DNA from: Microbacteriaceae bacterium
GTDB taxonomy: Bacteria; Actinomycetota; Actinomycetes; Actinomycetales; Microbacteriaceae
Assembly: GCA_947452675.1 (NCBI GenBank)
Contig: CANGDL010000007.1
Span: 1-64,000 of the forward strand
Direction: 5' to 3'
DNA length: 64,000 nt
A program made the position numbers and the translations under genes. Shown here in pieces: positions 1 through 64,000 of this stretch (position 1 is the first letter of the stretch; every line of letters begins with the position of its first letter). The notes beneath the pieces were generated by a model. It was not told the DNA's origin, made no database searches, and saw only the letters and a program-made list of their open reading frames with translations.

Positions 1-234
1 CAGCTGGCATCCAACCTCGCGCTTTGGGGTCGTCGCTTGATGGGTGATGTTTTGCTCGAACTGCGCGGAGCCTTTGATAACCGCAAGTTGGCCGGTTTCC
101 CAAAGTCCAAGAAACTTACTGTGATCGAAGAACGCGACCTAAACCTGGCGGCCTATTCAAAAATCGAGCCTTTGATTTCAGAACTAATTGGCGCGCACAC
201 GGTGCGCATGGACGCGCTCGGTTTGACGGCTTGA
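1..234 (+). CDS. Ferritin-like fold protein, C-terminal fragment
   Basis: The reading frame is open from base 1 and ends with TGA at 232-234, so only the last 77 codons are in the window. The C-terminus (…IGAHTVRMDALGLTA) resembles the end of the actinobacterial ferritin-like fold proteins related to MiaE-type tRNA hydroxylases, which lie next to a DUF3107 gene in Mycobacterium (Rv3210c region). The di-iron ligands would be upstream and cannot be checked. The assignment rests on this short tail and on the neighbouring DUF3107 gene, so the function is an inference. Confidence 0.6.
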   Translation, partial: QLASNLALWGRRLMGDVLLELRGAFDNRKLAGFPKSKKLTVIEERDLNLAAYSKIEPLISELIGAHTVRMDALGLTA

Positions 235-249
235 GTCAGCTTGGGCTGA

Positions 250-504
250 TTAGGCGGCGCGCTTATTTGATAAAAAGCGCACGAAGATGACCATCGCTGC
301 CGGCATCGCAAGCATCACGATGATCCAAATCCATCCCTGGTCATAGTGCATGCCACACCAAGTGAGCACAGCCCAGGCGAGAGCGCCAGCTACAAGTGAG
401 ATTGCGCCTGGAACCAACGAACCAATAACCTTAGTGTTGAGGCCAAGGTAAGGAGCTACCAATCCAAGAATGGCTGCATAAACGAGGATGAACGCGAGTT
501 CCAT
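250..504 (-). CDS. Small three-helix membrane protein, unknown function
   Basis: An 84-residue protein that is almost entirely hydrophobic. Three membrane helices can be drawn at about residues 3-20, 27-48 and 55-75, followed by a short basic tail (FLSNKRAA). Its ATG shares one base with the TAA stop of the upstream DUF3107 gene (TAATG), so the two are co-transcribed and probably translationally coupled. I recognise no catalytic motif and assign no function. It converges on the ferritin-like gene that ends at 234. Confidence 0.7.
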   Translation of the reverse strand: MELAFILVYAAILGLVAPYLGLNTKVIGSLVPGAISLVAGALAWAVLTWCGMHYDQGWIWIIVMLAMPAAMVIFVRFLSNKRAA

Positions 505-728
505 TAGGCGATGAACCCAACGCGACGCGCCTCCTCGGCGCCTATCTCGACATAGCCGAGTGCCTCGGTCGGAACGATGAAAAGACGGCCCTTGCTATCA
601 GCAAGCTTTAGAACCTTTGCGCCGCCCTCGAGAACCGCCGCCACTGCGCTTTCAACTTCGTGGGCCGTCTGTGTCGATTCAAAACTTATTTCACGACCGC
701 TGTCGCGGATGCCGATTCGGATGTCCAT
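504..728 (-). CDS. DUF3107 family protein
   Basis: A 74-residue cytoplasmic protein matching the actinobacterial DUF3107 family: an N-terminal strand (MDIRIGIRDSGREI), a helix rich in Glu/Ala/Val, and the conserved C-terminal part with FIVPTEALGYVEIG. Members are short and lie near rhlE/ferritin-like genes and the AdnAB helicases in Mycobacterium, as here. Their role is unknown. An AAAGG ribosome-binding site lies a few bases before the ATG. The gene is divergent from adnA, and the gap of under 100 bases should hold both promoters. Confidence 0.85.
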   Translation of the reverse strand: MDIRIGIRDSGREISFESTQTAHEVESAVAAVLEGGAKVLKLADSKGRLFIVPTEALGYVEIGAEEARRVGFIA

Positions 729-820
729 TTGAGACCTTTCGTTGTCTGTGAATAGATTACGTCAAACCTGCCGAGTTCGAAGCGTAAATATTGTCTGTGC
801 CACAAGGTAGTTTTGACGGC

Positions 821-3800
821 ATGACAGAGATGCGCTTTCAGCCTTCGGCACGAGCCGATTTGCTCTCTGCGCCTGCCCTTTCGGCAACTCAAAATGCAGC
901 TTCTCAGCTTTCCTCGACGGCGGTTGCAACCGTTTTTGGCGCACCGGGTACAGGCAAGACCGAAACGGTTAAAGCGCTTTTTTCTGCACTCGCTCAAAGG
1001 CACGGGCCGGCCGGCGTTCTGGTTATCGCCGCAAATCGTGAAAGCGCTAATCAACTTCGAGATGAGTTGGCACTCCGATTCCAAGGTGCTACGCCTGGCC
1101 CCTTGGCGCGAACCCTCACATCGATGGCGTTTGCAATCCTGCGCCTGAAGGCCCTCAAAGAGGGTGAGCGCCTTCCAGAACTGATAAGCGGCAGCGAACA
1201 AGACCGCCTATTGGCTGAGGTTATTTCAGAGCTTGTCCAAGAGGGCATACCAGAGGTTTCTGCGCAGTGGCCGGCGCAATTCAACCGTCAGGTAATTGAA
1301 CTTTCGGGTTTTCGCAACGAAATCCGCGACTTCATCACGGTATGCCTAGAACATGGCTTGAATTTGTCTGAGCTTTCGGCTCTCGCTGAAAGGCATCAAA
1401 AACCCGAGTGGGCCGCCTCAGCTTTATTCTTCGGTCGTTATTTGGAGAAGGTGACTGGTTCTGATTACAAGGGTAGATACGATGCCTCGTCACTACTTCG
1501 AATTTCAAGTCAATGGCTGGCGATGCAATCCGAGTGGCCAGAAGAACTCGCCGCGATTCAAACGATCATCGTTGATGACGCTCAGGAACTCACTCCGGCC
1601 GCCATGAGATTACTCAGAGTTCTAGCGGGAGCCAATCGTGGTCTCGTGTTAGTTGGTGACCCAGATTCATCAACCTTAGGCTTTCGAGCGGCAGACCCTC
1701 GGGCCATGGCCAACCTTGCAGAGCAAGTCGCAAACAACCGTGATGCCGCGGTTGAAACGATTTTCTTAGCCCCAAACTTTGCGCCCCGCCCAGCCAACTT
1801 GTCAACAGTGCTGTCTAAAGTAAGTCGCCAAATTGACACAGCCAGAGCGGGCCGCCAGCGAAAGAGTTTGGCCGAAACTCCTAAAAAAATCGCCGATTCA
1901 ACCAGTGTTGAACCAGATTCCAGTGTGTCGGTTCACGTATTCAATCAGCGCACTGGCGAACTTGCCTGGTTGGCACGCAAACTTCGCGAACTACATCTTT
2001 TTGAGGGCTACAAGTGGTCCGAAATCGCGGTAGTTGCTCGTTCTCGCTCCAATCTAGAGGAGCTGTCGGTCTCGCTAGCTAATGAATCGGTGCCGATCCA
2101 AATTCTCGGTGCTCAAGCTGCCTTGAGAGATGAGTTTGCATCTCGAAGCCTTCTAGTCCTAGCCGAGCTTGCGCTAAACCCTCGACCAATTGAACCCAAC
2201 TTTGCAGTCGAGCTTTTGACTTCAGTTTTTGCTGGCTTGGATACTCTCGGTATGAGGCGATTGCGTCGTGCACTTCGACGAGAAGAGTTGCTTGCGGATG
2301 GTGTTCGAAACAGCGACGAACTGCTTGTTCAGTTATTTGAAAGCCCGGGGGGCCTAGCAACTATCCGTGGGGCGGAGGCCCGAAAAGCCGAGAAGTTTCT
2401 GAAGTTGATGGCAGCTGCTACAGAACTCGCTCAGGACAAATCCAAGAGCATCGAAGACCTGCTTTGGCACCTATGGTCAGGTAGTGGGCTTGAGTCTTCC
2501 TGGAAGGCGCTATCTTCGGGCATTGGTGAAGTTGCTCTTCAAGCCAATCGAGACCTAGATTCCTTGGTTGCCCTTTTTGCCGCCGCGAATCGCTTCGTAG
2601 AGCGAAATCCAAATGCTGATCCATCGGTTTTCGTTGCACAACAACTGGCGCTTGGTTTACCCGAAGACACCCTGGCACTAAACGATGCGTTCGCTCAACG
2701 CGTCACACTCGCAACCCCATCTGGGCTGATCGGAAGACGGTTCAAGATAGTGGCTTTGCCTCAGCTAATTGAAGGCGTGTGGCCAAATTTGCGTCCACGT
2801 TCGTCTCTCCTTGGCGCCACGGTGTTAGATTCCCTGCTCACCCGACGCATCGATGAGGTTTCTTTGACTTCTAAGTCGGAACTTCCGGATGAACTCCGAA
2901 TGCTCTACAAGTCGATTGGTGCAGCGAGTGAAAAACTCCTAGTTTCGGCAACGGACTCTGAGGATGACCAGATTTCCCAATTCATTGGGCTAATCAATGG
3001 TGCAATCCCTGAGCGCGAGACTTATTCGGGCACTCAGTTGACACTTCGCGGGCTGGCAGGTTCACTTCGAAGAACGTTGGCAAGATCTAAATCTCAGATC
3101 GAGTTAGATTCCGCCGCTCTCGGTCTAGCACGGTTGGCCTCGGCCGGTGTCGCTGGCTCACATCCAGATAGTTGGTATGGCATGCTGGCTTTGTCAACCG
3201 ATGAGCCGCTTGTAGATCTGGAAGATCCGGAGGCGCAGGTTTGGCTTCGACCATCCCAACTTGAAAACTTTGCCAAGTGCCCACTTCACTGGTTTCTGAA
3301 TGCTCACGGCGGAAGCGAAACCACCTTTTCAGCCAACCTCGGTTCGTTGGTCCATAAGGCACTTGAGCTTGGGGTGAGCGTCAATGAAGAATCGCTGTGG
3401 GGGCTGGTTGAATCTAAGTGGCATACATTGAGCTTCGAGTCTGCGTGGCTCGAAGAGGCTGGCGAGCGCAAGGCCAAACGCATGATTTCAAACATGGTTC
3501 AGTACCTTCGTCAGTTTGATTCCGATGGCGCCAAAGTCATAGGGCGCGAGGTTAACTTCGAGTTTGAGACTGGCCGTACCCGTGTTCGCGGTCAGGTCGA
3601 TCGATTAGAGCTTTATCCAGATGGTCGAGTGATGATTGTTGATCTAAAAACCGGTTCAAAGGTTTTTACGGCTGAGGAAGCACGCAGGCATCCGCAGCTC
3701 GGCTTGTATCAATTGGCCTTTGAGAACGGCGCATTCTCCGACCTACCTGGAATGGCGGCTGATTCCGAACTCGCGGGGGCGAAGTTACTGCTTGTAGGAA

Positions 3801-4012
3801 CAGGTGATAAACCTCTCGAGCGAAATCAGCCAGCTTTAAAATCTTCACCTGAAACTAGAGAAGAGTTTGATCGGCTCGTAAGCAACGCGACCTCCGGCAT
3901 GGCAATGACAGATCGCATATTTGTCGCCCAAGTCGATTCTCACTGTAGTAATTCGAATGAATTCGGAAGTTGCCAGATCCACTTAACTAAGGCGGTTTCC
4001 TACGGTGGTTAG
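821..4012 (+). CDS. adnA: AdnA-type helicase-nuclease subunit
   Basis: One subunit of the AdnAB motor-nuclease that resects DNA double-strand breaks in actinobacteria. Numbered from the upstream TTG at 791, it has a Walker A (GAPGTGKT, 50-57), a motif II with DDAQE (about 260) in place of DEYQD, and a C-terminal RecB-like nuclease with GQVDRLE (about 934-940) and IVDLKTG (about 952-958). A cysteine at 830 and two near the end (1052, 1061) could bind an Fe-S cluster. I chose ATG 821 because AAGGTAG lies 11 bases upstream and a TAAATA -10-like hexamer sits at 785-790; the TTG at 791 is possible. Family length (about 1060) fits. It overlaps adnB by 8 bases. Confidence 0.9.
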   Translation: MTEMRFQPSARADLLSAPALSATQNAASQLSSTAVATVFGAPGTGKTETVKALFSALAQRHGPAGVLVIAANRESANQLRDELALRFQGATPGPLARTLTSMAFAILRLKALKEGERLPELISGSEQDRLLAEVISELVQEGIPEVSAQWPAQFNRQVIELSGFRNEIRDFITVCLEHGLNLSELSALAERHQKPEWAASALFFGRYLEKVTGSDYKGRYDASSLLRISSQWLAMQSEWPEELAAIQTIIVDDAQELTPAAMRLLRVLAGANRGLVLVGDPDSSTLGFRAADPRAMANLAEQVANNRDAAVETIFLAPNFAPRPANLSTVLSKVSRQIDTARAGRQRKSLAETPKKIADSTSVEPDSSVSVHVFNQRTGELAWLARKLRELHLFEGYKWSEIAVVARSRSNLEELSVSLANESVPIQILGAQAALRDEFASRSLLVLAELALNPRPIEPNFAVELLTSVFAGLDTLGMRRLRRALRREELLADGVRNSDELLVQLFESPGGLATIRGAEARKAEKFLKLMAAATELAQDKSKSIEDLLWHLWSGSGLESSWKALSSGIGEVALQANRDLDSLVALFAAANRFVERNPNADPSVFVAQQLALGLPEDTLALNDAFAQRVTLATPSGLIGRRFKIVALPQLIEGVWPNLRPRSSLLGATVLDSLLTRRIDEVSLTSKSELPDELRMLYKSIGAASEKLLVSATDSEDDQISQFIGLINGAIPERETYSGTQLTLRGLAGSLRRTLARSKSQIELDSAALGLARLASAGVAGSHPDSWYGMLALSTDEPLVDLEDPEAQVWLRPSQLENFAKCPLHWFLNAHGGSETTFSANLGSLVHKALELGVSVNEESLWGLVESKWHTLSFESAWLEEAGERKAKRMISNMVQYLRQFDSDGAKVIGREVNFEFETGRTRVRGQVDRLELYPDGRVMIVDLKTGSKVFTAEEARRHPQLGLYQLAFENGAFSDLPGMAADSELAGAKLLLVGTGDKPLERNQPALKSSPETREEFDRLVSNATSGMAMTDRIFVAQVDSHCSNSNEFGSCQIHLTKAVSYGG

Positions 4013-7000
4013 AGCCAAGTTCACAGCAAATCAGGTTTATTCGATCATCAGACCTGGTTTGCTCACTGATGAGCAAATAGCGGCGGTTCAAGATGCCCCA
4101 ATTGATTCACCATCTTTGGTTGTGGCAGGTGCCGGCAGTGGCAAAACCGAACTCATGGCCGTTCGTGTTTTATGGCTTGTAGCGAATGGGTTCGCGAGGC
4201 CCGAACAAATCCTCGGCCTCACTTTCACTCGGAAGGCTGCGGCTGAACTTTCGAAGAGAATTTACGAAAGCCTTTTGAAACTTCGCGATAGTGACCTTTG
4301 GCCGGCCGAACTCGAATACGATTTCGCCCCTCCAAACATCTCGACCTACAACGCTTATGCGAACGGCTTGTTTCGTGACTTCGCTTTGTCCATTGGCTAT
4401 GAACCGGAAGCCGCGTTGCTTACGGATGCGGCCGCTTTCCAGCTAGCTAGAGAGGTTATTGTTCGTCGAGGTTCTGAGATCGATAGCCGTCTAACTGACC
4501 TTGATGTGAATTTGAATCCACTCATAGATGCTGTTTTGTCTCTGGCGCAGGAGATGAATGACAACATCGTCGGCGCTCAGCAAATTGAAGACTTTATTGA
4601 CAGCGTCATAGGCGCACTAAGCGATCTTCCAAAAAAAGTCGGATCATCCGATACGGCTCAGTTCGCGTATATGTCTGAGATTCTTAGACCCCTTCTTTCG
4701 ACGCCGGTTATAGCCAAACTCGCCGAGGCCTACATCGATGAGAAACGGCGCCAGGGATACGTCGACTACAGCGACCAAGTCGCGCTAGCTGAAAGGGCTG
4801 TTCGGGAAGTGCCCGCACTTCGAGAGCGCGAGCGCGAGAACTACAACCAAATACTTCTCGATGAATATCAAGACACATCGTTCCTGCAAACTCGGTTGCT
4901 CAAAAATCTATTCGGGGGTGCCTCTGTTTTCGCAGTTGGTGACCCGAACCAGTCGATTTACGGCTGGCGAGGAGCAAGTGCTTCAAATTTGACCCTGTTC
5001 CATTCAGATTTCGAATCAGGGGCGAACCTTTCAAACTTCACACTTTCGACTTCTTGGAGAAACCCGGCCAAGGTTCTCGAGTTGGCGAATCGTCTCACGG
5101 GCGACATGCAGGTCATGACTCTTAAGCCACACGCAACTTCAGGCGAAGGTCATGTCTCTGTCAAATTTGAACAAGACATGAATCTCGAAGCAGCCGCGGT
5201 TGCCGCATGGTTTAAATCAAAAATGGTTGGTGACTCAACCGGTGCGTTACTTATGCGAAAGCGCAGCCAGATGAGTCTGTTCGTCGAGGCCATGCAATCA
5301 CTTGGGCTTGAAGTCGAGGTAGTTGGGCTGGGTGGCCTGCTCGAAATGCCAGAGATTGTTGACCTTGTTTGCGCGCTCAGAGTAGTCCATTACCCAGAGG
5401 CAGGTTCGCAGTTGATTCGCCTACTGACGGGTCCGCGCTGGCGAATCGGGGCAAAAGACATCGAACGATTGCATCGTTATGCCTCGAGGCTGGCTAAGGC
5501 CTCCGACGAAACGCAACGAGTTCTGCAAGAGCAAGGCCTGGCAAAGGAAGATTCCGTTTCAATCGTCGATGCACTTGACCTGATGCTTGACGAAAAGAAT
5601 CCTGAAAGCATCGGCTTTAGCGACGTCGGTCTTCCACGCCTTCGAGATGCAGCCCAAACGCTCCGCAACTTTAGGCGGCGCACCGGAATGCCTCTGGCGG
5701 AATACATCAGAGTTGTTGAGCAAGAGCTTTGGCTCGACATTGAAGTTGCCGCCAACCCACGTCGCAAGAATCCAATGGCGCACCTAAACGCTTTTGCGTC
5801 GGTGGTTTCAAGCTATGCCGGCAGCAACAGCCGGCCGCATCTTGGGGCATTTCTAGAGTGGCTGGAATTTGCCGATGAACGCGAGCGATTTGAAGTGCCG
5901 AACACCAACCCAGAAAAAGGTGTGGTCCAGGTATTGACTATTCATGCTGCAAAGGGATTGGAGTGGGACAACGTATGCATTGCAAACCTTGTCGAAGGTG
6001 ATTTCCCCGGAGACGGCAAGGGTGGGACGGGTTGGCTTGGTGTCGGCCGACTGCCCTATCCGCTACGCGGCGACCAAGGTTCGTTGCCGGATTGGAAATA
6101 TCAGGGCGTTGCAAGCCAACCGGAGGTCAAACAAAGCCACGAGGATTTCAAGGCAGCAGCAAAGGCACATCAACTTCTCGAAGAACTCCGGCTCGTCTAT
6201 GTGGCTGTGACTCGCCCGAAGGCCGAATTACTTTTGACCGGCTCCTATTGGAAGCCGGGAAATAAGAAACCGCGGGATGCATCAAGATTCCTCAGGTCAG
6301 CTATCCAAGGCGATGCGCTAAAAGATTTTGTTTTTCCCGAACTCGAATCAGAGGTCAACCCGCTTTCAGAGGTGGAAAAATTCGAAAGTTGGCCCATTGA
6401 TCCGCTAGGGGAGAGGCATCGGTTGGATGTGGAAGCTGCCCGTGATCGAACCTTAGATGCCATTGAAGCTAACAACTTCACCGCGACCCAGTCTGCATCC
6501 GGAGTTAAATTCGGCGACAGAATTCAAGCCGATATCGACCTTCTCCTTGCCGAGAGGGATGAACTCGTAACGGCAAACAAGTTTGTGCACCTTCCGGTTC
6601 GCGTTCCAGCCTCAAGGTTCAAGGACTTTGTGGCCGATCTGCCTGATCTAATCGAAAGATACCGTCGACCGATGCCCCAGAAACCTTATAAGGAAACGCG
6701 AAATGGAACACTGTTCCATTCATGGGTGGAGGCGCGCTTTGGGCTCGAGAATCTCGCGGAAGAATTGGATTCGGTTGACAACGACGATCAAGATTTTGTG
6801 GCCGAATCCATTCTTGAGTTACAAGCGAATTTCGAAGGCTCGAGGTGGGCGAATCTTCAACCGCTAGAAATCGAGCGCGAAATTCAACTAACAATTGAGG
6901 GCAACACCTTTATTTGCAAGTTAGACGCCGTTTTCGAGACGCCAACCGGAGTCGAGATTATCGACTGGAAAACCGGCAAGAAACCAAGAAATAAGGACGA

Positions 7001-7184
7001 AGAGGATCTAAGGACGCTACAGCTGGCTCTCTACCGAATGGCCTACTCGCGCTACACCGGTTTGGCCTTAGAAAATATTGAGGCCAGCTTCTACTTTGTT
7101 GCGGAGGATGTTGAGGTCAAGGCAAAGAGGCTTCTAAACGAACAGGAACTCATAGAACTTTGGAAGCGGACGCTGACAAACTAG
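4005..7184 (+). CDS. adnB: AdnB-type UvrD helicase-nuclease subunit
   Basis: The second and more canonical motor subunit of the break-resection complex. Motifs appear in UvrD order: Walker A AGAGSGKT (41-48), DEYQD (about 285), GDPNQSIYGWRG (about 312), VYVAVTRPK (about 730). The C-terminal RecB-type nuclease contains GTLFHSWVE (about 900), LDAVFETPTG with the metal-binding Asp (about 974), DWKTGK (about 987) and QLALYRMAY (about 1006). Length 1059 is typical. The GTG start lies inside the last codons of adnA, which argues for coupled synthesis of the two subunits. The next gene is on the opposite strand and its stop overlaps by four bases. Confidence 0.93.
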   Translation: MVRAKFTANQVYSIIRPGLLTDEQIAAVQDAPIDSPSLVVAGAGSGKTELMAVRVLWLVANGFARPEQILGLTFTRKAAAELSKRIYESLLKLRDSDLWPAELEYDFAPPNISTYNAYANGLFRDFALSIGYEPEAALLTDAAAFQLAREVIVRRGSEIDSRLTDLDVNLNPLIDAVLSLAQEMNDNIVGAQQIEDFIDSVIGALSDLPKKVGSSDTAQFAYMSEILRPLLSTPVIAKLAEAYIDEKRRQGYVDYSDQVALAERAVREVPALRERERENYNQILLDEYQDTSFLQTRLLKNLFGGASVFAVGDPNQSIYGWRGASASNLTLFHSDFESGANLSNFTLSTSWRNPAKVLELANRLTGDMQVMTLKPHATSGEGHVSVKFEQDMNLEAAAVAAWFKSKMVGDSTGALLMRKRSQMSLFVEAMQSLGLEVEVVGLGGLLEMPEIVDLVCALRVVHYPEAGSQLIRLLTGPRWRIGAKDIERLHRYASRLAKASDETQRVLQEQGLAKEDSVSIVDALDLMLDEKNPESIGFSDVGLPRLRDAAQTLRNFRRRTGMPLAEYIRVVEQELWLDIEVAANPRRKNPMAHLNAFASVVSSYAGSNSRPHLGAFLEWLEFADERERFEVPNTNPEKGVVQVLTIHAAKGLEWDNVCIANLVEGDFPGDGKGGTGWLGVGRLPYPLRGDQGSLPDWKYQGVASQPEVKQSHEDFKAAAKAHQLLEELRLVYVAVTRPKAELLLTGSYWKPGNKKPRDASRFLRSAIQGDALKDFVFPELESEVNPLSEVEKFESWPIDPLGERHRLDVEAARDRTLDAIEANNFTATQSASGVKFGDRIQADIDLLLAERDELVTANKFVHLPVRVPASRFKDFVADLPDLIERYRRPMPQKPYKETRNGTLFHSWVEARFGLENLAEELDSVDNDDQDFVAESILELQANFEGSRWANLQPLEIEREIQLTIEGNTFICKLDAVFETPTGVEIIDWKTGKKPRNKDEEDLRTLQLALYRMAYSRYTGLALENIEASFYFVAEDVEVKAKRLLNEQELIELWKRTLTN

Positions 7185-8407
7185 AAAAGTTCGTTGTCTG
7201 ATTTTTCAGGTAACTCAATAGGTCTTGTTTTGTCGTTTACTTCGCTGGCTCGCTCTGCTGAAACCTCGTCAGCGGTTACTTCATCCAACTCGAAGTCGTC
7301 AGCAATCACGTCGATTGGCGCGGTCTCCAATGAAACCACATCCTGGGTTTCGTCAGAATAAGAGACTTCGTTTATTTCGATAACTTCAAACTCTTCATCG
7401 CTTTCAATCGAGATGAACGCGTCCGAGATTTCTTCGATTACGGGTTTGCTAAACGAAGCAGCGATTGGCGCTGCGGTTAGGCGACCAAGCACACCGGCCT
7501 CGACGTCTTGAGCAAGAGTTGTAAGCATCTCGACAGCATCGTCAATGATTGACTGATCGCCTTTGTTTACGCCGTGCAGCAACCAGCGGGCACGTTCGAA
7601 TTCGCTGTAAAGCACTGCGCGCTGTCGGATCGATGAGTCAGTGCCTGGGCGGTTCGAAATGTAAGCGGCCAACACCGCATCGGCGAACGGGTCATTTTCT
7701 GAACCTAGAATCCAGGCGAGGTCTTCCGCAGGATCGCTGATTCTTAGACTGCTCCACGCCAGCACACCTGCAACCGCCCGTCCGTTCTCCTCGAGAACGG
7801 TGTCGCCGTTCAAGGCGCCGTGGGTGACGGTTGGCTGGAACCTAAAAATGCTCGCGTCTTCGAGCACTGCTTCCCAGCGGGAGAGCAGGATGGGCGGGAC
7901 TTTACCAGTTGCTGCAAATCGGTCAAGCTCTGCAGTGCGGGCACGAAGAATATCTTCCGGTTGAAATTCCGGCAGGTGGGCGTTTTCAACCACGGACAAC
8001 GGAAGCTTGTGGATTGACGCGATCGCAAGGCCAATATTTCGAGCCAGTTCAGACTCGCCGCTCGTCGACGAAACATCAATTGGACTGCCATAGACAAAGT
8101 CAAAAATGAGCGCTCGAGCGCCTTTGTCGTCCTTGGTTTCACCGATTAAATTTGTAATCTTGAATGGCAAAGCCGCGCGGCCGTCGACTCCAAGTGCTCG
8201 AAGGGCTTGAAGCTCAACCTCTTGTTCCGCACCTGCAGATTGCGTGTTCGCGATACGCACCACATAGTGCTCACCCGTAGTTGCGGTCAAAAGTGCAGTA
8301 TCAAATGCGCCGTCAGCACCAGCGTTCAAGCTCTTCACCTGAACAAAATCGAGGTGACGAACAGCGTCCTTAGCTAGCGCAGCTAAAATCAAGGGAGATT
8401 TGGCCAT
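7181..8407 (-). CDS. APH-fold kinase homologue, probably inactive, with acidic tail
   Basis: A 408-residue protein of the aminoglycoside/choline phosphotransferase fold. The Brenner-type motif reads HGALNGDT (about 196-203) where active members have HGDLxxxN, and the following metal-binding IDW/IDF motif reads LAW. The usual VAIK-type lysine position appears as VVRI. The catalytic base and the metal ligands therefore look lost. The last 80 or so residues are very acidic (runs of D/E) and probably disordered. I chose ATG 8407 over a longer frame to 8482 because it begins with MAKSPLIL and leaves room for a divergent promoter before nudC. Its binding partner is unknown. Confidence 0.7.
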   Translation of the reverse strand: MAKSPLILAALAKDAVRHLDFVQVKSLNAGADGAFDTALLTATTGEHYVVRIANTQSAGAEQEVELQALRALGVDGRAALPFKITNLIGETKDDKGARALIFDFVYGSPIDVSSTSGESELARNIGLAIASIHKLPLSVVENAHLPEFQPEDILRARTAELDRFAATGKVPPILLSRWEAVLEDASIFRFQPTVTHGALNGDTVLEENGRAVAGVLAWSSLRISDPAEDLAWILGSENDPFADAVLAAYISNRPGTDSSIRQRAVLYSEFERARWLLHGVNKGDQSIIDDAVEMLTTLAQDVEAGVLGRLTAAPIAASFSKPVIEEISDAFISIESDEEFEVIEINEVSYSDETQDVVSLETAPIDVIADDFELDEVTADEVSAERASEVNDKTRPIELPEKSDNELF

Positions 8408-8476
8408 GTAATTCAGGGTAGACAAAAACTTGCCAATCACACTGCACCGCCACGCCCCCCGACCAAGGAAGTCAAC

Positions 8477-9439
8477 ATGCATGAACCGCTAAGTCTTCCG
8501 CTTGCACGTTCTGCCGTAGATCGCGATAGCGTCATTAGGTCGGCGGAAGACCTCATCGACCGGCTATTCCAAGATGATTCAACTCGTGTACTCGCACTCT
8601 GGGAGGGGAAGGCGCTGTTGTTGGGTTCACCTGATGAGCCAAGCCCCCAACTCAAACTTCTCAAGCCATCGGTGGTTGCGAATTCACGTGCTTCAGGAAG
8701 CGTTGAGGTCAAAGCTTATCTAGGTTTCACCGTCGATGAAGAGAGTGAAATTCCTGCGAAAACCAAGATTCTTTTAGCGGTCCTAGATGCGGCTGGAGCG
8801 GCAGCAATAGAACCAAACCCAGAGGCCTGGCATGGACTTCGCCGGACCGGCGCGGGTTTAAGTGCCCGAGATGCCGGGTTGTATGCAGAGGGTTTGGCCT
8901 TGGCAAACTGGCATGCTACCCACCTATATTGCCCGCGATGCGGGCAACCCACGAAGGTTATCGAATCGGGCTGGGTTCGTGATTGTCCTGAAGATGGGCA
9001 TCAGATTTTCCCAAGAACAGATCCAGCCATTATTGTCAGCGTGATTGATGATCAAGATCGCATCCTGTTGGGGTCTCAAGGTGTTTGGGAAGACAACCGG
9101 TGGTCCATTCTTGCTGGGTTCGTCGAACCTGGGGAGTCGCTTGCCGCAGCCGTTCAGCGTGAAGTATTCGAAGAGTCGGGAGTCAGGGTTGTTTCGCCAG
9201 AATATCTCGGCAGCCAGTCCTGGCCTTTCCCTTACTCGCTGATGGTTGGATTCACCGCAAAAGTCGACCCTGAACATCAAGGGCTTGAACTTGCTCCAGA
9301 CGGTGTCGAAATTGAAAAGCTTCGCTGGTTTAGTCGCGAAGAGATTGCTGCTGAAGCGGAGCAGTTACTCCTGCCGGGCAAACTCTCAATCGCTGGTGCC
9401 TTAATCGAACACTGGTATGGGGGTCCAATTGGATCCTGA
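8477..9439 (+). CDS. nudC: NADH pyrophosphatase NudC (Nudix)
   Basis: A 320-residue Nudix hydrolase that cleaves NAD(H) to NMN(H) and AMP and, in characterised homologues, removes NAD caps from RNA. Residues 152-155 (CPRC) with C170 and H175 form a zinc-ribbon-like element. The Nudix box runs 214-236 (G214, E220, REVFEESG 228-235). The NudC-specific SQSWPFPYS is at 246-254. AAGGAA lies 6 bases before the ATG. The stop overlaps the start of the downstream uvrD2-like gene by 23 bases, the same order as nudC-uvrD2 in Mycobacterium. Confidence 0.93.
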   Translation: MHEPLSLPLARSAVDRDSVIRSAEDLIDRLFQDDSTRVLALWEGKALLLGSPDEPSPQLKLLKPSVVANSRASGSVEVKAYLGFTVDEESEIPAKTKILLAVLDAAGAAAIEPNPEAWHGLRRTGAGLSARDAGLYAEGLALANWHATHLYCPRCGQPTKVIESGWVRDCPEDGHQIFPRTDPAIIVSVIDDQDRILLGSQGVWEDNRWSILAGFVEPGESLAAAVQREVFEESGVRVVSPEYLGSQSWPFPYSLMVGFTAKVDPEHQGLELAPDGVEIEKLRWFSREEIAAEAEQLLLPGKLSIAGALIEHWYGGPIGS

Positions 9440-11108
9440 ATTACTTCTCAATAACCTCGATCCAGAACAACAGGAGGCGGCTCGATCGCTGGTTGGACCA
9501 ACCTGCATACTCGCTGGTGCCGGCACTGGAAAAACGCGCACAGTGACTCATCGAATTGCCTACGGAATTGCAAAGGGCTACTTTGCGGCCAATAGAGTGC
9601 TTGCCCTCACCTACACGAATCGCGCTGCGGGGGAACTTCGGGCTCGCCTTCGCCAGCTTGGCATCGGCGCGGTATCGGTTAAGACTTTCCACGCTGCAGC
9701 CTTGGCTCAACTCGAGTATTTTTGGCCCCAGTTTGCCGGGGTGCCGGCTCCAAGTGTGCTCGAATCCAAGGCTTCACTAATCGCCAAGGTCGCCGAGTCA
9801 CAAAAGATTCGGCTGGAAACTGGTGGCGTTCGCGAACTTGCCTCCGAAATCGAGTGGCGAAAATTTTCAATGCTGAGCATGGATGAATATGCAGCGCTTG
9901 CTCCGAACCGTCCAAAGGTTGCTGGGCTAAGCGCGGCCAAAAATGTCGAACTTCAACAGGCCTATGAGGATGCCAAGGTCAAAGCTCAGCGCATTGACTG
10001 GGAAGACGTCTTGGTGCTGACTCTTGGCATGTTGCGAGCCGAACCCAGAGCTCTCGCGCACGTCCATCAGCAATATCGCTTCTTTACAGTGGACGAATAT
10101 CAAGATATCTCGCCACTTCAACACTCTTTGCTTGATGTTTGGCTAGGTGAACGAAGTGAGCTCTGCGTGGTCGGCGACCCTAACCAAACTATTTATTCGT
10201 TCACCGGGGCAACCAGCAGCTATCTTCAAAATTTTGGAAGCACATATCCCGATGCAAACATCATTCACCTGACCCGCAACTATCGTTCGACACAGCAGAT
10301 AGTCAACTTTGCCAATCGTCTAACCGAAGACTCAGGTCTAGTCGAGCCTTTGCAATCCCAAGGCGAAATCGGGTTGGCACCTCGGACAATCTCATTTGCC
10401 AACATCCAGGATGAGTGTGCCCATGTGGCATCAACCATCAAGAGCAAACTGGACCAAGGGATAAAAGCTAGCGATATAGCGGTTCTATACCGCGTCAATG
10501 GCCAATCGGAATCTGTCGAAAATGCCTTGGCTCAAGCTGGCATTGACTATCAGGTTCGCGGTGGTGAACGCTTCTTCAATCGTGTTGAAATTCAGGCTGC
10601 TATTCGAGCCATCAGAGCCGAGGCAGTCTCAGGCACCGCTAAACCGTTGTTCCAAATGGTGTCGGAAATTTGTCGGTCTTTGGGGTGGCAGACCCAAGCA
10701 CCAGTCGAACCAGGTTTGATGCGAGATAAATGGGAATCGCTAAATTCTCTAATTGCGATCACGGATGAGCTGCCTCCCGAAGCCACGATCTCAGACTTCG
10801 CTGCCGAACTCGAAGAGCGTCAACGTTCGCAACATGAACCTATCAAGGCCGCCGTCACGCTATCAACGATTCATGCCGCAAAAGGGCTCGAGTGGGATTT
10901 CGTCTACATAGTTGGTCTTACCGAGGGATATTTACCGATCAGTTACGCTCAAACCGAGTCAGAAATTCGCGAGGAAAAACGGCTCTTGTACGTTGGCATA
11001 ACGAGGGCTAAGCGAGAAATCACCCTCACCTGGCCTATGCGTGATTCCTATTCCACGCGTGATCGCGAGCCTTCACGTTTCTTTACTCAGCTGCTAGCTC
11101 GAGGTTAG
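9417..11108 (+). CDS. uvrD2: UvrD2-like SF1 DNA helicase, short form
   Basis: A 3'-5' superfamily 1A helicase: Walker A AGAGTGKT (33-40), VDEYQDISP (about 225), GDPNQTIYSFTGA (about 252), HAAKGLEWD (about 486) and LYVGITRAKR (about 524). At 563 residues it ends shortly after motif VI. Mycobacterial UvrD2 (about 700 residues) continues with a four-cysteine region and an HRDC domain, neither of which is present. It starts inside nudC and is the third UvrD-family gene in about 10 kb. The UvrD2 name is based on position and similarity; biochemical equivalence is not shown. Confidence 0.85.
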   Translation: MGVQLDPELLLNNLDPEQQEAARSLVGPTCILAGAGTGKTRTVTHRIAYGIAKGYFAANRVLALTYTNRAAGELRARLRQLGIGAVSVKTFHAAALAQLEYFWPQFAGVPAPSVLESKASLIAKVAESQKIRLETGGVRELASEIEWRKFSMLSMDEYAALAPNRPKVAGLSAAKNVELQQAYEDAKVKAQRIDWEDVLVLTLGMLRAEPRALAHVHQQYRFFTVDEYQDISPLQHSLLDVWLGERSELCVVGDPNQTIYSFTGATSSYLQNFGSTYPDANIIHLTRNYRSTQQIVNFANRLTEDSGLVEPLQSQGEIGLAPRTISFANIQDECAHVASTIKSKLDQGIKASDIAVLYRVNGQSESVENALAQAGIDYQVRGGERFFNRVEIQAAIRAIRAEAVSGTAKPLFQMVSEICRSLGWQTQAPVEPGLMRDKWESLNSLIAITDELPPEATISDFAAELEERQRSQHEPIKAAVTLSTIHAAKGLEWDFVYIVGLTEGYLPISYAQTESEIREEKRLLYVGITRAKREITLTWPMRDSYSTRDREPSRFFTQLLARG

Positions 11109-12137
11109 GTGACAAGAGCAAGATTCGTGTTTTTGCCAGGTGAACTCGGTTATCTGACCCGATTTTGAATCGAGTTCATATCCCGTGAGCTCCCGCGAAG
11201 TCTGCTCGAAGCCGCCAACATCATCAAGGTGCGCGAGCATTTTTTGAATTGCGAGACCCCCGCAAAACAACCGACTTGCGGCGTCGTCCAAGCGATTTTT
11301 CGAGGTCACAAGTTGACTCGCGACCACGGGCCAACTGGGATCCTGATCGACCCTCGCCTGTTCCAAACAAAAGAGGCAGGGCCCTCTTCCGGGAACAATC
11401 AGTGGGCTCACGGCCGCCTTGTCGCCTTCGAACGACACAGCCAGGTGTGGCACATCCCTGTTTAGCCATTGAACATAGCGACGGGGTTCGATGGCTTGTT
11501 GCGCCACTATCACTGCACAGTCAACCACTTCGAGATTTCGACTAGTAAGGTGATGGCCGGGAATGACTTTCATCTGATTTGGTGAACCGGCTAGCAATGC
11601 ACTGATTGCGTCGATTTTAAGTTTTCCCAACAATTGACTCGGATAGGCGCTCGGGCCGAGGTCAGCTGTTTCGACCCGGCTTTGATCGTGACTTACAAGC
11701 CTGCCGACACCAGCGGAAGCTAGGCCGAGCGCGATGGCTAAACCCGCACTACCAAGATCGTCGAGGTGAACGGCTCGGAATTGTCTTTGCATCAGAACTG
11801 TTGCGCCGTCTGCTGAATTCAGCAAGCTTGCGCGGATGATTTCTGCGAAAGCGCCTGCGACAAAATCTTCGCTGAGTGGCACTTTGATGGGTTCTAAGTT
11901 TTTGAGTAACACAGGAGCGAGCGCGTCGACCAGCCCTTGGCCTTCATGCTGAATAACGCCAAGATCATCCATCAAACTCGGCAGTTGCTTGTCGGCAATC
12001 CCGCGATAAAGTGCGGCAATCAGACGTTCTTGAGCGGGCGACAGGGAGTTGAAAATAACTTTTTGGCTTCCTAAACCAATTTGCAAACTGTTTAGGTCTC
12101 GCGATAGTGCTTGTTGATGTGGGTTGATTCGTAGCAT
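11094..12137 (-). CDS. Orphan ThiF/TOMM-type E1-like protein
   Basis: About 347 residues. The middle resembles the Rossmann nucleotide-binding part of ThiF/E1-like proteins (DDLGSAGLAIALGLASAG), but the glycine motif is loose and I see no clear ATP-binding arginine/aspartate set. A CLFC pair in the second half and a C-terminal SCSCH could form the structural zinc site seen in ThiF-like proteins. It occupies the place of Rv3196 in Mycobacterium. No precursor peptide, dehydrogenase or other azole-forming partner is visible, so a role in peptide modification is not supported here. The start is the ATG at 12137; a TTG lies one codon upstream. Its end overlaps uvrD2. Confidence 0.6.
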   Translation of the reverse strand: MLRINPHQQALSRDLNSLQIGLGSQKVIFNSLSPAQERLIAALYRGIADKQLPSLMDDLGVIQHEGQGLVDALAPVLLKNLEPIKVPLSEDFVAGAFAEIIRASLLNSADGATVLMQRQFRAVHLDDLGSAGLAIALGLASAGVGRLVSHDQSRVETADLGPSAYPSQLLGKLKIDAISALLAGSPNQMKVIPGHHLTSRNLEVVDCAVIVAQQAIEPRRYVQWLNRDVPHLAVSFEGDKAAVSPLIVPGRGPCLFCLEQARVDQDPSWPVVASQLVTSKNRLDDAASRLFCGGLAIQKMLAHLDDVGGFEQTSRELTGYELDSKSGQITEFTWQKHESCSCHLTSS

Positions 12138-12194
12138 CAAGCAAGTGAATCAAGGGACGGTGAATCTTGCCCGCTTTATCCCCAGATTCTGGTC

Positions 12195-13487
12195 TTATTC
12201 GCCTAGTAGTTCTCGCAGTGCCCGGTCCATTGCGTCGCCCTGAGACGCGCCGGCCGTGAGTTTTGCAATAAGTCCGCTTGGGTTAGCGATGTCTTCGGCG
12301 CTTGGTACAAGATCGGGGTGACTCCAGAGAGCATCGCGTCGTTCGGCTCCTAAAGCAGTGCCGATTTGTCGCCACATCTGAGCAGCTTCGCGAAGTTTTC
12401 TTGGGCGAAGTTCCAGCCCAACAATCGTCCCAAATGTCTGCTCGGCTGGGCCGCCGGTTGCCCTTCGACGACGCACCGCTTCAGAGATCGCGACCGCTTT
12501 AGGCAAAAGCTTTGTCGCGTCCTCGGTTATCACGTCAACCCAGCCTTCAATTAGCGCTAGAAGCGTTTCGATTCGATCTAAGGCGAGCTGCTGTTCGTCT
12601 GACCTTGGTGCGATAAATGCTCCGGTTTCTAGTGCGCGTTTCAATTCATCCGAGTTAGTTGCATTGAAATCCTCGGCAATCTCATTGATGCGCTCGGAGT
12701 CGATCTTTATGCCAGCTGCATAGTTCGCAACCTGGCCGACGATTGCATCCCGTAGCCACTTGCTGTTTTTGAAAAGACGGGTGTGTGCCATTTCTCGCAC
12801 GCAAAGGTAGATGTAAGCCTGGTCGACTTCAACTTCTAAGCCTTGGATGAAGCTGGCCATGTTTTGAGGCACGAAAGCAACACGTTGGTCCTGGAATATT
12901 GGCAAGCCGATGTCGCCGCCGGAGACTACCTCCGCCGAAAGTTTGCCAATCGCTTGGCCAAGTTGCATTGCGAAGAGAGCACCGCCGGCGGATCGCATCA
13001 AACCATTCGCGTCGCCCAAAATTGACGAGAGTTCCTCGGGTGCGTTTTCTCTCAAATTCTGGGCTAGAGCCTCGCTCATTCGATTTGCGACTGGTGCAGA
13101 GAGCGCTTCGAAAAGTGGCATCGCGTCGGCTACCCAAAGTTCTCTGGTTAGAAGTTTTGGCTCGTTGTTGAGCCCCGGCATAGCTGTGGCTTGGTCAAGC
13201 CATAGGCTTCCGACAGACAAGGCATCACGGATAGATTTGCGTGCGTCTTCACTAACTGCGTAAGCGCCCTGGCGTGCCAGAGCCCGAGCCTGGTCAGTGG
13301 CCAGCTTCCAGTTGACGGAACCATCTGCATTTTCGGAACTGCCCAACGCGGCCTGTAACTGTTCCACCATTTTGGCAATGAGTTTTGGGTCGTTTGGCAG
13401 CCCAGCTGCAGCAGCTAGGTCGGCCGCGTCACCACCATTGCCTGACATAAAATCCTTGAGAAACTTTTCGAAGTCTTCTGGGTTCAT
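12195..13487 (-). CDS. DUF2342 zincin-like protein
   Basis: A 430-residue actinobacterial protein annotated in the family as a zinc-dependent metalloprotease (Rv3195 type). Features are a Met/Gly/Asp-rich N-terminus, a helical body and the family segment VREMAHTRLF (about 230-239) followed by KNSKWLRD. The HExxH zinc signature reads RExxH: the second His (H235) and the Glu are present but the first His is Arg. Catalytic activity is therefore uncertain. It is divergent from the S16 protease gene, an order shared with Rv3195/Rv3194c. Confidence 0.8.
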   Translation of the reverse strand: MNPEDFEKFLKDFMSGNGGDAADLAAAAGLPNDPKLIAKMVEQLQAALGSSENADGSVNWKLATDQARALARQGAYAVSEDARKSIRDALSVGSLWLDQATAMPGLNNEPKLLTRELWVADAMPLFEALSAPVANRMSEALAQNLRENAPEELSSILGDANGLMRSAGGALFAMQLGQAIGKLSAEVVSGGDIGLPIFQDQRVAFVPQNMASFIQGLEVEVDQAYIYLCVREMAHTRLFKNSKWLRDAIVGQVANYAAGIKIDSERINEIAEDFNATNSDELKRALETGAFIAPRSDEQQLALDRIETLLALIEGWVDVITEDATKLLPKAVAISEAVRRRRATGGPAEQTFGTIVGLELRPRKLREAAQMWRQIGTALGAERRDALWSHPDLVPSAEDIANPSGLIAKLTAGASQGDAMDRALRELLGE

Positions 13488-13621
13488 GACGTTAAAGGTA
13501 AACCTCCATCCCTGTGAAGTTCCAGAGATTGGCCCCGATATTTGCTCTTGTTCGCGCTAAGCGTTCAAACTGATGTGACACAGATGTGGCTTTGTCGGCC
13601 CATCCGCATAGGCTTAAGCCA

Positions 13622-14686
13622 ATGTCAACTAAGTCTCGCGCCCGCAAACTTACGGGCATAGGTTTCCTAGCCCTATTTATGGGCTGTCTTTTTGCGCTTG
13701 TTTTCCTCCCGACCCCTTATGTGATTGAGCGACCTGGACCGGTCTTCAACGTTCTCGGTCAAAGCGGTGGCAGGCCAGTAATCACAATCGACGGGGTTTC
13801 CTCTTATCCGACCACCGGCAAGCTTGATGTCTTAACGGTGAGTGTTCTTGGCAACCGTGAAAACACACCTAGCTGGATCGAGTTGGGTTGGGCTTCACTT
13901 GACCCAGCGCAGGCCGTGGTGCCAATTGATGTGATGTATCCACCGAGTGTGAGCACGGCCCAGGTGGCTGCCGAATCTACGGCCATGATGGAAGAATCTC
14001 AGCAGGATGCGGTGGCTGCTGCACTGACACAGCTCGGCTATACGGTCCCCGCTCACGTATACGTAAGTGAAGTGTCCAAGGGGAGCCCATCTTCCGGGAA
14101 ATTGGTTGCCGCAGATTTCGTATTGAAGGTAAACGGCGTTGACATCAAGGATGTCGACCAGATGCGTACGATCATAAATCAATTCGCGCCGCATGGTCCG
14201 CTCAAAGTCGAGGTAACGCGCGACGGTCAAAAGGTTGTGGAAACGATCACGGCTACCAAAAATGCCGAAGGTAAGTATCGACTCGGCATTCTGGCCGGTT
14301 ATAAATACGACTTCCCGGTAAAGATCAAGTTGCAACTTGGTGACGTAGGCGGGCCAAGTGGGGGCATGATGTTTGCACTTGGAATCATTGACCGCCTCAC
14401 TCCCGGTCAACTTACTGGCGGTAGGCACATCGCAGGTACGGGAACCATTGACGCTGCAGGCAACGTTGGGCCAATCGGAGGAATTCGCCACAAGCTTTAC
14501 GGTGCGGCCAATGCCGGCGCCACAATTTTCCTTGCCCCGGCCTCAAATTGCGACGAGGTCGTCGGTCACATTCCGGGAAACTTGAAAGTCGTGAAGGTCA
14601 GCACCCTCTCAGAGGCTAAAGCTGATCTCGAAATCATCGCAACCGGCACCGACCCCGCAACTTTGCCGACCTGCACAGCTAAATAA
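13622..14686 (+). CDS. PDZ-Lon (S16) membrane-anchored protease, YlbL type
   Basis: A 354-residue protease anchored by one N-terminal helix (about residues 8-30, GFLALFMGCLFALVFL) with its domains outside the membrane. A PDZ domain covers about 145-215, followed by an S16 domain with the Ser-Lys dyad: S246 in GGPSGGMM and K291 in GIRHKLYGA. I prefer ATG 13622 over the GTG at 13586 because the extra 12 residues lack family character. It matches Rv3194c and B. subtilis YlbL. The downstream UPF0182 gene starts 12 bases after the stop. Confidence 0.88.
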   Translation: MSTKSRARKLTGIGFLALFMGCLFALVFLPTPYVIERPGPVFNVLGQSGGRPVITIDGVSSYPTTGKLDVLTVSVLGNRENTPSWIELGWASLDPAQAVVPIDVMYPPSVSTAQVAAESTAMMEESQQDAVAAALTQLGYTVPAHVYVSEVSKGSPSSGKLVAADFVLKVNGVDIKDVDQMRTIINQFAPHGPLKVEVTRDGQKVVETITATKNAEGKYRLGILAGYKYDFPVKIKLQLGDVGGPSGGMMFALGIIDRLTPGQLTGGRHIAGTGTIDAAGNVGPIGGIRHKLYGAANAGATIFLAPASNCDEVVGHIPGNLKVVKVSTLSEAKADLEIIATGTDPATLPTCTAK

Positions 14687-14698
14687 AAGAAGGACAAA

Positions 14699-17563
14699 AT
14701 GACCAACGCAACTCGTTCGTCTCGCCGCATAACGCCTTTTCGCCTTTCAATCCTGATTGTTGTGGTTCTGGGAATTGGTTTTGCCGGTTATGCGAGTGTT
14801 CTGACTGACTTTCTTTGGTTTGACCAGCTCGGATTCTCAAGCGTCTTTCTAACTCAGGTATTCGCGCAAATAGGAATGTTTGTCGTTGGCGCCGCGGTTC
14901 TTGGCGGCATTTCCGGATTGAGCCTCCTATTCGCATACCGGAGTCGTCCCATTTATCTAAAGTTCCCAGATCAAAATGACCCTTTTGGTCCTTATAGACA
15001 AATCATTGAGCAACTTCGTAAAGGCGTGTTGATTGGGTTACCGATTTTGCTCGGTATCTTTGGCGGCGTCGCATCGATTTCAAAATGGGACGTGGTTTTG
15101 GCTTGGCTAAATCGCACCTATACGGGGCAGGTTGACCCTCAATTCGGCTTAGATATCTCGTTTTACTTCTTCGACCTACCGTTCCTCACGGCAGTGACAA
15201 CATACGCTTCAGCAACAATCCTGATCTCGGGCTTGCTCGCATCCTTCGTGCACATTGTCTTTGGCGGCATCAGGTTCAATGGCCGAAAGTCGTCGATCAG
15301 CAAGCCAGCTCGAATTCAGATTTCAATCATGGCCGCACTTTATCTTGCGGTTCAGGGCGTGAGTCTCTGGCTTGATCAGTACAAGACGATGACAAGTGCA
15401 ACCGGTCTCTACACGGGCGCCACTTATTCAGACGTCAAGGCGACCATCCCAGGCTTCCAAATCTTGGCACTGGTTTCTGTTGTCGTTGCGGCAACTTTCT
15501 TGATCACAGCATTCATCGGTCAATGGCGCTTGCCGGTTATGGCGACCGGTCTCATGGTGGTCAGTTCGATCATCCTTGCCGGAATTTACCCTTGGGTAGT
15601 TCAGACTTTTCAAGTTGGTCCGAACGAGAGAACTCTTGAATCTGTCTACATCGACCGGAATATCGAAGCGACCCGGAAGGCCTACGGGCTCGACCAGGTT
15701 GAAAACCAGGATTACCAGGCAACCACCAATGCGACAGCGGGCGCGCTGCGTGCAGATGCTGAAACTACGGCAAACATCAGAATCATCGATCCAACTTTGG
15801 TGAGCTCTTCGTTTCGTCAACTTGAACAGTTTCAGCAGTATTACAACTTCGAAAATCACCTAGATGTCGACCGTTACGCATTCAACGGTAAGACTCAGGA
15901 CACCGTCATCGCCGTTCGAGAGCTGAACCAGGCAGGCCTTGGAAGCGCCCAGTCTTGGTATAACAACACAATCGTTTACACCCACGGATACGGCGTCGTT
16001 GCCGCTTACGGAAACCAGGCGAGCACGGATGGTCAGCCGGTGTTCTTGCAGTCTGGCATTCCATCCAAGGGTGCACTCGGGTCTTATGAACCACGCATCT
16101 ACTTCGGTGAAAGCTCACCAACTTATTCGATTGTCGGTTCTGCTAAGACGGTCAAGCCACGTGAGTTCGATTATTCGGCAGGAAATTCTGAGTCGGACCA
16201 GACTTATACAACCTTTGCCGGAAACGGCGGACCAACCCTTGGCAATCTAATCACTCGGCTTGCATACGCGCTCAAATTCCAAAGCGAACAGATTTTGCTT
16301 TCTGACGCCGTGAATGACAAGTCGCAGATCCTTTACAACCGCAACCCTATCGATCGCGTAAAGGCTGTCGCACCTTATTTAACCTTGGATAGCGACGCCT
16401 ACCCGGCTGTCGTCGATGGCAGAGTTCAATGGATTATCGATGGCTATACAACCTCGGCAAACTATCCATATTCTCGAGCTGAGAACTTCAGCGAAACTAT
16501 CGCTGACACTTCAACCACCAAGGCATTCAACCGAGGTTCAATTAACTACATCCGCAACTCGGTCAAAGCAACCGTTGACGCTTATTCCGGAGCGGTCAAG
16601 CTGTATGCCTGGGATACCGCGGATCCAATCTTGAAGACGTGGTCAAAGGTCTATCCGGGTACCTTGCACCCGGTAAGCGAAATGTCTGGCGCACTCATGA
16701 GCCACGTTCGCTATCCGGCAGATCTTTTCAAAATGCAACGTGCGATCTTGGGCAGCTACCACGTAACAGACTCGGGCTCGTTCTATTCGCAACAAGACGC
16801 ATGGATGACTCCAAATGATCCTGTTGGCGTCACGACTACCAGCACCGGCACATTGCAGCCGCCATACTACTTGACCATGCAGGTGCCTGGTAGTGCGGCA
16901 CCATCCTTCTCCATTTACAGCACTTTCATTCCTCGATCAACTGGTGAATCGAGCAGAAATGTGCTGCGAGGTTACCTTGTAGCAGACTCTGACGCCGGCT
17001 CGACGGCTGGTCAGGTTTCGACTAGTTATGGAAAGCTTCGATTGCTCACACTTCCAAAGGCTCTGAACTTGCCCGGCCCAGGTTTGGTCCAAAATAATTT
17101 CAATGCCGACTCCGAAGTATCTCGCCTACTCAACATCCTGAGACAAGGTTCGACCACGGTTCTCAACGGAAACCTACTGACTTTGCCAGTGGGCGGGGGC
17201 TTGCTCTACGTTCAGCCGGTTTACATTAAGTCGACCGGTGAGACCAGCTATCCATTGCTCAAGAAGGTATTGGTTGCGTTCGGTGACAAAATCGCCTTCG
17301 AGGACACTCTGACCGCTGCGCTGGATTCTCTTTTCGGTGGAAATTCTGGTGCCGGCACTGGCTCTGTAACACCTTCTCCATCGACGCCGGGCAGCACCGG
17401 GTCAGCGCCTGCAAGTGGAGCGTTGAAGGCGGCACTCGCTCAGGCTAGGCAGGCGATGCTTGATAAGCAGCAGGCTATGACTGCAGGAGACTGGACAGCC
17501 TATGGCAAGGCGGAAAAGGCACTGAAAGCAGCAATAGATGCTGCATTGGGAGCTGCGAAGTAG
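14699..17563 (+). CDS. UPF0182 family large membrane protein
   Basis: A 954-residue protein of the UPF0182 family (Rv3193c type). The N-terminal third holds about seven membrane helices, with GFAGYASVLTDFLWFDQLGF near residue 30 typical of the family. The middle is a large extracytoplasmic domain with many Tyr/Asn. The C-terminus has a Ser/Thr/Pro/Gly linker and then an Ala/Lys-rich helix (ALAQARQAML…). An AGAAGGA ribosome site precedes the ATG. Its function is unknown. Co-localisation with the PDZ-Lon protease is conserved across actinobacteria and suggests a shared envelope role. Confidence 0.92.
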   Translation: MTNATRSSRRITPFRLSILIVVVLGIGFAGYASVLTDFLWFDQLGFSSVFLTQVFAQIGMFVVGAAVLGGISGLSLLFAYRSRPIYLKFPDQNDPFGPYRQIIEQLRKGVLIGLPILLGIFGGVASISKWDVVLAWLNRTYTGQVDPQFGLDISFYFFDLPFLTAVTTYASATILISGLLASFVHIVFGGIRFNGRKSSISKPARIQISIMAALYLAVQGVSLWLDQYKTMTSATGLYTGATYSDVKATIPGFQILALVSVVVAATFLITAFIGQWRLPVMATGLMVVSSIILAGIYPWVVQTFQVGPNERTLESVYIDRNIEATRKAYGLDQVENQDYQATTNATAGALRADAETTANIRIIDPTLVSSSFRQLEQFQQYYNFENHLDVDRYAFNGKTQDTVIAVRELNQAGLGSAQSWYNNTIVYTHGYGVVAAYGNQASTDGQPVFLQSGIPSKGALGSYEPRIYFGESSPTYSIVGSAKTVKPREFDYSAGNSESDQTYTTFAGNGGPTLGNLITRLAYALKFQSEQILLSDAVNDKSQILYNRNPIDRVKAVAPYLTLDSDAYPAVVDGRVQWIIDGYTTSANYPYSRAENFSETIADTSTTKAFNRGSINYIRNSVKATVDAYSGAVKLYAWDTADPILKTWSKVYPGTLHPVSEMSGALMSHVRYPADLFKMQRAILGSYHVTDSGSFYSQQDAWMTPNDPVGVTTTSTGTLQPPYYLTMQVPGSAAPSFSIYSTFIPRSTGESSRNVLRGYLVADSDAGSTAGQVSTSYGKLRLLTLPKALNLPGPGLVQNNFNADSEVSRLLNILRQGSTTVLNGNLLTLPVGGGLLYVQPVYIKSTGETSYPLLKKVLVAFGDKIAFEDTLTAALDSLFGGNSGAGTGSVTPSPSTPGSTGSAPASGALKAALAQARQAMLDKQQAMTAGDWTAYGKAEKALKAAIDAALGAAK

Positions 17564-17605
17564 GTTCGCTTCGCAACTTTATTCGTGCTACACTTGGAAC
17601 TTCGC

Positions 17606-17679
17606 CGCGGGGTGGAGCAGTTCGGTAGCTCGCCGGGCTCATAACCCGGAGGTCGTAGGTTCAAATCCTGCCCCCGCAA
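17606..17679 (+). tRNA. Initiator tRNA-Met (CAT)
   Basis: A 74-base cloverleaf with acceptor arms CGCGGGG / CCCCGCA, D-arm GGAGCAG…GGTAGCTC, anticodon loop CTCATAA (anticodon CAT), and T-arm GTAGG TTCAAAT CCTGC. The 1:72 pair is a C-A mismatch and the anticodon stem ends in three G-C pairs (GGG/CCC), both hallmarks of the formyl-methionine initiator. The CCA end is not encoded. A strong terminator follows 27 bases downstream. Confidence 0.95.
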
Positions 17680-17706
17680 CTAGAAATACATCGCTAGCGG
17701 TGAAAC

Positions 17707-17740
17707 AACCCGGCCCATTCGTGGGCCGGGTTTTCTATTT
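17707..17740 (+). terminator. Intrinsic terminator after tRNA-fMet
   Basis: A perfect 11-bp stem AACCCGGCCCA / TGGGCCGGGTT with a TTCG loop, followed by TTCTATTT. It would end the tRNA transcript. Confidence 0.9.
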
Positions 17741-17787
17741 GTGTATAACTTGGGCGAGCGCTCTCGCGATTCATCTATCGTGCATCC

Positions 17788-18726
17788 ATGAATCTTCAGA
17801 ATTTCACGCGCGTTGCGGCAATCACCAGTGCTGGGTTCCTTTTGGCTGCTTACCAATTCACCCCAACCCCCTCTTGGGCTTGCTCTGCTTCCGGTGGAGT
17901 TGGCTACAGCTACGGGGCTCAGACATCCGCAACCTCAATAACCGTTTGCGCAAAGGCAGTTGTGCAAAACGTTTCGACTTCAGCGGCGAAGCCAGCAGCA
18001 CCAACCCAGACAAAACCGAAGCCGGCGCCGAAGCCCGTAGCCAAGCCAGTGGCCAAGCCAACGCCGGTGCCCGCCCCTAAGCCTGCAGCTAAACCATCAC
18101 CAAAGGTGGTTTTGCTCACTCCGATAAAGGTTGGAGTGCCCGTCACACTTCAGAAACCGGTTGTGCCGTCGCCACCAAAATCTACCCCTAAGCCATCGGC
18201 ACCGGTCAAAGCACCGGTAACCCCAAAACCAAGCGCCCCGGTTATCAAAGTAGCCACCACCAGCTCCTCAGGTGAAGCAAGTTTCAGCCCAGCTGGTCTC
18301 GTTATTCTGGCCAGTTCTAATTCAGTTGACAGCCAAACACAGGTCACATTTTCAACAAATGCGATGCAGCACTTCAAGATTGGAAGCCTGCTAGGCAAGT
18401 CGACCCAAGTTCAGTTTGTTCCGGGTCAGCCAAACTGGAGCTTCGGCGATGGCATGAGCGCGATTGGAAGTTCCGTAAACCATCGGTTCGCAACTCAGGG
18501 TTCGCACATCGTCTACGCAAGTGTGGTTTATGCGGTTAGCTACCGCATCTCGGGTGAAACGAACTGGGTTGAAAGCGGTTCGATTACCGTGGCGGATTCC
18601 ATCTCGGTCTTAGTCGCCTCCGTTGCGAACCCGCCCCACCTTCCGACTTTGACACCGATCTCGAATGTTCGGTTAGTCGGCCAAAATTGCGCCGAAAATC
18701 CTCATTCGTTCGGCTGTTCGACATAA
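17788..18726 (+). CDS. Secreted Pro/Lys/Ala-rich protein with PKD-like domain
   Basis: A 312-residue protein that I cannot assign to a named family. It has an N-terminal export signal (hydrophobic AAITSAGFLLAAY, possible cleavage near PSWA-CSA). A low-complexity linker of KP/AP/VAKP repeats covers about residues 75-150. A β-rich domain with NWSFGDGMSAIG and NHRFATQGSHIVY resembles PKD/Ig-like folds used in surface adhesion. It ends with two cysteines (NCAENPHSFGC). The linker probably spans the cell wall, as in other actinobacterial surface proteins. There is no sortase motif or C-terminal membrane anchor, so it may be released or held non-covalently. It stands alone between a terminator and htrA. 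Confidence 0.75.
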   Translation: MNLQNFTRVAAITSAGFLLAAYQFTPTPSWACSASGGVGYSYGAQTSATSITVCAKAVVQNVSTSAAKPAAPTQTKPKPAPKPVAKPVAKPTPVPAPKPAAKPSPKVVLLTPIKVGVPVTLQKPVVPSPPKSTPKPSAPVKAPVTPKPSAPVIKVATTSSSGEASFSPAGLVILASSNSVDSQTQVTFSTNAMQHFKIGSLLGKSTQVQFVPGQPNWSFGDGMSAIGSSVNHRFATQGSHIVYASVVYAVSYRISGETNWVESGSITVADSISVLVASVANPPHLPTLTPISNVRLVGQNCAENPHSFGCST

Positions 18727-18812
18727 TCTTCAGATAACTTTCAGGTTGTTTTCATAGACTAATCAGACTTGCTTGCGATGCTCGTTGCAAAGCCAAGTTT
18801 GAAAGGTTAGAC

Positions 18813-20024
18813 GTGTCTGATTACAACCGCCAGTTTTTGTTCGAAGCGACTCCGGTTCAAGGTTTCACTCCCGCCAAAAAACTCACATTTTTTCAGCGAC
18901 TTGCCAAGCGAACCACCATTCTTACCGGTGGGGCAATCTTGGTTATCGGCGCCTCCGTGGGTGCGGCTGTAGGTGCAGGTGTTGGAGTTGGGGTCTATAA
19001 CTTCTGGACGCGACCAGCGCCGGTCATCGTGAATAACACGGATAACGTCTCGTGGGTTTCGGCTGTTGCTGCAACTGCGCTTCCATCGGTTGCCACTATC
19101 TCCGTCTCAAGTTCTGCTGGTGGCGGCAACGGGTCTGGAGTGTTCCTGAATGCCGATGGATACCTACTAACGAACACACATGTGGTGACTCTCGACGGTG
19201 CTTCTTCTTCGGTGAAGATCGAAGTCAAGACCTTTGACGGCCACGTCTACTCGGGCACCGTTGTGGGAACAGACCCAACAAATGACCTTGCAGTGATAAA
19301 GGTTTCGGCACCGATCAAATTCACCCCGATTGTCTTCGCAGACTCAAACAAGTTGAACGTTGGTGATTCTGCCGTGGCGATTGGCGCACCGCTAGGCCTA
19401 TCAAACACGGTCACTAAAGGCATCATTTCAGCTCTAAACAGGACCATTCAAGTCGCATCGTCAGCCGCGCCGGATAACTCGAATGGTGGAGGCTTGCAGC
19501 TTTACACCGGTTCCGGTGCCTCGGTTAATCTCCGAGTGATTCAAACAGACGCCGCTATCAACCCCGGTAACTCGGGCGGCGCCCTTCTGAACCAGCGCGG
19601 GCAGCTCATCGGCATCAACGTGGCTATTGCCAACGCTGGTGGAACAAGCGGAAGCATCGGCGTCGGTTTTGCTATCCCTTCGAACGTTGCTCAAAGAATC
19701 GCAAATGAAATTATTAAGACTGGACACGCGAGCCATGCTCTGCTGGGTGCTATGGTCTCGGATTCAACCAACTCGACGGCGGCAGCAAGCTTCACGGTTG
19801 GCGCGAAAGTAGTTCAGCTGACCAGTGGCGGAGCCGCCGAAAAAGGCGGGGTTAAGATCGGTGACATCATCACTCAGTTCAAAGGGGTCCAGATAACCTC
19901 GGCGAGCGAGCTGACGGCGGCAGTTCGTCAGGAGAAGGCCGGGTCTCAGGCGACTCTTCAACTGACTCGAGCTGGAAACACCATTTCGTTGAATGTAGTC
20001 TTGGGTGACGCTTCAAAGCAGTAA
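18813..20024 (+). CDS. HtrA/DegP-type serine protease with PDZ domain
   Basis: A 403-residue membrane-anchored protease of envelope quality control. The short cytoplasmic N-terminus is followed by a Gly/Ala/Val helix (about 38-65). The trypsin-like domain has the triad H123 (LTNTHVV), D158 (NDLAVIKV) and S254 (NPGNSGGA). One PDZ domain occupies about 310-400. The GTG start has GAAAGG 7 bases upstream. The adjoining DUF3039 gene begins 13 bases after the stop. Confidence 0.93.
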   Translation: MSDYNRQFLFEATPVQGFTPAKKLTFFQRLAKRTTILTGGAILVIGASVGAAVGAGVGVGVYNFWTRPAPVIVNNTDNVSWVSAVAATALPSVATISVSSSAGGGNGSGVFLNADGYLLTNTHVVTLDGASSSVKIEVKTFDGHVYSGTVVGTDPTNDLAVIKVSAPIKFTPIVFADSNKLNVGDSAVAIGAPLGLSNTVTKGIISALNRTIQVASSAAPDNSNGGGLQLYTGSGASVNLRVIQTDAAINPGNSGGALLNQRGQLIGINVAIANAGGTSGSIGVGFAIPSNVAQRIANEIIKTGHASHALLGAMVSDSTNSTAAASFTVGAKVVQLTSGGAAEKGGVKIGDIITQFKGVQITSASELTAAVRQEKAGSQATLQLTRAGNTISLNVVLGDASKQ

Positions 20025-20036
20025 CTAGGAGAACTT

Positions 20037-20324
20037 ATGGATGATTTTGGACGCGAAGGCATCGGCGGTCAGACCGCTGGCTCGACTCTGCTTGAAGAAC
20101 AAGTTCAAAATGTCGATCCAGGTGACCACGAGCGCAATTCACACTATGTTCGCAAGGAAAAGATTGTTGAATCTGCAGTCCTCGGAACCCCAGTAATTGC
20201 CCTTTGTGGCAAGGTTTGGGTTCCAGGTAGAGATCCAGAAAAGTTCCCAATCTGTCCAACCTGCAAAGACATTTACGACGGATTGCGACCAGAAGATCCA
20301 AAGAGTTCCAACCCCCAGAAATAG
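20037..20324 (+). CDS. DUF3039 family protein
   Basis: A 95-residue actinobacterial DUF3039 protein. The C-terminal half carries a small zinc-ribbon-like element, ALCGKVW and then CPTCKDIYD, with three cysteines visible. The N-terminal half is polar (ERNSHYVRKEKI). A good AGGAG lies 6 bases before the ATG. Function is unknown. It sits between htrA and murI on the same strand and probably shares their transcript. Confidence 0.88.
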   Translation: MDDFGREGIGGQTAGSTLLEEQVQNVDPGDHERNSHYVRKEKIVESAVLGTPVIALCGKVWVPGRDPEKFPICPTCKDIYDGLRPEDPKSSNPQK

Positions 20325-20345
20325 CCCAAAGGTAGACTCATCCTT

Positions 20346-21149
20346 GTGAATGATGCACCGATCGGAATATTTGACTCAGGCGTTGGCGGGCTTACCGTTG
20401 CCCGAGCCATCATCGACCAGCTGCCAAATGAGTCAATTATTTACGTCGGAGATACCGCGAACACTCCGTATGGGCCAAAAAGCATTCCCGAGGTTCGTGA
20501 ACTCGCTCTTAAGGTTATGGATCGTCTCGTCGACGAAGGCGTAAAACTCCTGGTAATCGCCTGCAACTCGGCTTCAGCAGCGGTTCTTCGCGATGCCAGA
20601 GAGCGATATACCGAAGGCAGAGGAATCCCAGTCGTCGAAGTTATTCAGCCAGCGGTGCGAAGGGCAGTGGCGGCAACCCGGAATCGCAAGGTTGGAGTTA
20701 TCGGCACGAACGCGACCATAACTTCAAAGGCTTACGATGACGCCTTTGCAGCGGCGGTCGACCTCGAAATCCAAAGCGCGGCTTGTCCGAGTTTTGTTGA
20801 CTTTGTTGAACGCGGCATTACCTCGGGCCCAGAACTTCTTGCCGCTGCCGAAAACTACCTAGGCCCAATTAGAGAAGCCGGAGTTGACACTTTGGTTCTC
20901 GGCTGTACCCACTACCCTTTGCTAACAGGCGCTATCGCCTATGTGATGGGTGAAAACGTGACACTTGTTTCGAGCGCCGAGGAAACCGCCAAGGATGTCT
21001 ACCGCACTTTGGTGGCACACGACCTTCAACGGGAGGCGACTAGCGCGCCAACCCTGCGTTTTCAAGCGACTGGCGACGCCGCATCATTCGGCAAACTTGC
21101 CCGTAGATTCCTGGGACCAGAGGTTGCCAGCGTCGAGCATCTCGGCTAA
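20346..21149 (+). CDS. murI: Glutamate racemase
   Basis: A 267-residue enzyme that supplies D-glutamate for peptidoglycan. The glycine-rich start [13 protein letters not shown] (6-18) and the two catalytic cysteines, C73 in ACNSAS and C187 in GCTHYP, are all present. The start is GTG at 20346. It is followed on the same strand by rph and rdgB, an order common in actinobacteria. Confidence 0.96.
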
Positions 21150-21175
21150 CGAATTTTTTATTAAGTAGGAGAATC

Positions 21176-21913
21176 ATGACCATTCGCGCAGACGGAAGAA
21201 CCGCCGACCAGCTTCGTAAAGTGACAGTTGAACGCGGCTGGAGCGAGCATGCTGAAGGTTCAGCATTGATTTCATTCGGTGGCACCAAGGTTTTGTGCAC
21301 CGCGTCTTTTACGAATGGTGTCCCGCGATGGAAGATCGGCAAGGGCGAAGGATGGGTAACCGCGGAGTACGCAATGCTGCCACGCGCGACACACACCCGA
21401 AATGATCGTGAAGCTGTGAAAGGCAAGATCGGCGGACGCACCCACGAAATTTCTCGACTCATCGGCCGCAGTCTGCGCGCGGTAGTTGACGTTCGTGAAT
21501 TGGGGGAGAACACCATAGTCATCGACTGTGATGTGCTTCAGGCCGATGGTGGCACTCGAACTGCGGCTATCACCGGTGCCTTTATCGCGCTAGCGGATGC
21601 CATCGAATGGGGCAAAAAGAACAAGTTCATTGCCCAAAAGTCAAAACCTCTTAGTGACAGCGTCGCCGCCATCTCGGTAGGTATCATCGACGGCGAACCA
21701 TTCCTCGATCTGGCCTACAGTGAGGATGTTCGAGCCGAGACCGACATGAATGTTGTGGTCACAGGAAGTGGGAAGTTCGTCGAAGTGCAAGGCACGGCCG
21801 AGGGAGTGCCGTTTGATCGCGACGAACTCAACGCATTACTCGACATCGCCCTAAAAGGAACCTCGGAGCTGACCCAAATTCAGCGGGCAATCCTTGCCGA
21901 GGCAAACGCCTAA
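21176..21913 (+). CDS. rph: Ribonuclease PH
   Basis: A 245-residue phosphorolytic 3'-5' exoribonuclease that trims tRNA 3' ends. Family motifs include the N-terminal [30 protein letters not shown] with the phosphate-binding region, and [24 protein letters not shown] precedes the ATG by 5 bases. Its TAA stop shares a base with the ATG of rdgB. This matters locally because neither tRNA in the window encodes its CCA. Confidence 0.97.
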
Positions 21914-22494
21914 TGAAGATTGTTCTGGCCACGCATAATGCTCACAAGGTAACTGAGCTTGGCGCAATTCTTGGCGCTTCGGTGCCTGGATTGGATTTGG
22001 TTGGTTATGACGGCCCAGAACCGATTGAGGATGGCGCTAGCTATCTCGAGAACGCGCTTATTAAGGCGCGAGCTGCTTTCGAACACACGGGTTTGCCTTC
22101 CATCGCTGATGACTCCGGAATCGCGGTTGAAATTCTTGGCGGTTCGCCCGGAATTTTCAGCGCACGCTGGGCCGGCGGACGCGACAACATAGCAAATCGT
22201 CAGCTTTTGCTAGCCCAACTTTCAGACGTAACCGCTGTGAATCGTGGTGCAGCTTTTGTTTGTACCATCGCTCTAGTCGGCCCCGAAGGGGAAGCGAGCT
22301 TTACCGGCATTTGGCCGGGACGAGTCGCTACCGAAGAGCAAGGCGAACACGGATTCGGTTACGACCCGATTTTCATCCCCGATGGCTTTGAAGTAACCGC
22401 CGCGCAGCTCGAGCCCGAGGTCAAAAACTCAATGAGTCACCGAGCCCTCGCACTCGAACAATTGGCCAGTTACCTAAACGCAATGGTTGGCTAG
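21913..22494 (+). CDS. rdgB: XTP/dITP diphosphatase (RdgB/HAM1)
   Basis: A 193-residue house-cleaning pyrophosphatase that removes inosine and xanthosine triphosphates. It begins with the diagnostic ATHNAHKVTEL and contains IADDSGIAVE with the metal-binding Asp pair, SARWAG, and GFGYDPIFIP near residue 150. It is coupled to rph by a TAATG overlap. It converges with dedA across a gap of about 20 bases. Confidence 0.96.
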   Translation: MKIVLATHNAHKVTELGAILGASVPGLDLVGYDGPEPIEDGASYLENALIKARAAFEHTGLPSIADDSGIAVEILGGSPGIFSARWAGGRDNIANRQLLLAQLSDVTAVNRGAAFVCTIALVGPEGEASFTGIWPGRVATEEQGEHGFGYDPIFIPDGFEVTAAQLEPEVKNSMSHRALALEQLASYLNAMVG

Positions 22495-22513
22495 GTCGAC
22501 CACACCGAACGCG

Positions 22514-23182
22514 CTATTTTCCGAGAAGTTCGTCTCGTTTATGTTCGCGTCGTGCCTTTAGAACCTCCAGTGCAATCGGGATGCTCGAAACGATTACGAA
22601 CCCGATGGTGAAATATTCGACGTGCGCCGCAACAAAGGGAATCTTACCGAGGAAGAAACCAAGCAGAGTGACGCCGGTTGCCCAGCCGATCACTCCAATG
22701 AAGTTATAGCGTAGGAATCGTCGGTATGGCATCTCGCCGATACCGGCTGCAACGGGAACGAACGTGCGCATAACCGGAACGAAGTGAGCCAGGATAATTG
22801 CTCGGGCCCCATATTTCTCAAAGAAAGAGTTGGTGCGGGCGACATTCTCGTGACTGAAGAGTTTCGATTCCGGCTTGTTGAAGATCGCCGGGCCAAACCG
22901 TCTTCCAATCAAATAGCCGGTTTGATCGCCTAACCAAGCGGCAAGTGAAATCAGAGCACACGCTAGCCAGATTGGCACTGTGAAAGAAATTCCAGAGAGC
23001 GGAATTTGAATCGCGCCTGTAGAAACCATCAAACCGGTAACGAATAGAAGCGAGTCACCAGGCAAGAAGAAGCCAACCAGTAGCCCTGTCTCGATGAAAA
23101 TGATTAGCATGACCCCGATCATCGCGAATGCGCCGAACGAGGTGATGATTGCTTCAGGCTTTAGCCAGTCCATTCCAAACAT
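22514..23182 (-). CDS. DedA-family membrane protein
   Basis: A 222-residue membrane protein of the DedA/SNARE-associated family, with about four to six hydrophobic segments and the family signatures GFFLPGDSLLFVTG, GRRFGPAIF and FVPVMRTFVPVAAG. The family takes part in envelope homeostasis, probably lipid-carrier scrambling. The first ATG at 23182 lies one base after the 3' end of tRNA-Arg, so its ribosome site would fall inside the tRNA. The fourth codon is also ATG (start 23173), preceded by TTTGGA, and may be the true start. Confidence 0.93.
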   Translation of the reverse strand: MFGMDWLKPEAIITSFGAFAMIGVMLIIFIETGLLVGFFLPGDSLLFVTGLMVSTGAIQIPLSGISFTVPIWLACALISLAAWLGDQTGYLIGRRFGPAIFNKPESKLFSHENVARTNSFFEKYGARAIILAHFVPVMRTFVPVAAGIGEMPYRRFLRYNFIGVIGWATGVTLLGFFLGKIPFVAAHVEYFTIGFVIVSSIPIALEVLKARREHKRDELLGK

Positions 23183-23183
23183 G

Positions 23184-23256
23184 TGCCCCTAGCAGGATTC
23201 GAACCTGCGCACATGCCTTCGGAGGGCAATGCTCTAATCCCCTGAGCTATAGGGGC
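23184..23256 (-). tRNA. tRNA-Arg (CCG)
   Basis: Read on the minus strand: acceptor arms GCCCCTA / TAGGGGC, D-arm AGCTCAGGGGATTAGAGC, anticodon loop CTCCGAA (anticodon CCG), T-arm GCAGG TTCGAAT CCTGC, discriminator A, no encoded CCA. It decodes CGG. The first pair of the anticodon stem is a mismatch. It lies directly before dedA on the same strand. Confidence 0.93.
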
Positions 23257-23326
23257 TTAGGTTGCCTTAAGCCTAACAGTGGCATCCATTAGTCTTGAGG
23301 TTTAGATTTCGGTAAGAAAGGTAGTT

Positions 23327-24277
23327 ATGGCGCTCAAGTTGCCTGGTCAGTGGGTTTGGGATTCTTGGTTCGCCTTCGACGGCGAGAATCACCACGCGTT
23401 TTACCTTCAGGCTAGCCGCGCCCTGGGCAACCCTGACCGACGCCACCGCAACACCTCGGTCGGTCACGCAATCAGCAAAGACCTAAAGAACTGGACGGTC
23501 GTGGCCGATGCGTTAGCCCCAAGCGAGGCGCCTGCCCCAGACAGTTGGACCACTTGGACGGGCTCGGTGGTGCGCCAACCTGATGGCATTTGGCGAATGT
23601 TTTATACGGGAACCAGCCGCGAGGATGCTGGTCAGCGCCAAACCGTTTGCGCGGCAACCTCAGCTGACCTAATCTCCTGGACCAAGGTCGAAAATTTGCC
23701 GGTCTTGACCGCTGACCCTCGTTGGTATGGAACTTTGCAGGAGGGCTTCGAATACGAGGCTTTCCGTGACCCTTGGGTGTTTCAGATGGCAGGCGAAACC
23801 GGCTGGACCATGCTGGTGACTGCCGAACTAAAAGAATCATCGAATCCACGGCAGCGCGCGGCGATGGCAGTAGCCAAGTCGGAGGACCTGATTAACTGGG
23901 TGCTCCAGCCAGCCGCATCGAAGCCTGACCAGGGCTTCTCAGAGACCGAGGTCTTCCAGTACGAGGTCGTCGATGGCGTTCCGATCGTTCTGTTCTGCAC
24001 GGCGGGACCAAACATTTCTGAAGAGCGACGAGCCGAGGGCGAACTCGGAGGCGTTTACAGTCTGCCCGTGCGCGAAGACCTTGAAGACATTGATTTTGAA
24101 CTCGCCACTCTGTTTCCTGACACAAGCCTCTATGCGTCGCGCTTAGTTCAGGATGTCGACGGGGGTTGGAATCTCATCGCTTTCATCAACTATGTTGACG
24201 GCAAGTTTGTCGGAGAGCTCTGCGACCCGATTCCGGTAACGGCCGACCCTATCCTCGGCCTGGTGCCTAAGCCGTAA
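23327..24277 (+). CDS. Five-bladed propeller glycosidase (GH32/43/68-like)
   Basis: A 316-residue protein with the layout of β-propeller fructosidases and arabinosidases. A candidate nucleophile Asp is in WVWDSWFAF (D12), the second acidic site in FRDPWVF (D148), and an acid/base Glu in FSETEVFQYE (E206 or E208). Repeated W-S-G/YTG strands (TGSVVRQPDG, MFYTGTS) mark the blades. No signal peptide is visible, so it should act in the cytoplasm on an imported sugar. No sugar transporter or kinase is adjacent; it stands alone between tRNA-Arg and argS. The substrate is not predictable from sequence alone. AAAGG precedes the ATG. Confidence 0.75.
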   Translation: MALKLPGQWVWDSWFAFDGENHHAFYLQASRALGNPDRRHRNTSVGHAISKDLKNWTVVADALAPSEAPAPDSWTTWTGSVVRQPDGIWRMFYTGTSREDAGQRQTVCAATSADLISWTKVENLPVLTADPRWYGTLQEGFEYEAFRDPWVFQMAGETGWTMLVTAELKESSNPRQRAAMAVAKSEDLINWVLQPAASKPDQGFSETEVFQYEVVDGVPIVLFCTAGPNISEERRAEGELGGVYSLPVREDLEDIDFELATLFPDTSLYASRLVQDVDGGWNLIAFINYVDGKFVGELCDPIPVTADPILGLVPKP

Positions 24278-24302
24278 ACAGGCGTTATCTAGCCATTTTC
24301 GG

Positions 24303-24381
24303 TATGATTTAGGGGTACCCATCCGAGTTTGACGCAGTCAAACCACAGCGGGAACCTTCATCACTTCGGTTAGGCCATATC
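24303..24381 (+). promoter_or_regulatory. argS leader with -10-like box and inverted repeat
   Basis: A TATGAT hexamer (24303-24308) is a good -10 match, though no convincing -35 lies upstream. Between it and the argS start is a perfect inverted repeat, GTTTGAC-GCA-GTCAAAC (24327-24343). The downstream operon could be controlled here. No T-box sequence is evident. Confidence 0.4.
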
Positions 24382-26040
24382 TTGACTCCAGCAGATCTTT
24401 CTGCCGCGATTGTTCGCATCCTCTCGGCGCTTCAGGTAAGCGGGCGACTTGGCGCGGCTGAGCTACCAGCCGAGGTTGTCATCGAGAGACCGAAAAATCG
24501 CGATCACGGTGACTGGGCCACCAATGTTGCCATGCAGGTGGCCGGCAAGTTTGGCATGAACCCTCGCGCGTTTGCGGAACTACTCTCACCTGAACTTCAA
24601 GCTCTTGACGGCGTTGCCAAAGTTGACATCGCTGGGCCAGGATTCATCAACCTCGCATTGAGCGCTGCCGCTGCTGGCGAAGCCGCTAAGAAGATTGTCG
24701 AAGCCGGACAAGAGTTCGGCCGCGGCTCTAATTTGGCTGGTTTGAAGCTTAACCTTGAGTTCGTTTCGGCTAACCCAACTGGCCCAATTCACCTGGGTGG
24801 AACTCGGTGGGCCGCTGTTGGTGACTCTTTGGCACGCGTTCTTCAGGCGCAAGGGGCTGAGGTTACTCGCGAGTATTACTTCAATGACCACGGCGCTCAA
24901 ATCGACCGCTTTGCACGGTCGTTGATGGCTGCGGCAAAGGGCGAAGAGACTCCTGAAGATGGCTACGCGGGCGCGTACATCGAAGAGATTGCAAAGCGCG
25001 TTTTGGACGAAACGGCCGTCGATGTCTTGTCGCTCCCAGAAGCGGAAGCTCAGGAGACTTTCCGTGCCGCGGGCGTCGAGCTCATGTTCCAAGAAATCCG
25101 TGAATCGCTTCACGATTTTGGCGTCGACTTCGATGTCTATTTCCACGAAAATTCACTTTATGAATCTAGGGCGGTAGAACGCGCTATCGAGCGCCTCCGC
25201 GAACTTGGGCACATCTTCGAATCTGAAGGTGCAGTGTGGTTGCGCTCGACGACTTTCGGCGACGATCGTGACCGTGTGATCATCAAGAGCGATGGCGAAG
25301 CGGCCTACATTGCCGGCGACCTTGCTTATTACCTCGACAAGCGTTCACGTGGTTTTGACCGTTGCATTTACATGCTCGGTGCCGACCATCACGGCTACGT
25401 CCCGCGCATGATGGCCCTATGTGCCGCGTATGGTGACGAACCTGGAGTGAACCTTGAAATCATGATTGGCCAGCTTGTTTACCTAGTGCGCAATGGTGAG
25501 CCGGTTCGCATGTCAAAGCGTGCGGGAACCGTTGTGACCATGGAAGACCTAGTCAGTGCCGTTGGTGTCGATGCAGCTCGCTATGCCCTCGCACGTTCGC
25601 CAATCAACTCGAACCTGGACATAGATCTCGAACAGTTGGCCAAGAAGACCAACGAAAACCCGGTCTTTTATGTTCAGTATGCGCATGCGCGCACGAAGCA
25701 GGTTGCCATCAATGCGGCAAGCTTGGGCGTAGACAAGAGCGAGTTTTTGCCTGAGCTGCTGAACCATGCATCCGAGTCAGAACTTCTCGCAAAGTTGATT
25801 GAATTGCCTCGCGTGATGGCGTCTTCCGCAGAACTCAAGGAGCCGCACCGCGTTGCTCGCTATCTTGAGGAAGTTGCCGGCGCCTATCACCGCTGGTATG
25901 ACAACTGCCGCGTAACCCCGATCTCGGGCGGCGAAGTTGAGTCGGTTCACCGCACTCGTCTTTGGCTCAATGAAGCGGCCGGTGTGGTCTTGCGCAACGG
26001 TCTAGATCTGCTTGGCGTTAGCGCGCCAGAGAGAATGTAG
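24382..26040 (+). CDS. argS: Arginyl-tRNA synthetase
   Basis: A 552-residue class I synthetase. Visible features are the N-terminal tRNA D-loop-binding domain, [20 protein letters not shown] carrying the HIGH-like motif (HLGG), the MSKRAG motif (KMSKS equivalent, about residue 376) and a C-terminal anticodon-binding helical domain. The TTG start is supported by lack of earlier in-frame starts of family character. It begins the run argS-lysA-hom-thrC-thrB, as in Mycobacterium (Rv1292-1296). Confidence 0.96.
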
Positions 26041-26049
26041 GGGATTTTC

Positions 26050-27477
26050 TTGTCTAATCACTTGGCGCCAGACTGGTTGCAGTATCCAAGCGACGTTAAC
26101 GCCTTGGATTCTCGCGTTTGGCCTCGCCACACTATTCGTCGTGCGACTGGTGAAATCGAAATCGCTGGCGTTCCCGTAAACGATTTGGCGACCCAATTCG
26201 GCACTCCTCTTTATGTGATCGACGAAGATGACTTTCGCGCGCGCGCAACCGCGGCCAAGTCGATTCTTGGGGATGCTGCCAAGCGAATTGGCAGCGAGGC
26301 CAAGGTTTATTACGCGAGCAAGGCGTTCTTGAGCACCGAGATTGTCGGTTGGATTGATGAACTCAGTCTCAATATCGACGTTGCCAGCGGAGGCGAGTTG
26401 GCTGCAGCCCTTGCCGGAGGCATTCCTGCTGCTCGAATCGGTCTGCACGGAAACAACAAATCTCTTCGTGAAATCGGCAGAGCTGTGAGTGCAGGTGTCG
26501 GTGCAATTGTCATCGACAGCGAGTTGGAGATCGAGCGAATTGCGGCAACCGCAGGCGCTCAAGACACCATTCAAGGCGTTCGACTGCGAATCAACACTGG
26601 CGTGCACGCAAACACCCATGATTTCCTCGCTACCGCTCGTGAAGACCAAAAATTTGGCATTCCGATTGCCGACGCACCGGCGCTGGTGGCAAAGATTCGT
26701 TCACACTCACATCTCAGGTTCTTGGGCTTTCACCAACACGTTGGTTCTCAGATCTTTAACGTTGAAGGCTTCGTTGAGTCGACCAAACGACTTATCGCCC
26801 TCCACGCCGACCAACTTGCCGGGGGAGAGATTCCAGAGCTAAACCTCGGTGGCGGTTTTGGAGTCAACTACAAACCGGCTGATAAGGCCCCAGACCTTCG
26901 TTATTTTGCAGACGCGATCACTGCGGTTGTGGCAGAACAGTGTGCTGCCCTCGGCATCGATGTGCCAACGCTGGCCTTTGAGCCTGGGCGCTTCATCGCC
27001 GGCCCTGCAGGTATCACGCTTTATAACGTTGGCACCATCAAGGATGTCAACGTAACCGACGGTGCAACTCCGGCCGTGCGCAAGTATGTTTCGGTAGACG
27101 GCGGCATGAGCGACAACGCAAGACCAGCACTGTATGAAGCCGAATATCATGTGACTCTGGCGTCGAGAAGCACAACCGCTGCGCCGGCGCTGGTACGTGT
27201 GGTTGGCAAGCACTGTGAGAGCGGAGACATCGTCGTTCGTCACGATTACCTACCTTCGGATGTGCAGCCAAATGATCTTCTTGCAGTAGCAGCCACGGGA
27301 GCCTACTGCTACTCGCTGTCCAGCAACTACAATTTCCTGACCCGACCAGCAGTGGTTGCCGTCAGAAACGGAGAGGCCCGCCTCATCATTAGAGGCGAGA
27401 CTGAAGCCGACCTGTTTACCCGTGACCTCCGCTATCAGGCTACAAAGGCCGAAGCTGCCAAGAATGAGAAGAGCTAA
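26050..27477 (+). CDS. lysA: Diaminopimelate decarboxylase
   Basis: A 475-residue PLP enzyme that makes L-lysine from meso-diaminopimelate. The PLP lysine is K91 in VYYASKAF. Downstream come HQHVGSQ, the phosphate-binding LNLGGGFGVNY, EPGRFIAG and the C-terminal GKHCESGD with the catalytic cysteine. The TTG start has AGGGGA 5-10 bases upstream. hom starts 3 bases after its stop, linking the lysine and threonine branches of the aspartate pathway. Confidence 0.96.
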   Translation: MSNHLAPDWLQYPSDVNALDSRVWPRHTIRRATGEIEIAGVPVNDLATQFGTPLYVIDEDDFRARATAAKSILGDAAKRIGSEAKVYYASKAFLSTEIVGWIDELSLNIDVASGGELAAALAGGIPAARIGLHGNNKSLREIGRAVSAGVGAIVIDSELEIERIAATAGAQDTIQGVRLRINTGVHANTHDFLATAREDQKFGIPIADAPALVAKIRSHSHLRFLGFHQHVGSQIFNVEGFVESTKRLIALHADQLAGGEIPELNLGGGFGVNYKPADKAPDLRYFADAITAVVAEQCAALGIDVPTLAFEPGRFIAGPAGITLYNVGTIKDVNVTDGATPAVRKYVSVDGGMSDNARPALYEAEYHVTLASRSTTAAPALVRVVGKHCESGDIVVRHDYLPSDVQPNDLLAVAATGAYCYSLSSNYNFLTRPAVVAVRNGEARLIIRGETEADLFTRDLRYQATKAEAAKNEKS

Positions 27478-27480
27478 ACC

Positions 27481-28800
27481 GTGACCGAATATCGTCCACT
27501 TAGAATCGCCCTTTTGGGTGCCGGCTCTGTCGGTGCTCAGGTGGCGCGTTTGCTCACCGAAAACAAAAGCGAACTGGCCGCCCGAGTTGGGGCAGAGCTT
27601 GACCTAGTCGGAATTGCCGTTCGCGATCTGAACTCAAAGCGAGCAGCAGGTGTGCCTGCCGAACTTTTGACCACCGACGCCGAGAGCCTGATCCTTGGTG
27701 CCGACATCGTGATTGAGGTCATGGGCGGCATCGAGCCGGCTAGAACTTACATCCTGCAGGCTCTCAACTCGGGCTCAGACGTCATAACTGCCAACAAGGC
27801 TTTGTTGGCTACCCACGGCACCGAATTGTTCGATACCGCAGAACAGGTGGGAGCACAGCTTTACTTCGAGGCCGCAGTTGCCGGCGCGATTCCAATCATC
27901 CGCCCACTTCGTGAGTCGCTAGCCGGCGACAAGGTGAACCGAATCATGGGCATCGTGAATGGAACGACAAACTTCATCCTTGACCGAATGGACTCAACTG
28001 GCGCAACTTTCTCGGACGCGCTCGCCGAAGCGACTGAACTCGGTTACGCCGAGGCAGATCCAACCGCTGACATCGAGGCCTTCGACGCCGCTCAGAAGGC
28101 GGCAATTCTTGCCAACCTCGCGTTCCACACCGAGGTTCCACTTGAGCAGGTTTACCGCGAAGGCATTACCAAGGTAACTGCAGAGCAGATGGCCGCAGCC
28201 AAGCGAGACGGTTATGTCATCAAGCTTTTGGCGATTGCCGAGCGCGTTGCAGCGGATGAGAACGGCGAGGCCGGAGTTTCGGTTCGCGTTCACCCAGCAT
28301 TGATCGAGCGCGATCACCCACTTGGTGCTGTTCGAGGCGCTTTCAACGCCGTGTTCGTTGAAGCTGAAGCAGCAGGTTCGCTGATGTTCTATGGTGCGGG
28401 TGCTGGAGGAGTGCAGACCGCGTCAGCAGTGTTAGGCGACCTTGTTTCTGCGGCAAAGCGTCACGTCGCTGGTGGCCCGGGCCTTGCCGACTCGGTGCAC
28501 GCAAATCTAACCATTTTGCCCATCGATCGCGCCTACACCAGATACCAAATCACACTCGAAGTGACCGACCAGCCAGGCATCCTTGCGAAGATCGCCAACG
28601 TCTTTGCGGATCACGGCGTCTCGATTGAAACCGTAGAACAGTCGGTGCGCCAAAACGGCGGCAAGCGCCGCACTACCGCTACCCTCGAGGTAGGAACCCA
28701 TGTTGCAACCGACGCGTCGTTGTCATCAGTGGTCAAAGCTCTAGCCGCAAATGCCGCGGTTGAATCTATTACTTCAGTAATCCGAGTAGAAGGAATCTAA
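27481..28800 (+). CDS. hom: Homoserine dehydrogenase with ACT domain
   Basis: A 439-residue NAD(P)H enzyme that reduces aspartate semialdehyde to homoserine. The Rossmann motif [12 protein letters not shown] is at 10-21. The catalytic region has [11 protein letters not shown] and [22 protein letters not shown]-terminal ACT domain (about 350-439, [16 protein letters not shown]) is the expected site of threonine feedback. The start is GTG. Its TAA overlaps the thrC ATG by one base. Confidence 0.97.
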
Positions 28801-29879
28801 TGGCTCACCAGTGGCGCGGAGTTATCCGCGAATACATCGATCGTCTAGACATTTCTAGCGACAACCCGATTATCACCCTTGGTGAGGGTGGTACTCCTTT
28901 GGTTGAGGCTCCGGCCCTGGCCAAGCTTGTTGGTGCCGAGCGGGTTCTTCTAAAGGTTGAGGGCATGAACCCAACCGGTTCGTTTAAAGACCGCGGAATG
29001 ACTATGGCCGTTTCGAAGGCAGTCGGTCACGGCGCGCAGGCGGTTATCGCTGCTTCAACCGGAAACACCTCGGCCTCCGCCGCTGCCTACGCTGCTGCCG
29101 CGGGCATCCAGTCGGTGGTTCTGGTTCCAAAGGGAAAGATTTCGCTCGGCAAGCTAAGCCAGGCAGTAGCCCACAAGGCGCAGATTCTTCAGGTCAAGGG
29201 AAACTTCGATGACTGCCTAGATCTAGCTCGCGATCTTTCAGCAAACTACCCAGTTCACCTAGTCAACTCGGTCAACCCTGACCGCATCGAGGGTCAGAAG
29301 ACTGGCGCATTCGAAGTGGTAGACGCCCTTGGGTTCGCTCCTGACTTCCACGTTTTGCCAGTTGGCAATGCGGGAAACTACACCGCCTATTCAAAGGGTT
29401 ACAAGGAAGACCTACTTGAGGGTCGCATTAAGGCCTTGCCAAAGATGTGGGGCTTCCAGGCTGAGGGGTCAGCGCCATTCAGCTTTGGCAACCCGGTGAA
29501 GAAGCCAGACACCATTGCAACCGCAATCCGCATCGGTAACCCAGCCTCTTACGATTTGGCTCTTGCCGCGCGTGCAGAGAGCGATGGTCAGTTTGGTTAC
29601 GCATCAGACGCCGAAATCCTATGGATGCACCGCTTCCTATCGCAGGAGGTGGGTGTATTCGTTGAGCCATCATCGGCCACAGGCGCAGCAGGTTTGTTCA
29701 AGCACTCGAAGCTTGGGCAGGTTCCAGCCGGCTCGACGATTGTTGTCACGGTAACCGGTCACGGACTTAAGGACCCTATGTGGGCGCTAAAGACCGAAGG
29801 CGGCAAGGACATCAAGCCACAGGCTGTCGCTAACAAGGTCGAAGCCGTTGCAGAGCGCCTAGGTCTGACTAAGAAGTAA
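28800..29879 (+). CDS. thrC: Threonine synthase
   Basis: A 359-residue PLP enzyme that converts O-phosphohomoserine to threonine. The PLP lysine is K63 in [27 protein letters not shown] binds the substrate, and the late motif VTGHGLKDP is typical of the short actinobacterial class. It is translationally coupled to hom at TAATG; thrB follows after 2 bases. Confidence 0.97.
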
Positions 29880-29881
29880 AA

Positions 29882-30802
29882 ATGACCTCTCTTATCGGCA
29901 GAAAAGTCACAGTCAAGGTTCCGGCAACCTCAGCGAACCTCGGGCCGGGCTTTGACACACTTGGGCTCGCATTGTCGTTCTACGACGAACTAGAGGTTGA
30001 GGCTGTCGCTGGCGAAGCTGCCTTTGTTGAAGTTCATGGCGAAGGGCAGGGCGAGGTTCCTACTGATTCTTCGAACCTGGTTGTCCAGTCAATCGCGCAT
30101 ACGTTCAAAAAATTCGGGCAGGCACTTCCAGGTTTGCGCCTAACCGCTCACAACATAATTCCTCATGGCCGCGGTATGGGCTCATCTGGCGCTGCTGTGG
30201 TGTCAGGAATCATCGCAGCCAAGGGATTGCTTCAGGGTGTTGTGGAAATGTCCGACAAAGATTTACTCGATCTGGCAACCGAGCTCGAGGGGCACCCGGA
30301 CAACGTGGCACCAGCGCTTTTTGGTGGGCTAACCATCGCCTGGGAAGATGAACAGGGTCCACATCACAAGAAGCTATTCGTGCACCGAGGCGTCTCCTTC
30401 CTGGAGTTGGTGCCCAACTTCAAGATGTCAACGGCATTGGCCCGCTCGTTGCAACCAGAGTCTGTTCCTCATAATGATGCGGTTTTCAATGTTTCGCGAT
30501 CGGCCCTTCTTATTGCCTCTCTAACTCAGAGCCCAGAGTTTCTCATGGCTGCAACCGAAGATAAGTTGCACCAGGATTACCGTGCTTCGGCAATGCCGGA
30601 AACAAACGAACTCGTCCAGCTAATGCGAGAGCACGGCCATGCGGCGGTGGTCTCCGGTGCCGGTCCTTCGGTTCTAGTCCTGGCCACCGGTCCGGCCCAA
30701 CGTCTTGAAGCCGCCGCCTTGGCTGCAAAACACTATCCACAGTGGAAAGCGCTGTTGCTTGCGGTCGACTTTAGGGGTGCTACAGTAGTAGTGCACCAAT
30801 AA
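29882..30802 (+). CDS. thrB: Homoserine kinase
   Basis: A 306-residue GHMP-family kinase that makes O-phosphohomoserine, the substrate of the preceding gene product. Motif 1 is VPATSANLGPGFDTLG (13-28). The ATP-binding loop is PHGRGMGSSGAAVVSG (94-109). The C-terminal motif 3 is VVSGAGPSVLVLA. It ends the amino-acid operon; a possible rho promoter lies inside its last codons. Confidence 0.97.
   Translation: MTSLIGRKVTVKVPATSANLGPGFDTLGLALSFYDELEVEAVAGEAAFVEVHGEGQGEVPTDSSNLVVQSIAHTFKKFGQALPGLRLTAHNIIPHGRGMGSSGAAVVSGIIAAKGLLQGVVEMSDKDLLDLATELEGHPDNVAPALFGGLTIAWEDEQGPHHKKLFVHRGVSFLELVPNFKMSTALARSLQPESVPHNDAVFNVSRSALLIASLTQSPEFLMAATEDKLHQDYRASAMPETNELVQLMREHGHAAVVSGAGPSVLVLATGPAQRLEAAALAAKHYPQWKALLLAVDFRGATVVVHQ
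30759..30786 (+). promoter_or_regulatory. Possible rho promoter inside the end of thrB
   Basis: TTGCGG (30759-30764) and TACAGT (30781-30786), spaced by 16 bases, resemble a sigma-70-type promoter. It would give rho a leader of about 160 bases (up to 30955), which fits a gene known to be autoregulated in other bacteria. No start-to-stop gene is seen in the leader. Confidence 0.4.
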
Positions 30803-30955
30803 GTAAGCGCAAGTCTCTAGCAGCAAGCTAAAAGACGCGCAAATCCTCGCAAATCTAATGCGATGGAGCACGGCCAGTTTTAAAGGCCAGTGCAGCCAGC
30901 GAAAATCTCAAAGACATTGAGTCGCTGAAATACTCAAGAAAGAGCACACAAACAC

Positions 30956-32764
30956 ATGGATGAAATCCAAGAAACCAAGAAGCCAGCAGCTCGTCGCGGA
31001 CGTCGCGTAGAAGCCGGAGCCGTCGCTCCAGAAGCTACCTCAGCTGCATCGACTCCAGCCTCAAATGACTCTGTTTCTGCAGAGGCGCCAAAGAAGAACA
31101 CTCGTTCACGTGCGGCTAAGCCGGCAACAGATGCGGCTGCAACAGACAAGCCAGCGACTCGCGAACCTAAGGCTGACAAGGCCGAGGCAAAGTCTGAGGC
31201 ATCTTCAAGCGAAGGTTCAAACACCGCATCAGAGAACAACGGCGAGGGTGGCGAGCGCTCAGAGCGTTCAGGCAACTCACGCAACCGCAACCGCAACCGC
31301 AACTCACGCAACCGTAATGGTGGCGAACGTTCAGAGGGCGGCAACGATTCAAGCGGCGAGGGCGGCGAAGCTCGCGAACCACGAGAAGCTCGCGAACCAC
31401 GAGACAACCAGAACCGTGACAACTCAACCCGTGACAACGACTCACGCAACGAGCGCGACTTCAACGACGAGCGTCGCAATGGTCGCAACGGCCGCAGCCG
31501 AAACCGCAATGACCGCAACGACCGCTACCGTGACCGCAATGACCGCAATGGTCGCGGCGGCCGTGGCAACAACAACCCTTACGACGAGGCCGAGCCAGAG
31601 ATCTCACCAGACGATGTTCTCGTGCCAGTAGCCGGTATCCTCGATGTTCTCGACAACTACGCATTCGTTCGCACCAGCGGATACCTTCCTGGGCCAAACG
31701 ACGTCTACGTTTCACTTGGTCAGGTAAAGAAGTATGCTCTGCGCAAGGGTGACGCAGTGGTCGGTGCAATCCGCCAGCCACGCGAAAACGACAACTCGGG
31801 TCGCCAGAAGTTCAATGCGATCGTTCGAATTGACTCGATCAACGGTCTTACCCAGGAGCAGGCAGCAAACCGCGTCGAGTTCCAGAAGCTAACCCCGCTC
31901 TACCCTCAGACTCGTTTGCGTCTAGAGACCGAAGCAAACAAGCTAAGCACCCGAATTATCGACCTTGTTTCACCAATCGGTAAGGGTCAGCGCGGCCTGA
32001 TTGTTTCACCGCCAAAGGCCGGTAAGACTCTGGTCCTTCAGGCAATCGCGAACTCCATCGCAGTAAACAACCCTGAGGTTCACCTAATGGTTGTTCTCGT
32101 TGACGAGCGTCCTGAAGAAGTTACCGACATGCAGCGCACCGTCAAGGGCGAAGTTATCGCTTCTACTTTCGACCGTCCAGCAGAAGACCACACGACCGTT
32201 GCGGAACTTGCTATCGAACGCGCAAAGCGTCTCGTTGAGCTTGGCCACGATGTTGTTGTTCTACTCGACTCAATCACCCGTTTGGGTCGCGCTTACAACC
32301 TAAGCGCACCGGCTTCTGGCCGCATCCTTTCTGGTGGTGTCGACTCGTCAGCTCTTTACCCGCCAAAGCGCTTCTTCGGTGCTGCCCGCAACATCGAGGA
32401 TGGCGGCTCGCTCACCATCCTGGCTACCGCTCTGGTTGAGACCGGTTCGAAGATGGATGAGGTTATCTTCGAAGAGTTCAAGGGAACCGGAAACATGGAG
32501 CTTCGTTTGTCGCGCGCACTTGCGGACAAGCGCATCTTCCCAGCCGTTGATGTCAACGCTTCAGGCACCCGCCGCGAAGAGATGTTGATGAGCCCGGATG
32601 AGACCAAGATCGTTTGGAAGCTTCGCCGTGCGCTTGCAGGCCTTGAGCAGCAACAGGCACTTGAGCTAGTGCTTAGCCGCTTGAAGGAAACTTCGAGCAA
32701 CGTTGAGTTCCTAATGCAGGTTCAGAAGTCAATGCCAGTTCCAACCGGCTCTGACTCGGAGTAA
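30956..32764 (+). CDS. rho: Transcription termination factor Rho
   Basis: A 602-residue hexameric RNA helicase. Residues 1-215 are low complexity: Ala/Lys/Glu-rich first, then Arg/Asn/Asp/Gly-rich. The RNA-binding OB domain follows (about 218-295, VPVAGILDVLDNYAFVRTSG). The motor has Walker A PPKAGKTL (about 351-358), VLVDERPEEVTDM and LLDSITRLGRAYN. The three-helix Rho_N domain normally at the N-terminus is not recognisable, and an in-frame TGA upstream excludes a longer protein. prfA follows after 3 bases; rpmE, which separates them in Mycobacterium, is absent. Confidence 0.97.
   Translation: MDEIQETKKPAARRGRRVEAGAVAPEATSAASTPASNDSVSAEAPKKNTRSRAAKPATDAAATDKPATREPKADKAEAKSEASSSEGSNTASENNGEGGERSERSGNSRNRNRNRNSRNRNGGERSEGGNDSSGEGGEAREPREAREPRDNQNRDNSTRDNDSRNERDFNDERRNGRNGRSRNRNDRNDRYRDRNDRNGRGGRGNNNPYDEAEPEISPDDVLVPVAGILDVLDNYAFVRTSGYLPGPNDVYVSLGQVKKYALRKGDAVVGAIRQPRENDNSGRQKFNAIVRIDSINGLTQEQAANRVEFQKLTPLYPQTRLRLETEANKLSTRIIDLVSPIGKGQRGLIVSPPKAGKTLVLQAIANSIAVNNPEVHLMVVLVDERPEEVTDMQRTVKGEVIASTFDRPAEDHTTVAELAIERAKRLVELGHDVVVLLDSITRLGRAYNLSAPASGRILSGGVDSSALYPPKRFFGAARNIEDGGSLTILATALVETGSKMDEVIFEEFKGTGNMELRLSRALADKRIFPAVDVNASGTRREEMLMSPDETKIVWKLRRALAGLEQQQALELVLSRLKETSSNVEFLMQVQKSMPVPTGSDSE
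31255..31560 (+). repeat. Low-complexity CGCAAC-type coding repeats in rho
   Basis: Short tandem units such as CGCAAC (31280-31318), a duplicated GCTCGCGAACCACGAGA unit (about 31370-31405) and AATGACCGCAACGACCGC-like units encode the RN/RD/RE-rich linker of Rho. They remain in frame and belong to the coding sequence. Confidence 0.75.
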
Positions 32765-32767
32765 AAA

Positions 32768-33847
32768 TTGCTTTCATCGGTTCAACCTTTAATTGCCGAG
32801 CACACCGAACTTCAGACTCAACTTTCTGACCCGGGCCTGCACGGAAACCCAGCTCTGGCGAAGAAGCTTAACCGTCGCTATGCCGAACTGAGCGCAATCA
32901 TCAATGCCTATAACCAGGTCAACCTGCTAACGGATGACCTTGCTGCAGCCAAAGAGCTTGCTAAAGAGGATGAGGCTTTCGCCGAAGAAGTTCCGGCTAC
33001 CGAACAGAAGCTCCACGAAGCTAATGAAAAGCTTCGTCGTCTTTTGATTCCTCGCGACCCGGATGACGGCCGAGATGTGATTATGGAAATCAAGGCTGGT
33101 GAAGGTGGCGCTGAGTCAGCGCTGTTTGCCGCCGATTTGCTGCGCATGTATCTGCAGTACGCCAACTCCAAGGGTTGGAAGACAGAAATCCTTGACAAGA
33201 ACGAGTCTGACCTCGGTGGCATCAAAGACATCCAGTTGGCAATTAAGTCGAACACCACCGATCCAGCTCAAGGTGTGCATGCTCACCTGAAATATGAGGG
33301 TGGCGTTCACCGTGTCCAACGTGTTCCAGCAACCGAAACTCAGGGCCGCATTCACACCTCGGCGGCCGGAGTCCTTGTCTTCCCAGAAGTCGACGAGCCA
33401 GAAGAAGTTGAGATTAGCCAGAACGATCTACGCATCGACGTTTATCGTTCATCTGGTCCTGGCGGCCAGTCGGTTAACACCACCGACTCTGCGGTTCGCA
33501 TCACACACTTGCCAACCGGTATCACGGTCGCAATGCAGAACGAAAAGTCTCAGCTGCAGAACCGTGAAGCAGGTATGCGTGTCCTCCGAGCTCGCATCCT
33601 CGCAGCTCAGCAGGAGGCGCTGGAGGCCGAGCAGTCGGCTGCTCGCAAGTCGCAGGTGAAGTCGGTTGACCGCTCAGAGCGCATTCGCACCTACAACTTC
33701 CCAGAGAACCGCATTGCAGATCACCGCACCGGTTATAAGGCATACAACCTTGATGCCGTCATGGATGGTGCTCTCGAGCCCGTAATCCAGTCGGCAATTC
33801 AGATGGATGAAGAGGCTCGCCTGGCCGCAATCGGTGAAGCTAAGTAG
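32768..33847 (+). CDS. prfA: Peptide chain release factor 1
   Basis: A 359-residue release factor for UAA/UAG. It has the tripeptide anticodon PAT at 187-189 (RF1 type, not SPF) and the catalytic GGQ at 232-234 ([10 protein letters not shown]), whose glutamine is the target of the methyltransferase encoded next. The TTG start lies 3 bases after the rho stop. Confidence 0.97.
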
Positions 33848-33857
33848 CGAATCGATC

Positions 33858-34724
33858 GTGTTACTTGGCGACCTGGTTCGACATGCAGCCGAGCGCTTCG
33901 AGGCGGTAGGAATTGAATCGGCGCTTGCCGATGCCGAATTGCTTGCCGGCCACATTCTCGGTCTCAGCCGGGGGGCAGTCCAGGCCCAGATCATGCTTGA
34001 TACTTCTATCTCTGACGTGCAAGCTGAGCAACTTTCAAATCTGTATGGTCGCCGTCTGGCCCGCGAGCCGCTTCAGCACATCACTGGCGTCGCCTACTTC
34101 AGACAGCTGGAACTTGCTGTCGGCAGAGGTGTTTTCGTGCCGCGGCCAGAAACCGAGCTGATCGCACAATTGGCAATCGATTCGACCCGCCTTGCCATCC
34201 GAGACGGAAACCCAAACCCAATTGCCGTAGACCTTGGAACCGGATCGGGCGCTATCGCCTTAGCTATGGCAACCGAAAATCCGGCTGCAAGAATTTATGC
34301 TGTTGAGAAATCCGCAGATGCATTCCCGTTCACAAAATCCAACTTCGAAACCTATGCCGACCGTTGCGACGCAACACTGGTTCAAGGTGACCTCGCAGAC
34401 GCCTTCCAAGATTTGAATGCCCTAGTCTCCGTGGTTGCATCTAACCCTCCTTACATTCCTTTAGCGATGATTCCACGCGACGAAGAAGTTCGGCTTCACG
34501 ATCCTGCGCTTGCCCTTTATGGAGGGGAGGACGGCATGTCGGTAATCCACTTGGTTTCGGCGACAGCCAAGCGCTTGTTGGTGGAGGGCGGAGCACTCGT
34601 AATCGAACACGCTGACTCCCAATCTGAACAGGTCAGTCAACTACTATTGGCTGATGGATGGCGTGAAGTTCGGGCGCACAAAGATCTAACCGATCGCTAT
34701 CGAGCCGTGACGGCAATTAAGTAA
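33858..34724 (+). CDS. prmC: Release factor glutamine methyltransferase
   Basis: About 288 residues. It methylates the GGQ glutamine of release factors. The SAM-binding VDLGTGSGAIALA and the catalytic NPPY (about 196-199) are clear. The frame is open back into prfA, but GTG 33858, ten bases after the prfA stop, gives the usual N-terminus (LLGDLVRHAAERFEAVG). Ribosome-site evidence is weak. Adjacent to its substrate gene, as in most bacteria. Confidence 0.95.
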   Translation: MLLGDLVRHAAERFEAVGIESALADAELLAGHILGLSRGAVQAQIMLDTSISDVQAEQLSNLYGRRLAREPLQHITGVAYFRQLELAVGRGVFVPRPETELIAQLAIDSTRLAIRDGNPNPIAVDLGTGSGAIALAMATENPAARIYAVEKSADAFPFTKSNFETYADRCDATLVQGDLADAFQDLNALVSVVASNPPYIPLAMIPRDEEVRLHDPALALYGGEDGMSVIHLVSATAKRLLVEGGALVIEHADSQSEQVSQLLLADGWREVRAHKDLTDRYRAVTAIK

Positions 34725-34758
34725 CCTAGATTTTCGGAACCTATAGGCAGGAGGCAAA

Positions 34759-35454
34759 GTGGCTACTCGAATTTACGACTGCTCTGTCGACACTGACCTT
34801 CTCACCGGTATGCGTCTCGCGAAAGTCTCACTTGGTCGCCATGAACTTGTAGTTCTGCCAACAGACACTGTCTACGGAATTGGTTGCGACGCCTTCTCCG
34901 CAAAAGGAGTAGAGGCTCTCCTAGCTGCAAAGGGTCGCGGCCCTCAGTCCCCACCTCCGGTTTTGATTCCCAACATAACTACGCTTCAGGCGCTTGCCGA
35001 GCAGGTTCCGGAAGTTGCCATGCGTCTGGCCGAAACCTTTTGGCCCGGGGCTCTAACCATGATTCTGCGTGCCCAGCCATCCTTGAATTGGAACCTCGGC
35101 GAAACCAAGGGCACGGTTGCGTTGCGCATGCCCGATCATAAAATTGCGTTGGCCTTGCTCGAAGAAGTTGGCCCTATGGCGGTCTCAAGCGCCAATCTGA
35201 CTGGCCAGCCGGCAGCAATTACCTGTCAACAGGCCGAGAGCTACCTTGGCGCCAGCGTTCAGGTTTACTTGGATGCAGGAACCAGCCCGAAGGGGGAGGC
35301 TTCGACAATCCTTGACCTCACCGAGGTGGTGGACAGCTATGTCGACGGCAAGATCGAGACCACCGGAAAGATTCGAATCGTGCGGGCTGGTGCTCTGAGC
35401 GCAGACAAGATACGCACCATAGCGGGCGACCTATTGGCCGAGGTGGGGTCCTAG
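34759..35454 (+). CDS. tsaC: Threonylcarbamoyl-AMP synthase (YrdC/Sua5)
   Basis: A 231-residue enzyme that makes threonylcarbamoyl-AMP for the t6A37 modification of tRNA. The YrdC motifs are LPTDTVYGIGCDA, KGR, and SSANLTGQPAA. It uses a GTG start with a strong GGCAGGAGG 5-12 bases upstream. Its TAG stop shares a base with the GTG of wecA. Confidence 0.95.
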   Translation: MATRIYDCSVDTDLLTGMRLAKVSLGRHELVVLPTDTVYGIGCDAFSAKGVEALLAAKGRGPQSPPPVLIPNITTLQALAEQVPEVAMRLAETFWPGALTMILRAQPSLNWNLGETKGTVALRMPDHKIALALLEEVGPMAVSSANLTGQPAAITCQQAESYLGASVQVYLDAGTSPKGEASTILDLTEVVDSYVDGKIETTGKIRIVRAGALSADKIRTIAGDLLAEVGS

Positions 35455-36569
35455 TGCGCGCATACCTGTTGACCATGTTGTTCGCAGCAATCATTACTTT
35501 CTTCGGCACTTTTGCGACGCTAAAGATCAGCCACAAATACAAGCTTTATCCGCAGATTCGTGCGCGCGATTCGCACACCAGGCCGACACCACGACTGGGT
35601 GGCGTCGCAATGTTCGCTGGATTCCTGGCTGCGATGGGATTCTCGGCTTGCCTGGGTTGGTTTCAGAGTGTTTTCGTCGAACCCGGTCGCGTCCTAGCAA
35701 TTATCGGCGCCGCTTTTCTGATTACTCTCATCGGATTTCTAGATGACCTGTATGACCTGGACTGGACCCTCAAGCTCGCCGGGCAGTTTGTGGTCGCGGG
35801 CATTCTCGCTTGGCAGGGTGTACAGATTGTTTCGTTGCCAATCGCCGGCATTACCATTGGCAGTTTCGGGCTTTCTTTTGTCGCCACGGTGTTCCTAACG
35901 GTTTTGGTGATGAACGCCGTGAACTTCATCGATGGCCTGGATGGCTTGGTAGCAGGAGTAGTCCTAATCGGCACCAGCGTTTTTTTCGCTTACAGCTACC
36001 TGTTGGCTCAGCAAACTTCACCAACCAACTACTTCAATTTAGCCTCCGTTTTGTCGGCCATCGTCATCGGTATGTGCATCGGATTCTTGCCGTATAACTG
36101 GCACCGCGCCAAGATCTTCATGGGCGACTCGGGAGCCATGTTGCTTGGCATGTTGATGGCGGTTTCTGCTCTAACGGTTACCGGACAGGTTGACCCGCAT
36201 GTAGCCGCTAAGAATGACTTTTTGCCAGCATTCATACCGCTGATCTTGCCACTTGCGATTTTGATTTTGCCTTTGCTAGATTTCACTCTTGCCGTTCTTC
36301 GCCGACTTCGCGCAGGTAAATCTCCGTTCACCGCAGACCGCCAACATCTTCACCACCGTTTGCAGGACTTTGGCCACACTCACCTTGGTTCCGTATTGGT
36401 GTTCTATGTCTGGACGGCACTTATTTCGCTCACCTGCCTGATGTTCTTTTTCATACCAGGATGGGGTGTCGCAATTTTCGCTTTCTTTGGCTTGATAGGC
36501 GCTCTAACTTACACAGTTTGGCCGGTAATCAAGCGTCGGGCATCAATTCGAGAAGGTTCAAATGTCTAG
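35454..36569 (+). CDS. wecA: Polyprenyl-phosphate GlcNAc-1-P transferase (WecA/Rfe type)
   Basis: A 371-residue membrane protein with about ten helices. It transfers a sugar-1-phosphate to undecaprenyl or decaprenyl phosphate, the first step of wall polysaccharide synthesis. Key cytoplasmic motifs are DDLYDLDW, NFIDGLDGL, GDSGAMLLG and HLHHRL. Located before atpI, as Rv1302 is in Mycobacterium. The start GTG overlaps tsaC; the end overlaps atpI by 8 bases. Confidence 0.94.
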   Translation: MRAYLLTMLFAAIITFFGTFATLKISHKYKLYPQIRARDSHTRPTPRLGGVAMFAGFLAAMGFSACLGWFQSVFVEPGRVLAIIGAAFLITLIGFLDDLYDLDWTLKLAGQFVVAGILAWQGVQIVSLPIAGITIGSFGLSFVATVFLTVLVMNAVNFIDGLDGLVAGVVLIGTSVFFAYSYLLAQQTSPTNYFNLASVLSAIVIGMCIGFLPYNWHRAKIFMGDSGAMLLGMLMAVSALTVTGQVDPHVAAKNDFLPAFIPLILPLAILILPLLDFTLAVLRRLRAGKSPFTADRQHLHHRLQDFGHTHLGSVLVFYVWTALISLTCLMFFFIPGWGVAIFAFFGLIGALTYTVWPVIKRRASIREGSNV

Positions 36570-36972
36570 AGCAAACTCATCTGCCGAAATTTTCGCGACC
36601 GTAATGAAGCAAGGCTTCTTGCTCGTGGCAGCCATTGCTGTCATCGGTGGAGGTCTGGGTCTTGCATTTGCAGGGCTAAACGGGTTGATCAGTGGGCTCA
36701 TCGGCGCCGGATTAGCCCTAATCTTCAGCAGCCTTACTGCACTGTCGGTCAGGTTCGGTGGCAAGCTTTCGCTTGGCGGCTTCTTCGGCGTAGTTTTGGG
36801 CGGTTGGATCCTAAAACTGGTTGGTTTTGTCATCCTTATTCGCGTGCTTAAAGGAGCGGTTTTTATCGCTGGGCCGGTGCTTTTCTTCACCTTGGTCGCG
36901 TCAATCCTAGGAACTTTGGTGATTGATTCGCTTGTCGTGACCAGGTCTCGAATCGGCCTCGGTTCAAACTAA
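36562..36972 (+). CDS. atpI: ATP synthase assembly protein I-like
   Basis: A 136-residue hydrophobic protein with about four helices (16-35, 40-60, 72-92, 95-118). Position immediately upstream of atpB and general character match AtpI/Rv1303, proposed to help c-ring assembly. Sequence conservation in this family is low, so the call relies partly on context. Confidence 0.75.
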   Translation: MSRANSSAEIFATVMKQGFLLVAAIAVIGGGLGLAFAGLNGLISGLIGAGLALIFSSLTALSVRFGGKLSLGGFFGVVLGGWILKLVGFVILIRVLKGAVFIAGPVLFFTLVASILGTLVIDSLVVTRSRIGLGSN

Positions 36973-37014
36973 AGCGCTTGCACGGAAATTAATCCTCGAA
37001 GCTGGATAAATCCG

Positions 37015-37131
37015 TTATTTTCAAAGGGTTTTACCTGTTAGACTGATGAGGTTGCCAAGGGGTTTTTTGGCGACATCACACTGTAAATCGCCGCAAGGCA
37101 TCCCAAACTTGCCCCGAAACAGGAGTTCAAA
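37015..37131 (+). promoter_or_regulatory. Putative atp operon promoter and leader
   Basis: TAGACT (37039-37044) is a plausible -10, with TTATTT (37015-37020) as a weak -35 at 18 bases. The leader has a GCCAA…TTGGC hairpin (37053-37072) and ends with AGGAG (37121-37125). Confidence 0.4.
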
Positions 37132-37974
37132 CTGCTAGCTCAAGCTCTAGGCCTGCTGTCGCACGCAGCCACCACCGATACGTCGGGCAGTTCATTTGAG
37201 GCGCCAAACATTGGCGAGTTTTATCCTCAGGTGATTCTTTTTGCTGGCACCCCATTCGAACTAAACCGAATCATGATGATTCGGTTGCTTGTTACAGCTT
37301 TGGTCCTGGTGGTATTTTTCCTCTGGTCCGGCACCTTCAAGAAGGCATACAAGAACAAGCAGTACGTTCCAAGCCGTTTCCAGTTGATGGGTGAAATCTC
37401 CCTAAACTTTGTCCGCAAGAGCATTGCGCACGAGCAGTTGGGCGAGAAGGATGGCGACCGATTCCTTCCCCTTCTAACCACAATCTTCTTCATCGTTTTG
37501 GGCATGAACGTAACCGGAATCATCCCTTCGCTGAACATTGCAAGCACCGCGCTCATCGGACTTCCGCTGGTTCTAGCGGTGGCTGCTTACTTCACGTTTA
37601 TTTACGCAGGTGTCAAGAAGCACGGCGTTGGATTCTTCAAGAATTCACTATTCCCAGCTGGCGTTCCGGCGGCCTTCTACATTCTCGTGACACCAATCGA
37701 GTTGCTCTCAACTTTCATCCTTCGACCAATCACTCTGGCTCTTCGTTTGACCATGAACATGATTGCCGGCCACTTGTTGCTAGTGCTTTGTTTCTCGGCA
37801 ACCTCATACTTCCTGTTCAATGCCGAAGGTTTCTTCAAGGCATTTGGCGCAGGAACCTTCCTGTTCGGCTTCGTCTTCACTCTTTTCGAGATGTTGGTGG
37901 CGTTCCTTCAGGCCTATGTATTTACTCTGCTGACCACGGTCTACATTCAGTTGGCCCTGGCAGACGAGCACTAA
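37132..37974 (+). CDS. atpB: ATP synthase subunit a, apparent CTG start
   Basis: About 280 residues. The Fo stator subunit that forms the proton half-channels; the essential Arg is in TLALRLTMNMIAGH. The usual N-terminus of actinobacterial homologues (…EFYP…LFAGTPFELNRIM) is encoded upstream of the first GTG at 37231. Between the in-frame TAA at 37084 and 37231 there is no ATG, GTG or TTG. A CTG at 37132 lies 6 bases after AGGAG and gives MLAQALGLLSH. I take this as the start. GTG 37231 lacks a ribosome site and would remove 33 residues. Confidence 0.9.
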   Translation: MLAQALGLLSHAATTDTSGSSFEAPNIGEFYPQVILFAGTPFELNRIMMIRLLVTALVLVVFFLWSGTFKKAYKNKQYVPSRFQLMGEISLNFVRKSIAHEQLGEKDGDRFLPLLTTIFFIVLGMNVTGIIPSLNIASTALIGLPLVLAVAAYFTFIYAGVKKHGVGFFKNSLFPAGVPAAFYILVTPIELLSTFILRPITLALRLTMNMIAGHLLLVLCFSATSYFLFNAEGFFKAFGAGTFLFGFVFTLFEMLVAFLQAYVFTLLTTVYIQLALADEH

Positions 37975-37978
37975 TCAG

Positions 37979-38254
<276 letters not shown>

Positions 38255-38272
38255 TCAGTCAGGATCTAAACC

Positions 38273-38836
38273 ATGATTTCTAGGATCATTGAAGCTGCAG
38301 CAGAGGGGCAGGCTCATAACCCGCTTCTACCTGCTCCGGCTGATCTCCTGTGGTCGTCGGTTGTCTTCGTAATTCTGTTGGCATTCTTCTGGGTTCGGGT
38401 TCTTCCGAACTTCAAGAAGAATCTTGACTCTCGCACCGAGGCAATCGAAGGTCGCCTCGAAGCCGCTGAAAAGGCTCAGGCCGAAGCAGCAGCTAAGACT
38501 GCGAACATCGAAGCCGAGCAAGCCGAGGCACGCGCCGAGGCAGCCAAGATTCGTGAAGAAGCCCGGGCCGAAGGTGCAGCAATTCTTGCTGAACTGAAGG
38601 AACAGGCGTCATCTGAGGCAGCTCGTCTAACCGCGACCGCAAAGGCACAAATTGAAGCCGAGCGTCAGGCAGCACTAATTTCACTTCGTGCAGAAGTTGG
38701 CTCACTAGCCATCGATCTTGCATCAAGCGTTGTTGGCGCAAGCCTGAAGAATGAAAAAGTTGCGACCGGCGTAGTCGACCAGTTTTTGGCCGACCTCGAA
38801 GCCGACGCTTCAAAGACCAAAGCAGGCAAGAAGTAA
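38273..38836 (+). CDS. atpF: ATP synthase subunit b
   Basis: A 187-residue peripheral-stalk subunit. One membrane helix (about 25-44, DLLWSSVVFVILLAFFW) is followed by a long Ala/Glu/Lys-rich coiled coil. The N-terminal extension before the helix (…NPLLPAP) is typical of actinobacteria. It ends two bases before atpH. Confidence 0.96.
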   Translation: MISRIIEAAAEGQAHNPLLPAPADLLWSSVVFVILLAFFWVRVLPNFKKNLDSRTEAIEGRLEAAEKAQAEAAAKTANIEAEQAEARAEAAKIREEARAEGAAILAELKEQASSEAARLTATAKAQIEAERQAALISLRAEVGSLAIDLASSVVGASLKNEKVATGVVDQFLADLEADASKTKAGKK

Positions 38837-38838
38837 AA

Positions 38839-39642
38839 ATGGCGAGTTCAACTAGACAGTCACTAGCTGCAGCTAAAGAGGCCTTGGCGCCTCACCTGGC
38901 TAAAGCCAACCTCAAGTTCGCAGAAGAGATTTTTGCAATTGGCGCAGCCATTGCATCATCCGCTCAGCTGCGAAGCATCCTCTCGGACCCTTCCGCCGAG
39001 GCAAAGGCCAAGTCAGGCGCTCTTACCGCAGTATTCGGTAAAGGCGTTTCGGCTGCGGCGCTTGAGTTTGCTAACTCTCTAGTTGCTCTTCGCTGGTCAA
39101 CCGGGCAAGACCTCGTAGCCGCTTTCGAGCAGCTCGCGGTCTTTACGGTTGCCGCGATTGCGGCCAATGGCAAGAAGCTTTCTAGCGTGGAGAGCGAGCT
39201 ATTCGCGTTCCAAACTGCCGTTGATTCAGACCAGGAACTTCAGTTCGCATTGGGCAATAACGCTATGTCAGACGAAGCAAAGATTTCTTTGGTAGATGCC
39301 CTTCTGAAGGGTAAGGCCACGGATGAGGCTGCCGTTCTAATCCGCCGCGCAGTTATTGGTGCTCGTCGCCGTCGTGTCGCGGTTGCGCTAGAGCAGTTCG
39401 GCAAGCAGGTTTCTGCTTATGCTGAGCGTCTTGTTGCAACAGTTACCGTCGCGGCGCCCGTTAGCAACAAGCAGCTAGAGCGCCTCGAGGCCCTGCTAGC
39501 AAAGTCCTACGGACAGAGCTTGAAGCTAAACGTCGAGATTGACGAGTCAATCCTCGGCGGAATGAAGGTTCAGGTCGGCGGCGAGATTCTTGACGGAAGC
39601 CTCAGCGCACGATTGCTACAAGCAAAACTTCAGCTCGCATAG
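38839..39642 (+). CDS. atpH: ATP synthase subunit delta
   Basis: A 267-residue stalk subunit joining b to the top of F1. An Ala-rich helical N-terminal domain is followed by the family C-terminal region ending IDESILGGMKVQVGGEILDGS. Length is normal for Microbacteriaceae; unlike mycobacteria there is no b-delta fusion. Confidence 0.96.
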   Translation: MASSTRQSLAAAKEALAPHLAKANLKFAEEIFAIGAAIASSAQLRSILSDPSAEAKAKSGALTAVFGKGVSAAALEFANSLVALRWSTGQDLVAAFEQLAVFTVAAIAANGKKLSSVESELFAFQTAVDSDQELQFALGNNAMSDEAKISLVDALLKGKATDEAAVLIRRAVIGARRRRVAVALEQFGKQVSAYAERLVATVTVAAPVSNKQLERLEALLAKSYGQSLKLNVEIDESILGGMKVQVGGEILDGSLSARLLQAKLQLA

Positions 39643-39661
39643 CGAACTGATCCACAAACTT

Positions 39662-39708
39662 CAGTCGTTTCGGCGACTGGCCTAGAAAGACCAACCGGGG
39701 TTCGCCCC
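39662..39708 (+). promoter_or_regulatory. Two hairpins between atpH and atpA
   Basis: CAGTCG / CGACTG with a TTTCGG loop (39662-39679) and GGGG-TTCG-CCCC (39697-39708). Neither is followed by a T-run, so they are unlikely to terminate. They may mark RNA processing before atpA. Confidence 0.5.
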
Positions 39709-39725
39709 AGAAGTAGAGGAACGAG

Positions 39726-41405
39726 ATGGCAGATCTGAAAATCAGCCCGAACGAGATTCGCGACGCTCTAAAGGACTTCGTTAAGTCTTATGAGCCAGCC
39801 AAGGCTTCTCGCGCAGAAGTAGGCCACGTAATCGACGCCGGTGACGGTATCGCTCACGTTGAAGGCCTACCAAGTGCTATGGCCAACGAGCTTCTCAAGT
39901 TCGCCGATGGCACTCTGGGCCTAGCCCTGAACCTGGATGAGCGAGAGATCGGTACCGTTGTTCTCGGTAACTTCGAAGGTATCGTCGAGGGCATGGAAGT
40001 TCACCGTACCGGTGAAGTTCTTTCTGTGCCTGTCGGTGACAAGTTCCTAGGTCGCGTAGTAGATCCGCTGGGTAACCCAATCGATGGGCTAGGCGACATC
40101 AAGGCTGAGTCGCGTCGTGCGCTTGAGCTTCAGGCTCCTGGCGTTATGGCACGTAAGTCAGTTCACGAGCCACTCCAGACCGGCATCAAGGCAATCGACG
40201 CCATGATTCCAGTAGGTCGCGGTCAGCGTCAGCTGATCATTGGTGACCGTCAAACCGGTAAGACCGCTATCGCGATCGACACCATCATCAACCAGAAGGC
40301 TAACTGGGAGTCTAAGGACCCTCAGAAGCAGGTTCGATGCATCTATGTTGCAATCGGTCAGAAGGGTTCGACCATTGCTTCCGTAAAGGGCGCGCTTGAA
40401 GAAGCCGGCGCCATGGAGTACACCACCATCGTGGCCTCTCCTGCATCTGACCCAGCTGGTTTCAAGTACCTAGCTCCATACACCGGTTCTGCCATTGGTC
40501 AGCACTGGATGTATGGCGGCAAGCACGTCCTCATCATCTTCGATGACCTATCGAAGCAGGCCGAGGCTTACCGTGCGGTTTCACTACTTCTACGTCGTCC
40601 ACCAGGCCGCGAGGCTTACCCAGGTGACGTCTTCTACCTACACTCACGTCTACTTGAGCGTTGCGCCAAGCTAAACGACGAGCTCGGTGGCGGTTCGATG
40701 ACTGGTCTTCCAATCATTGAGACCAAGGCAAACGACGTTTCTGCATACATTCCAACCAACGTGATCTCGATCACTGACGGCCAGATCTTCTTGCAGTCGG
40801 ACCTCTTCAACTCAAACCAGCGCCCTGCTATCGACGTAGGTATCTCGGTTTCACGTGTTGGTGGTGCGGCTCAGGTCAAGGGCATCAAGGGTGTTTCAGG
40901 AACCTTGAAGCTAGAGCTTGCTCAGTACCGCGCACTAGAGGCGTTCGCAATGTTCGCTTCAGACTTGGATGCGGCTTCACGCCAGCAGCTTGCTCGCGGT
41001 GCACGTCTAATGGAGCTTCTAAAGCAGCCACAGTATTCACCATTCCCAGTTGAAGAGCAGACTGTCTCAATCTGGGCTGGTACTACCGGCAAGTTGGATG
41101 AGGTTCCAGTCGCTGACGTTTTGCGCTTTGAGGCTGAACTTCTTGAGCACCTTCGACGTAACACCAAGGTCTTGACCACCATTCGCGAGACCAGCAAGTT
41201 GGAGAAGGACACCATTGCAGAGCTTGAGAAGGCTGTTGCAAAGTTCAAGCGTGGATTCGCAACTTCAGAAGGTGCCGCACTTGCATCAGCGGGCGACTCA
41301 TCAGTTCTTGATGAGGATGACGTCGAGCAAGAGCAGATCGTCAAGCAGAAGAAGGCTCCTGCAAAGAAGCCAGCTGCTGCTAAGAAGCCTGCGGCCAAGA
41401 AGTAA
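39726..41405 (+). CDS. atpA: ATP synthase subunit alpha
   Basis: A 559-residue non-catalytic nucleotide-binding F1 subunit. The P-loop GDRQTGKT is at 173-180, and GRDAYPGD-equivalent [20 protein letters not shown] lies near 295. The last 20 or so residues are an unusual basic tail of [18 protein letters not shown] type after an acidic DEDDVEQEQ stretch. Actinobacterial alpha subunits often carry C-terminal extensions; in mycobacteria one restrains ATP hydrolysis. AGAGGAACGAG precedes the ATG. Confidence 0.97.
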
Positions 41406-41455
41406 TAGCTTCTAGGCCTAAACAAACAACTTCTATTTAAGGAACGGAGAGAGAC

Positions 41456-42364
41456 ATGGGAGCGCAACTTCGCGTCTACAGACAGAAAATTAAGTCTGCT
41501 CAGACCACCAAGAAGATCACTCGTGCCATGGAGCTAATCTCTGCTTCGCGAATCTATAAGGCACAACAGCGCCTCGCAGCGGCGAACCCGTATGCTCGTG
41601 CTGTGACCCGTGCTGTTTCGGCAGTGGCAACCTTCGGAAACGTAGACCACCCACTAACCACCGAGCCGGCACGTATTGATCGCGCAGCGGTTGTTATCTT
41701 TACCTCTGATCGCGGTCTTGCTGGAGCGTTCTCTTCGAACGTTCTAAAGGAAGCTGAGCAGCTATCTAACCTTCTCGAAGAGCAGGGCAAAGAAGTTGTT
41801 TACTACCTAGTCGGTCGCAAGGCTGTTGCCAACTTCAACTTCCGTCGTCGCGAAGCTGCCCGCAGCTGGATCGGTGGCACCGACTTGCCAGTGTTTGACA
41901 CTGCCAAGGAGATTGCGGATGCAGTTGTTGCAGCATTCAACACCGATTTTGCCGATGGCGGTGTTGACGAGATTCACTTGGTTTCAAACCGATTTGTCTC
42001 GATGATTGCCCAGGTTCCAGAAGTTGTTCGCTTGCTTCCTCTAGAGGTTGTCGAAAGCAACGAAGCACCTACCTCTGACGAGGTATTCCCGCTTTACGAG
42101 TTCGAACCTGACGTGAATAAGGTGCTTGACGCACTTCTTCCTGTCTACATCGAGAGCCGCATCTTTAACGCAATGTTGCAGTCTGCAGCTTCAGAGCACG
42201 CTGCACGTCAGAAGGCTATGAAGTCAGCAACTGACAACGCTGACAAGTTGATCAAGAACTACACCAGACTGAGCAACTCAGCTCGCCAGTCTGAGATTAC
42301 CCAGCAGATTTCCGAAATTGTCGGTGGAGCAGACGCACTGTCTACCGCTGGCAACGAAGACTAA
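41456..42364 (+). CDS. atpG: ATP synthase subunit gamma
   Basis: A 302-residue central-shaft subunit with the N-terminal helix [20 protein letters not shown] and the C-terminal helix ([20 protein letters not shown]) that form the rotor coiled coil. GGAACGGAGAGAG precedes the ATG. Confidence 0.97.
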
Positions 42365-43837
<1,473 letters not shown>

Positions 43838-43839
43838 TA

Positions 43840-44097
43840 ATGGCACTGCACGTTGAGCTAGTAGCCGCCGACCAGTCCGTATGGACTGGAGAAGCCAAGA
43901 TGGTGGTCGCTAAGACCGTCGAAGGTGAAATCGGTTTGCTACCTGGTCACGAGCCAATGCTTGCGATCCTGGGTTCTGGCGAAGTTCGAATCACCCTTGA
44001 GGGTGGCGAAGTTATCAAGGCATCCGCTGAAGATGGCTTCCTTTCGGTAGAAAAGGACGTAGTGACCGTTGTTGCTCGTCACGCCGCTCTGATCTAA
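43840..44097 (+). CDS. atpC: ATP synthase subunit epsilon, short form
   Basis: An 85-residue β-sandwich subunit on the central stalk (LHVELVAADQSVWTGEAKMV; GEIGLLPGHEPMLAIL). It stops at the end of the β domain, so the C-terminal helical hairpin that regulates ATP hydrolysis in many bacteria is missing or minimal. Last gene of the operon; a strong terminator follows. Confidence 0.95.
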   Translation: MALHVELVAADQSVWTGEAKMVVAKTVEGEIGLLPGHEPMLAILGSGEVRITLEGGEVIKASAEDGFLSVEKDVVTVVARHAALI

Positions 44098-44110
44098 TCC
44101 AGATTCAACA

Positions 44111-44148
44111 AGAGAACCCCGACCAGATGGTCGGGGTTCTCTTATTTT
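44111..44148. terminator. Bidirectional terminator after the atp operon
   Basis: A 14-15 bp perfect stem AGAGAACCCCGACCA / TGGTCGGGGTTCTCT with a 2-4 base loop, then TATTTTG. It also serves the convergent small membrane protein gene, whose stop codon touches it. Confidence 0.9.
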
Positions 44149-44387
44149 GAAGGCTTATCTTGCGGGTCTTCAGCGGCGGGAGTTGCCTTTCGGGCAATCT
44201 TCTTTTCCTCGAGAATTATCGACGCTTTCTGTGCGCTTGGGTTGAAGATTTCATTGATCGCACCCAGGGCTGGTCCCAACCCGCCTCGATACCGTTTATT
44301 TCGCTTCTTTCGCGCAGGCATAGTGAAAGGGGCGAACAGGGCGACTGCAATTGCAACGGCAAGCAAAGCGATGGCGAGTGGTTCCAT
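44142..44387 (-). CDS. Small single-helix membrane protein, unknown
   Basis: An 81-residue protein with one N-terminal membrane helix (EPLAIALLAVAIAVALFAPF) followed by a basic patch (PARKKRNKRYR) and a polar cytoplasmic tail. The positive-inside rule places the tail in the cytoplasm. No family is recognised. It lies 6 bases downstream of the adenosyltransferase gene on the same strand and is probably co-transcribed with it. Confidence 0.7.
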   Translation of the reverse strand: MEPLAIALLAVAIAVALFAPFTMPARKKRNKRYRGGLGPALGAINEIFNPSAQKASIILEEKKIARKATPAAEDPQDKPSK

Positions 44388-44393
44388 AGGTGA

Positions 44394-45014
44394 TTAACTC
44401 CTAGTGCGAGCCTTGCTCGGAACCCATTTGACATCGCCGCCATGTTTTACGTTGGCGTATCGAGCCAGCACGAAAAGTAGATCGCTCAGTCGGTTTAGGT
44501 ACTTTGCAGCGGCAATGTTTATGCCCCCATTAGATTGGCCCTTTTTTGCCGGTTCAGTACCGTAGGCCTCGATGGCGTGCCATGTTGCTCGCTCGGCTCG
44601 ACGCACGACGGTTCGTGCGAGATGCAACCCCGCTGCTAGCCCCGAACCACCGGGAAGGATGAACGAGTCGAGTTTGCCAAGGTCTTGGTTGTATTTGTCA
44701 ATCGAGTGCTCGAGGCCGTCAATCCAAGCCGCTTCGATTCGAATCGGGTCATATTCGTAATGCTCATTGAGTGGGTTCGAGAGGTCGGCGCCGAGATCGA
44801 ATAGGTCGTTCTGAATCTGAACTAAGAGTGCCAGCGTTGCGGCGTCAAACTCATCCTTGCCCAACGCAACCGCAACTCCGATTGCCGAGTTTGCCTCGTC
44901 GACGTCGGCGTAGGCTTCGATGCGGGGGTCAGTCTTGCGCGTGCGGCTAAAGTCGCTGAGCCCGGTCATGCCTTCGTCGCCGGTGCGAGTGTAAATCTTC
45001 GTAAGTCTGACCAT
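44394..45014 (-). CDS. Cob(I)alamin adenosyltransferase, PduO type
   Basis: A 206-residue enzyme that transfers the adenosyl group of ATP to cob(I)alamin. The N-terminal ATP-binding motif YTRTGDEGMTGL and the RRAERATW helix of the active site are present, as is the late RLSDLLFVLARYAN. Located after the atp operon as Rv1314c is in Mycobacterium. It suggests that the cell uses adenosylcobalamin, though no dependent enzyme is in the window. Confidence 0.95.
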   Translation of the reverse strand: MVRLTKIYTRTGDEGMTGLSDFSRTRKTDPRIEAYADVDEANSAIGVAVALGKDEFDAATLALLVQIQNDLFDLGADLSNPLNEHYEYDPIRIEAAWIDGLEHSIDKYNQDLGKLDSFILPGGSGLAAGLHLARTVVRRAERATWHAIEAYGTEPAKKGQSNGGINIAAAKYLNRLSDLLFVLARYANVKHGGDVKWVPSKARTRS

Positions 45015-45087
45015 GGTTCAAGTGTATGACCGCACGACTTGCCATCGAATGGCGTTCGCTCGCAGCGACTCGAAATAGCATTGAATA

Positions 45088-45798
45088 ATGTTGTTTTTGC
45101 TGCCACCATCTGAAACCAAACGCTCTGGCGGAGGTTCACTGACTATCGACCAGGTGGCACTGACCTTTGGCGGTCTGAACGTGACCCGAGAAGTGGTGAT
45201 TGCGGCAGCTGGAGCAGAGTCTTTGCTTACTGCGCCAACCATGAGGGCTCTTGATCGCTACACGGGCACGCTCTACTCGGCCATTCACGGCCGTGGGCTT
45301 AAAGGGTCGCCGACTGAACATAATGTTTTAACGTCGACCGAGATGGCTCGGGCAAAGTCAACGGTCCTCATTCAATCGGCAATGTTCGGCTTGATTCCGT
45401 CAACTGATTTGATCCCCGAATACAAGCTTTCGCCGACGAAAAACGTCAAGGGTGTGAACCTTAAGAGGGTTTGGGCGGAAGCTCACCTTGCAATCTGGCC
45501 GCGATTGACTGGCGGAGTGATTATCGACCTGCGGTCTAAGGCCTATGCCGAGCTAGCGCCAGTTCCCGACGAAATTGAGCACTACAGGGTGACCGTGGAG
45601 GTGGAATACTCAGACGGCAGTCGCAAAACACTGAATCACTTCAACAAGAAAGCCAAGGGGCAGCTGGTTCGTGCGTCACTGACAGCCAAGAAGGCCCCAG
45701 AGACCATCGCTGAACTAAAGGTTTGTGCGAAGGCTGCGGGGCTGTCCATCAAAGTGTCAGGGCAGCACTTGACCATAGTGACGCGAGAAGCCACCTAG
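45088..45798 (+). CDS. yaaA: Peroxide stress protein YaaA (DUF328)
   Basis: A 236-residue DUF328/UPF0246 protein. It starts with the family motif LLPPSETKRSGG and has SAMFGLIPSTDLIPEYKLS and RVTVEVEYSDGSRKTLNHFNKKAKG. E. coli YaaA lowers free iron during peroxide stress and binds DNA. It stands alone on the plus strand, divergent from the adenosyltransferase. Confidence 0.93.
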   Translation: MLFLLPPSETKRSGGGSLTIDQVALTFGGLNVTREVVIAAAGAESLLTAPTMRALDRYTGTLYSAIHGRGLKGSPTEHNVLTSTEMARAKSTVLIQSAMFGLIPSTDLIPEYKLSPTKNVKGVNLKRVWAEAHLAIWPRLTGGVIIDLRSKAYAELAPVPDEIEHYRVTVEVEYSDGSRKTLNHFNKKAKGQLVRASLTAKKAPETIAELKVCAKAAGLSIKVSGQHLTIVTREAT

Positions 45799-45816
45799 CC
45801 AAAGGTTCGTTTGCCG

Positions 45817-46395
45817 CTAGTTCTTGAAGCAGAGCGGGGCGTGGTCTCGCACCATACCGATCGCTTGCATCATTGCATACATCGTGGTCGGGCCGACAAA
45901 GCCAAATCCGCGTTGACGGAGATCCTTACTCAACGCTTTCGACTCGTCTGTGGTGGCCTTCCAGGCGAACTCCGGATGGTTCGAGATGGCTTCGTCAGCG
46001 ATTGGTTGATAGCTCCAGACTAAATCGCTGATGCTCTCACCGCGCGCCTGCATTTCAAGGATCACCTTGGCGTTGTTGATGGTGCTGAGAATCTTTGCTC
46101 GGTTTCGTATGATTCCGATGTCTAACATCAGACGCTCAACGTCAGCTTGGCTCATCTTGGACACCTTTTCGAGTTCAAAGTTGTGAAAGGCTGCCCTGAA
46201 ACCATCGCGACGTTTCAAGATTGAAAGCCAGGAAAGCCCGGCTTGAAAACCTTCAAGGGTGATCCGTTCGAAAATCTCGCGGTCACCGCGAACCTCAACA
46301 CCCCACTCGTCGTCGTGATAAGCGATATAGATCGGGTCATTATTGAGCCACGAGCAGCGTGAATGACCATCTTCAAATTGGCGAACGAAATTCAA
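45817..46395 (-). CDS. tag: DNA-3-methyladenine glycosylase I
   Basis: A 192-residue base-excision enzyme removing 3-methyladenine. The zinc-snap residues are visible: Cys in SRCSWLNND, His in YHDDEWG, and the terminal DHAPLC with His and Cys four residues apart. I chose TTG 46395, one base after the ogt stop, because AAAGGA lies 6 bases upstream; the longer frame overlaps ogt without family similarity. It forms a two-gene alkylation-repair unit with ogt. Confidence 0.94.
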   Translation of the reverse strand: MNFVRQFEDGHSRCSWLNNDPIYIAYHDDEWGVEVRGDREIFERITLEGFQAGLSWLSILKRRDGFRAAFHNFELEKVSKMSQADVERLMLDIGIIRNRAKILSTINNAKVILEMQARGESISDLVWSYQPIADEAISNHPEFAWKATTDESKALSKDLRQRGFGFVGPTTMYAMMQAIGMVRDHAPLCFKN

Positions 46396-46396
46396 G

Positions 46397-46882
46397 TTAT
46401 TCCTTTGCCGCGATGCCCTCGAGGGCAAGGAGCCAGCGCTTTGTGGGCAGACCATCGCCACCCGAGTAACCGGTGATTTTGCCTGCCGCCCCGAGTACGC
46501 GGTGGCAACCGATTATTAGCGGTACCGGATTCGCACCCACTGCGCCACCGACTGCTCGAACCGCCTTAGGTTGGCCTATCGCCTCCGCAATCTCGCCATA
46601 AGTTTTAGTCTCGCCAAAGCCGATGTTTGAAATTTCAGCCCAGACAGCCCTCTGAAATTCGGTGCCTTGAACCTCGACCGCAAAATCGAGCACCTTGCTC
46701 TTGCCGGAGAAGTATTCGCTTAGTTGCGCTTCTGCCTCATCGAGCACCCTTGATTGCCCCTTGTCGGCGACAATGGGGCCACCCATGGTGATGAAAACCA
46801 CCTTGTTGTTTTTGGCCTGAACAAAAATGTTGCCTATCGGCGATTCAAAGCAACGCGTGGTCTCTTCGGTCATTGTCTTCAT
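46397..46882 (-). CDS. ogt: O6-alkylguanine-DNA alkyltransferase
   Basis: A 161-residue suicide alkyltransferase. The DNA-binding region has KTYGEIAEAIGQPKAVRAVGGAVGANP. The acceptor motif reads IGCHRV (C126) where nearly all active members have I/V-PCHRV. The cysteine and the following HRV are intact, so activity is still likely. The downstream GKITGYSGG is typical. Co-directional with tag. Confidence 0.93.
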   Translation of the reverse strand: MKTMTEETTRCFESPIGNIFVQAKNNKVVFITMGGPIVADKGQSRVLDEAEAQLSEYFSGKSKVLDFAVEVQGTEFQRAVWAEISNIGFGETKTYGEIAEAIGQPKAVRAVGGAVGANPVPLIIGCHRVLGAAGKITGYSGGDGLPTKRWLLALEGIAAKE

Positions 46883-46974
46883 TCTTTGAGGCTAGCTAAG
46901 GAGTGTTCCGATTAAAACATGAACGCCGAATCTGTGGAAAGAATCGGCGTTCACGATTTTGGTGGAGAACCGGT

Positions 46975-48417
46975 TTATAGAGCCTGCTGCGCCTCAACCA
47001 AGCAACCGCGAAGGATTTGCTCGATTTCGTTGAACTCGTCTGGCCCGATAGTCAACGGCGGGGCAAGCTGAACTACAGGGTCGCCTCGGTCATCGGAGCG
47101 GCAATACAGGCCTTCTTCGAACATGCGGTGTGACAAGATTCCGCGAAGCAGTCGTTCTGACTCGGCATCGCTGAAGGTCTCCTTTGTGGTCTTGTCTTTG
47201 ACCAACTCGATAGCCCAGAAGTAACCCTCGCCACGAACGTCGCCAACGATGTCGATGTCCTTCAGTTTTTCGAGTGTGCGACGAAACTCGCCCTCGTTGC
47301 GACGAACATTGCCAACCAGATCCTCTTCATCAAATATGTCGAGGTTAGCCAAGGCAACCGCCGCAGAAACTGGGTGTCCACTGTAGGTGTAGCCGTGCGG
47401 GAAGATTTCCGTTCCGTGCTTAAACGGTTCGAACAGCTTCTCGGCAATCAACAGCGCGCCAATTGGTGCATAAGCAGAAGTCATACCCTTCGCGCAAACT
47501 ATCATGTCTGGTTCGAAGTCGTATCGATTCGATGCAAACATTTCGCCAACTCGACCAAACGCATCGATAGTTTCATCGGCAACGATTAGTACGTCATACT
47601 TGTCGCAAATTTCTCGAACTCGCTTGAAATAGCTCTTCGGTGCGGTGAAGCAACCACCGGAGTTTTGAACTGGCTCAAGAACGAACATCGCAACGGTGTC
47701 AGGGTCTTCGAACTGAATCATCTCTTCAACTCTGTCGGCTGCCCATAGGCCGAATTCTTCTTCGGTGGCAAATTGATCCTGCGCGCGATACCAGTTGGTG
47801 TTCGGCACGCGGAAGGTGGAAGGAACCAGCGGTTCGAATGCCTTCTTCATCGATGGAATGCCGGTCATTGATAGGGCTCCGTGCGAGGTGCCGTGATAGG
47901 CGACTGAACGAGTCAGAACTTTGTGCTTCATCGGTTTACCCTGAATCTTGAAGTATTGCTTTGCAAGCTTCCAAGCGGTCTCATTCGCCTCGCCACCGCC
48001 GGTGGTAAAGAAAACGCGTGACAGGTTCTTCGGTGCATACGAAAGAAGGCGCTCAGAAAGCTCGATGCCTGGCTTGTGTGCGTGTGACCAAAGCGGGAAG
48101 TAGTCGAGCTCGCGCATCTGCTTGTGCGCAGCTTCTGCTAGCTTCTCTCGGCCGTGACCAGCGTTTACCGCGAACAGGCTCGAGATGCCGTCAAAATAGC
48201 GTTTGCCATTCTGATCCCAGAAGTGGTGACCCTGGGCACGGGTAATGATTGGAATTTCACCATTCTTTGTATAGAAAGGGCTGTGGCGGGTGAACTGCAA
48301 GAACATGTTGTCCTTAGCGGCCTGCTGCAGCATTTCAGGGGTTGCTTCTCGGCCGGCCTTTCGAGCGTCGAGTAGCGGGGTGGCGGTTTCTGCGTTCTTT
48401 CGATTCCAGATAGCCAT
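46975..48417 (-). CDS. Class III aminotransferase, likely putrescine-pyruvate type
   Basis: A 480-residue PLP enzyme. The PLP lysine is K310 in VCAKGMTSAYAPIGA; AYHGTSHGALS and DETIDAFGRVG complete the site. The N-terminal QFTRHSPF and SLFAVNAGHGR are typical of ω-amino-acid/polyamine:pyruvate transaminases such as SpuC. Next to an aldehyde dehydrogenase for 4-aminobutanal and a PotDABC importer, the best role is the first step of putrescine degradation. Exact amine specificity is inference. It lies downstream of the Lrp-type regulator on the same strand. Confidence 0.85.
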   Translation of the reverse strand: MAIWNRKNAETATPLLDARKAGREATPEMLQQAAKDNMFLQFTRHSPFYTKNGEIPIITRAQGHHFWDQNGKRYFDGISSLFAVNAGHGREKLAEAAHKQMRELDYFPLWSHAHKPGIELSERLLSYAPKNLSRVFFTTGGGEANETAWKLAKQYFKIQGKPMKHKVLTRSVAYHGTSHGALSMTGIPSMKKAFEPLVPSTFRVPNTNWYRAQDQFATEEEFGLWAADRVEEMIQFEDPDTVAMFVLEPVQNSGGCFTAPKSYFKRVREICDKYDVLIVADETIDAFGRVGEMFASNRYDFEPDMIVCAKGMTSAYAPIGALLIAEKLFEPFKHGTEIFPHGYTYSGHPVSAAVALANLDIFDEEDLVGNVRRNEGEFRRTLEKLKDIDIVGDVRGEGYFWAIELVKDKTTKETFSDAESERLLRGILSHRMFEEGLYCRSDDRGDPVVQLAPPLTIGPDEFNEIEQILRGCLVEAQQAL

Positions 48418-48452
48418 TTGATATCACTCTTTACATTGGGTTTTCAGGGGAA

Positions 48453-48926
48453 TCATCTGGTTCCCCAGTTGTAGACCTGCTTTGCGACTTTCAAATACAC
48501 GAAGGTTTCGGTAGATGTCACTCCGGGCAGTGTCCGGATCTTTGAATTGAGTAGGGCAATGAGATCGTCATCGTTCTCACAAACCACCTCAACCAAAATG
48601 TCAAAACTTCCTGCGGTCATCACCACATAGTCAACCTCTGGCATTTCGGCCAATAATTCAGAGATTTCTCGAGTGTCTCCGCCGCACCTAACGCCAATCA
48701 TGGCTTGTCTGTAGAAACCCAGCTGCATTGGGTCGGTGACTGCGACAACTTGCATCACTCCCGACTCGGTAAGTTTCTGAACGCGTTGACGAACTGCGGC
48801 TTCTGATAGCCCCACAGCCTTGCCAATCTCCGAGTATGAGCGACGACCGTCAAGCTGAAGTTGTTCGATGATCAACTTTGATACATCGTCCAGCTGACTA
48901 GATTTAGTGCGTGCAACCCTAGACAT
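48453..48926 (-). CDS. Lrp/AsnC-family transcription regulator
   Basis: A 157-residue regulator. The winged helix-turn-helix (about 15-65, LDGRRSYSEIGKAVGLSEAAVRQRVQKL) is followed by a RAM ligand-binding domain (about 75-150). It lies between the aminotransferase and the aldehyde dehydrogenase, with paired palindromes in the divergent spacer. It is the obvious candidate to control the putrescine genes in response to a polyamine or amino acid. Confidence 0.92.
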   Translation of the reverse strand: MSRVARTKSSQLDDVSKLIIEQLQLDGRRSYSEIGKAVGLSEAAVRQRVQKLTESGVMQVVAVTDPMQLGFYRQAMIGVRCGGDTREISELLAEMPEVDYVVMTAGSFDILVEVVCENDDDLIALLNSKIRTLPGVTSTETFVYLKVAKQVYNWGTR

Positions 48927-48946
48927 GCTTCGATTTTGTCAGTGAA

Positions 48947-49024
48947 AGTGCCATTTAGCAAATGAATCCGAAGGTGATTTGCTATTTAGGCACTGAAATG
49001 AAAGCAAATGACGTTAATTTGCTT
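48947..49024. promoter_or_regulatory. Two Lrp-type palindromes in the divergent spacer
   Basis: Site 1 (48957-48983) pairs AGCAAAT with ATTTGCT and extends outward to AGTGCC (48947-48952) and GGCACT (48989-48994). Site 2 (49002-49024) is AAGCAAAT-7 bases-ATTTGCTT, a perfect 8-bp inverted repeat. Their centres are about 43 bases apart, close to four helical turns, as expected for an oligomeric Lrp/AsnC protein. Confidence 0.7.
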
Positions 49025-49078
49025 CGGAATGCGGATTAGACTCACAATAGGACCACCCACTCGAAGGAGAGCTACGCG

Positions 49079-50515
49079 ATGTCGGTTCGCAAACTAAAAA
49101 ACTTTGTCAACGGCGAGTACGTTGAGGCCAAGTCTGGCGAGACCAGTGATGTAATCAACCCTGCGACCGGGCAGGTTTATGCGACAGCCCCGGTTTCATC
49201 GGCGGTCGATGTGGATGCAGCCTATAAGGCGGCCGAGGCGGGCTTTGAGGAGTGGAGCCAGTTCACTCCCGGAGAGAGGCAGCTTGCGCTGTTCCGCATC
49301 GCAGATGCACTCGAGGCGCGAGCCGAAGAAGCAGCGGATGTTGAATCGGAGAACACCGGCAAACCTCGAAGCACGCTAGTTGAATACGAGATGGCCCCAT
49401 CCGTGGACCAGATTCGGTTCTTCGCCGGTGCGGCTAGAAACCTTGAAGGCAAGTCGGCAGGGGAGTATGCCCGAGACCACACCTCGTGGATCCGACGAGA
49501 GCCAATTGGTGTCATCGGGCAGGTAACCCCCTGGAACTACCCGCTCAACATGGCCGTCTGGAAATTTGCCCCGGCAATCGCGGCGGGAAATGCGGTCGTC
49601 ATCAAACCTTCAGATACCACGCCAGCTTCTACACTCTTGCTAGCTGAGATTGCAAGCGAGTTCTTGCCTAAGGGCGTATTCAATGTAGTCGCGGGAACAC
49701 GCGACACCGGCCGCGCAATGATCGAAAACACGATTCCTCAGATGGTTTCGATAACCGGATCGGTTCGCGCAGGTATGGAGGTGGCCAAGTCGGCCGCAAC
49801 CGATCTAAAGCGCGTTCACCTAGAACTCGGCGGCAAGGCCCCAGTGATCGTTTTCGAGGACGCCGACCTGCAAAAGTCCGCTGCCCAAATCGCTATTGCG
49901 GGCTACTTCAATGCAGGACAAGACTGCACCGCTGCAACTCGCATCCTGGTTCATGAATCTGTGCATGATGAATTCATTGCGTTGCTCGTTGCCGAAGTAA
50001 AGGCAAATGCCATAACTGGTGACCCAAGCCGAGAAGACATCTTGTTTGGTCCGGTGAACAATGCCGGTCAGCTCGAGCGGGTCCAGGGGTTCATCGATCG
50101 ACTTCCAGACCACGCTCGAATCGAGGTTGGCGGAAAGCGCATCGGTGACGTTGGTTACTTCCATGAGGCCACAGTGCTTTCTGGTTTGAAGCAGACGGAT
50201 GAACACATCCAGAGCGAAATTTTTGGACCCGTGACGACCGTTCAAAAATTCAAGGATGACGCCGAGGCGATGCGTTGGGCAAACGACGTGCAATACGGCC
50301 TGGCCTCATCAGTCTGGACTCAGAACCACACACGTGCCATGCGATTCTCGAAGGGTTTGAACTTCGGTTGTGTCTGGATCAATACGCACATTCCATTGGC
50401 TGCCGAGATGCCGCACGGTGGTTTCCGCCACTCGGGTTACGGCAAAGATCTCTCCCAGTATGGATTCGAGGACTACACGCGCATTAAGCACGTCATGTCA
50501 TACATCGGAGATTAG
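49079..50515 (+). CDS. Gamma-aminobutyraldehyde dehydrogenase
   Basis: A 478-residue NAD(P)-dependent aldehyde dehydrogenase. The catalytic Cys is C283 in GQDCTAATR, the general base E249 in LELGGKAP, and TPWNYPLNMAVWKFAPA binds the cofactor. FNAGQDCTA and VWINTHIPLAAEMPHGG are characteristic of the PatD/aminobutyraldehyde group. It would oxidise 4-aminobutanal from the adjacent aminotransferase to GABA. AAGGAGAG precedes the ATG; the palindromes described upstream should control it. Confidence 0.92.
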   Translation: MSVRKLKNFVNGEYVEAKSGETSDVINPATGQVYATAPVSSAVDVDAAYKAAEAGFEEWSQFTPGERQLALFRIADALEARAEEAADVESENTGKPRSTLVEYEMAPSVDQIRFFAGAARNLEGKSAGEYARDHTSWIRREPIGVIGQVTPWNYPLNMAVWKFAPAIAAGNAVVIKPSDTTPASTLLLAEIASEFLPKGVFNVVAGTRDTGRAMIENTIPQMVSITGSVRAGMEVAKSAATDLKRVHLELGGKAPVIVFEDADLQKSAAQIAIAGYFNAGQDCTAATRILVHESVHDEFIALLVAEVKANAITGDPSREDILFGPVNNAGQLERVQGFIDRLPDHARIEVGGKRIGDVGYFHEATVLSGLKQTDEHIQSEIFGPVTTVQKFKDDAEAMRWANDVQYGLASSVWTQNHTRAMRFSKGLNFGCVWINTHIPLAAEMPHGGFRHSGYGKDLSQYGFEDYTRIKHVMSYIGD

Positions 50516-50578
50516 GTTTTCTCCACAAGATTCGGAGTTTGGGTCATCGGCATAGTTCCGGTGACCCATTCTTAATTC

Positions 50579-51607
50579 ATGCAAGGTCTTTGGTTTCTTC
50601 CGTCGCTTATTTTTGGTGCCGTTCAAGGTTTCACCACTGGCAGTTGGCAAATGTTGGCCTTTTCAGCCTTGAGTCTGGGTGTCTGGCCCTTGAGCCGCTT
50701 GGCCCAAAGGCTCAGAGAATTTCCCACGGATGGCCCGGTGAGTTTCGACGGCAAAGATGTCTGGATCGGTGAACATCGTCTTCCGCGAAGAGAAATATTC
50801 TGGCGCAAGAATTGGCACCAGGTTGTCTGGGACGGCCTATCGGCGCAAAGGCAAGACCTGCCGCGCGCGCTCGCAAAGGCCAAAGAAATCGGATTCCGTG
50901 GGATCCGGCCAACCTCAGTTTGGTTGGGGGTGGAAGGAGACGGAGTCTTCGATTTTTGCCTAAGTGAAGCCGGCCCGCATTTGCTTATTGTGGGTGCTAC
51001 CGGCACCGGGAAAAGTGAGCTTCTGCGACTTTTGGTTTCTGGCTGGCTCAGCCAACCGGAGCCACTCGAGCTGACTTTGATCGATTTCAAGGGTGGCGCC
51101 ACCATGGCCAGGTTTGCCAGGCACCCGAAAGTGGTTGCGCTAGCGACCGACCTGGCGACAACGGAAGTTGTGAATATCGCTAAGACTCTGGAAGGCAATC
51201 TGGCAGACCGGCAGCGACTGCTCGCAGAGGGCGGGGCGGCCAACATTGAAGAATACGTGAAAAATGTGGCGCGACTCTCTCGTCACATTATCGTGATCGA
51301 CGAGCTGGGGGAGTTACTTAGGCAAAATCCGGTTTTGGCGGTTGTCCTGGAGCAGGTTGCCGCCCGAGGACGATCGCTTGGAATGCACCTTGTCGCTGCA
51401 AATCAATCGCTATCGGGTGTCTCTCGCGGTCTACTTGTGAATCTTCGCGCAAGAATTGCAATGGGTGAAATGGATCCGATTGATTTGAGTCAACTCGGCT
51501 TTCGGCTGAGAACCAAACCGCAGATTTTGCCAGCCGAATGGCGTGCGGCAAGGCTCAAAACAGGTGAGGGTTTTGAGCTCAATTTTCAGTTCCCGGTTGG
51601 CTTTTAA
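50579..51607 (+). CDS. Solitary EccC/FtsK-like ATPase
   Basis: A 342-residue protein with two weak N-terminal membrane helices (about 3-20, 23-40), a 70-residue linker and one P-loop ATPase domain. Walker A GATGTGKS is at 139-146, LIDFKGGAT at 167-175, Walker B IIVIDELGELL at 237-247 and RGRSLGMHLVAANQSL at 263-278. The FKGGAT, RQRLLAEGGAANIEEY and RSLGMHL motifs resemble type VII secretion EccC ATPases more than FtsK. EccC normally has three ATPase domains; this has one. No WXG100 substrate or other Ecc gene is nearby. It is co-directional with the aldehyde dehydrogenase (63-base gap). Confidence 0.8.
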   Translation: MQGLWFLPSLIFGAVQGFTTGSWQMLAFSALSLGVWPLSRLAQRLREFPTDGPVSFDGKDVWIGEHRLPRREIFWRKNWHQVVWDGLSAQRQDLPRALAKAKEIGFRGIRPTSVWLGVEGDGVFDFCLSEAGPHLLIVGATGTGKSELLRLLVSGWLSQPEPLELTLIDFKGGATMARFARHPKVVALATDLATTEVVNIAKTLEGNLADRQRLLAEGGAANIEEYVKNVARLSRHIIVIDELGELLRQNPVLAVVLEQVAARGRSLGMHLVAANQSLSGVSRGLLVNLRARIAMGEMDPIDLSQLGFRLRTKPQILPAEWRAARLKTGEGFELNFQFPVGF

Positions 51608-51741
51608 AAAAAAGTTCTCGCTAGGGGCATTTTCGGTCGGAAGTGCCTCGCATTTGTGGCAGGATTTCACATAGATGCGCACGAAGTGTGCTCTGGTTTT
51701 ATTGGTCGGGCGTGTGCCCAAATCGATGAAGGAGACGGGCA

Positions 51742-52983
51742 ATGAACAAGCCACTTCCAGAAGACCCAATGATGCGCGACCTAATCAAAATGGCTCGCCG
51801 TCACCAGATGACACGCAGAACGGCTCTTGCCGGCGCGTCGGTAACCGCAGCGGCGCTTGCACTTGCTGCCTGTTCGCCTGGTGGAGGGGCCGCCAAGAAG
51901 AAGCTGACAGCCGCTAAGGACTTGTCGGCATCGGACCCAAACATGATTTGGTCTAACTGGTCTCTTTACATCGACGTAGACAAGAAGGGTGCCCACCCTA
52001 CCCTCGACCGCTTTAAGGCTGAACAGGGAATCACCGTCGAGTACCGCGAAGATTACGACGACAATGACACGTACTATGCCAAAGTCAAGGATCAGTTAGC
52101 GCTCGGCCAGGACATCGGAGCCGACCTAGTCTGCCCAACATCTTGGATGGCAGCTCGCTGGATCAATCTGGGCTACACCCAGACTTTCGACGACAAAGTC
52201 TTGGTGAATAAAAAGAATATTCAGCCTGCCTATCTAGGTGTTGCTTACGACCCGAAGCGCGAGCAGTCGCTCCCTTACCAGGGCATTTTGGGTGGAATCG
52301 CATACAACAAGAAGGCCTACAAGGCCGCAACGGGCAAGGTGGCTCCGGCAACTCTTGAAGACCTATGGAACCCGTCGCTCAAGGGTCGCGTTGGAGTCCT
52401 ATCGGAGATGCGCGATACCGTCGGTCTGATTCTTATGAGTCAGGGAATCGACATCACCAGCGACAAGAGTCTGACCTCGGATGCCTTCAACAACGCCATC
52501 GCCTTTCTGCAGAAGCAGGTTGACAGCGGCCAGATCGCCAAAATCAAGGGCAACAGCTATAAGGAAGACCTAGTGAATGGCGACACCATCGCGGCGATTG
52601 CCTGGTCGGGTGACATAGTTCAGCTAAACACCGAGGCTGGTTCGGATGTTTATGGTTTCGTCATTCCTGAATCTGGATCGACCATCGCGGCAGACTGCTT
52701 CGTTATTCCAATGGGGGCTTCTCACAAGACCAATGCGGAAAAATTGATCAACTTTTACTATGACCCAGCGAACGCTGCCGAGTTGGCAAACTATGTCAAC
52801 TACATCACCCCGGTGGTCGGCGCTCGCGAAATTGCTTTGAAGAAGTATCCGCAGGCTGCAAATAACGAGCTCATTTTCCCAACCGAAAAGACTCTAAAGA
52901 ACACTCAGGCTTTCCGCTCGCTAACCGGGCAAGAAGAGCTTGACTTCGCGACCGCCTTCCAGGCAGTAAAGCTTGGTGGCTAG
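51742..52983 (+). CDS. potD: Putrescine/spermidine-binding lipoprotein (PotD/PotF type)
   Basis: A 413-residue periplasmic-binding-type protein anchored as a lipoprotein. The twin-arginine motif MTRRTALAG (R25-R26) is followed by a lipobox LAAC (C44), so it is probably exported folded by Tat and then lipidated. The mature part has the polyamine-binding family layout (NWSLYID, YREDYDDND, DLVCPTSWMAARW, AIAWSGDIVQL). GAAGGAG lies 7 bases before the ATG. First gene of potDABC. Confidence 0.93.
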   Translation: MNKPLPEDPMMRDLIKMARRHQMTRRTALAGASVTAAALALAACSPGGGAAKKKLTAAKDLSASDPNMIWSNWSLYIDVDKKGAHPTLDRFKAEQGITVEYREDYDDNDTYYAKVKDQLALGQDIGADLVCPTSWMAARWINLGYTQTFDDKVLVNKKNIQPAYLGVAYDPKREQSLPYQGILGGIAYNKKAYKAATGKVAPATLEDLWNPSLKGRVGVLSEMRDTVGLILMSQGIDITSDKSLTSDAFNNAIAFLQKQVDSGQIAKIKGNSYKEDLVNGDTIAAIAWSGDIVQLNTEAGSDVYGFVIPESGSTIAADCFVIPMGASHKTNAEKLINFYYDPANAAELANYVNYITPVVGAREIALKKYPQAANNELIFPTEKTLKNTQAFRSLTGQEELDFATAFQAVKLGG

Positions 52984-54124
52984 GTTGGCACAGGAATTCA
53001 TCGCTCGAGGCGCTGACCTCGAGTTAGTTGGCATCCGCAAGGAATTCCCCGGCTTCACCGCAATCGAGAACCTTGATCTGCACATTCCCGCAGGTGAGTT
53101 TTTTGCTCTCCTCGGGCCTTCTGGCTGCGGTAAGACTACGACTTTGCGTTTGGTTGCTGGCCTAGACGAGCCAACCAAGGGCAAAATTTTAATTGGTGGC
53201 AAGGATGTAACTGCCACTAAGCCTCACGAACGCCCAGTGAATACCGTGTTCCAGAGCTACGCACTTTTCCCACACATGTCGGTTCTTGAGAACGTTGCGT
53301 TTGGCTTGAAACAGCGCAAAATCGAAGATCCGATGACTAAAGCTGTTGCAGCTCTTGAGCTTGTTGAGCTTGGACATCTTGCACAGCGCCGCCCTCAGCA
53401 ACTCTCTGGTGGTCAGCAGCAGCGTGTAGCCTTGGCCCGCGCGCTAGTCAACCGGCCTTCGCTTTTGCTTCTCGATGAGCCACTCGGAGCCCTCGACCTA
53501 AAGCTTCGTCGTCAAATGCAGATTGAACTCAAGGCGATTCAGATGGAAGTCGGCCTGACCTTCCTGCACGTTACTCACGACCAAGAAGAAGCCATGGACA
53601 TGGCAGACACCGTTGCAGTTATGAACAAGGGTCGCATCGAACAGATGGGTGCCCCTGAGAAGCTTTATGACCGTCCACACACCGTGTTTGTCTCAAAGTT
53701 CCTTGGCCAATCGAACCTTTTCGTCGGTGAGGTTGCCGAGTCCAACGGCACATCAATCAGTATCAACGTTTCGGGTAACAAAATTACCGTTCCTACCGAG
53801 CGGGCAGAAAAGCACACGGGCACAATCGCAGTTGGTGTTCGGCCTGAAAAGGCAAACTTCCATGAGGTCGAGCCGAGTGTTCAGCCCGGAGTAAACCTCA
53901 TTGGTCCTGGTGAAATCATTGACATCCGCTTCACTGGCGTGAGTAACCAATATTTGATTGAGGTTCCTGGCGTTGGAGAGGTAACGGTATTCGCGCAGAA
54001 CGTAGGCAAGAGCCCGGTTACCGAGCTTGGCGCGAAGGTTTGGGTCAGTTGGAAGGTCGAGCACACCTTCGGCCTTAGCGACTTGCCGGCAAACTCAGCC
54101 ACCGAGTCAATCTCGGTGATCTAA
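52973..54124 (+). CDS. potA: Polyamine ABC transporter ATPase
   Basis: A 383-residue ABC ATPase. Walker A GPSGCGKTT (48-56), the signature LSGGQQQR (about 144-151), Walker B LLLLDEPLGALD (about 162-173) and the switch His in VTHDQEEAMD are all present. A C-terminal TOBE domain (about 290-370) is typical of PotA. The start may be TTG 52973, GTG 52976 or TTG 52985; all lie at the end of potD. Confidence 0.95.
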   Translation: MVARLAQEFIARGADLELVGIRKEFPGFTAIENLDLHIPAGEFFALLGPSGCGKTTTLRLVAGLDEPTKGKILIGGKDVTATKPHERPVNTVFQSYALFPHMSVLENVAFGLKQRKIEDPMTKAVAALELVELGHLAQRRPQQLSGGQQQRVALARALVNRPSLLLLDEPLGALDLKLRRQMQIELKAIQMEVGLTFLHVTHDQEEAMDMADTVAVMNKGRIEQMGAPEKLYDRPHTVFVSKFLGQSNLFVGEVAESNGTSISINVSGNKITVPTERAEKHTGTIAVGVRPEKANFHEVEPSVQPGVNLIGPGEIIDIRFTGVSNQYLIEVPGVGEVTVFAQNVGKSPVTELGAKVWVSWKVEHTFGLSDLPANSATESISVI

Positions 54125-55047
54125 TGGCTTTTGCAGCATTTGGCCACGGAGGTGGCGGTGGTGCGGCAGCACCGGCAACACCAACGAAAAAGAGCAAGGT
54201 AGCGCTGTTCCTGCTACTGCCAGGCTTGATTTACCTCGGTCTTTTCTTCATGACACCCTTGATCTCTTTGATCATCACCTCGCTTGAAGTTCCGGATGGT
54301 AGCGGCGTTATGGGTAGCTATGCATACGGGTTTGCAATTGAAAACTATGGCAAGGTCGTAACCGAGTTCTGGCCGCAGATCTCTCATTCATTTGGATATG
54401 CACTAATCGCGACCGTAGCGGCTCTATTGATTAGCTATCCGCTGGCTTATTTCATTGGGGTCAAGGCTCGCCGGTTCCCATTGATTCAAGGGCTGATGTT
54501 GACCCTAGTGATCGCCCCATTCTTTATTAGCTTTTTGCTTCGCACATTTGCTTGGAAGCAGATCTTTTCCAATGACTCGGTTGCTGTTCAGTTTCTGCAG
54601 CAGGTGGGCATCCTTGGGCCGCACGACTATCTCGTCGGAACCCCATTCATGGTTATTTTTGGTCTGACTTACAACTTCATTCCGTTCATGACACTGCCGC
54701 TTTACAGCATCCTTGAACGACTTGATATCCGACTTCTTGAGGCAGGGTCTGACCTATACGCGACCCCTGCAACAACATTCCGCAAAATTACCTTGCCTCT
54801 GACCGCTCCTGGAATCATCTCGGGAACTCTGCTCACCTTCATCCCGATCGCTGGTGATTATGTGAATGCCTCTGGTGACTTTCTCGGTGGCACCAAGACC
54901 GCGATGATCGGTAACGTCGTTGAATCTCGATTCCTAGTACTAAATGACTATCCGACTGCTTCGGCCCTTTCTGTCTTGCTGATGGGTGTAATTCTCTTGC
55001 TGGTGGGCTTCTACGCAAAGCGAAGCGGAACGGAGGACCTACTGTGA
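54124..55047 (+). CDS. potB: Polyamine ABC permease PotB type
   Basis: A 307-residue permease with six helices. The N-terminal cytoplasmic stretch is Gly/Ala-rich (GHGGGGGAAAPATPTKK). The EAA-type coupling loop is EAGSDLYATPATTFRKITLP. Translation is coupled to potA at TAATGG, and the end overlaps potC by 4 bases. Confidence 0.94.
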   Translation: MAFAAFGHGGGGGAAAPATPTKKSKVALFLLLPGLIYLGLFFMTPLISLIITSLEVPDGSGVMGSYAYGFAIENYGKVVTEFWPQISHSFGYALIATVAALLISYPLAYFIGVKARRFPLIQGLMLTLVIAPFFISFLLRTFAWKQIFSNDSVAVQFLQQVGILGPHDYLVGTPFMVIFGLTYNFIPFMTLPLYSILERLDIRLLEAGSDLYATPATTFRKITLPLTAPGIISGTLLTFIPIAGDYVNASGDFLGGTKTAMIGNVVESRFLVLNDYPTASALSVLLMGVILLLVGFYAKRSGTEDLL

Positions 55048-55847
55048 GACGCTTGAGTCTAGGCAAGTATGCCCTTCCCGTTTATTCGGTTATCGCCATC
55101 ATCTACTTGATGATTCCAATCGCTTACACCTTTGTTTTCTCATTCAACAACTCACTGAAGACCAACCTGATTTGGCGAGGATTCACTTTCGATAAGTGGA
55201 TCAACGTATGCCAGCAGCAGGGCGTGTGTGAGGCATTCGGTAATTCGATTTTGATTGGCGTCGTGTCAACGGTTTTGGCCACCACTCTCGGCACCATGAT
55301 TGCGATTGCCCTCGTTCGCTATCGCTTCAAGTTTCGCTCGTTTGTTAGCCTCCTGATTTTCTTGCCGATGGCGACTCCCGAGGTTGTTCTTGGAGCAGGT
55401 CTTGCGTCGCAGTTCTTCAGCATGGGCGCAGCGAAGGGCATAGGCACCATCATCATTGCTCACGTAATGTTCTGTATGTCATTCGTGGTCGTCACGGTCA
55501 AGGCTCGCGTCGCCTCCCTAGACCCGGCACTTGAGGAAGCTGGCCGCGATTTATACGGCTCTCCGGCGCAGGTTTTCTGGAAGATTACTTTCCCACTTTT
55601 GATGCCGGGTATCTTGTCAGCGGCTTTGCTTTCGTTCGCTCTGAGCTTCGATGACTTCATCATCACAAACTTCAACTCTGGCCCGGCAATGACTTTTCCA
55701 AAGTATGTCTACACCGCCGCAGCGCGTGGCATCCCGGCTGAGGCAAATGTCGTCGGTTCAGGCGTATTCTTACTCGCTATTGCAATCGTTGTGACCATTC
55801 AGGTGCGTAGCTCACTTCGGTCACGTCGCCTAGCTCGCCAAGGCTAG
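55044..55847 (+). CDS. potC: Polyamine ABC permease PotC type
   Basis: A 267-residue permease with six helices, partner of PotB. The EAA loop is EAGRDLYGSPAQVFWKITFP and LSFDDFIITNFNSGP is the PotC signature. It begins with GTG overlapping potB. A bidirectional terminator follows 19 bases after the stop. Confidence 0.94.
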   Translation: MRRLSLGKYALPVYSVIAIIYLMIPIAYTFVFSFNNSLKTNLIWRGFTFDKWINVCQQQGVCEAFGNSILIGVVSTVLATTLGTMIAIALVRYRFKFRSFVSLLIFLPMATPEVVLGAGLASQFFSMGAAKGIGTIIIAHVMFCMSFVVVTVKARVASLDPALEEAGRDLYGSPAQVFWKITFPLLMPGILSAALLSFALSFDDFIITNFNSGPAMTFPKYVYTAAARGIPAEANVVGSGVFLLAIAIVVTIQVRSSLRSRRLARQG

Positions 55848-55866
55848 TTCTCAGCCAAACACCAAT

Positions 55867-55905
55867 GAAAAAGCCCCGACCAGCCGGTCGGGGCTTTTTC
55901 ATTCA
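55867..55905. terminator. Bidirectional terminator between potC and gabT
   Basis: A 15-bp perfect stem GAAAAAGCCCCGACC / GGTCGGGGCTTTTTC with an AGCC loop. A and T runs flank both sides of the GC core, so it can stop transcription from both genes. Confidence 0.92.
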
Positions 55906-55910
55906 GTTTT

Positions 55911-57245
55911 TTATAGAGCTGCGATTCCAGCTTCGAGAACATCGATTGCTTCGTTTAGCAATGCATCTGAGATTGCTAGCGGTGGCAAGAAGCGGATTAC
56001 GTTGTAGTAAGTTCCAGCGTTCAGAACCAAGACACCGTTGCTGTGGCAGTGTTTGACCAGTTTGTCGACTGCATCCTTGTTTGGATTCAAGGTGCCAGGT
56101 TCAACAAATTCGAGGGCCATCATGGCACCGTGACCGCGAACATCGCCGACAACTGGGTACTTTGCCTTTAGAGCCAACAGGCGGTCGCCGAGAACCTTGC
56201 CAATTTCTTGAGCGCGCTCAATGACTCCACCGGCTTCGATCTGCTTGATGACCGATAGAGCAGCTGCGGCTGCAACCGGGTTACCGCCGAAAGTGCCGCC
56301 CAAACCGCCAGGATGCGAAGCATCCATGATTTCAGCTCGACCGGTTACCGCCGAAATCGGCATGCCGCCTGCGATTCCCTTTGCGATGGTGAACAGGTCA
56401 GGCTCCCAGCCATCGAAGTGTTCGCTCGCGAACCACTTGCCGGTGCGCGCTACGCCGGCCTGAACTTCGTCGGCAATCACGATTACGCCATTGGCGTGTG
56501 CCCAGTCGCTGAGGGTCTTCAAGAAGCCCTCCGCTGGCACAATGAAACCGCCCTCACCCTGAATTGGCTCGATGACGATTGCAGCAAGATCTTCCACACC
56601 AACGCGCTTCTCGATGTAGTTGATCGAGCGCTGAGCAGCCTCAACACCGGTCATACCCTGTGGGTCACGGAATGGGTAAGACATTGGCACATGCTGGATG
56701 CTAGGTGCGGTTGGTCCGAAGCCGTTGCCATAAGGCGAGGCCTTGAAGTTCATTGTGAATGTCAGGTTGGTGCGTCCGTGATAGGCGTGGTCGAAAACGA
56801 CGATGCCGTTCTTGCGGGTTGCCTTTCGGGCAATCTTCACGGCGTTTTCGACGGCTTCCGCGCCAGAGTTGAATAGAACCGACTTCTTCTTGAAGTTTCC
56901 AGGAGTGTGCTTGTTTAGCAACTCGCAAACCTCCACGTACTGCTCGTATGGGGTCAGGGTGAACAAGGTGTGGGTCAACTGAGCGACTTGGTCTTGGACA
57001 GCCTTCACAACGCCAGCATTGGTGTGGCCGATAGTGGTTACACCGATTCCCGAACCGAGGTCAATCAGGTGATTACCATCGGCATCGACGATGATCGCAC
57101 CGTGTGCCTTTTCGACATAAATTGGGAGTGCGGCGCCCGCTCCGGCGGATACCGCATCCAGACGTCGCTTATGTATTGCTTGCGACTTAGGACCAGGGAT
57201 TGCAGTGACAACTTTGCGCTCTTGCGCGACCGTAAATTCGCTCAT
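55911..57245 (-). CDS. gabT: 4-aminobutyrate-2-oxoglutarate transaminase
   Basis: A 444-residue class III PLP aminotransferase. The PLP lysine is K289 in FTIAKGIAGGMP; DLGSGIGVTTIGH, FDHAYHGRTN and IADEVQAGVARTGKW are typical of GabT. It would convert GABA, the product of the aldehyde dehydrogenase in this locus, to succinate semialdehyde. ATG 57245 is chosen over a start at 57266 because GGAAAAC precedes it. No succinate-semialdehyde dehydrogenase is adjacent. Confidence 0.94.
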   Translation of the reverse strand: MSEFTVAQERKVVTAIPGPKSQAIHKRRLDAVSAGAGAALPIYVEKAHGAIIVDADGNHLIDLGSGIGVTTIGHTNAGVVKAVQDQVAQLTHTLFTLTPYEQYVEVCELLNKHTPGNFKKKSVLFNSGAEAVENAVKIARKATRKNGIVVFDHAYHGRTNLTFTMNFKASPYGNGFGPTAPSIQHVPMSYPFRDPQGMTGVEAAQRSINYIEKRVGVEDLAAIVIEPIQGEGGFIVPAEGFLKTLSDWAHANGVIVIADEVQAGVARTGKWFASEHFDGWEPDLFTIAKGIAGGMPISAVTGRAEIMDASHPGGLGGTFGGNPVAAAAALSVIKQIEAGGVIERAQEIGKVLGDRLLALKAKYPVVGDVRGHGAMMALEFVEPGTLNPNKDAVDKLVKHCHSNGVLVLNAGTYYNVIRFLPPLAISDALLNEAIDVLEAGIAAL

Positions 57246-57322
57246 GTTTTCCAGTCTAAGCCTCATAAAACCGGTTCAGGCAACACGACCTGAAACTCCC
57301 AGCAAAGTGGCAAGATTGAAGC

Positions 57323-58408
57323 ATGCGTCGCATCATTATTCTCGGGTCTACCGGGTCAATTGGAACCCAGGCCCTCGAGGTCATCGAAGCAAATCCCGAT
57401 CGATTTCAAGTGGTGGGTTTGGCTGCCGGAGCAAATCGAGAACTTCTACTTGAACAGGCCGCAAAATTCGGCGTCAAGGATGCCGTTCAGGGCGCCGAAG
57501 CGGCTACGCGAATGGTTGAGGACATCGAAGCCGATGTTGTGATCAACGGCATAACCGGCTCAATCGGTTTAGCGCCTACCTTGGCCACTCTCAATTCCGG
57601 CAAAACTCTTGCACTGGCTAATAAGGAATCGCTGATTGTCGGCGGTCGCCTGGTCACCAAAGCGGCGAAACCTGGCCAGATTGTTCCAGTGGACAGCGAG
57701 CACTCGGCACTGGCTCAGTGCCTTTTAGGTGGTTCGGCTCAAGAGGTGAGCAAGCTGATTTTGACTGCTTCTGGAGGACCGTTTCGAGGATGGTCGCGCG
57801 AACAGTTGGAGGGTGTAACCCCGGCCCAGGCGCTGGCGCACCCTACTTGGGTAATGGGCAAGGTAGTCACAACAAATTCGGCGACCATGGTTAATAAGGG
57901 GTTGGAGCTCATCGAGGCTCACCTCTTGTTTGACATCCCGTTTGAACGTATTGAGGTAACCGTGCATCCGCAGTCTGTCGTGCACTCCATGGTCGAGTTT
58001 GTTGACGGTTCAGTCCTCGCCCAATGTTCACCGCCAGACATGAAACTGCCTATCGCATTAGGCATGTCGTGGCCCGAGCGGGTGCCCAATGTGGCTTCGG
58101 CTTGTGATTGGACCAAGGCGGCGACCTGGACGTTCGAACCGCTCAATGAGAGCGTTTTTGGTGCGGTGCGATTGGCGCGCCAAGTTGGTTCTGCCGGCTT
58201 AACCTACCCCGCCGTCTATAACGCTGCAAATGAGCAAGCCGTTGAAGCTTTCCATTCCGGATGGATCGGCTTCAATCAAATTGTTGAACTGGTTCAGCGA
58301 GTCGTGGATGCTCACGAGCCCGACTCAGAATTATCGCTTGAGGGAGTTTTGCGCGCTGAACTTTGGGCCCGCGACCGAGCCAATGCTCAAATTGCGAAAG
58401 CCTGCTAG
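57323..58408 (+). CDS. dxr: 1-deoxy-D-xylulose 5-phosphate reductoisomerase
   Basis: A 361-residue NADPH enzyme, the committed step of the MEP isoprenoid pathway. [14 protein letters not shown] (9-22) binds the cofactor, [10 protein letters not shown] and PVDSEHSAL contain metal and substrate residues, and [13 protein letters not shown] is diagnostic. It is followed by the site-2 protease gene and by ispG of the same pathway, as in Mycobacterium (Rv2870c-Rv2868c). Confidence 0.97.
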
Positions 58409-58468
58409 TAAGTTGACCAGAAGAACGGCCTTCAGATAAATGTCAGCATCAATCGTTATGGTTTAGAC

Positions 58469-59776
58469 GTGAACGAATCCTTGCTCTACATCCTTGGAAT
58501 CCTGATTGTTGCCCTAGGCATCGGGTTTTCGATTGGTTGGCATGAGCTCGGCCACCTGATTCCAGCCAAACTCTTTGGTGTGAAGGTTCCGAAATACATG
58601 ATTGGCTTCGGACCGACCATTTTTTCAAAGCGCATTGGCGAAACCGAATACGGTCTGAAGTTGATTCCGCTTGGTGGCTACATCGCGATGATTGGAATGT
58701 ACCCGCCTTCAAAGGGCGGAAAGGAGCCTCAAAAGCGCGGCTTTTTCCAGGATATGATCCGCTCTGCTCGGGTTGCGCATTCCGAATTTGCCGGGCCCGG
58801 CGATCAAAATCGAATGTTCTATCAGCTTGCAATCTGGAAGCGCATGGTCATTATGTTTGGTGGCCCAGCAATGAATTTGATTCTAGGAACCATTTTGCTC
58901 ACCATCACTCTCAGCGGCATCGGGGTAAGTCAGACTTCAACCACCATCAACACGGTTTCACCATGTGTTCCTGTGAGCTTGGAAATGACTTGCGGCCCGA
59001 ACGACCCGGCCTCACCCGCGGCTTTGGCCGGTTTGAAATCTGGAGATAAAATCCTGGCAATCAATGGCGTCGAGATTTCTACCTGGGCTGTGTCAGCCAA
59101 CCTACTAAAAGCTGATGTGCCTAACAACATTGAGGTGCTGAAGGTCGGCGGTAAAAAAATCGACATCCGGCTTACTCCGGTCTCGGCACTAAGACCAGTC
59201 ATCGAAAATGGGGCTATCAAGATCGATGCCAATGGCAAGCAAGTTTTGGCCTCCAAGCCAGTTCTCGGCATTATTTTGGCGAGCGAAACCAGGCCGCTCT
59301 CACTCGGTGAGTCGCTTGCTGCGTCAGGGCAATCAATCGCTCAGGTCGGTCAGATGATCTTTCACCTTCCAGAGCAGGTTGCCTCGGTGGGTCAATCCAC
59401 CTTTGGCAATGCCAAGCGCAAGGCCGATGGTCCTGTTTCGGTTATCGGTATCGGCCAAATAGCCGGCGAAGTTGCAAGCAACTCCAGCGCGACCCTACTC
59501 CAGAAGATTCAAAGCGAGCTTGGAATTTTGGCCTCCTTGAATTTTGCGCTTTTTGCTTTCAACATGTTGCCTCTCCTTCCGCTCGACGGTGGTCATGTCG
59601 CCGGTGGAATTTACGAGGCGATCAAGAAGGGCATCTTCCGAATTCTCAGGAAACCAAACCCTGGCCCAGCAGACACCGCACTGTTGATGCCACTAACTTG
59701 GGTGGTCTTCATCCTCCTCATGGCGATGAGCGCGCTCATAATCATCGCCGACGTGGTCAATCCAATCTCGTTCTAA
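58469..59776 (+). CDS. rseP: Site-2 intramembrane metalloprotease (RseP/Rip1 type)
   Basis: A 435-residue M50 protease. The zinc motif HELGH (25-29) lies in the first membrane helix and the second metal motif LLPLDGGHV in a late helix. One PDZ domain sits between them (about 170-240, ASPAALAGLKSGDKILAING). Homologues cleave membrane-bound anti-sigma factors; the target here is unknown. The start is GTG. Confidence 0.94.
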   Translation: MNESLLYILGILIVALGIGFSIGWHELGHLIPAKLFGVKVPKYMIGFGPTIFSKRIGETEYGLKLIPLGGYIAMIGMYPPSKGGKEPQKRGFFQDMIRSARVAHSEFAGPGDQNRMFYQLAIWKRMVIMFGGPAMNLILGTILLTITLSGIGVSQTSTTINTVSPCVPVSLEMTCGPNDPASPAALAGLKSGDKILAINGVEISTWAVSANLLKADVPNNIEVLKVGGKKIDIRLTPVSALRPVIENGAIKIDANGKQVLASKPVLGIILASETRPLSLGESLAASGQSIAQVGQMIFHLPEQVASVGQSTFGNAKRKADGPVSVIGIGQIAGEVASNSSATLLQKIQSELGILASLNFALFAFNMLPLLPLDGGHVAGGIYEAIKKGIFRILRKPNPGPADTALLMPLTWVVFILLMAMSALIIIADVVNPISF

Positions 59777-59843
59777 GCGGAATGCCAGAGCCTATCAATC
59801 GCTTTAGGATTGTTGAACAGCAAATCGAAAGAGGGCGACTCCA

Positions 59844-61001
59844 GTGGCTGCAGTGAACTTAGGTCTACCAAAGACACCACCTCCAACCCTTGCGCCTCGA
59901 CGCAAGTCTCGCCAGATTATGGTCGGCAAGGTTGCGGTGGGCGGAGACGCTCCGGTGTCAGTGCAATCTATGTGCACGACTAAAACCACTGATGTGAACG
60001 CCACACTTCAGCAGATCGCCGAACTGACGGCATCTGGTTGCGACATCGTTCGCGTAGCCGTGCCAACCGAAGAAGATGCTGATCGTCTTCAGCTGATCGC
60101 TCGAAAGTCCCAAATTCCCGTGATTGCAGACATTCACTTTCAGCCAAAGTATGTTTTCGCGGCCATCGATGCCGGCTGCGGCGCGGTCCGCGTCAACCCC
60201 GGCAACATCCGTCAGTTCGACGACAAGGTCGGCGAAATTGCCAGGGCCGCAAAGGATGCGGGAGTCTCGATTCGAATCGGTGTAAACGCCGGTTCTTTGG
60301 ACCCACGTCTACTTCAGAAATATGGCAAAGCCACCGCTGAGGCGCTTGTTGAGTCGGCCGTTTGGGAAGCATCTCTTTTTGAAGAACACGACTTCCATGA
60401 CTTTAAGATTTCGGTCAAGCACAACGACCCCGTCGTTATGGTCAAGGCCTACGAGATGCTCGCAGAGCGAGGTGACTGGCCACTTCACCTCGGTGTAACC
60501 GAGGCAGGCCCTGCATTCCAAGGAACTATCAAGTCATCTGTCGCTTTTGGAGCATTGCTTTCGAAGGGAATTGGTGACACCATCCGTGTTTCACTTTCGG
60601 CACCCCCTGTGGAAGAAATCAAGGTTGGTTCACAGATTCTTGAATCACTAAACCTTCGCCCGCGCAAGCTCGAAATTGTCAGCTGCCCGAGCTGTGGACG
60701 TGCACAGGTTGATGTTTACCAGCTGGCTAATGACGTTACTGCGGGCCTAGAGAAGTTGACCGTGCCATTGCGTGTTGCCGTGATGGGCTGTGTCGTGAAC
60801 GGCCCTGGCGAGGCGCGCGAGGCTGACCTCGGCGTGGCCTCGGGCAATGGCAAGGGTCAGATTTTTGTGAAGGGCGAGGTCATTAAGACTGTGCCCGAGA
60901 GCGAAATCGTGGCAACTCTAATTGAAGAAGCAAACCGTTTGGCAGCTGAAATGGACCCGACTCTAGTTGGTAGCCCACAGGTGGTCGTCGCTCAGAAGTA
61001 G
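59844..61001 (+). CDS. ispG: 4-hydroxy-3-methylbut-2-enyl diphosphate synthase
   Basis: A 385-residue iron-sulfur enzyme of the MEP pathway. The cluster ligands are C281 and C284 (SCPSCGR), C316 ([11 protein letters not shown]) and a nearby Glu. The N-terminal TIM barrel has [12 protein letters not shown] and [13 protein letters not shown] start. It ends 9 bases before proS. Confidence 0.97.
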
Positions 61002-61010
61002 AATGGCATC

Positions 61011-62774
61011 ATGCCAATCCGCTTATCAAACCTGTTCCTACGCACGCTCCGCGAAGATCCAAACGAGGCCGAGGTCGAAAGCCACAAGCTCTTGCTTCGA
61101 GCTGGCTACATCCGCCGTGCTGGGGCAGGTCTCTACACCTGGCTTCCTCTAGGTTTGGCTGTGAAAGCAAAGATCGAACAGGTCGTTCGCGAAGAGATGG
61201 CCACCGCGGGTGCCCAAGAAGTCTTCTTTCCTGCGCTTTTGCCACGTGAACCTTTCGAGGCCACTGGTCGTTGGACAGAATATGGCGATAACCTATTCCG
61301 TCTCCAGGACCGCAAAAAGGCAGACTATTTGCTTGCGCCAACGCATGAGGAGATGTTCACACTCCTGGTGAAGGATCTTTATTCTTCTTACAAGGACCTG
61401 CCGGTTGCCCTGTATCAGATCCAGAACAAGTACCGAGATGAGGCTCGCCCTCGCGCAGGTCTACTGCGTGGACGTGAGTTCGTGATGAAAGACGCCTACA
61501 GCTTCGATGTCACGGATGAGGGTCTCGCCAACGCCTATCAAGCTCAGCGTGATGCCTACGAGCGCATTTTTACCCGATTGGGAGTCGACTACGTAATCGT
61601 AAAGGCAGACGCTGGTGCGATGGGCGGTTCGGCTTCCGAGGAATTCCTATCACCAAGTCCAATCGGTGAAGATACTTTCGTGCGCTCCCCGGGTGGCTAC
61701 GCAGCCAACGTTGAAGCCGTAACCACCGTTGCGCCACCAAAGATTTCGATCGAAGGCCAGGCTGCCGCCGACATTCTCGTGACCCCACAGTGCTCGAACA
61801 TCAAGCGCATCGTTGCCTGGGCTAACGAAAACGTCAAGCGCGAAGATGGCCAACAGTGGACCGCGGCACACACCCTTAAGAACAACGTGATGGCGCTGGT
61901 TTCACCAGAGGGAAAGCGCGAGCTCGTCATCGTGGGTCTACCTGGTGACCGTGAAGTCGATGTAAAGCGTGCCGAGGCGGCATTCTCACCTAATGAAATC
62001 GAGCAGGCGAACGACGAAGACTTCGCCAAGCACCCCGAGCTCATCAAGGGTTACATCGGTCCGGTCAAGGATGGCAAGGCCATGCTCGGTCTCGCGGGCA
62101 CCAGTAAGATCCGCTATCTTCTTGACCCTCGCATTGTTGAGGGTTCAGCTTGGCTTACCGGTGCAAACGTTTCTGAGCAGCACGTGTTCGGTCTAGTTGC
62201 AGGCCGCGATTTCACCGCGGACGGCGTGGTCGACATCGCCGAGGTTCGCGTTGGAGACGAAGCCCCAGACGGTTCAGGACCCTTAGAACTTGCACGTGGC
62301 ATCGAAATCGGCCACGTATTCCAACTGGGCCGCAAATACGCGGAAGCCCTAGACCTTAAGGTGCTCGACGAGAACGGCAAACTGGTCACCGTGACTATGG
62401 GTTCATACGGCATCGGAATCACCCGCATGATTGCGGTTTTGGCCGAAGCCAACCACGACGGCAAGGGTTTGATTTGGCCTGAAGCGGTCTCACCTGCCGA
62501 CATCTACATCGTGGCTGCGGGCAAGGATGAAGTTGTTTACGAAACTGCTGAGAAGCTAGCGCTCGAGCTAGAAGCAAAGGGTAAGACCATCATCCTGGAT
62601 GACCGCCAAAAAGTCAGCCCCGGCGTCAAGTTTGGTGATGCCGAGCTTATCGGTGTGCCGAATATCGTCATCGTTGGCAAGGGGCTTGAACAGGGTGAAG
62701 TCGACTTGTGGGATCGCCGCTCTGGTGAGCGACGTCCAGTCAAGGTAGAATCGGCTCTGGCTGAATTGCTTTAA
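61011..62774 (+). CDS. proS: Prolyl-tRNA synthetase, bacterial type
   Basis: A 587-residue class II synthetase. Class II motif 1 ([14 protein letters not shown]), motif 2 ([21 protein letters not shown]) and motif 3 ([16 protein letters not shown]) are in order. An editing (INS) domain lies between motifs 2 and 3 (about 225-400), and an anticodon-binding domain at the C-terminus. ATG start with no clear ribosome site. Confidence 0.97.
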
Positions 62775-62836
62775 ACCTTTGCGGTTTCGCAGCTTTTCAC
62801 TAAATTGACAACTAACTAGCGGCCTGGAGGCATTTC

Positions 62837-63814
62837 ATGGACATCGACCTGAGCGTACTTAAGTTCATCGAGCGAGAGAAAGAAATTCCTTTTGGCGAGC
62901 TCGTTTCAATCATCGAGGCCGCGATTCTTGCCGCCTACCAGAAGCACGTGGGCAACTCTGACCCTGCTCGTGCAGAGTTAAGTAAGTCCACTGGCCACGT
63001 CAACATTTTCGCTCCGATCCTGGATGCAGATGGCGTAAAGACTGGCGAGACAGAAGTTACTCCTGAAAACTTTGGTCGCGTTGCCGCTGCCGCTGCGAAG
63101 CAGGTCATTTTCAATCGCCTGCGCGAGATCAACGACGAAAGCCTGTTCGGTGAATTCTCTGGCAAGGAAGGCGACATTGTCGCCGGTACCATCCAGCAGG
63201 GTCAGAAGTCATACATGGTCTATGTAAACCTCGGTACCATCGAGGCCATCATGCCTCCAGAAGAGCAGGTTCCGGGTGAGGACTACTCGCACGGCAAGCG
63301 CATCCGCGTTTTCGTAACCGCTGTAAACCGTGGCACCAAGGGGCCGCAGGTCACCGTTTCTCGAACCCACCCATCTTTGGTTCGCAAGTTGTTTGCGATG
63401 GAAGTCCCTGAAATCGCAAGCGGCGTCGTCGAGATCGTTTCACTCGCTCGCGAGGCGGGCCACCGCACCAAGATTGCAGTTCGCGCACACGAAGCCGGTG
63501 TTAACGCCAAGGGCTCTTGCATCGGCGAGCTGGGTCAGCGTGTTCGTGCGGTCCAAACCGAACTGAATGACGAGAAGATCGACATCGTTGACTACAGCGA
63601 TGACCTGCCGACCTACGTAGCACAGGCCCTTTCGCCTGCCAAGGTATCGAGTTCATACATGCTTGATGCGGCCACCAAATCGGTTCGAGTTTTGGTTCCA
63701 GACTTCCAGCTCTCACTTGCCATCGGCAAGGAAGGCCAGAATGCGCGGCTAGCCGCAAAGCTAACTGGGGCGAAGATTGATATTCAGCCTGACAGCATCT
63801 TGGATGGCGACTAG
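62837..63814 (+). CDS. nusA: Transcription factor NusA
   Basis: A 325-residue RNA-polymerase-binding pausing and antitermination factor. The N-terminal domain is followed by an S1 domain (about 112-180, GDIVAGTIQQGQ) and two KH domains (CIGELGQRVRAVQTEL and LAIGKEGQNARLAAKL). The acidic C-terminal repeats of proteobacteria are absent, as usual in actinobacteria. GGAGG lies 6 bases before the ATG. rimP, usually just upstream, is not present in the 62-base gap to proS. Confidence 0.97.
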   Translation: MDIDLSVLKFIEREKEIPFGELVSIIEAAILAAYQKHVGNSDPARAELSKSTGHVNIFAPILDADGVKTGETEVTPENFGRVAAAAAKQVIFNRLREINDESLFGEFSGKEGDIVAGTIQQGQKSYMVYVNLGTIEAIMPPEEQVPGEDYSHGKRIRVFVTAVNRGTKGPQVTVSRTHPSLVRKLFAMEVPEIASGVVEIVSLAREAGHRTKIAVRAHEAGVNAKGSCIGELGQRVRAVQTELNDEKIDIVDYSDDLPTYVAQALSPAKVSSSYMLDAATKSVRVLVPDFQLSLAIGKEGQNARLAAKLTGAKIDIQPDSILDGD

Positions 63815-63845
63815 GCTCTAGCCCTTTCAATTTCTAGGGGTTAGA

Positions 63846-64000
63846 ATGGAACGAACTTGTGTTGGTTGTCGCCAGCAATCCGACCGTGCAAATCTCTTGC
63901 GCATCGTTGAAGAATCAATGATCTTGATTCTCGATGAGCGAAAGTCGTTGCCCGGGAGGGGAGCCTGGATTCACCCAGCACAGGAATGTTTAGAGTTAGC
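63846..64000 (+). CDS. YlxR (DUF448) family protein, 5' part
   Basis: The first 51 codons of a frame that runs off the window. MERTCVGCRQQSDRANLLRI and LPGRGAWIHP are diagnostic of YlxR/DUF448, a small RNA-binding or RnpM-type protein normally encoded between nusA and infB. AGGGG precedes the ATG by 7 bases. It was found directly in the sequence at the window edge. Confidence 0.93.
   Translation, partial: MERTCVGCRQQSDRANLLRIVEESMILILDERKSLPGRGAWIHPAQECLEL

Follow-up and report, generated by a model that had tools for sequence, protein, structure and literature searches.

Results

The atpB locus and its reading frame

The window, by which we mean the whole 64,000-nucleotide stretch of DNA analysed, comes from a Rhodoluna-like genus (g1) of the family Microbacteriaceae (f1); Rhodoluna belongs to the Luna-1 subcluster of this family. 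The atpB region carries the features listed in Table 1. The atpB product matches both Pfam ATP-synt_A (1e-53, 182.9 bits against a cutoff of 33.9) and TIGR01131 (ATP_synt_6_or_A; 147 bits, above its cutoff of 102.6). These matches above the curated cutoffs, together with atpE and the atp operon downstream, identify it as F0 subunit a. The neighbouring atpE was confirmed by Pfam ATP-synt_C (1.2e-14), and atpF, H, A, G and D were assigned from their translations and gene order. Upstream of atpB, positions 36562-36972 encode a small membrane-like protein that has no Pfam match at 1e-3 and whose start aligns poorly among relatives; atpI often sits at this position.

Table 1. Coordinates of the atpB start region and of the comparison gene atpE in the window
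Feature	Position	Strand	Basis
atpB, F0 subunit a, 280 aa, TAA included	37132..37974	+	Direct reading; Pfam; matches in 60/67 genus genomes
CTG, very probable start codon	37132..37134	+	Homologous place is CTG/TTG/ATG in 59/60 genus genomes
CAGGAG, Shine-Dalgarno, 6 nt before CTG	37120..37125	+	GGAG 6-7 nt upstream in 47/48 genus CTG genomes
Box CCCCGAAACAGGAG enclosing the Shine-Dalgarno	37112..37125	+	Exact in 36/60 genus and 12/59 family leaders
Possible leader hairpin GCAAG-N10-CTTGC	37093..37112	+	Last base overlaps the box; paired changes, without folding-energy support
In-frame TAA bounding the frame upstream	37084..37086	+	Direct reading
GTG, first canonical in-frame start codon, probably not the start	37231..37233	+	Relatives; weak, distant Shine-Dalgarno
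atpE, subunit c, GTG start (comparison gene)	38024..38254	+	Pfam ATP-synt_C; aligned relatives

The open atpB frame is bounded by two TAA stops, at 37084 and 37972. Direct reading bears out the original prediction that the frame holds no ATG, GTG or TTG between the upstream TAA and position 37231, where GTG, 33 codons past the CTG at 37132, is the first. The CTG stands, just as had been claimed, exactly 6 nt (TTCAAA) past AGGAG (37121-37125). An ORF lister restricted to ATG, GTG and TTG returns a protein of 247 aa instead of the 280 aa counted from CTG, so the truncation expected of such callers does occur. The further claim that a conserved N-terminal segment is encoded before the first GTG is correct for ...NIGEFYPQ and incorrect for LFAGTPFELNRIM, which lies after that GTG. 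The GTG itself sits past the conserved EFYP; it is absent in the close relatives L002 and L003 and present in L004. In the 22 nt before it (cattggcgagttttatcctcag), the best Shine-Dalgarno candidate is a weak GGCGAG ending 12 nt away. A PDB sequence search returned 23 distinct subunit a sequences, none with a best stretch covering query residues 1-33. Within the atpB N-terminal coding region, positions 37202-37216 resemble a terminator (a hairpin and a T-rich tail), which is likely a chance occurrence (1 found, 0.4 expected).

The start codon in the genus and in the family

Among 67 genomes of the genus, 60 have an atpB match, and the start region could be read in all 60; a locus cut at a contig end (L021) was left out, L061 standing for that genome. 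With the start taken as the first in-frame NTG located 5-11 nt after GGAG, the start codon is CTG in 48 genomes, TTG in nine and ATG in two, and in the remaining one (L028) CTA occupies the start place, with GTG two codons on. The distance from GGAG to CTG is 6 nt in 43 genomes, 7 nt in four and 9 nt in one, whereas TTG or ATG lies 9 or 10 nt away in 9 of 11 cases. There is thus a tendency towards wider spacing with the stronger codons, on which we do not lean, as these rows seem to represent few clades and the start seems shifted by one codon.

The family sample comprised 62 of the 290 matching non-Rhodoluna genomes, chosen from the better-matching ones listed and representing 46 genera. Here, the start codon is CTG in 59 genomes and TTG in three (L068, L077, L078). 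The CTG count combines 56 loci from a computed set of 59 rows with three read by eye (L079, L080 and L154); repeats or members of genera already counted (L062, L063, L065, L120) and loci from another collection (L127-L130) are outside the counts. A common family form is CAGGAG-NNNGCG-CTG-TTA (or CTA)-GCT-AAC-GCT. In L079 and L080, the N-terminus after the CTG start is longer and seems to contain a repeated unit (CTG-TTA-GGT-AAC-GCT-GTG followed by CTG-TTA-AGT-AAC-TCG-GTG).

Taken over the family, the rare codon is conserved: it is found in 107 of 122 genomes, with 47 genera sampled, and in 45 of the 46 sampled sister genera. GTG was not seen at the start place at all and ATG only in 2 of the 122 genomes. 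CTG also occurs in named records, two of Microbacterium (L128, L130) and one of Goodfellowiella (L129). The comparison with relatives suggested alongside the original prediction thus finds the codon conserved (48/60 in the genus, 59/62 elsewhere in the family), and the predicted CTG start is far more widespread than the window alone could tell. Two public records titled Auritidibacter (L094, L124) have atpB on contigs that belong to the window's genus and equal in length those of G048 and G047; these records are probably mis-titled MAGs.

Evidence for initiation at CTG

Judged by ordinary leucine codon usage, chance would put CTG or TTG at this place in 49% of cases for the family rows and 51% for the genus rows. 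The naive odds of seeing nothing except NTG are then 4e-20 for the family and 4e-16 for the genus (57 of 58 Leu rows), with kinship ignored. Since the rows are related, these odds overstate the case. The kinship objection is answered in part by the codon following the start, which varies in these rows, with 11 different codons occurring in each of the two sets. TTA and CTA, which make up 5.7% of leucine codons in the family rows, account for this second codon (37135-37137 in the window) in 38 of the 59.

When NTG was sought in all three frames 5-8 nt past GGAG, it was present in 49 of 60 genus and 57 of 59 family genomes, and every row having one (49/49 and 57/57) had it in the atpB frame. Meanwhile, the distance from the start to the conserved core varies between 20 and 24 codons in the genus and between 19 and 28 in the family (the two core points being three codons apart). 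A lost CTG is offset by a neighbouring NTG: CTA is followed by GTG two codons on in L028, the start region reads CTT-TTG in L077 and L078, and CCG-TTG or CCC-TTG is found at the start in seven genus members (L005, L006, L007, L014, L019, L020, L031). An in-frame stop (TAG or TGA) immediately precedes the TTG start in L051 and L054, and an in-frame TAA lies six bases upstream of CTG in L010, L012 and L022. Going downstream, the next ATG, GTG or TTG is 40-50 codons past CTG in five genus rows (L002, L003, L015, L033, L049) and in 13 rows of the family; two of these 13 have ATG just before CTG.

Some rows offer another candidate beside the CTG. Among the 48 CTG rows of the genus, eight have an NTG directly adjoining it, either GTG before (L035, L042, L043, L046) or TTG after (L010, L012, L022, L023). 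Similarly, in seven family CTG rows (L064, L066, L069, L070, L071, L141, L168), an ATG lies between the Shine-Dalgarno and CTG, 0-4 nt from GGAG, and in L149 TTG follows CTG, which makes 8 of 56. Those rows alone are consequently not decisive. Considering all rows, the comparison of relatives shows the position and the frame of the putative start codon, its restriction to NTG and the preference for CTG.

Start codons of other genes

Within the window's atp operon, atpE starts with GTG and the other listed atp starts are ATG. For 29 loci of relatives, atpE could be aligned in 28 (GTG in 22, ATG in two) and atpF in 26 (ATG in 24, GTG in one); the remaining four atpE and one atpF codons are not start codons, the alignment missing the start there. 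At the aligned start of the gene preceding atpB, whose N-terminus aligns poorly, ATG is found in 10 and CTG in one of 24 relatives. A coarse screen for conserved upstream frames against two relatives revealed no other gene in the window requiring CTG; the screen is noisy, since it also picks up alignments of overlapping genes and of antisense frames. All five genes picked from it by hand for inspection have an ordinary NTG. The argS-like arginyl-tRNA synthetase gene at 24382 starts with TTG, as it does in both relatives compared.

The atpB leader and the Rfam atpB RNA

In the alignment, many genus leaders feature AAATCGCCGC, then a short stem and then CCCCGAAACAGGAG. The layout CCCCGA, 1-5 nt and GGAG recurs in 51 of the 60 leaders from the genus and in 38 of the 59 from the family. 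The paired-change test used 43 distinct rows, at least one of them misanchored, after eight genus rows lacking the anchor, several of which also lack the stem, had been dropped. Flanking anchors defined 20 distinct pairs of hairpin arms, in which 82.5% of the cells pair, compared with 71% after shuffling; none of 2000 shuffles reaches the observed value. In 15 arm pairs, at least five of six positions match, a number that 5 of 2000 shuffles reach. At hairpin positions 2 to 5, genus members have standard pairs differing on both sides. In a search for the best stem, 71% of the 55 distinct leaders from the genus scored at least 5, compared with 14% after single-base shuffling. In the family, an ungapped search of 55 leaders, with three rows lacking the box dropped, gave a weak signal (27% versus 17% in shuffles). 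The folding energy of genus leaders was not better than that of the coding control (mean z of -1.04 versus -0.98), and in the family it was near zero (mean z of -0.28). The hairpin is therefore suggested by the paired changes and the stem search within the genus.

An Rfam search of the window revealed no known RNA family of note. The Rfam atpB RNA (RF02916, Cis-reg) does match one locus of another family (L201 of f19, positions 286-400) with 55.7 bits against a cutoff of 37.4, and two further loci fall just under this cutoff (L203 with 37.2 bits and L202 with 34.6). The last 23 positions of RF02916 read GAGAGAACG-CUG-AGCGUUACAAC, and in all three loci the model covers both the Shine-Dalgarno and the CUG. 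The 3' end of RF02916 probably corresponds to the first codons of atpB, that is, to a coding sequence mistaken for untranslated leader. The window does not belong to this RNA family: the model has no match there at E up to 5, the only hit (E of 1.8) being unrelated. Neither did it match 12 Microbacteriaceae loci at the gathering score, or seven when E was allowed up to 10; the Goodfellowiella record L129 and the loci L177, L180, L190, L204 and L205, which likewise have CTG, gave no match either. Although membership fails, RF02916 and the Microbacteriaceae leader are perhaps related in layout. Both are placed before atpB, with a stem, CCCGAACACGGGAG and CUG there and a stem, CCCCGAAACAGGAG and CUG here. 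They differ in that the model finds no match in the window or in the tested Microbacteriaceae loci, and the start codon inside RF02916 is our present reading.

CTG in other Actinomycetes

We also read by eye 40 hand-picked loci from 24 other families, drawn from overlapping sets of 129 and 128 genomes. In 14 of these loci, which belong to 8 of the 24 families, CTG is preceded by a Shine-Dalgarno-like stretch. Such a CTG is found in every sampled locus of five families (f9, 3/3; f11, 1/1; f16, 1/1; f19, 3/3; f32, 2/2) and in part of those sampled from three others (f3, 1/4; f7, 1/2; f12, 2/4). The f3 case (L183), which lacks GGAG, is the weakest of the set. The other 26 loci apparently start with GTG, TTG or ATG, a few of them (e.g. 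L184) being ambiguous. In Goodfellowiella L129, which we take to be a member of Pseudonocardiaceae, CTG lies six nt past AGGGAG.

Discussion

The original prediction that atpB starts at CTG gains strong support from the relatives, most of which have CTG at the homologous place, and we consider it very probable that atpB initiates at CUG 37132. A conventional gene caller, choosing among ATG, GTG and TTG, would instead place the start downstream and leave the stretch between CTG and the core as an untranslated leader; the Rfam atpB RNA, which extends into this stretch in L201, could be read in the same way. This explanation is highly improbable. It leaves unexplained why the NTG past GGAG keeps to the atpB frame in all rows having one, despite the varying length of the stretch, and why, except for L028, the start place varies over NTG only. 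The downstream candidates differ between species and, in 18 rows, are 40-50 codons away. The GTG at 37231, with its weak and distant Shine-Dalgarno, was rejected on the evidence of relatives, which have no common start at its position. That the CTG merely reflects a sequencing or assembly error might be suspected from the state of the window's genome, a 1.4 Mb draft in 28 contigs. Yet the same codon recurs throughout the family, single-contig genomes (G001, G002, G006, G026) included, which refutes such an error and makes this explanation next to impossible.

Two other explanations are compatible with a CUG start and concern the reason for its presence. One is that the CTG has been inherited and tolerated without being selected, the Shine-Dalgarno being strong enough to make the first base irrelevant. 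The switches to TTG or ATG in 11 of 60 genus genomes and to TTG in 3 of 62 other family genomes agree with this idea, but the absence of GTG and the near absence of ATG at the start place do not. Furthermore, switches to CUG are rarely reported, and selection acts towards AUG, according to PMC5622118. Given rare gain and such selection, drift should have removed CTG more often across 46 genera, and we view mere tolerance as unlikely. The other explanation, to which we give appreciable but clearly minority weight, is that the whole initiation region (the hairpin, the CCCCGA box with the Shine-Dalgarno, and CUG) is a regulatory RNA, in which folding or a bound factor gates atpB and initiation, owing to the weak codon, becomes dependent on this gate or on IF2/IF3. 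It may hold alongside an effect on subunit dose. The recurring CCCCGA-GGAG layout exceeds what a Shine-Dalgarno needs, the genus hairpin has paired changes rarely or never matched by shuffles, and RF02916 ends over the Shine-Dalgarno and CUG in L201, with L203 and L202 under the cutoff. On the other hand, the model misses the window, the tested Microbacteriaceae and six other CTG loci, leader folding energy is no better than that of coding sequence, the stem signal fades in the family, and several anchorless genus rows lack the stem.

Returning to the CUG start, the initiator tRNA would begin atpB translation at CUG 37132, which would be read as fMet. Initiation at CUG would be helped both by the strong Shine-Dalgarno, whose spacing is nearly constant, and by a second codon rich in A/U. 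We envisage that this codon is old in Microbacteriaceae and selectively kept, and that the strong Shine-Dalgarno, the weak start codon and perhaps the leader hairpin together set the rate of subunit a synthesis. The F0 sector contains one subunit a per ring of about ten c subunits, and an excess of a is harmful. In keeping with the original suggestion that a weak codon behind a strong ribosome site could set the a:c ratio, the purpose of CUG might be to keep subunit a synthesis low or adjustable relative to subunit c, encoded next door, an idea we hold tentatively, with slightly less than even confidence; the one observation in its favour is that atpE and atpF of relatives start mostly with GTG and ATG, respectively. 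With about the same reserve, we propose that CUG has been actively kept through the diversification of Microbacteriaceae, and perhaps in older lines of Actinomycetes, as the part that sets the output of a cis-acting leader, at whose end it stands, the leader consisting of the hairpin, the CCCCGA box, the Shine-Dalgarno, CUG and the A/U-rich second codon. The supply of subunit a would thereby stay low or follow the levels of initiation factors. In E. coli, CUG has 0.86% of AUG activity (PMC11497404), a level that looks insufficient for an essential subunit unless CUG works better on these ribosomes or in this context.

The infC gene, which encodes IF3, has a conserved AUU start codon and is autoregulated by its own product. 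The atpB case resembles infC in that a broad clade has conserved a rare start codon in a single essential gene. It differs in both the codon and the gene, and whereas autoregulation is known for infC, what we describe for atpB comes from sequence comparison. PMC5622118 describes GUG and UUG starts compensated by a conserved Shine-Dalgarno, and here too a weak codon stands behind a conserved Shine-Dalgarno; however, CUG is far rarer, making up 0.024% of bacterial starts according to PMC11497404, as well as far less active. A further parallel is provided by chloroplast genes with conserved non-AUG starts, for which a layer of control has been proposed (PMC9845219), although those are organelle genes.

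Literature searches, with most subscription papers and curators' notes outside their scope, yielded, among the papers listed, none recognisable as dealing with a CUG or CTG start in atpB; in the available excerpts of PMC3890552 and PMC5784534, CTG is named only as a setting for ORF searches. Because CUG accounts for such a small share of bacterial starts, and because the figures in PMC5622118, which cover 68,906 reconstructed starts, sum to only four switches to CUG, we judge a family-wide CUG in a core gene to be new, within the known range of non-AUG starts, as far as the literature was searched. If our reading is true, a CUG start conserved throughout a family in a core bacterial gene would have stayed hidden because gene callers usually skip CTG and because part of the region was filed as an untranslated RNA. 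Gene callers limited to ATG, GTG and TTG would then misplace the N-terminus of subunit a in most of the family. Among the NTG start codons, CUG is the one least used by bacteria, and atpB may offer a natural system for learning how it is used. It bears on whether Actinomycetes discriminate less against CUG and on whether the strength of a start codon sets the dose of an F0 subunit.
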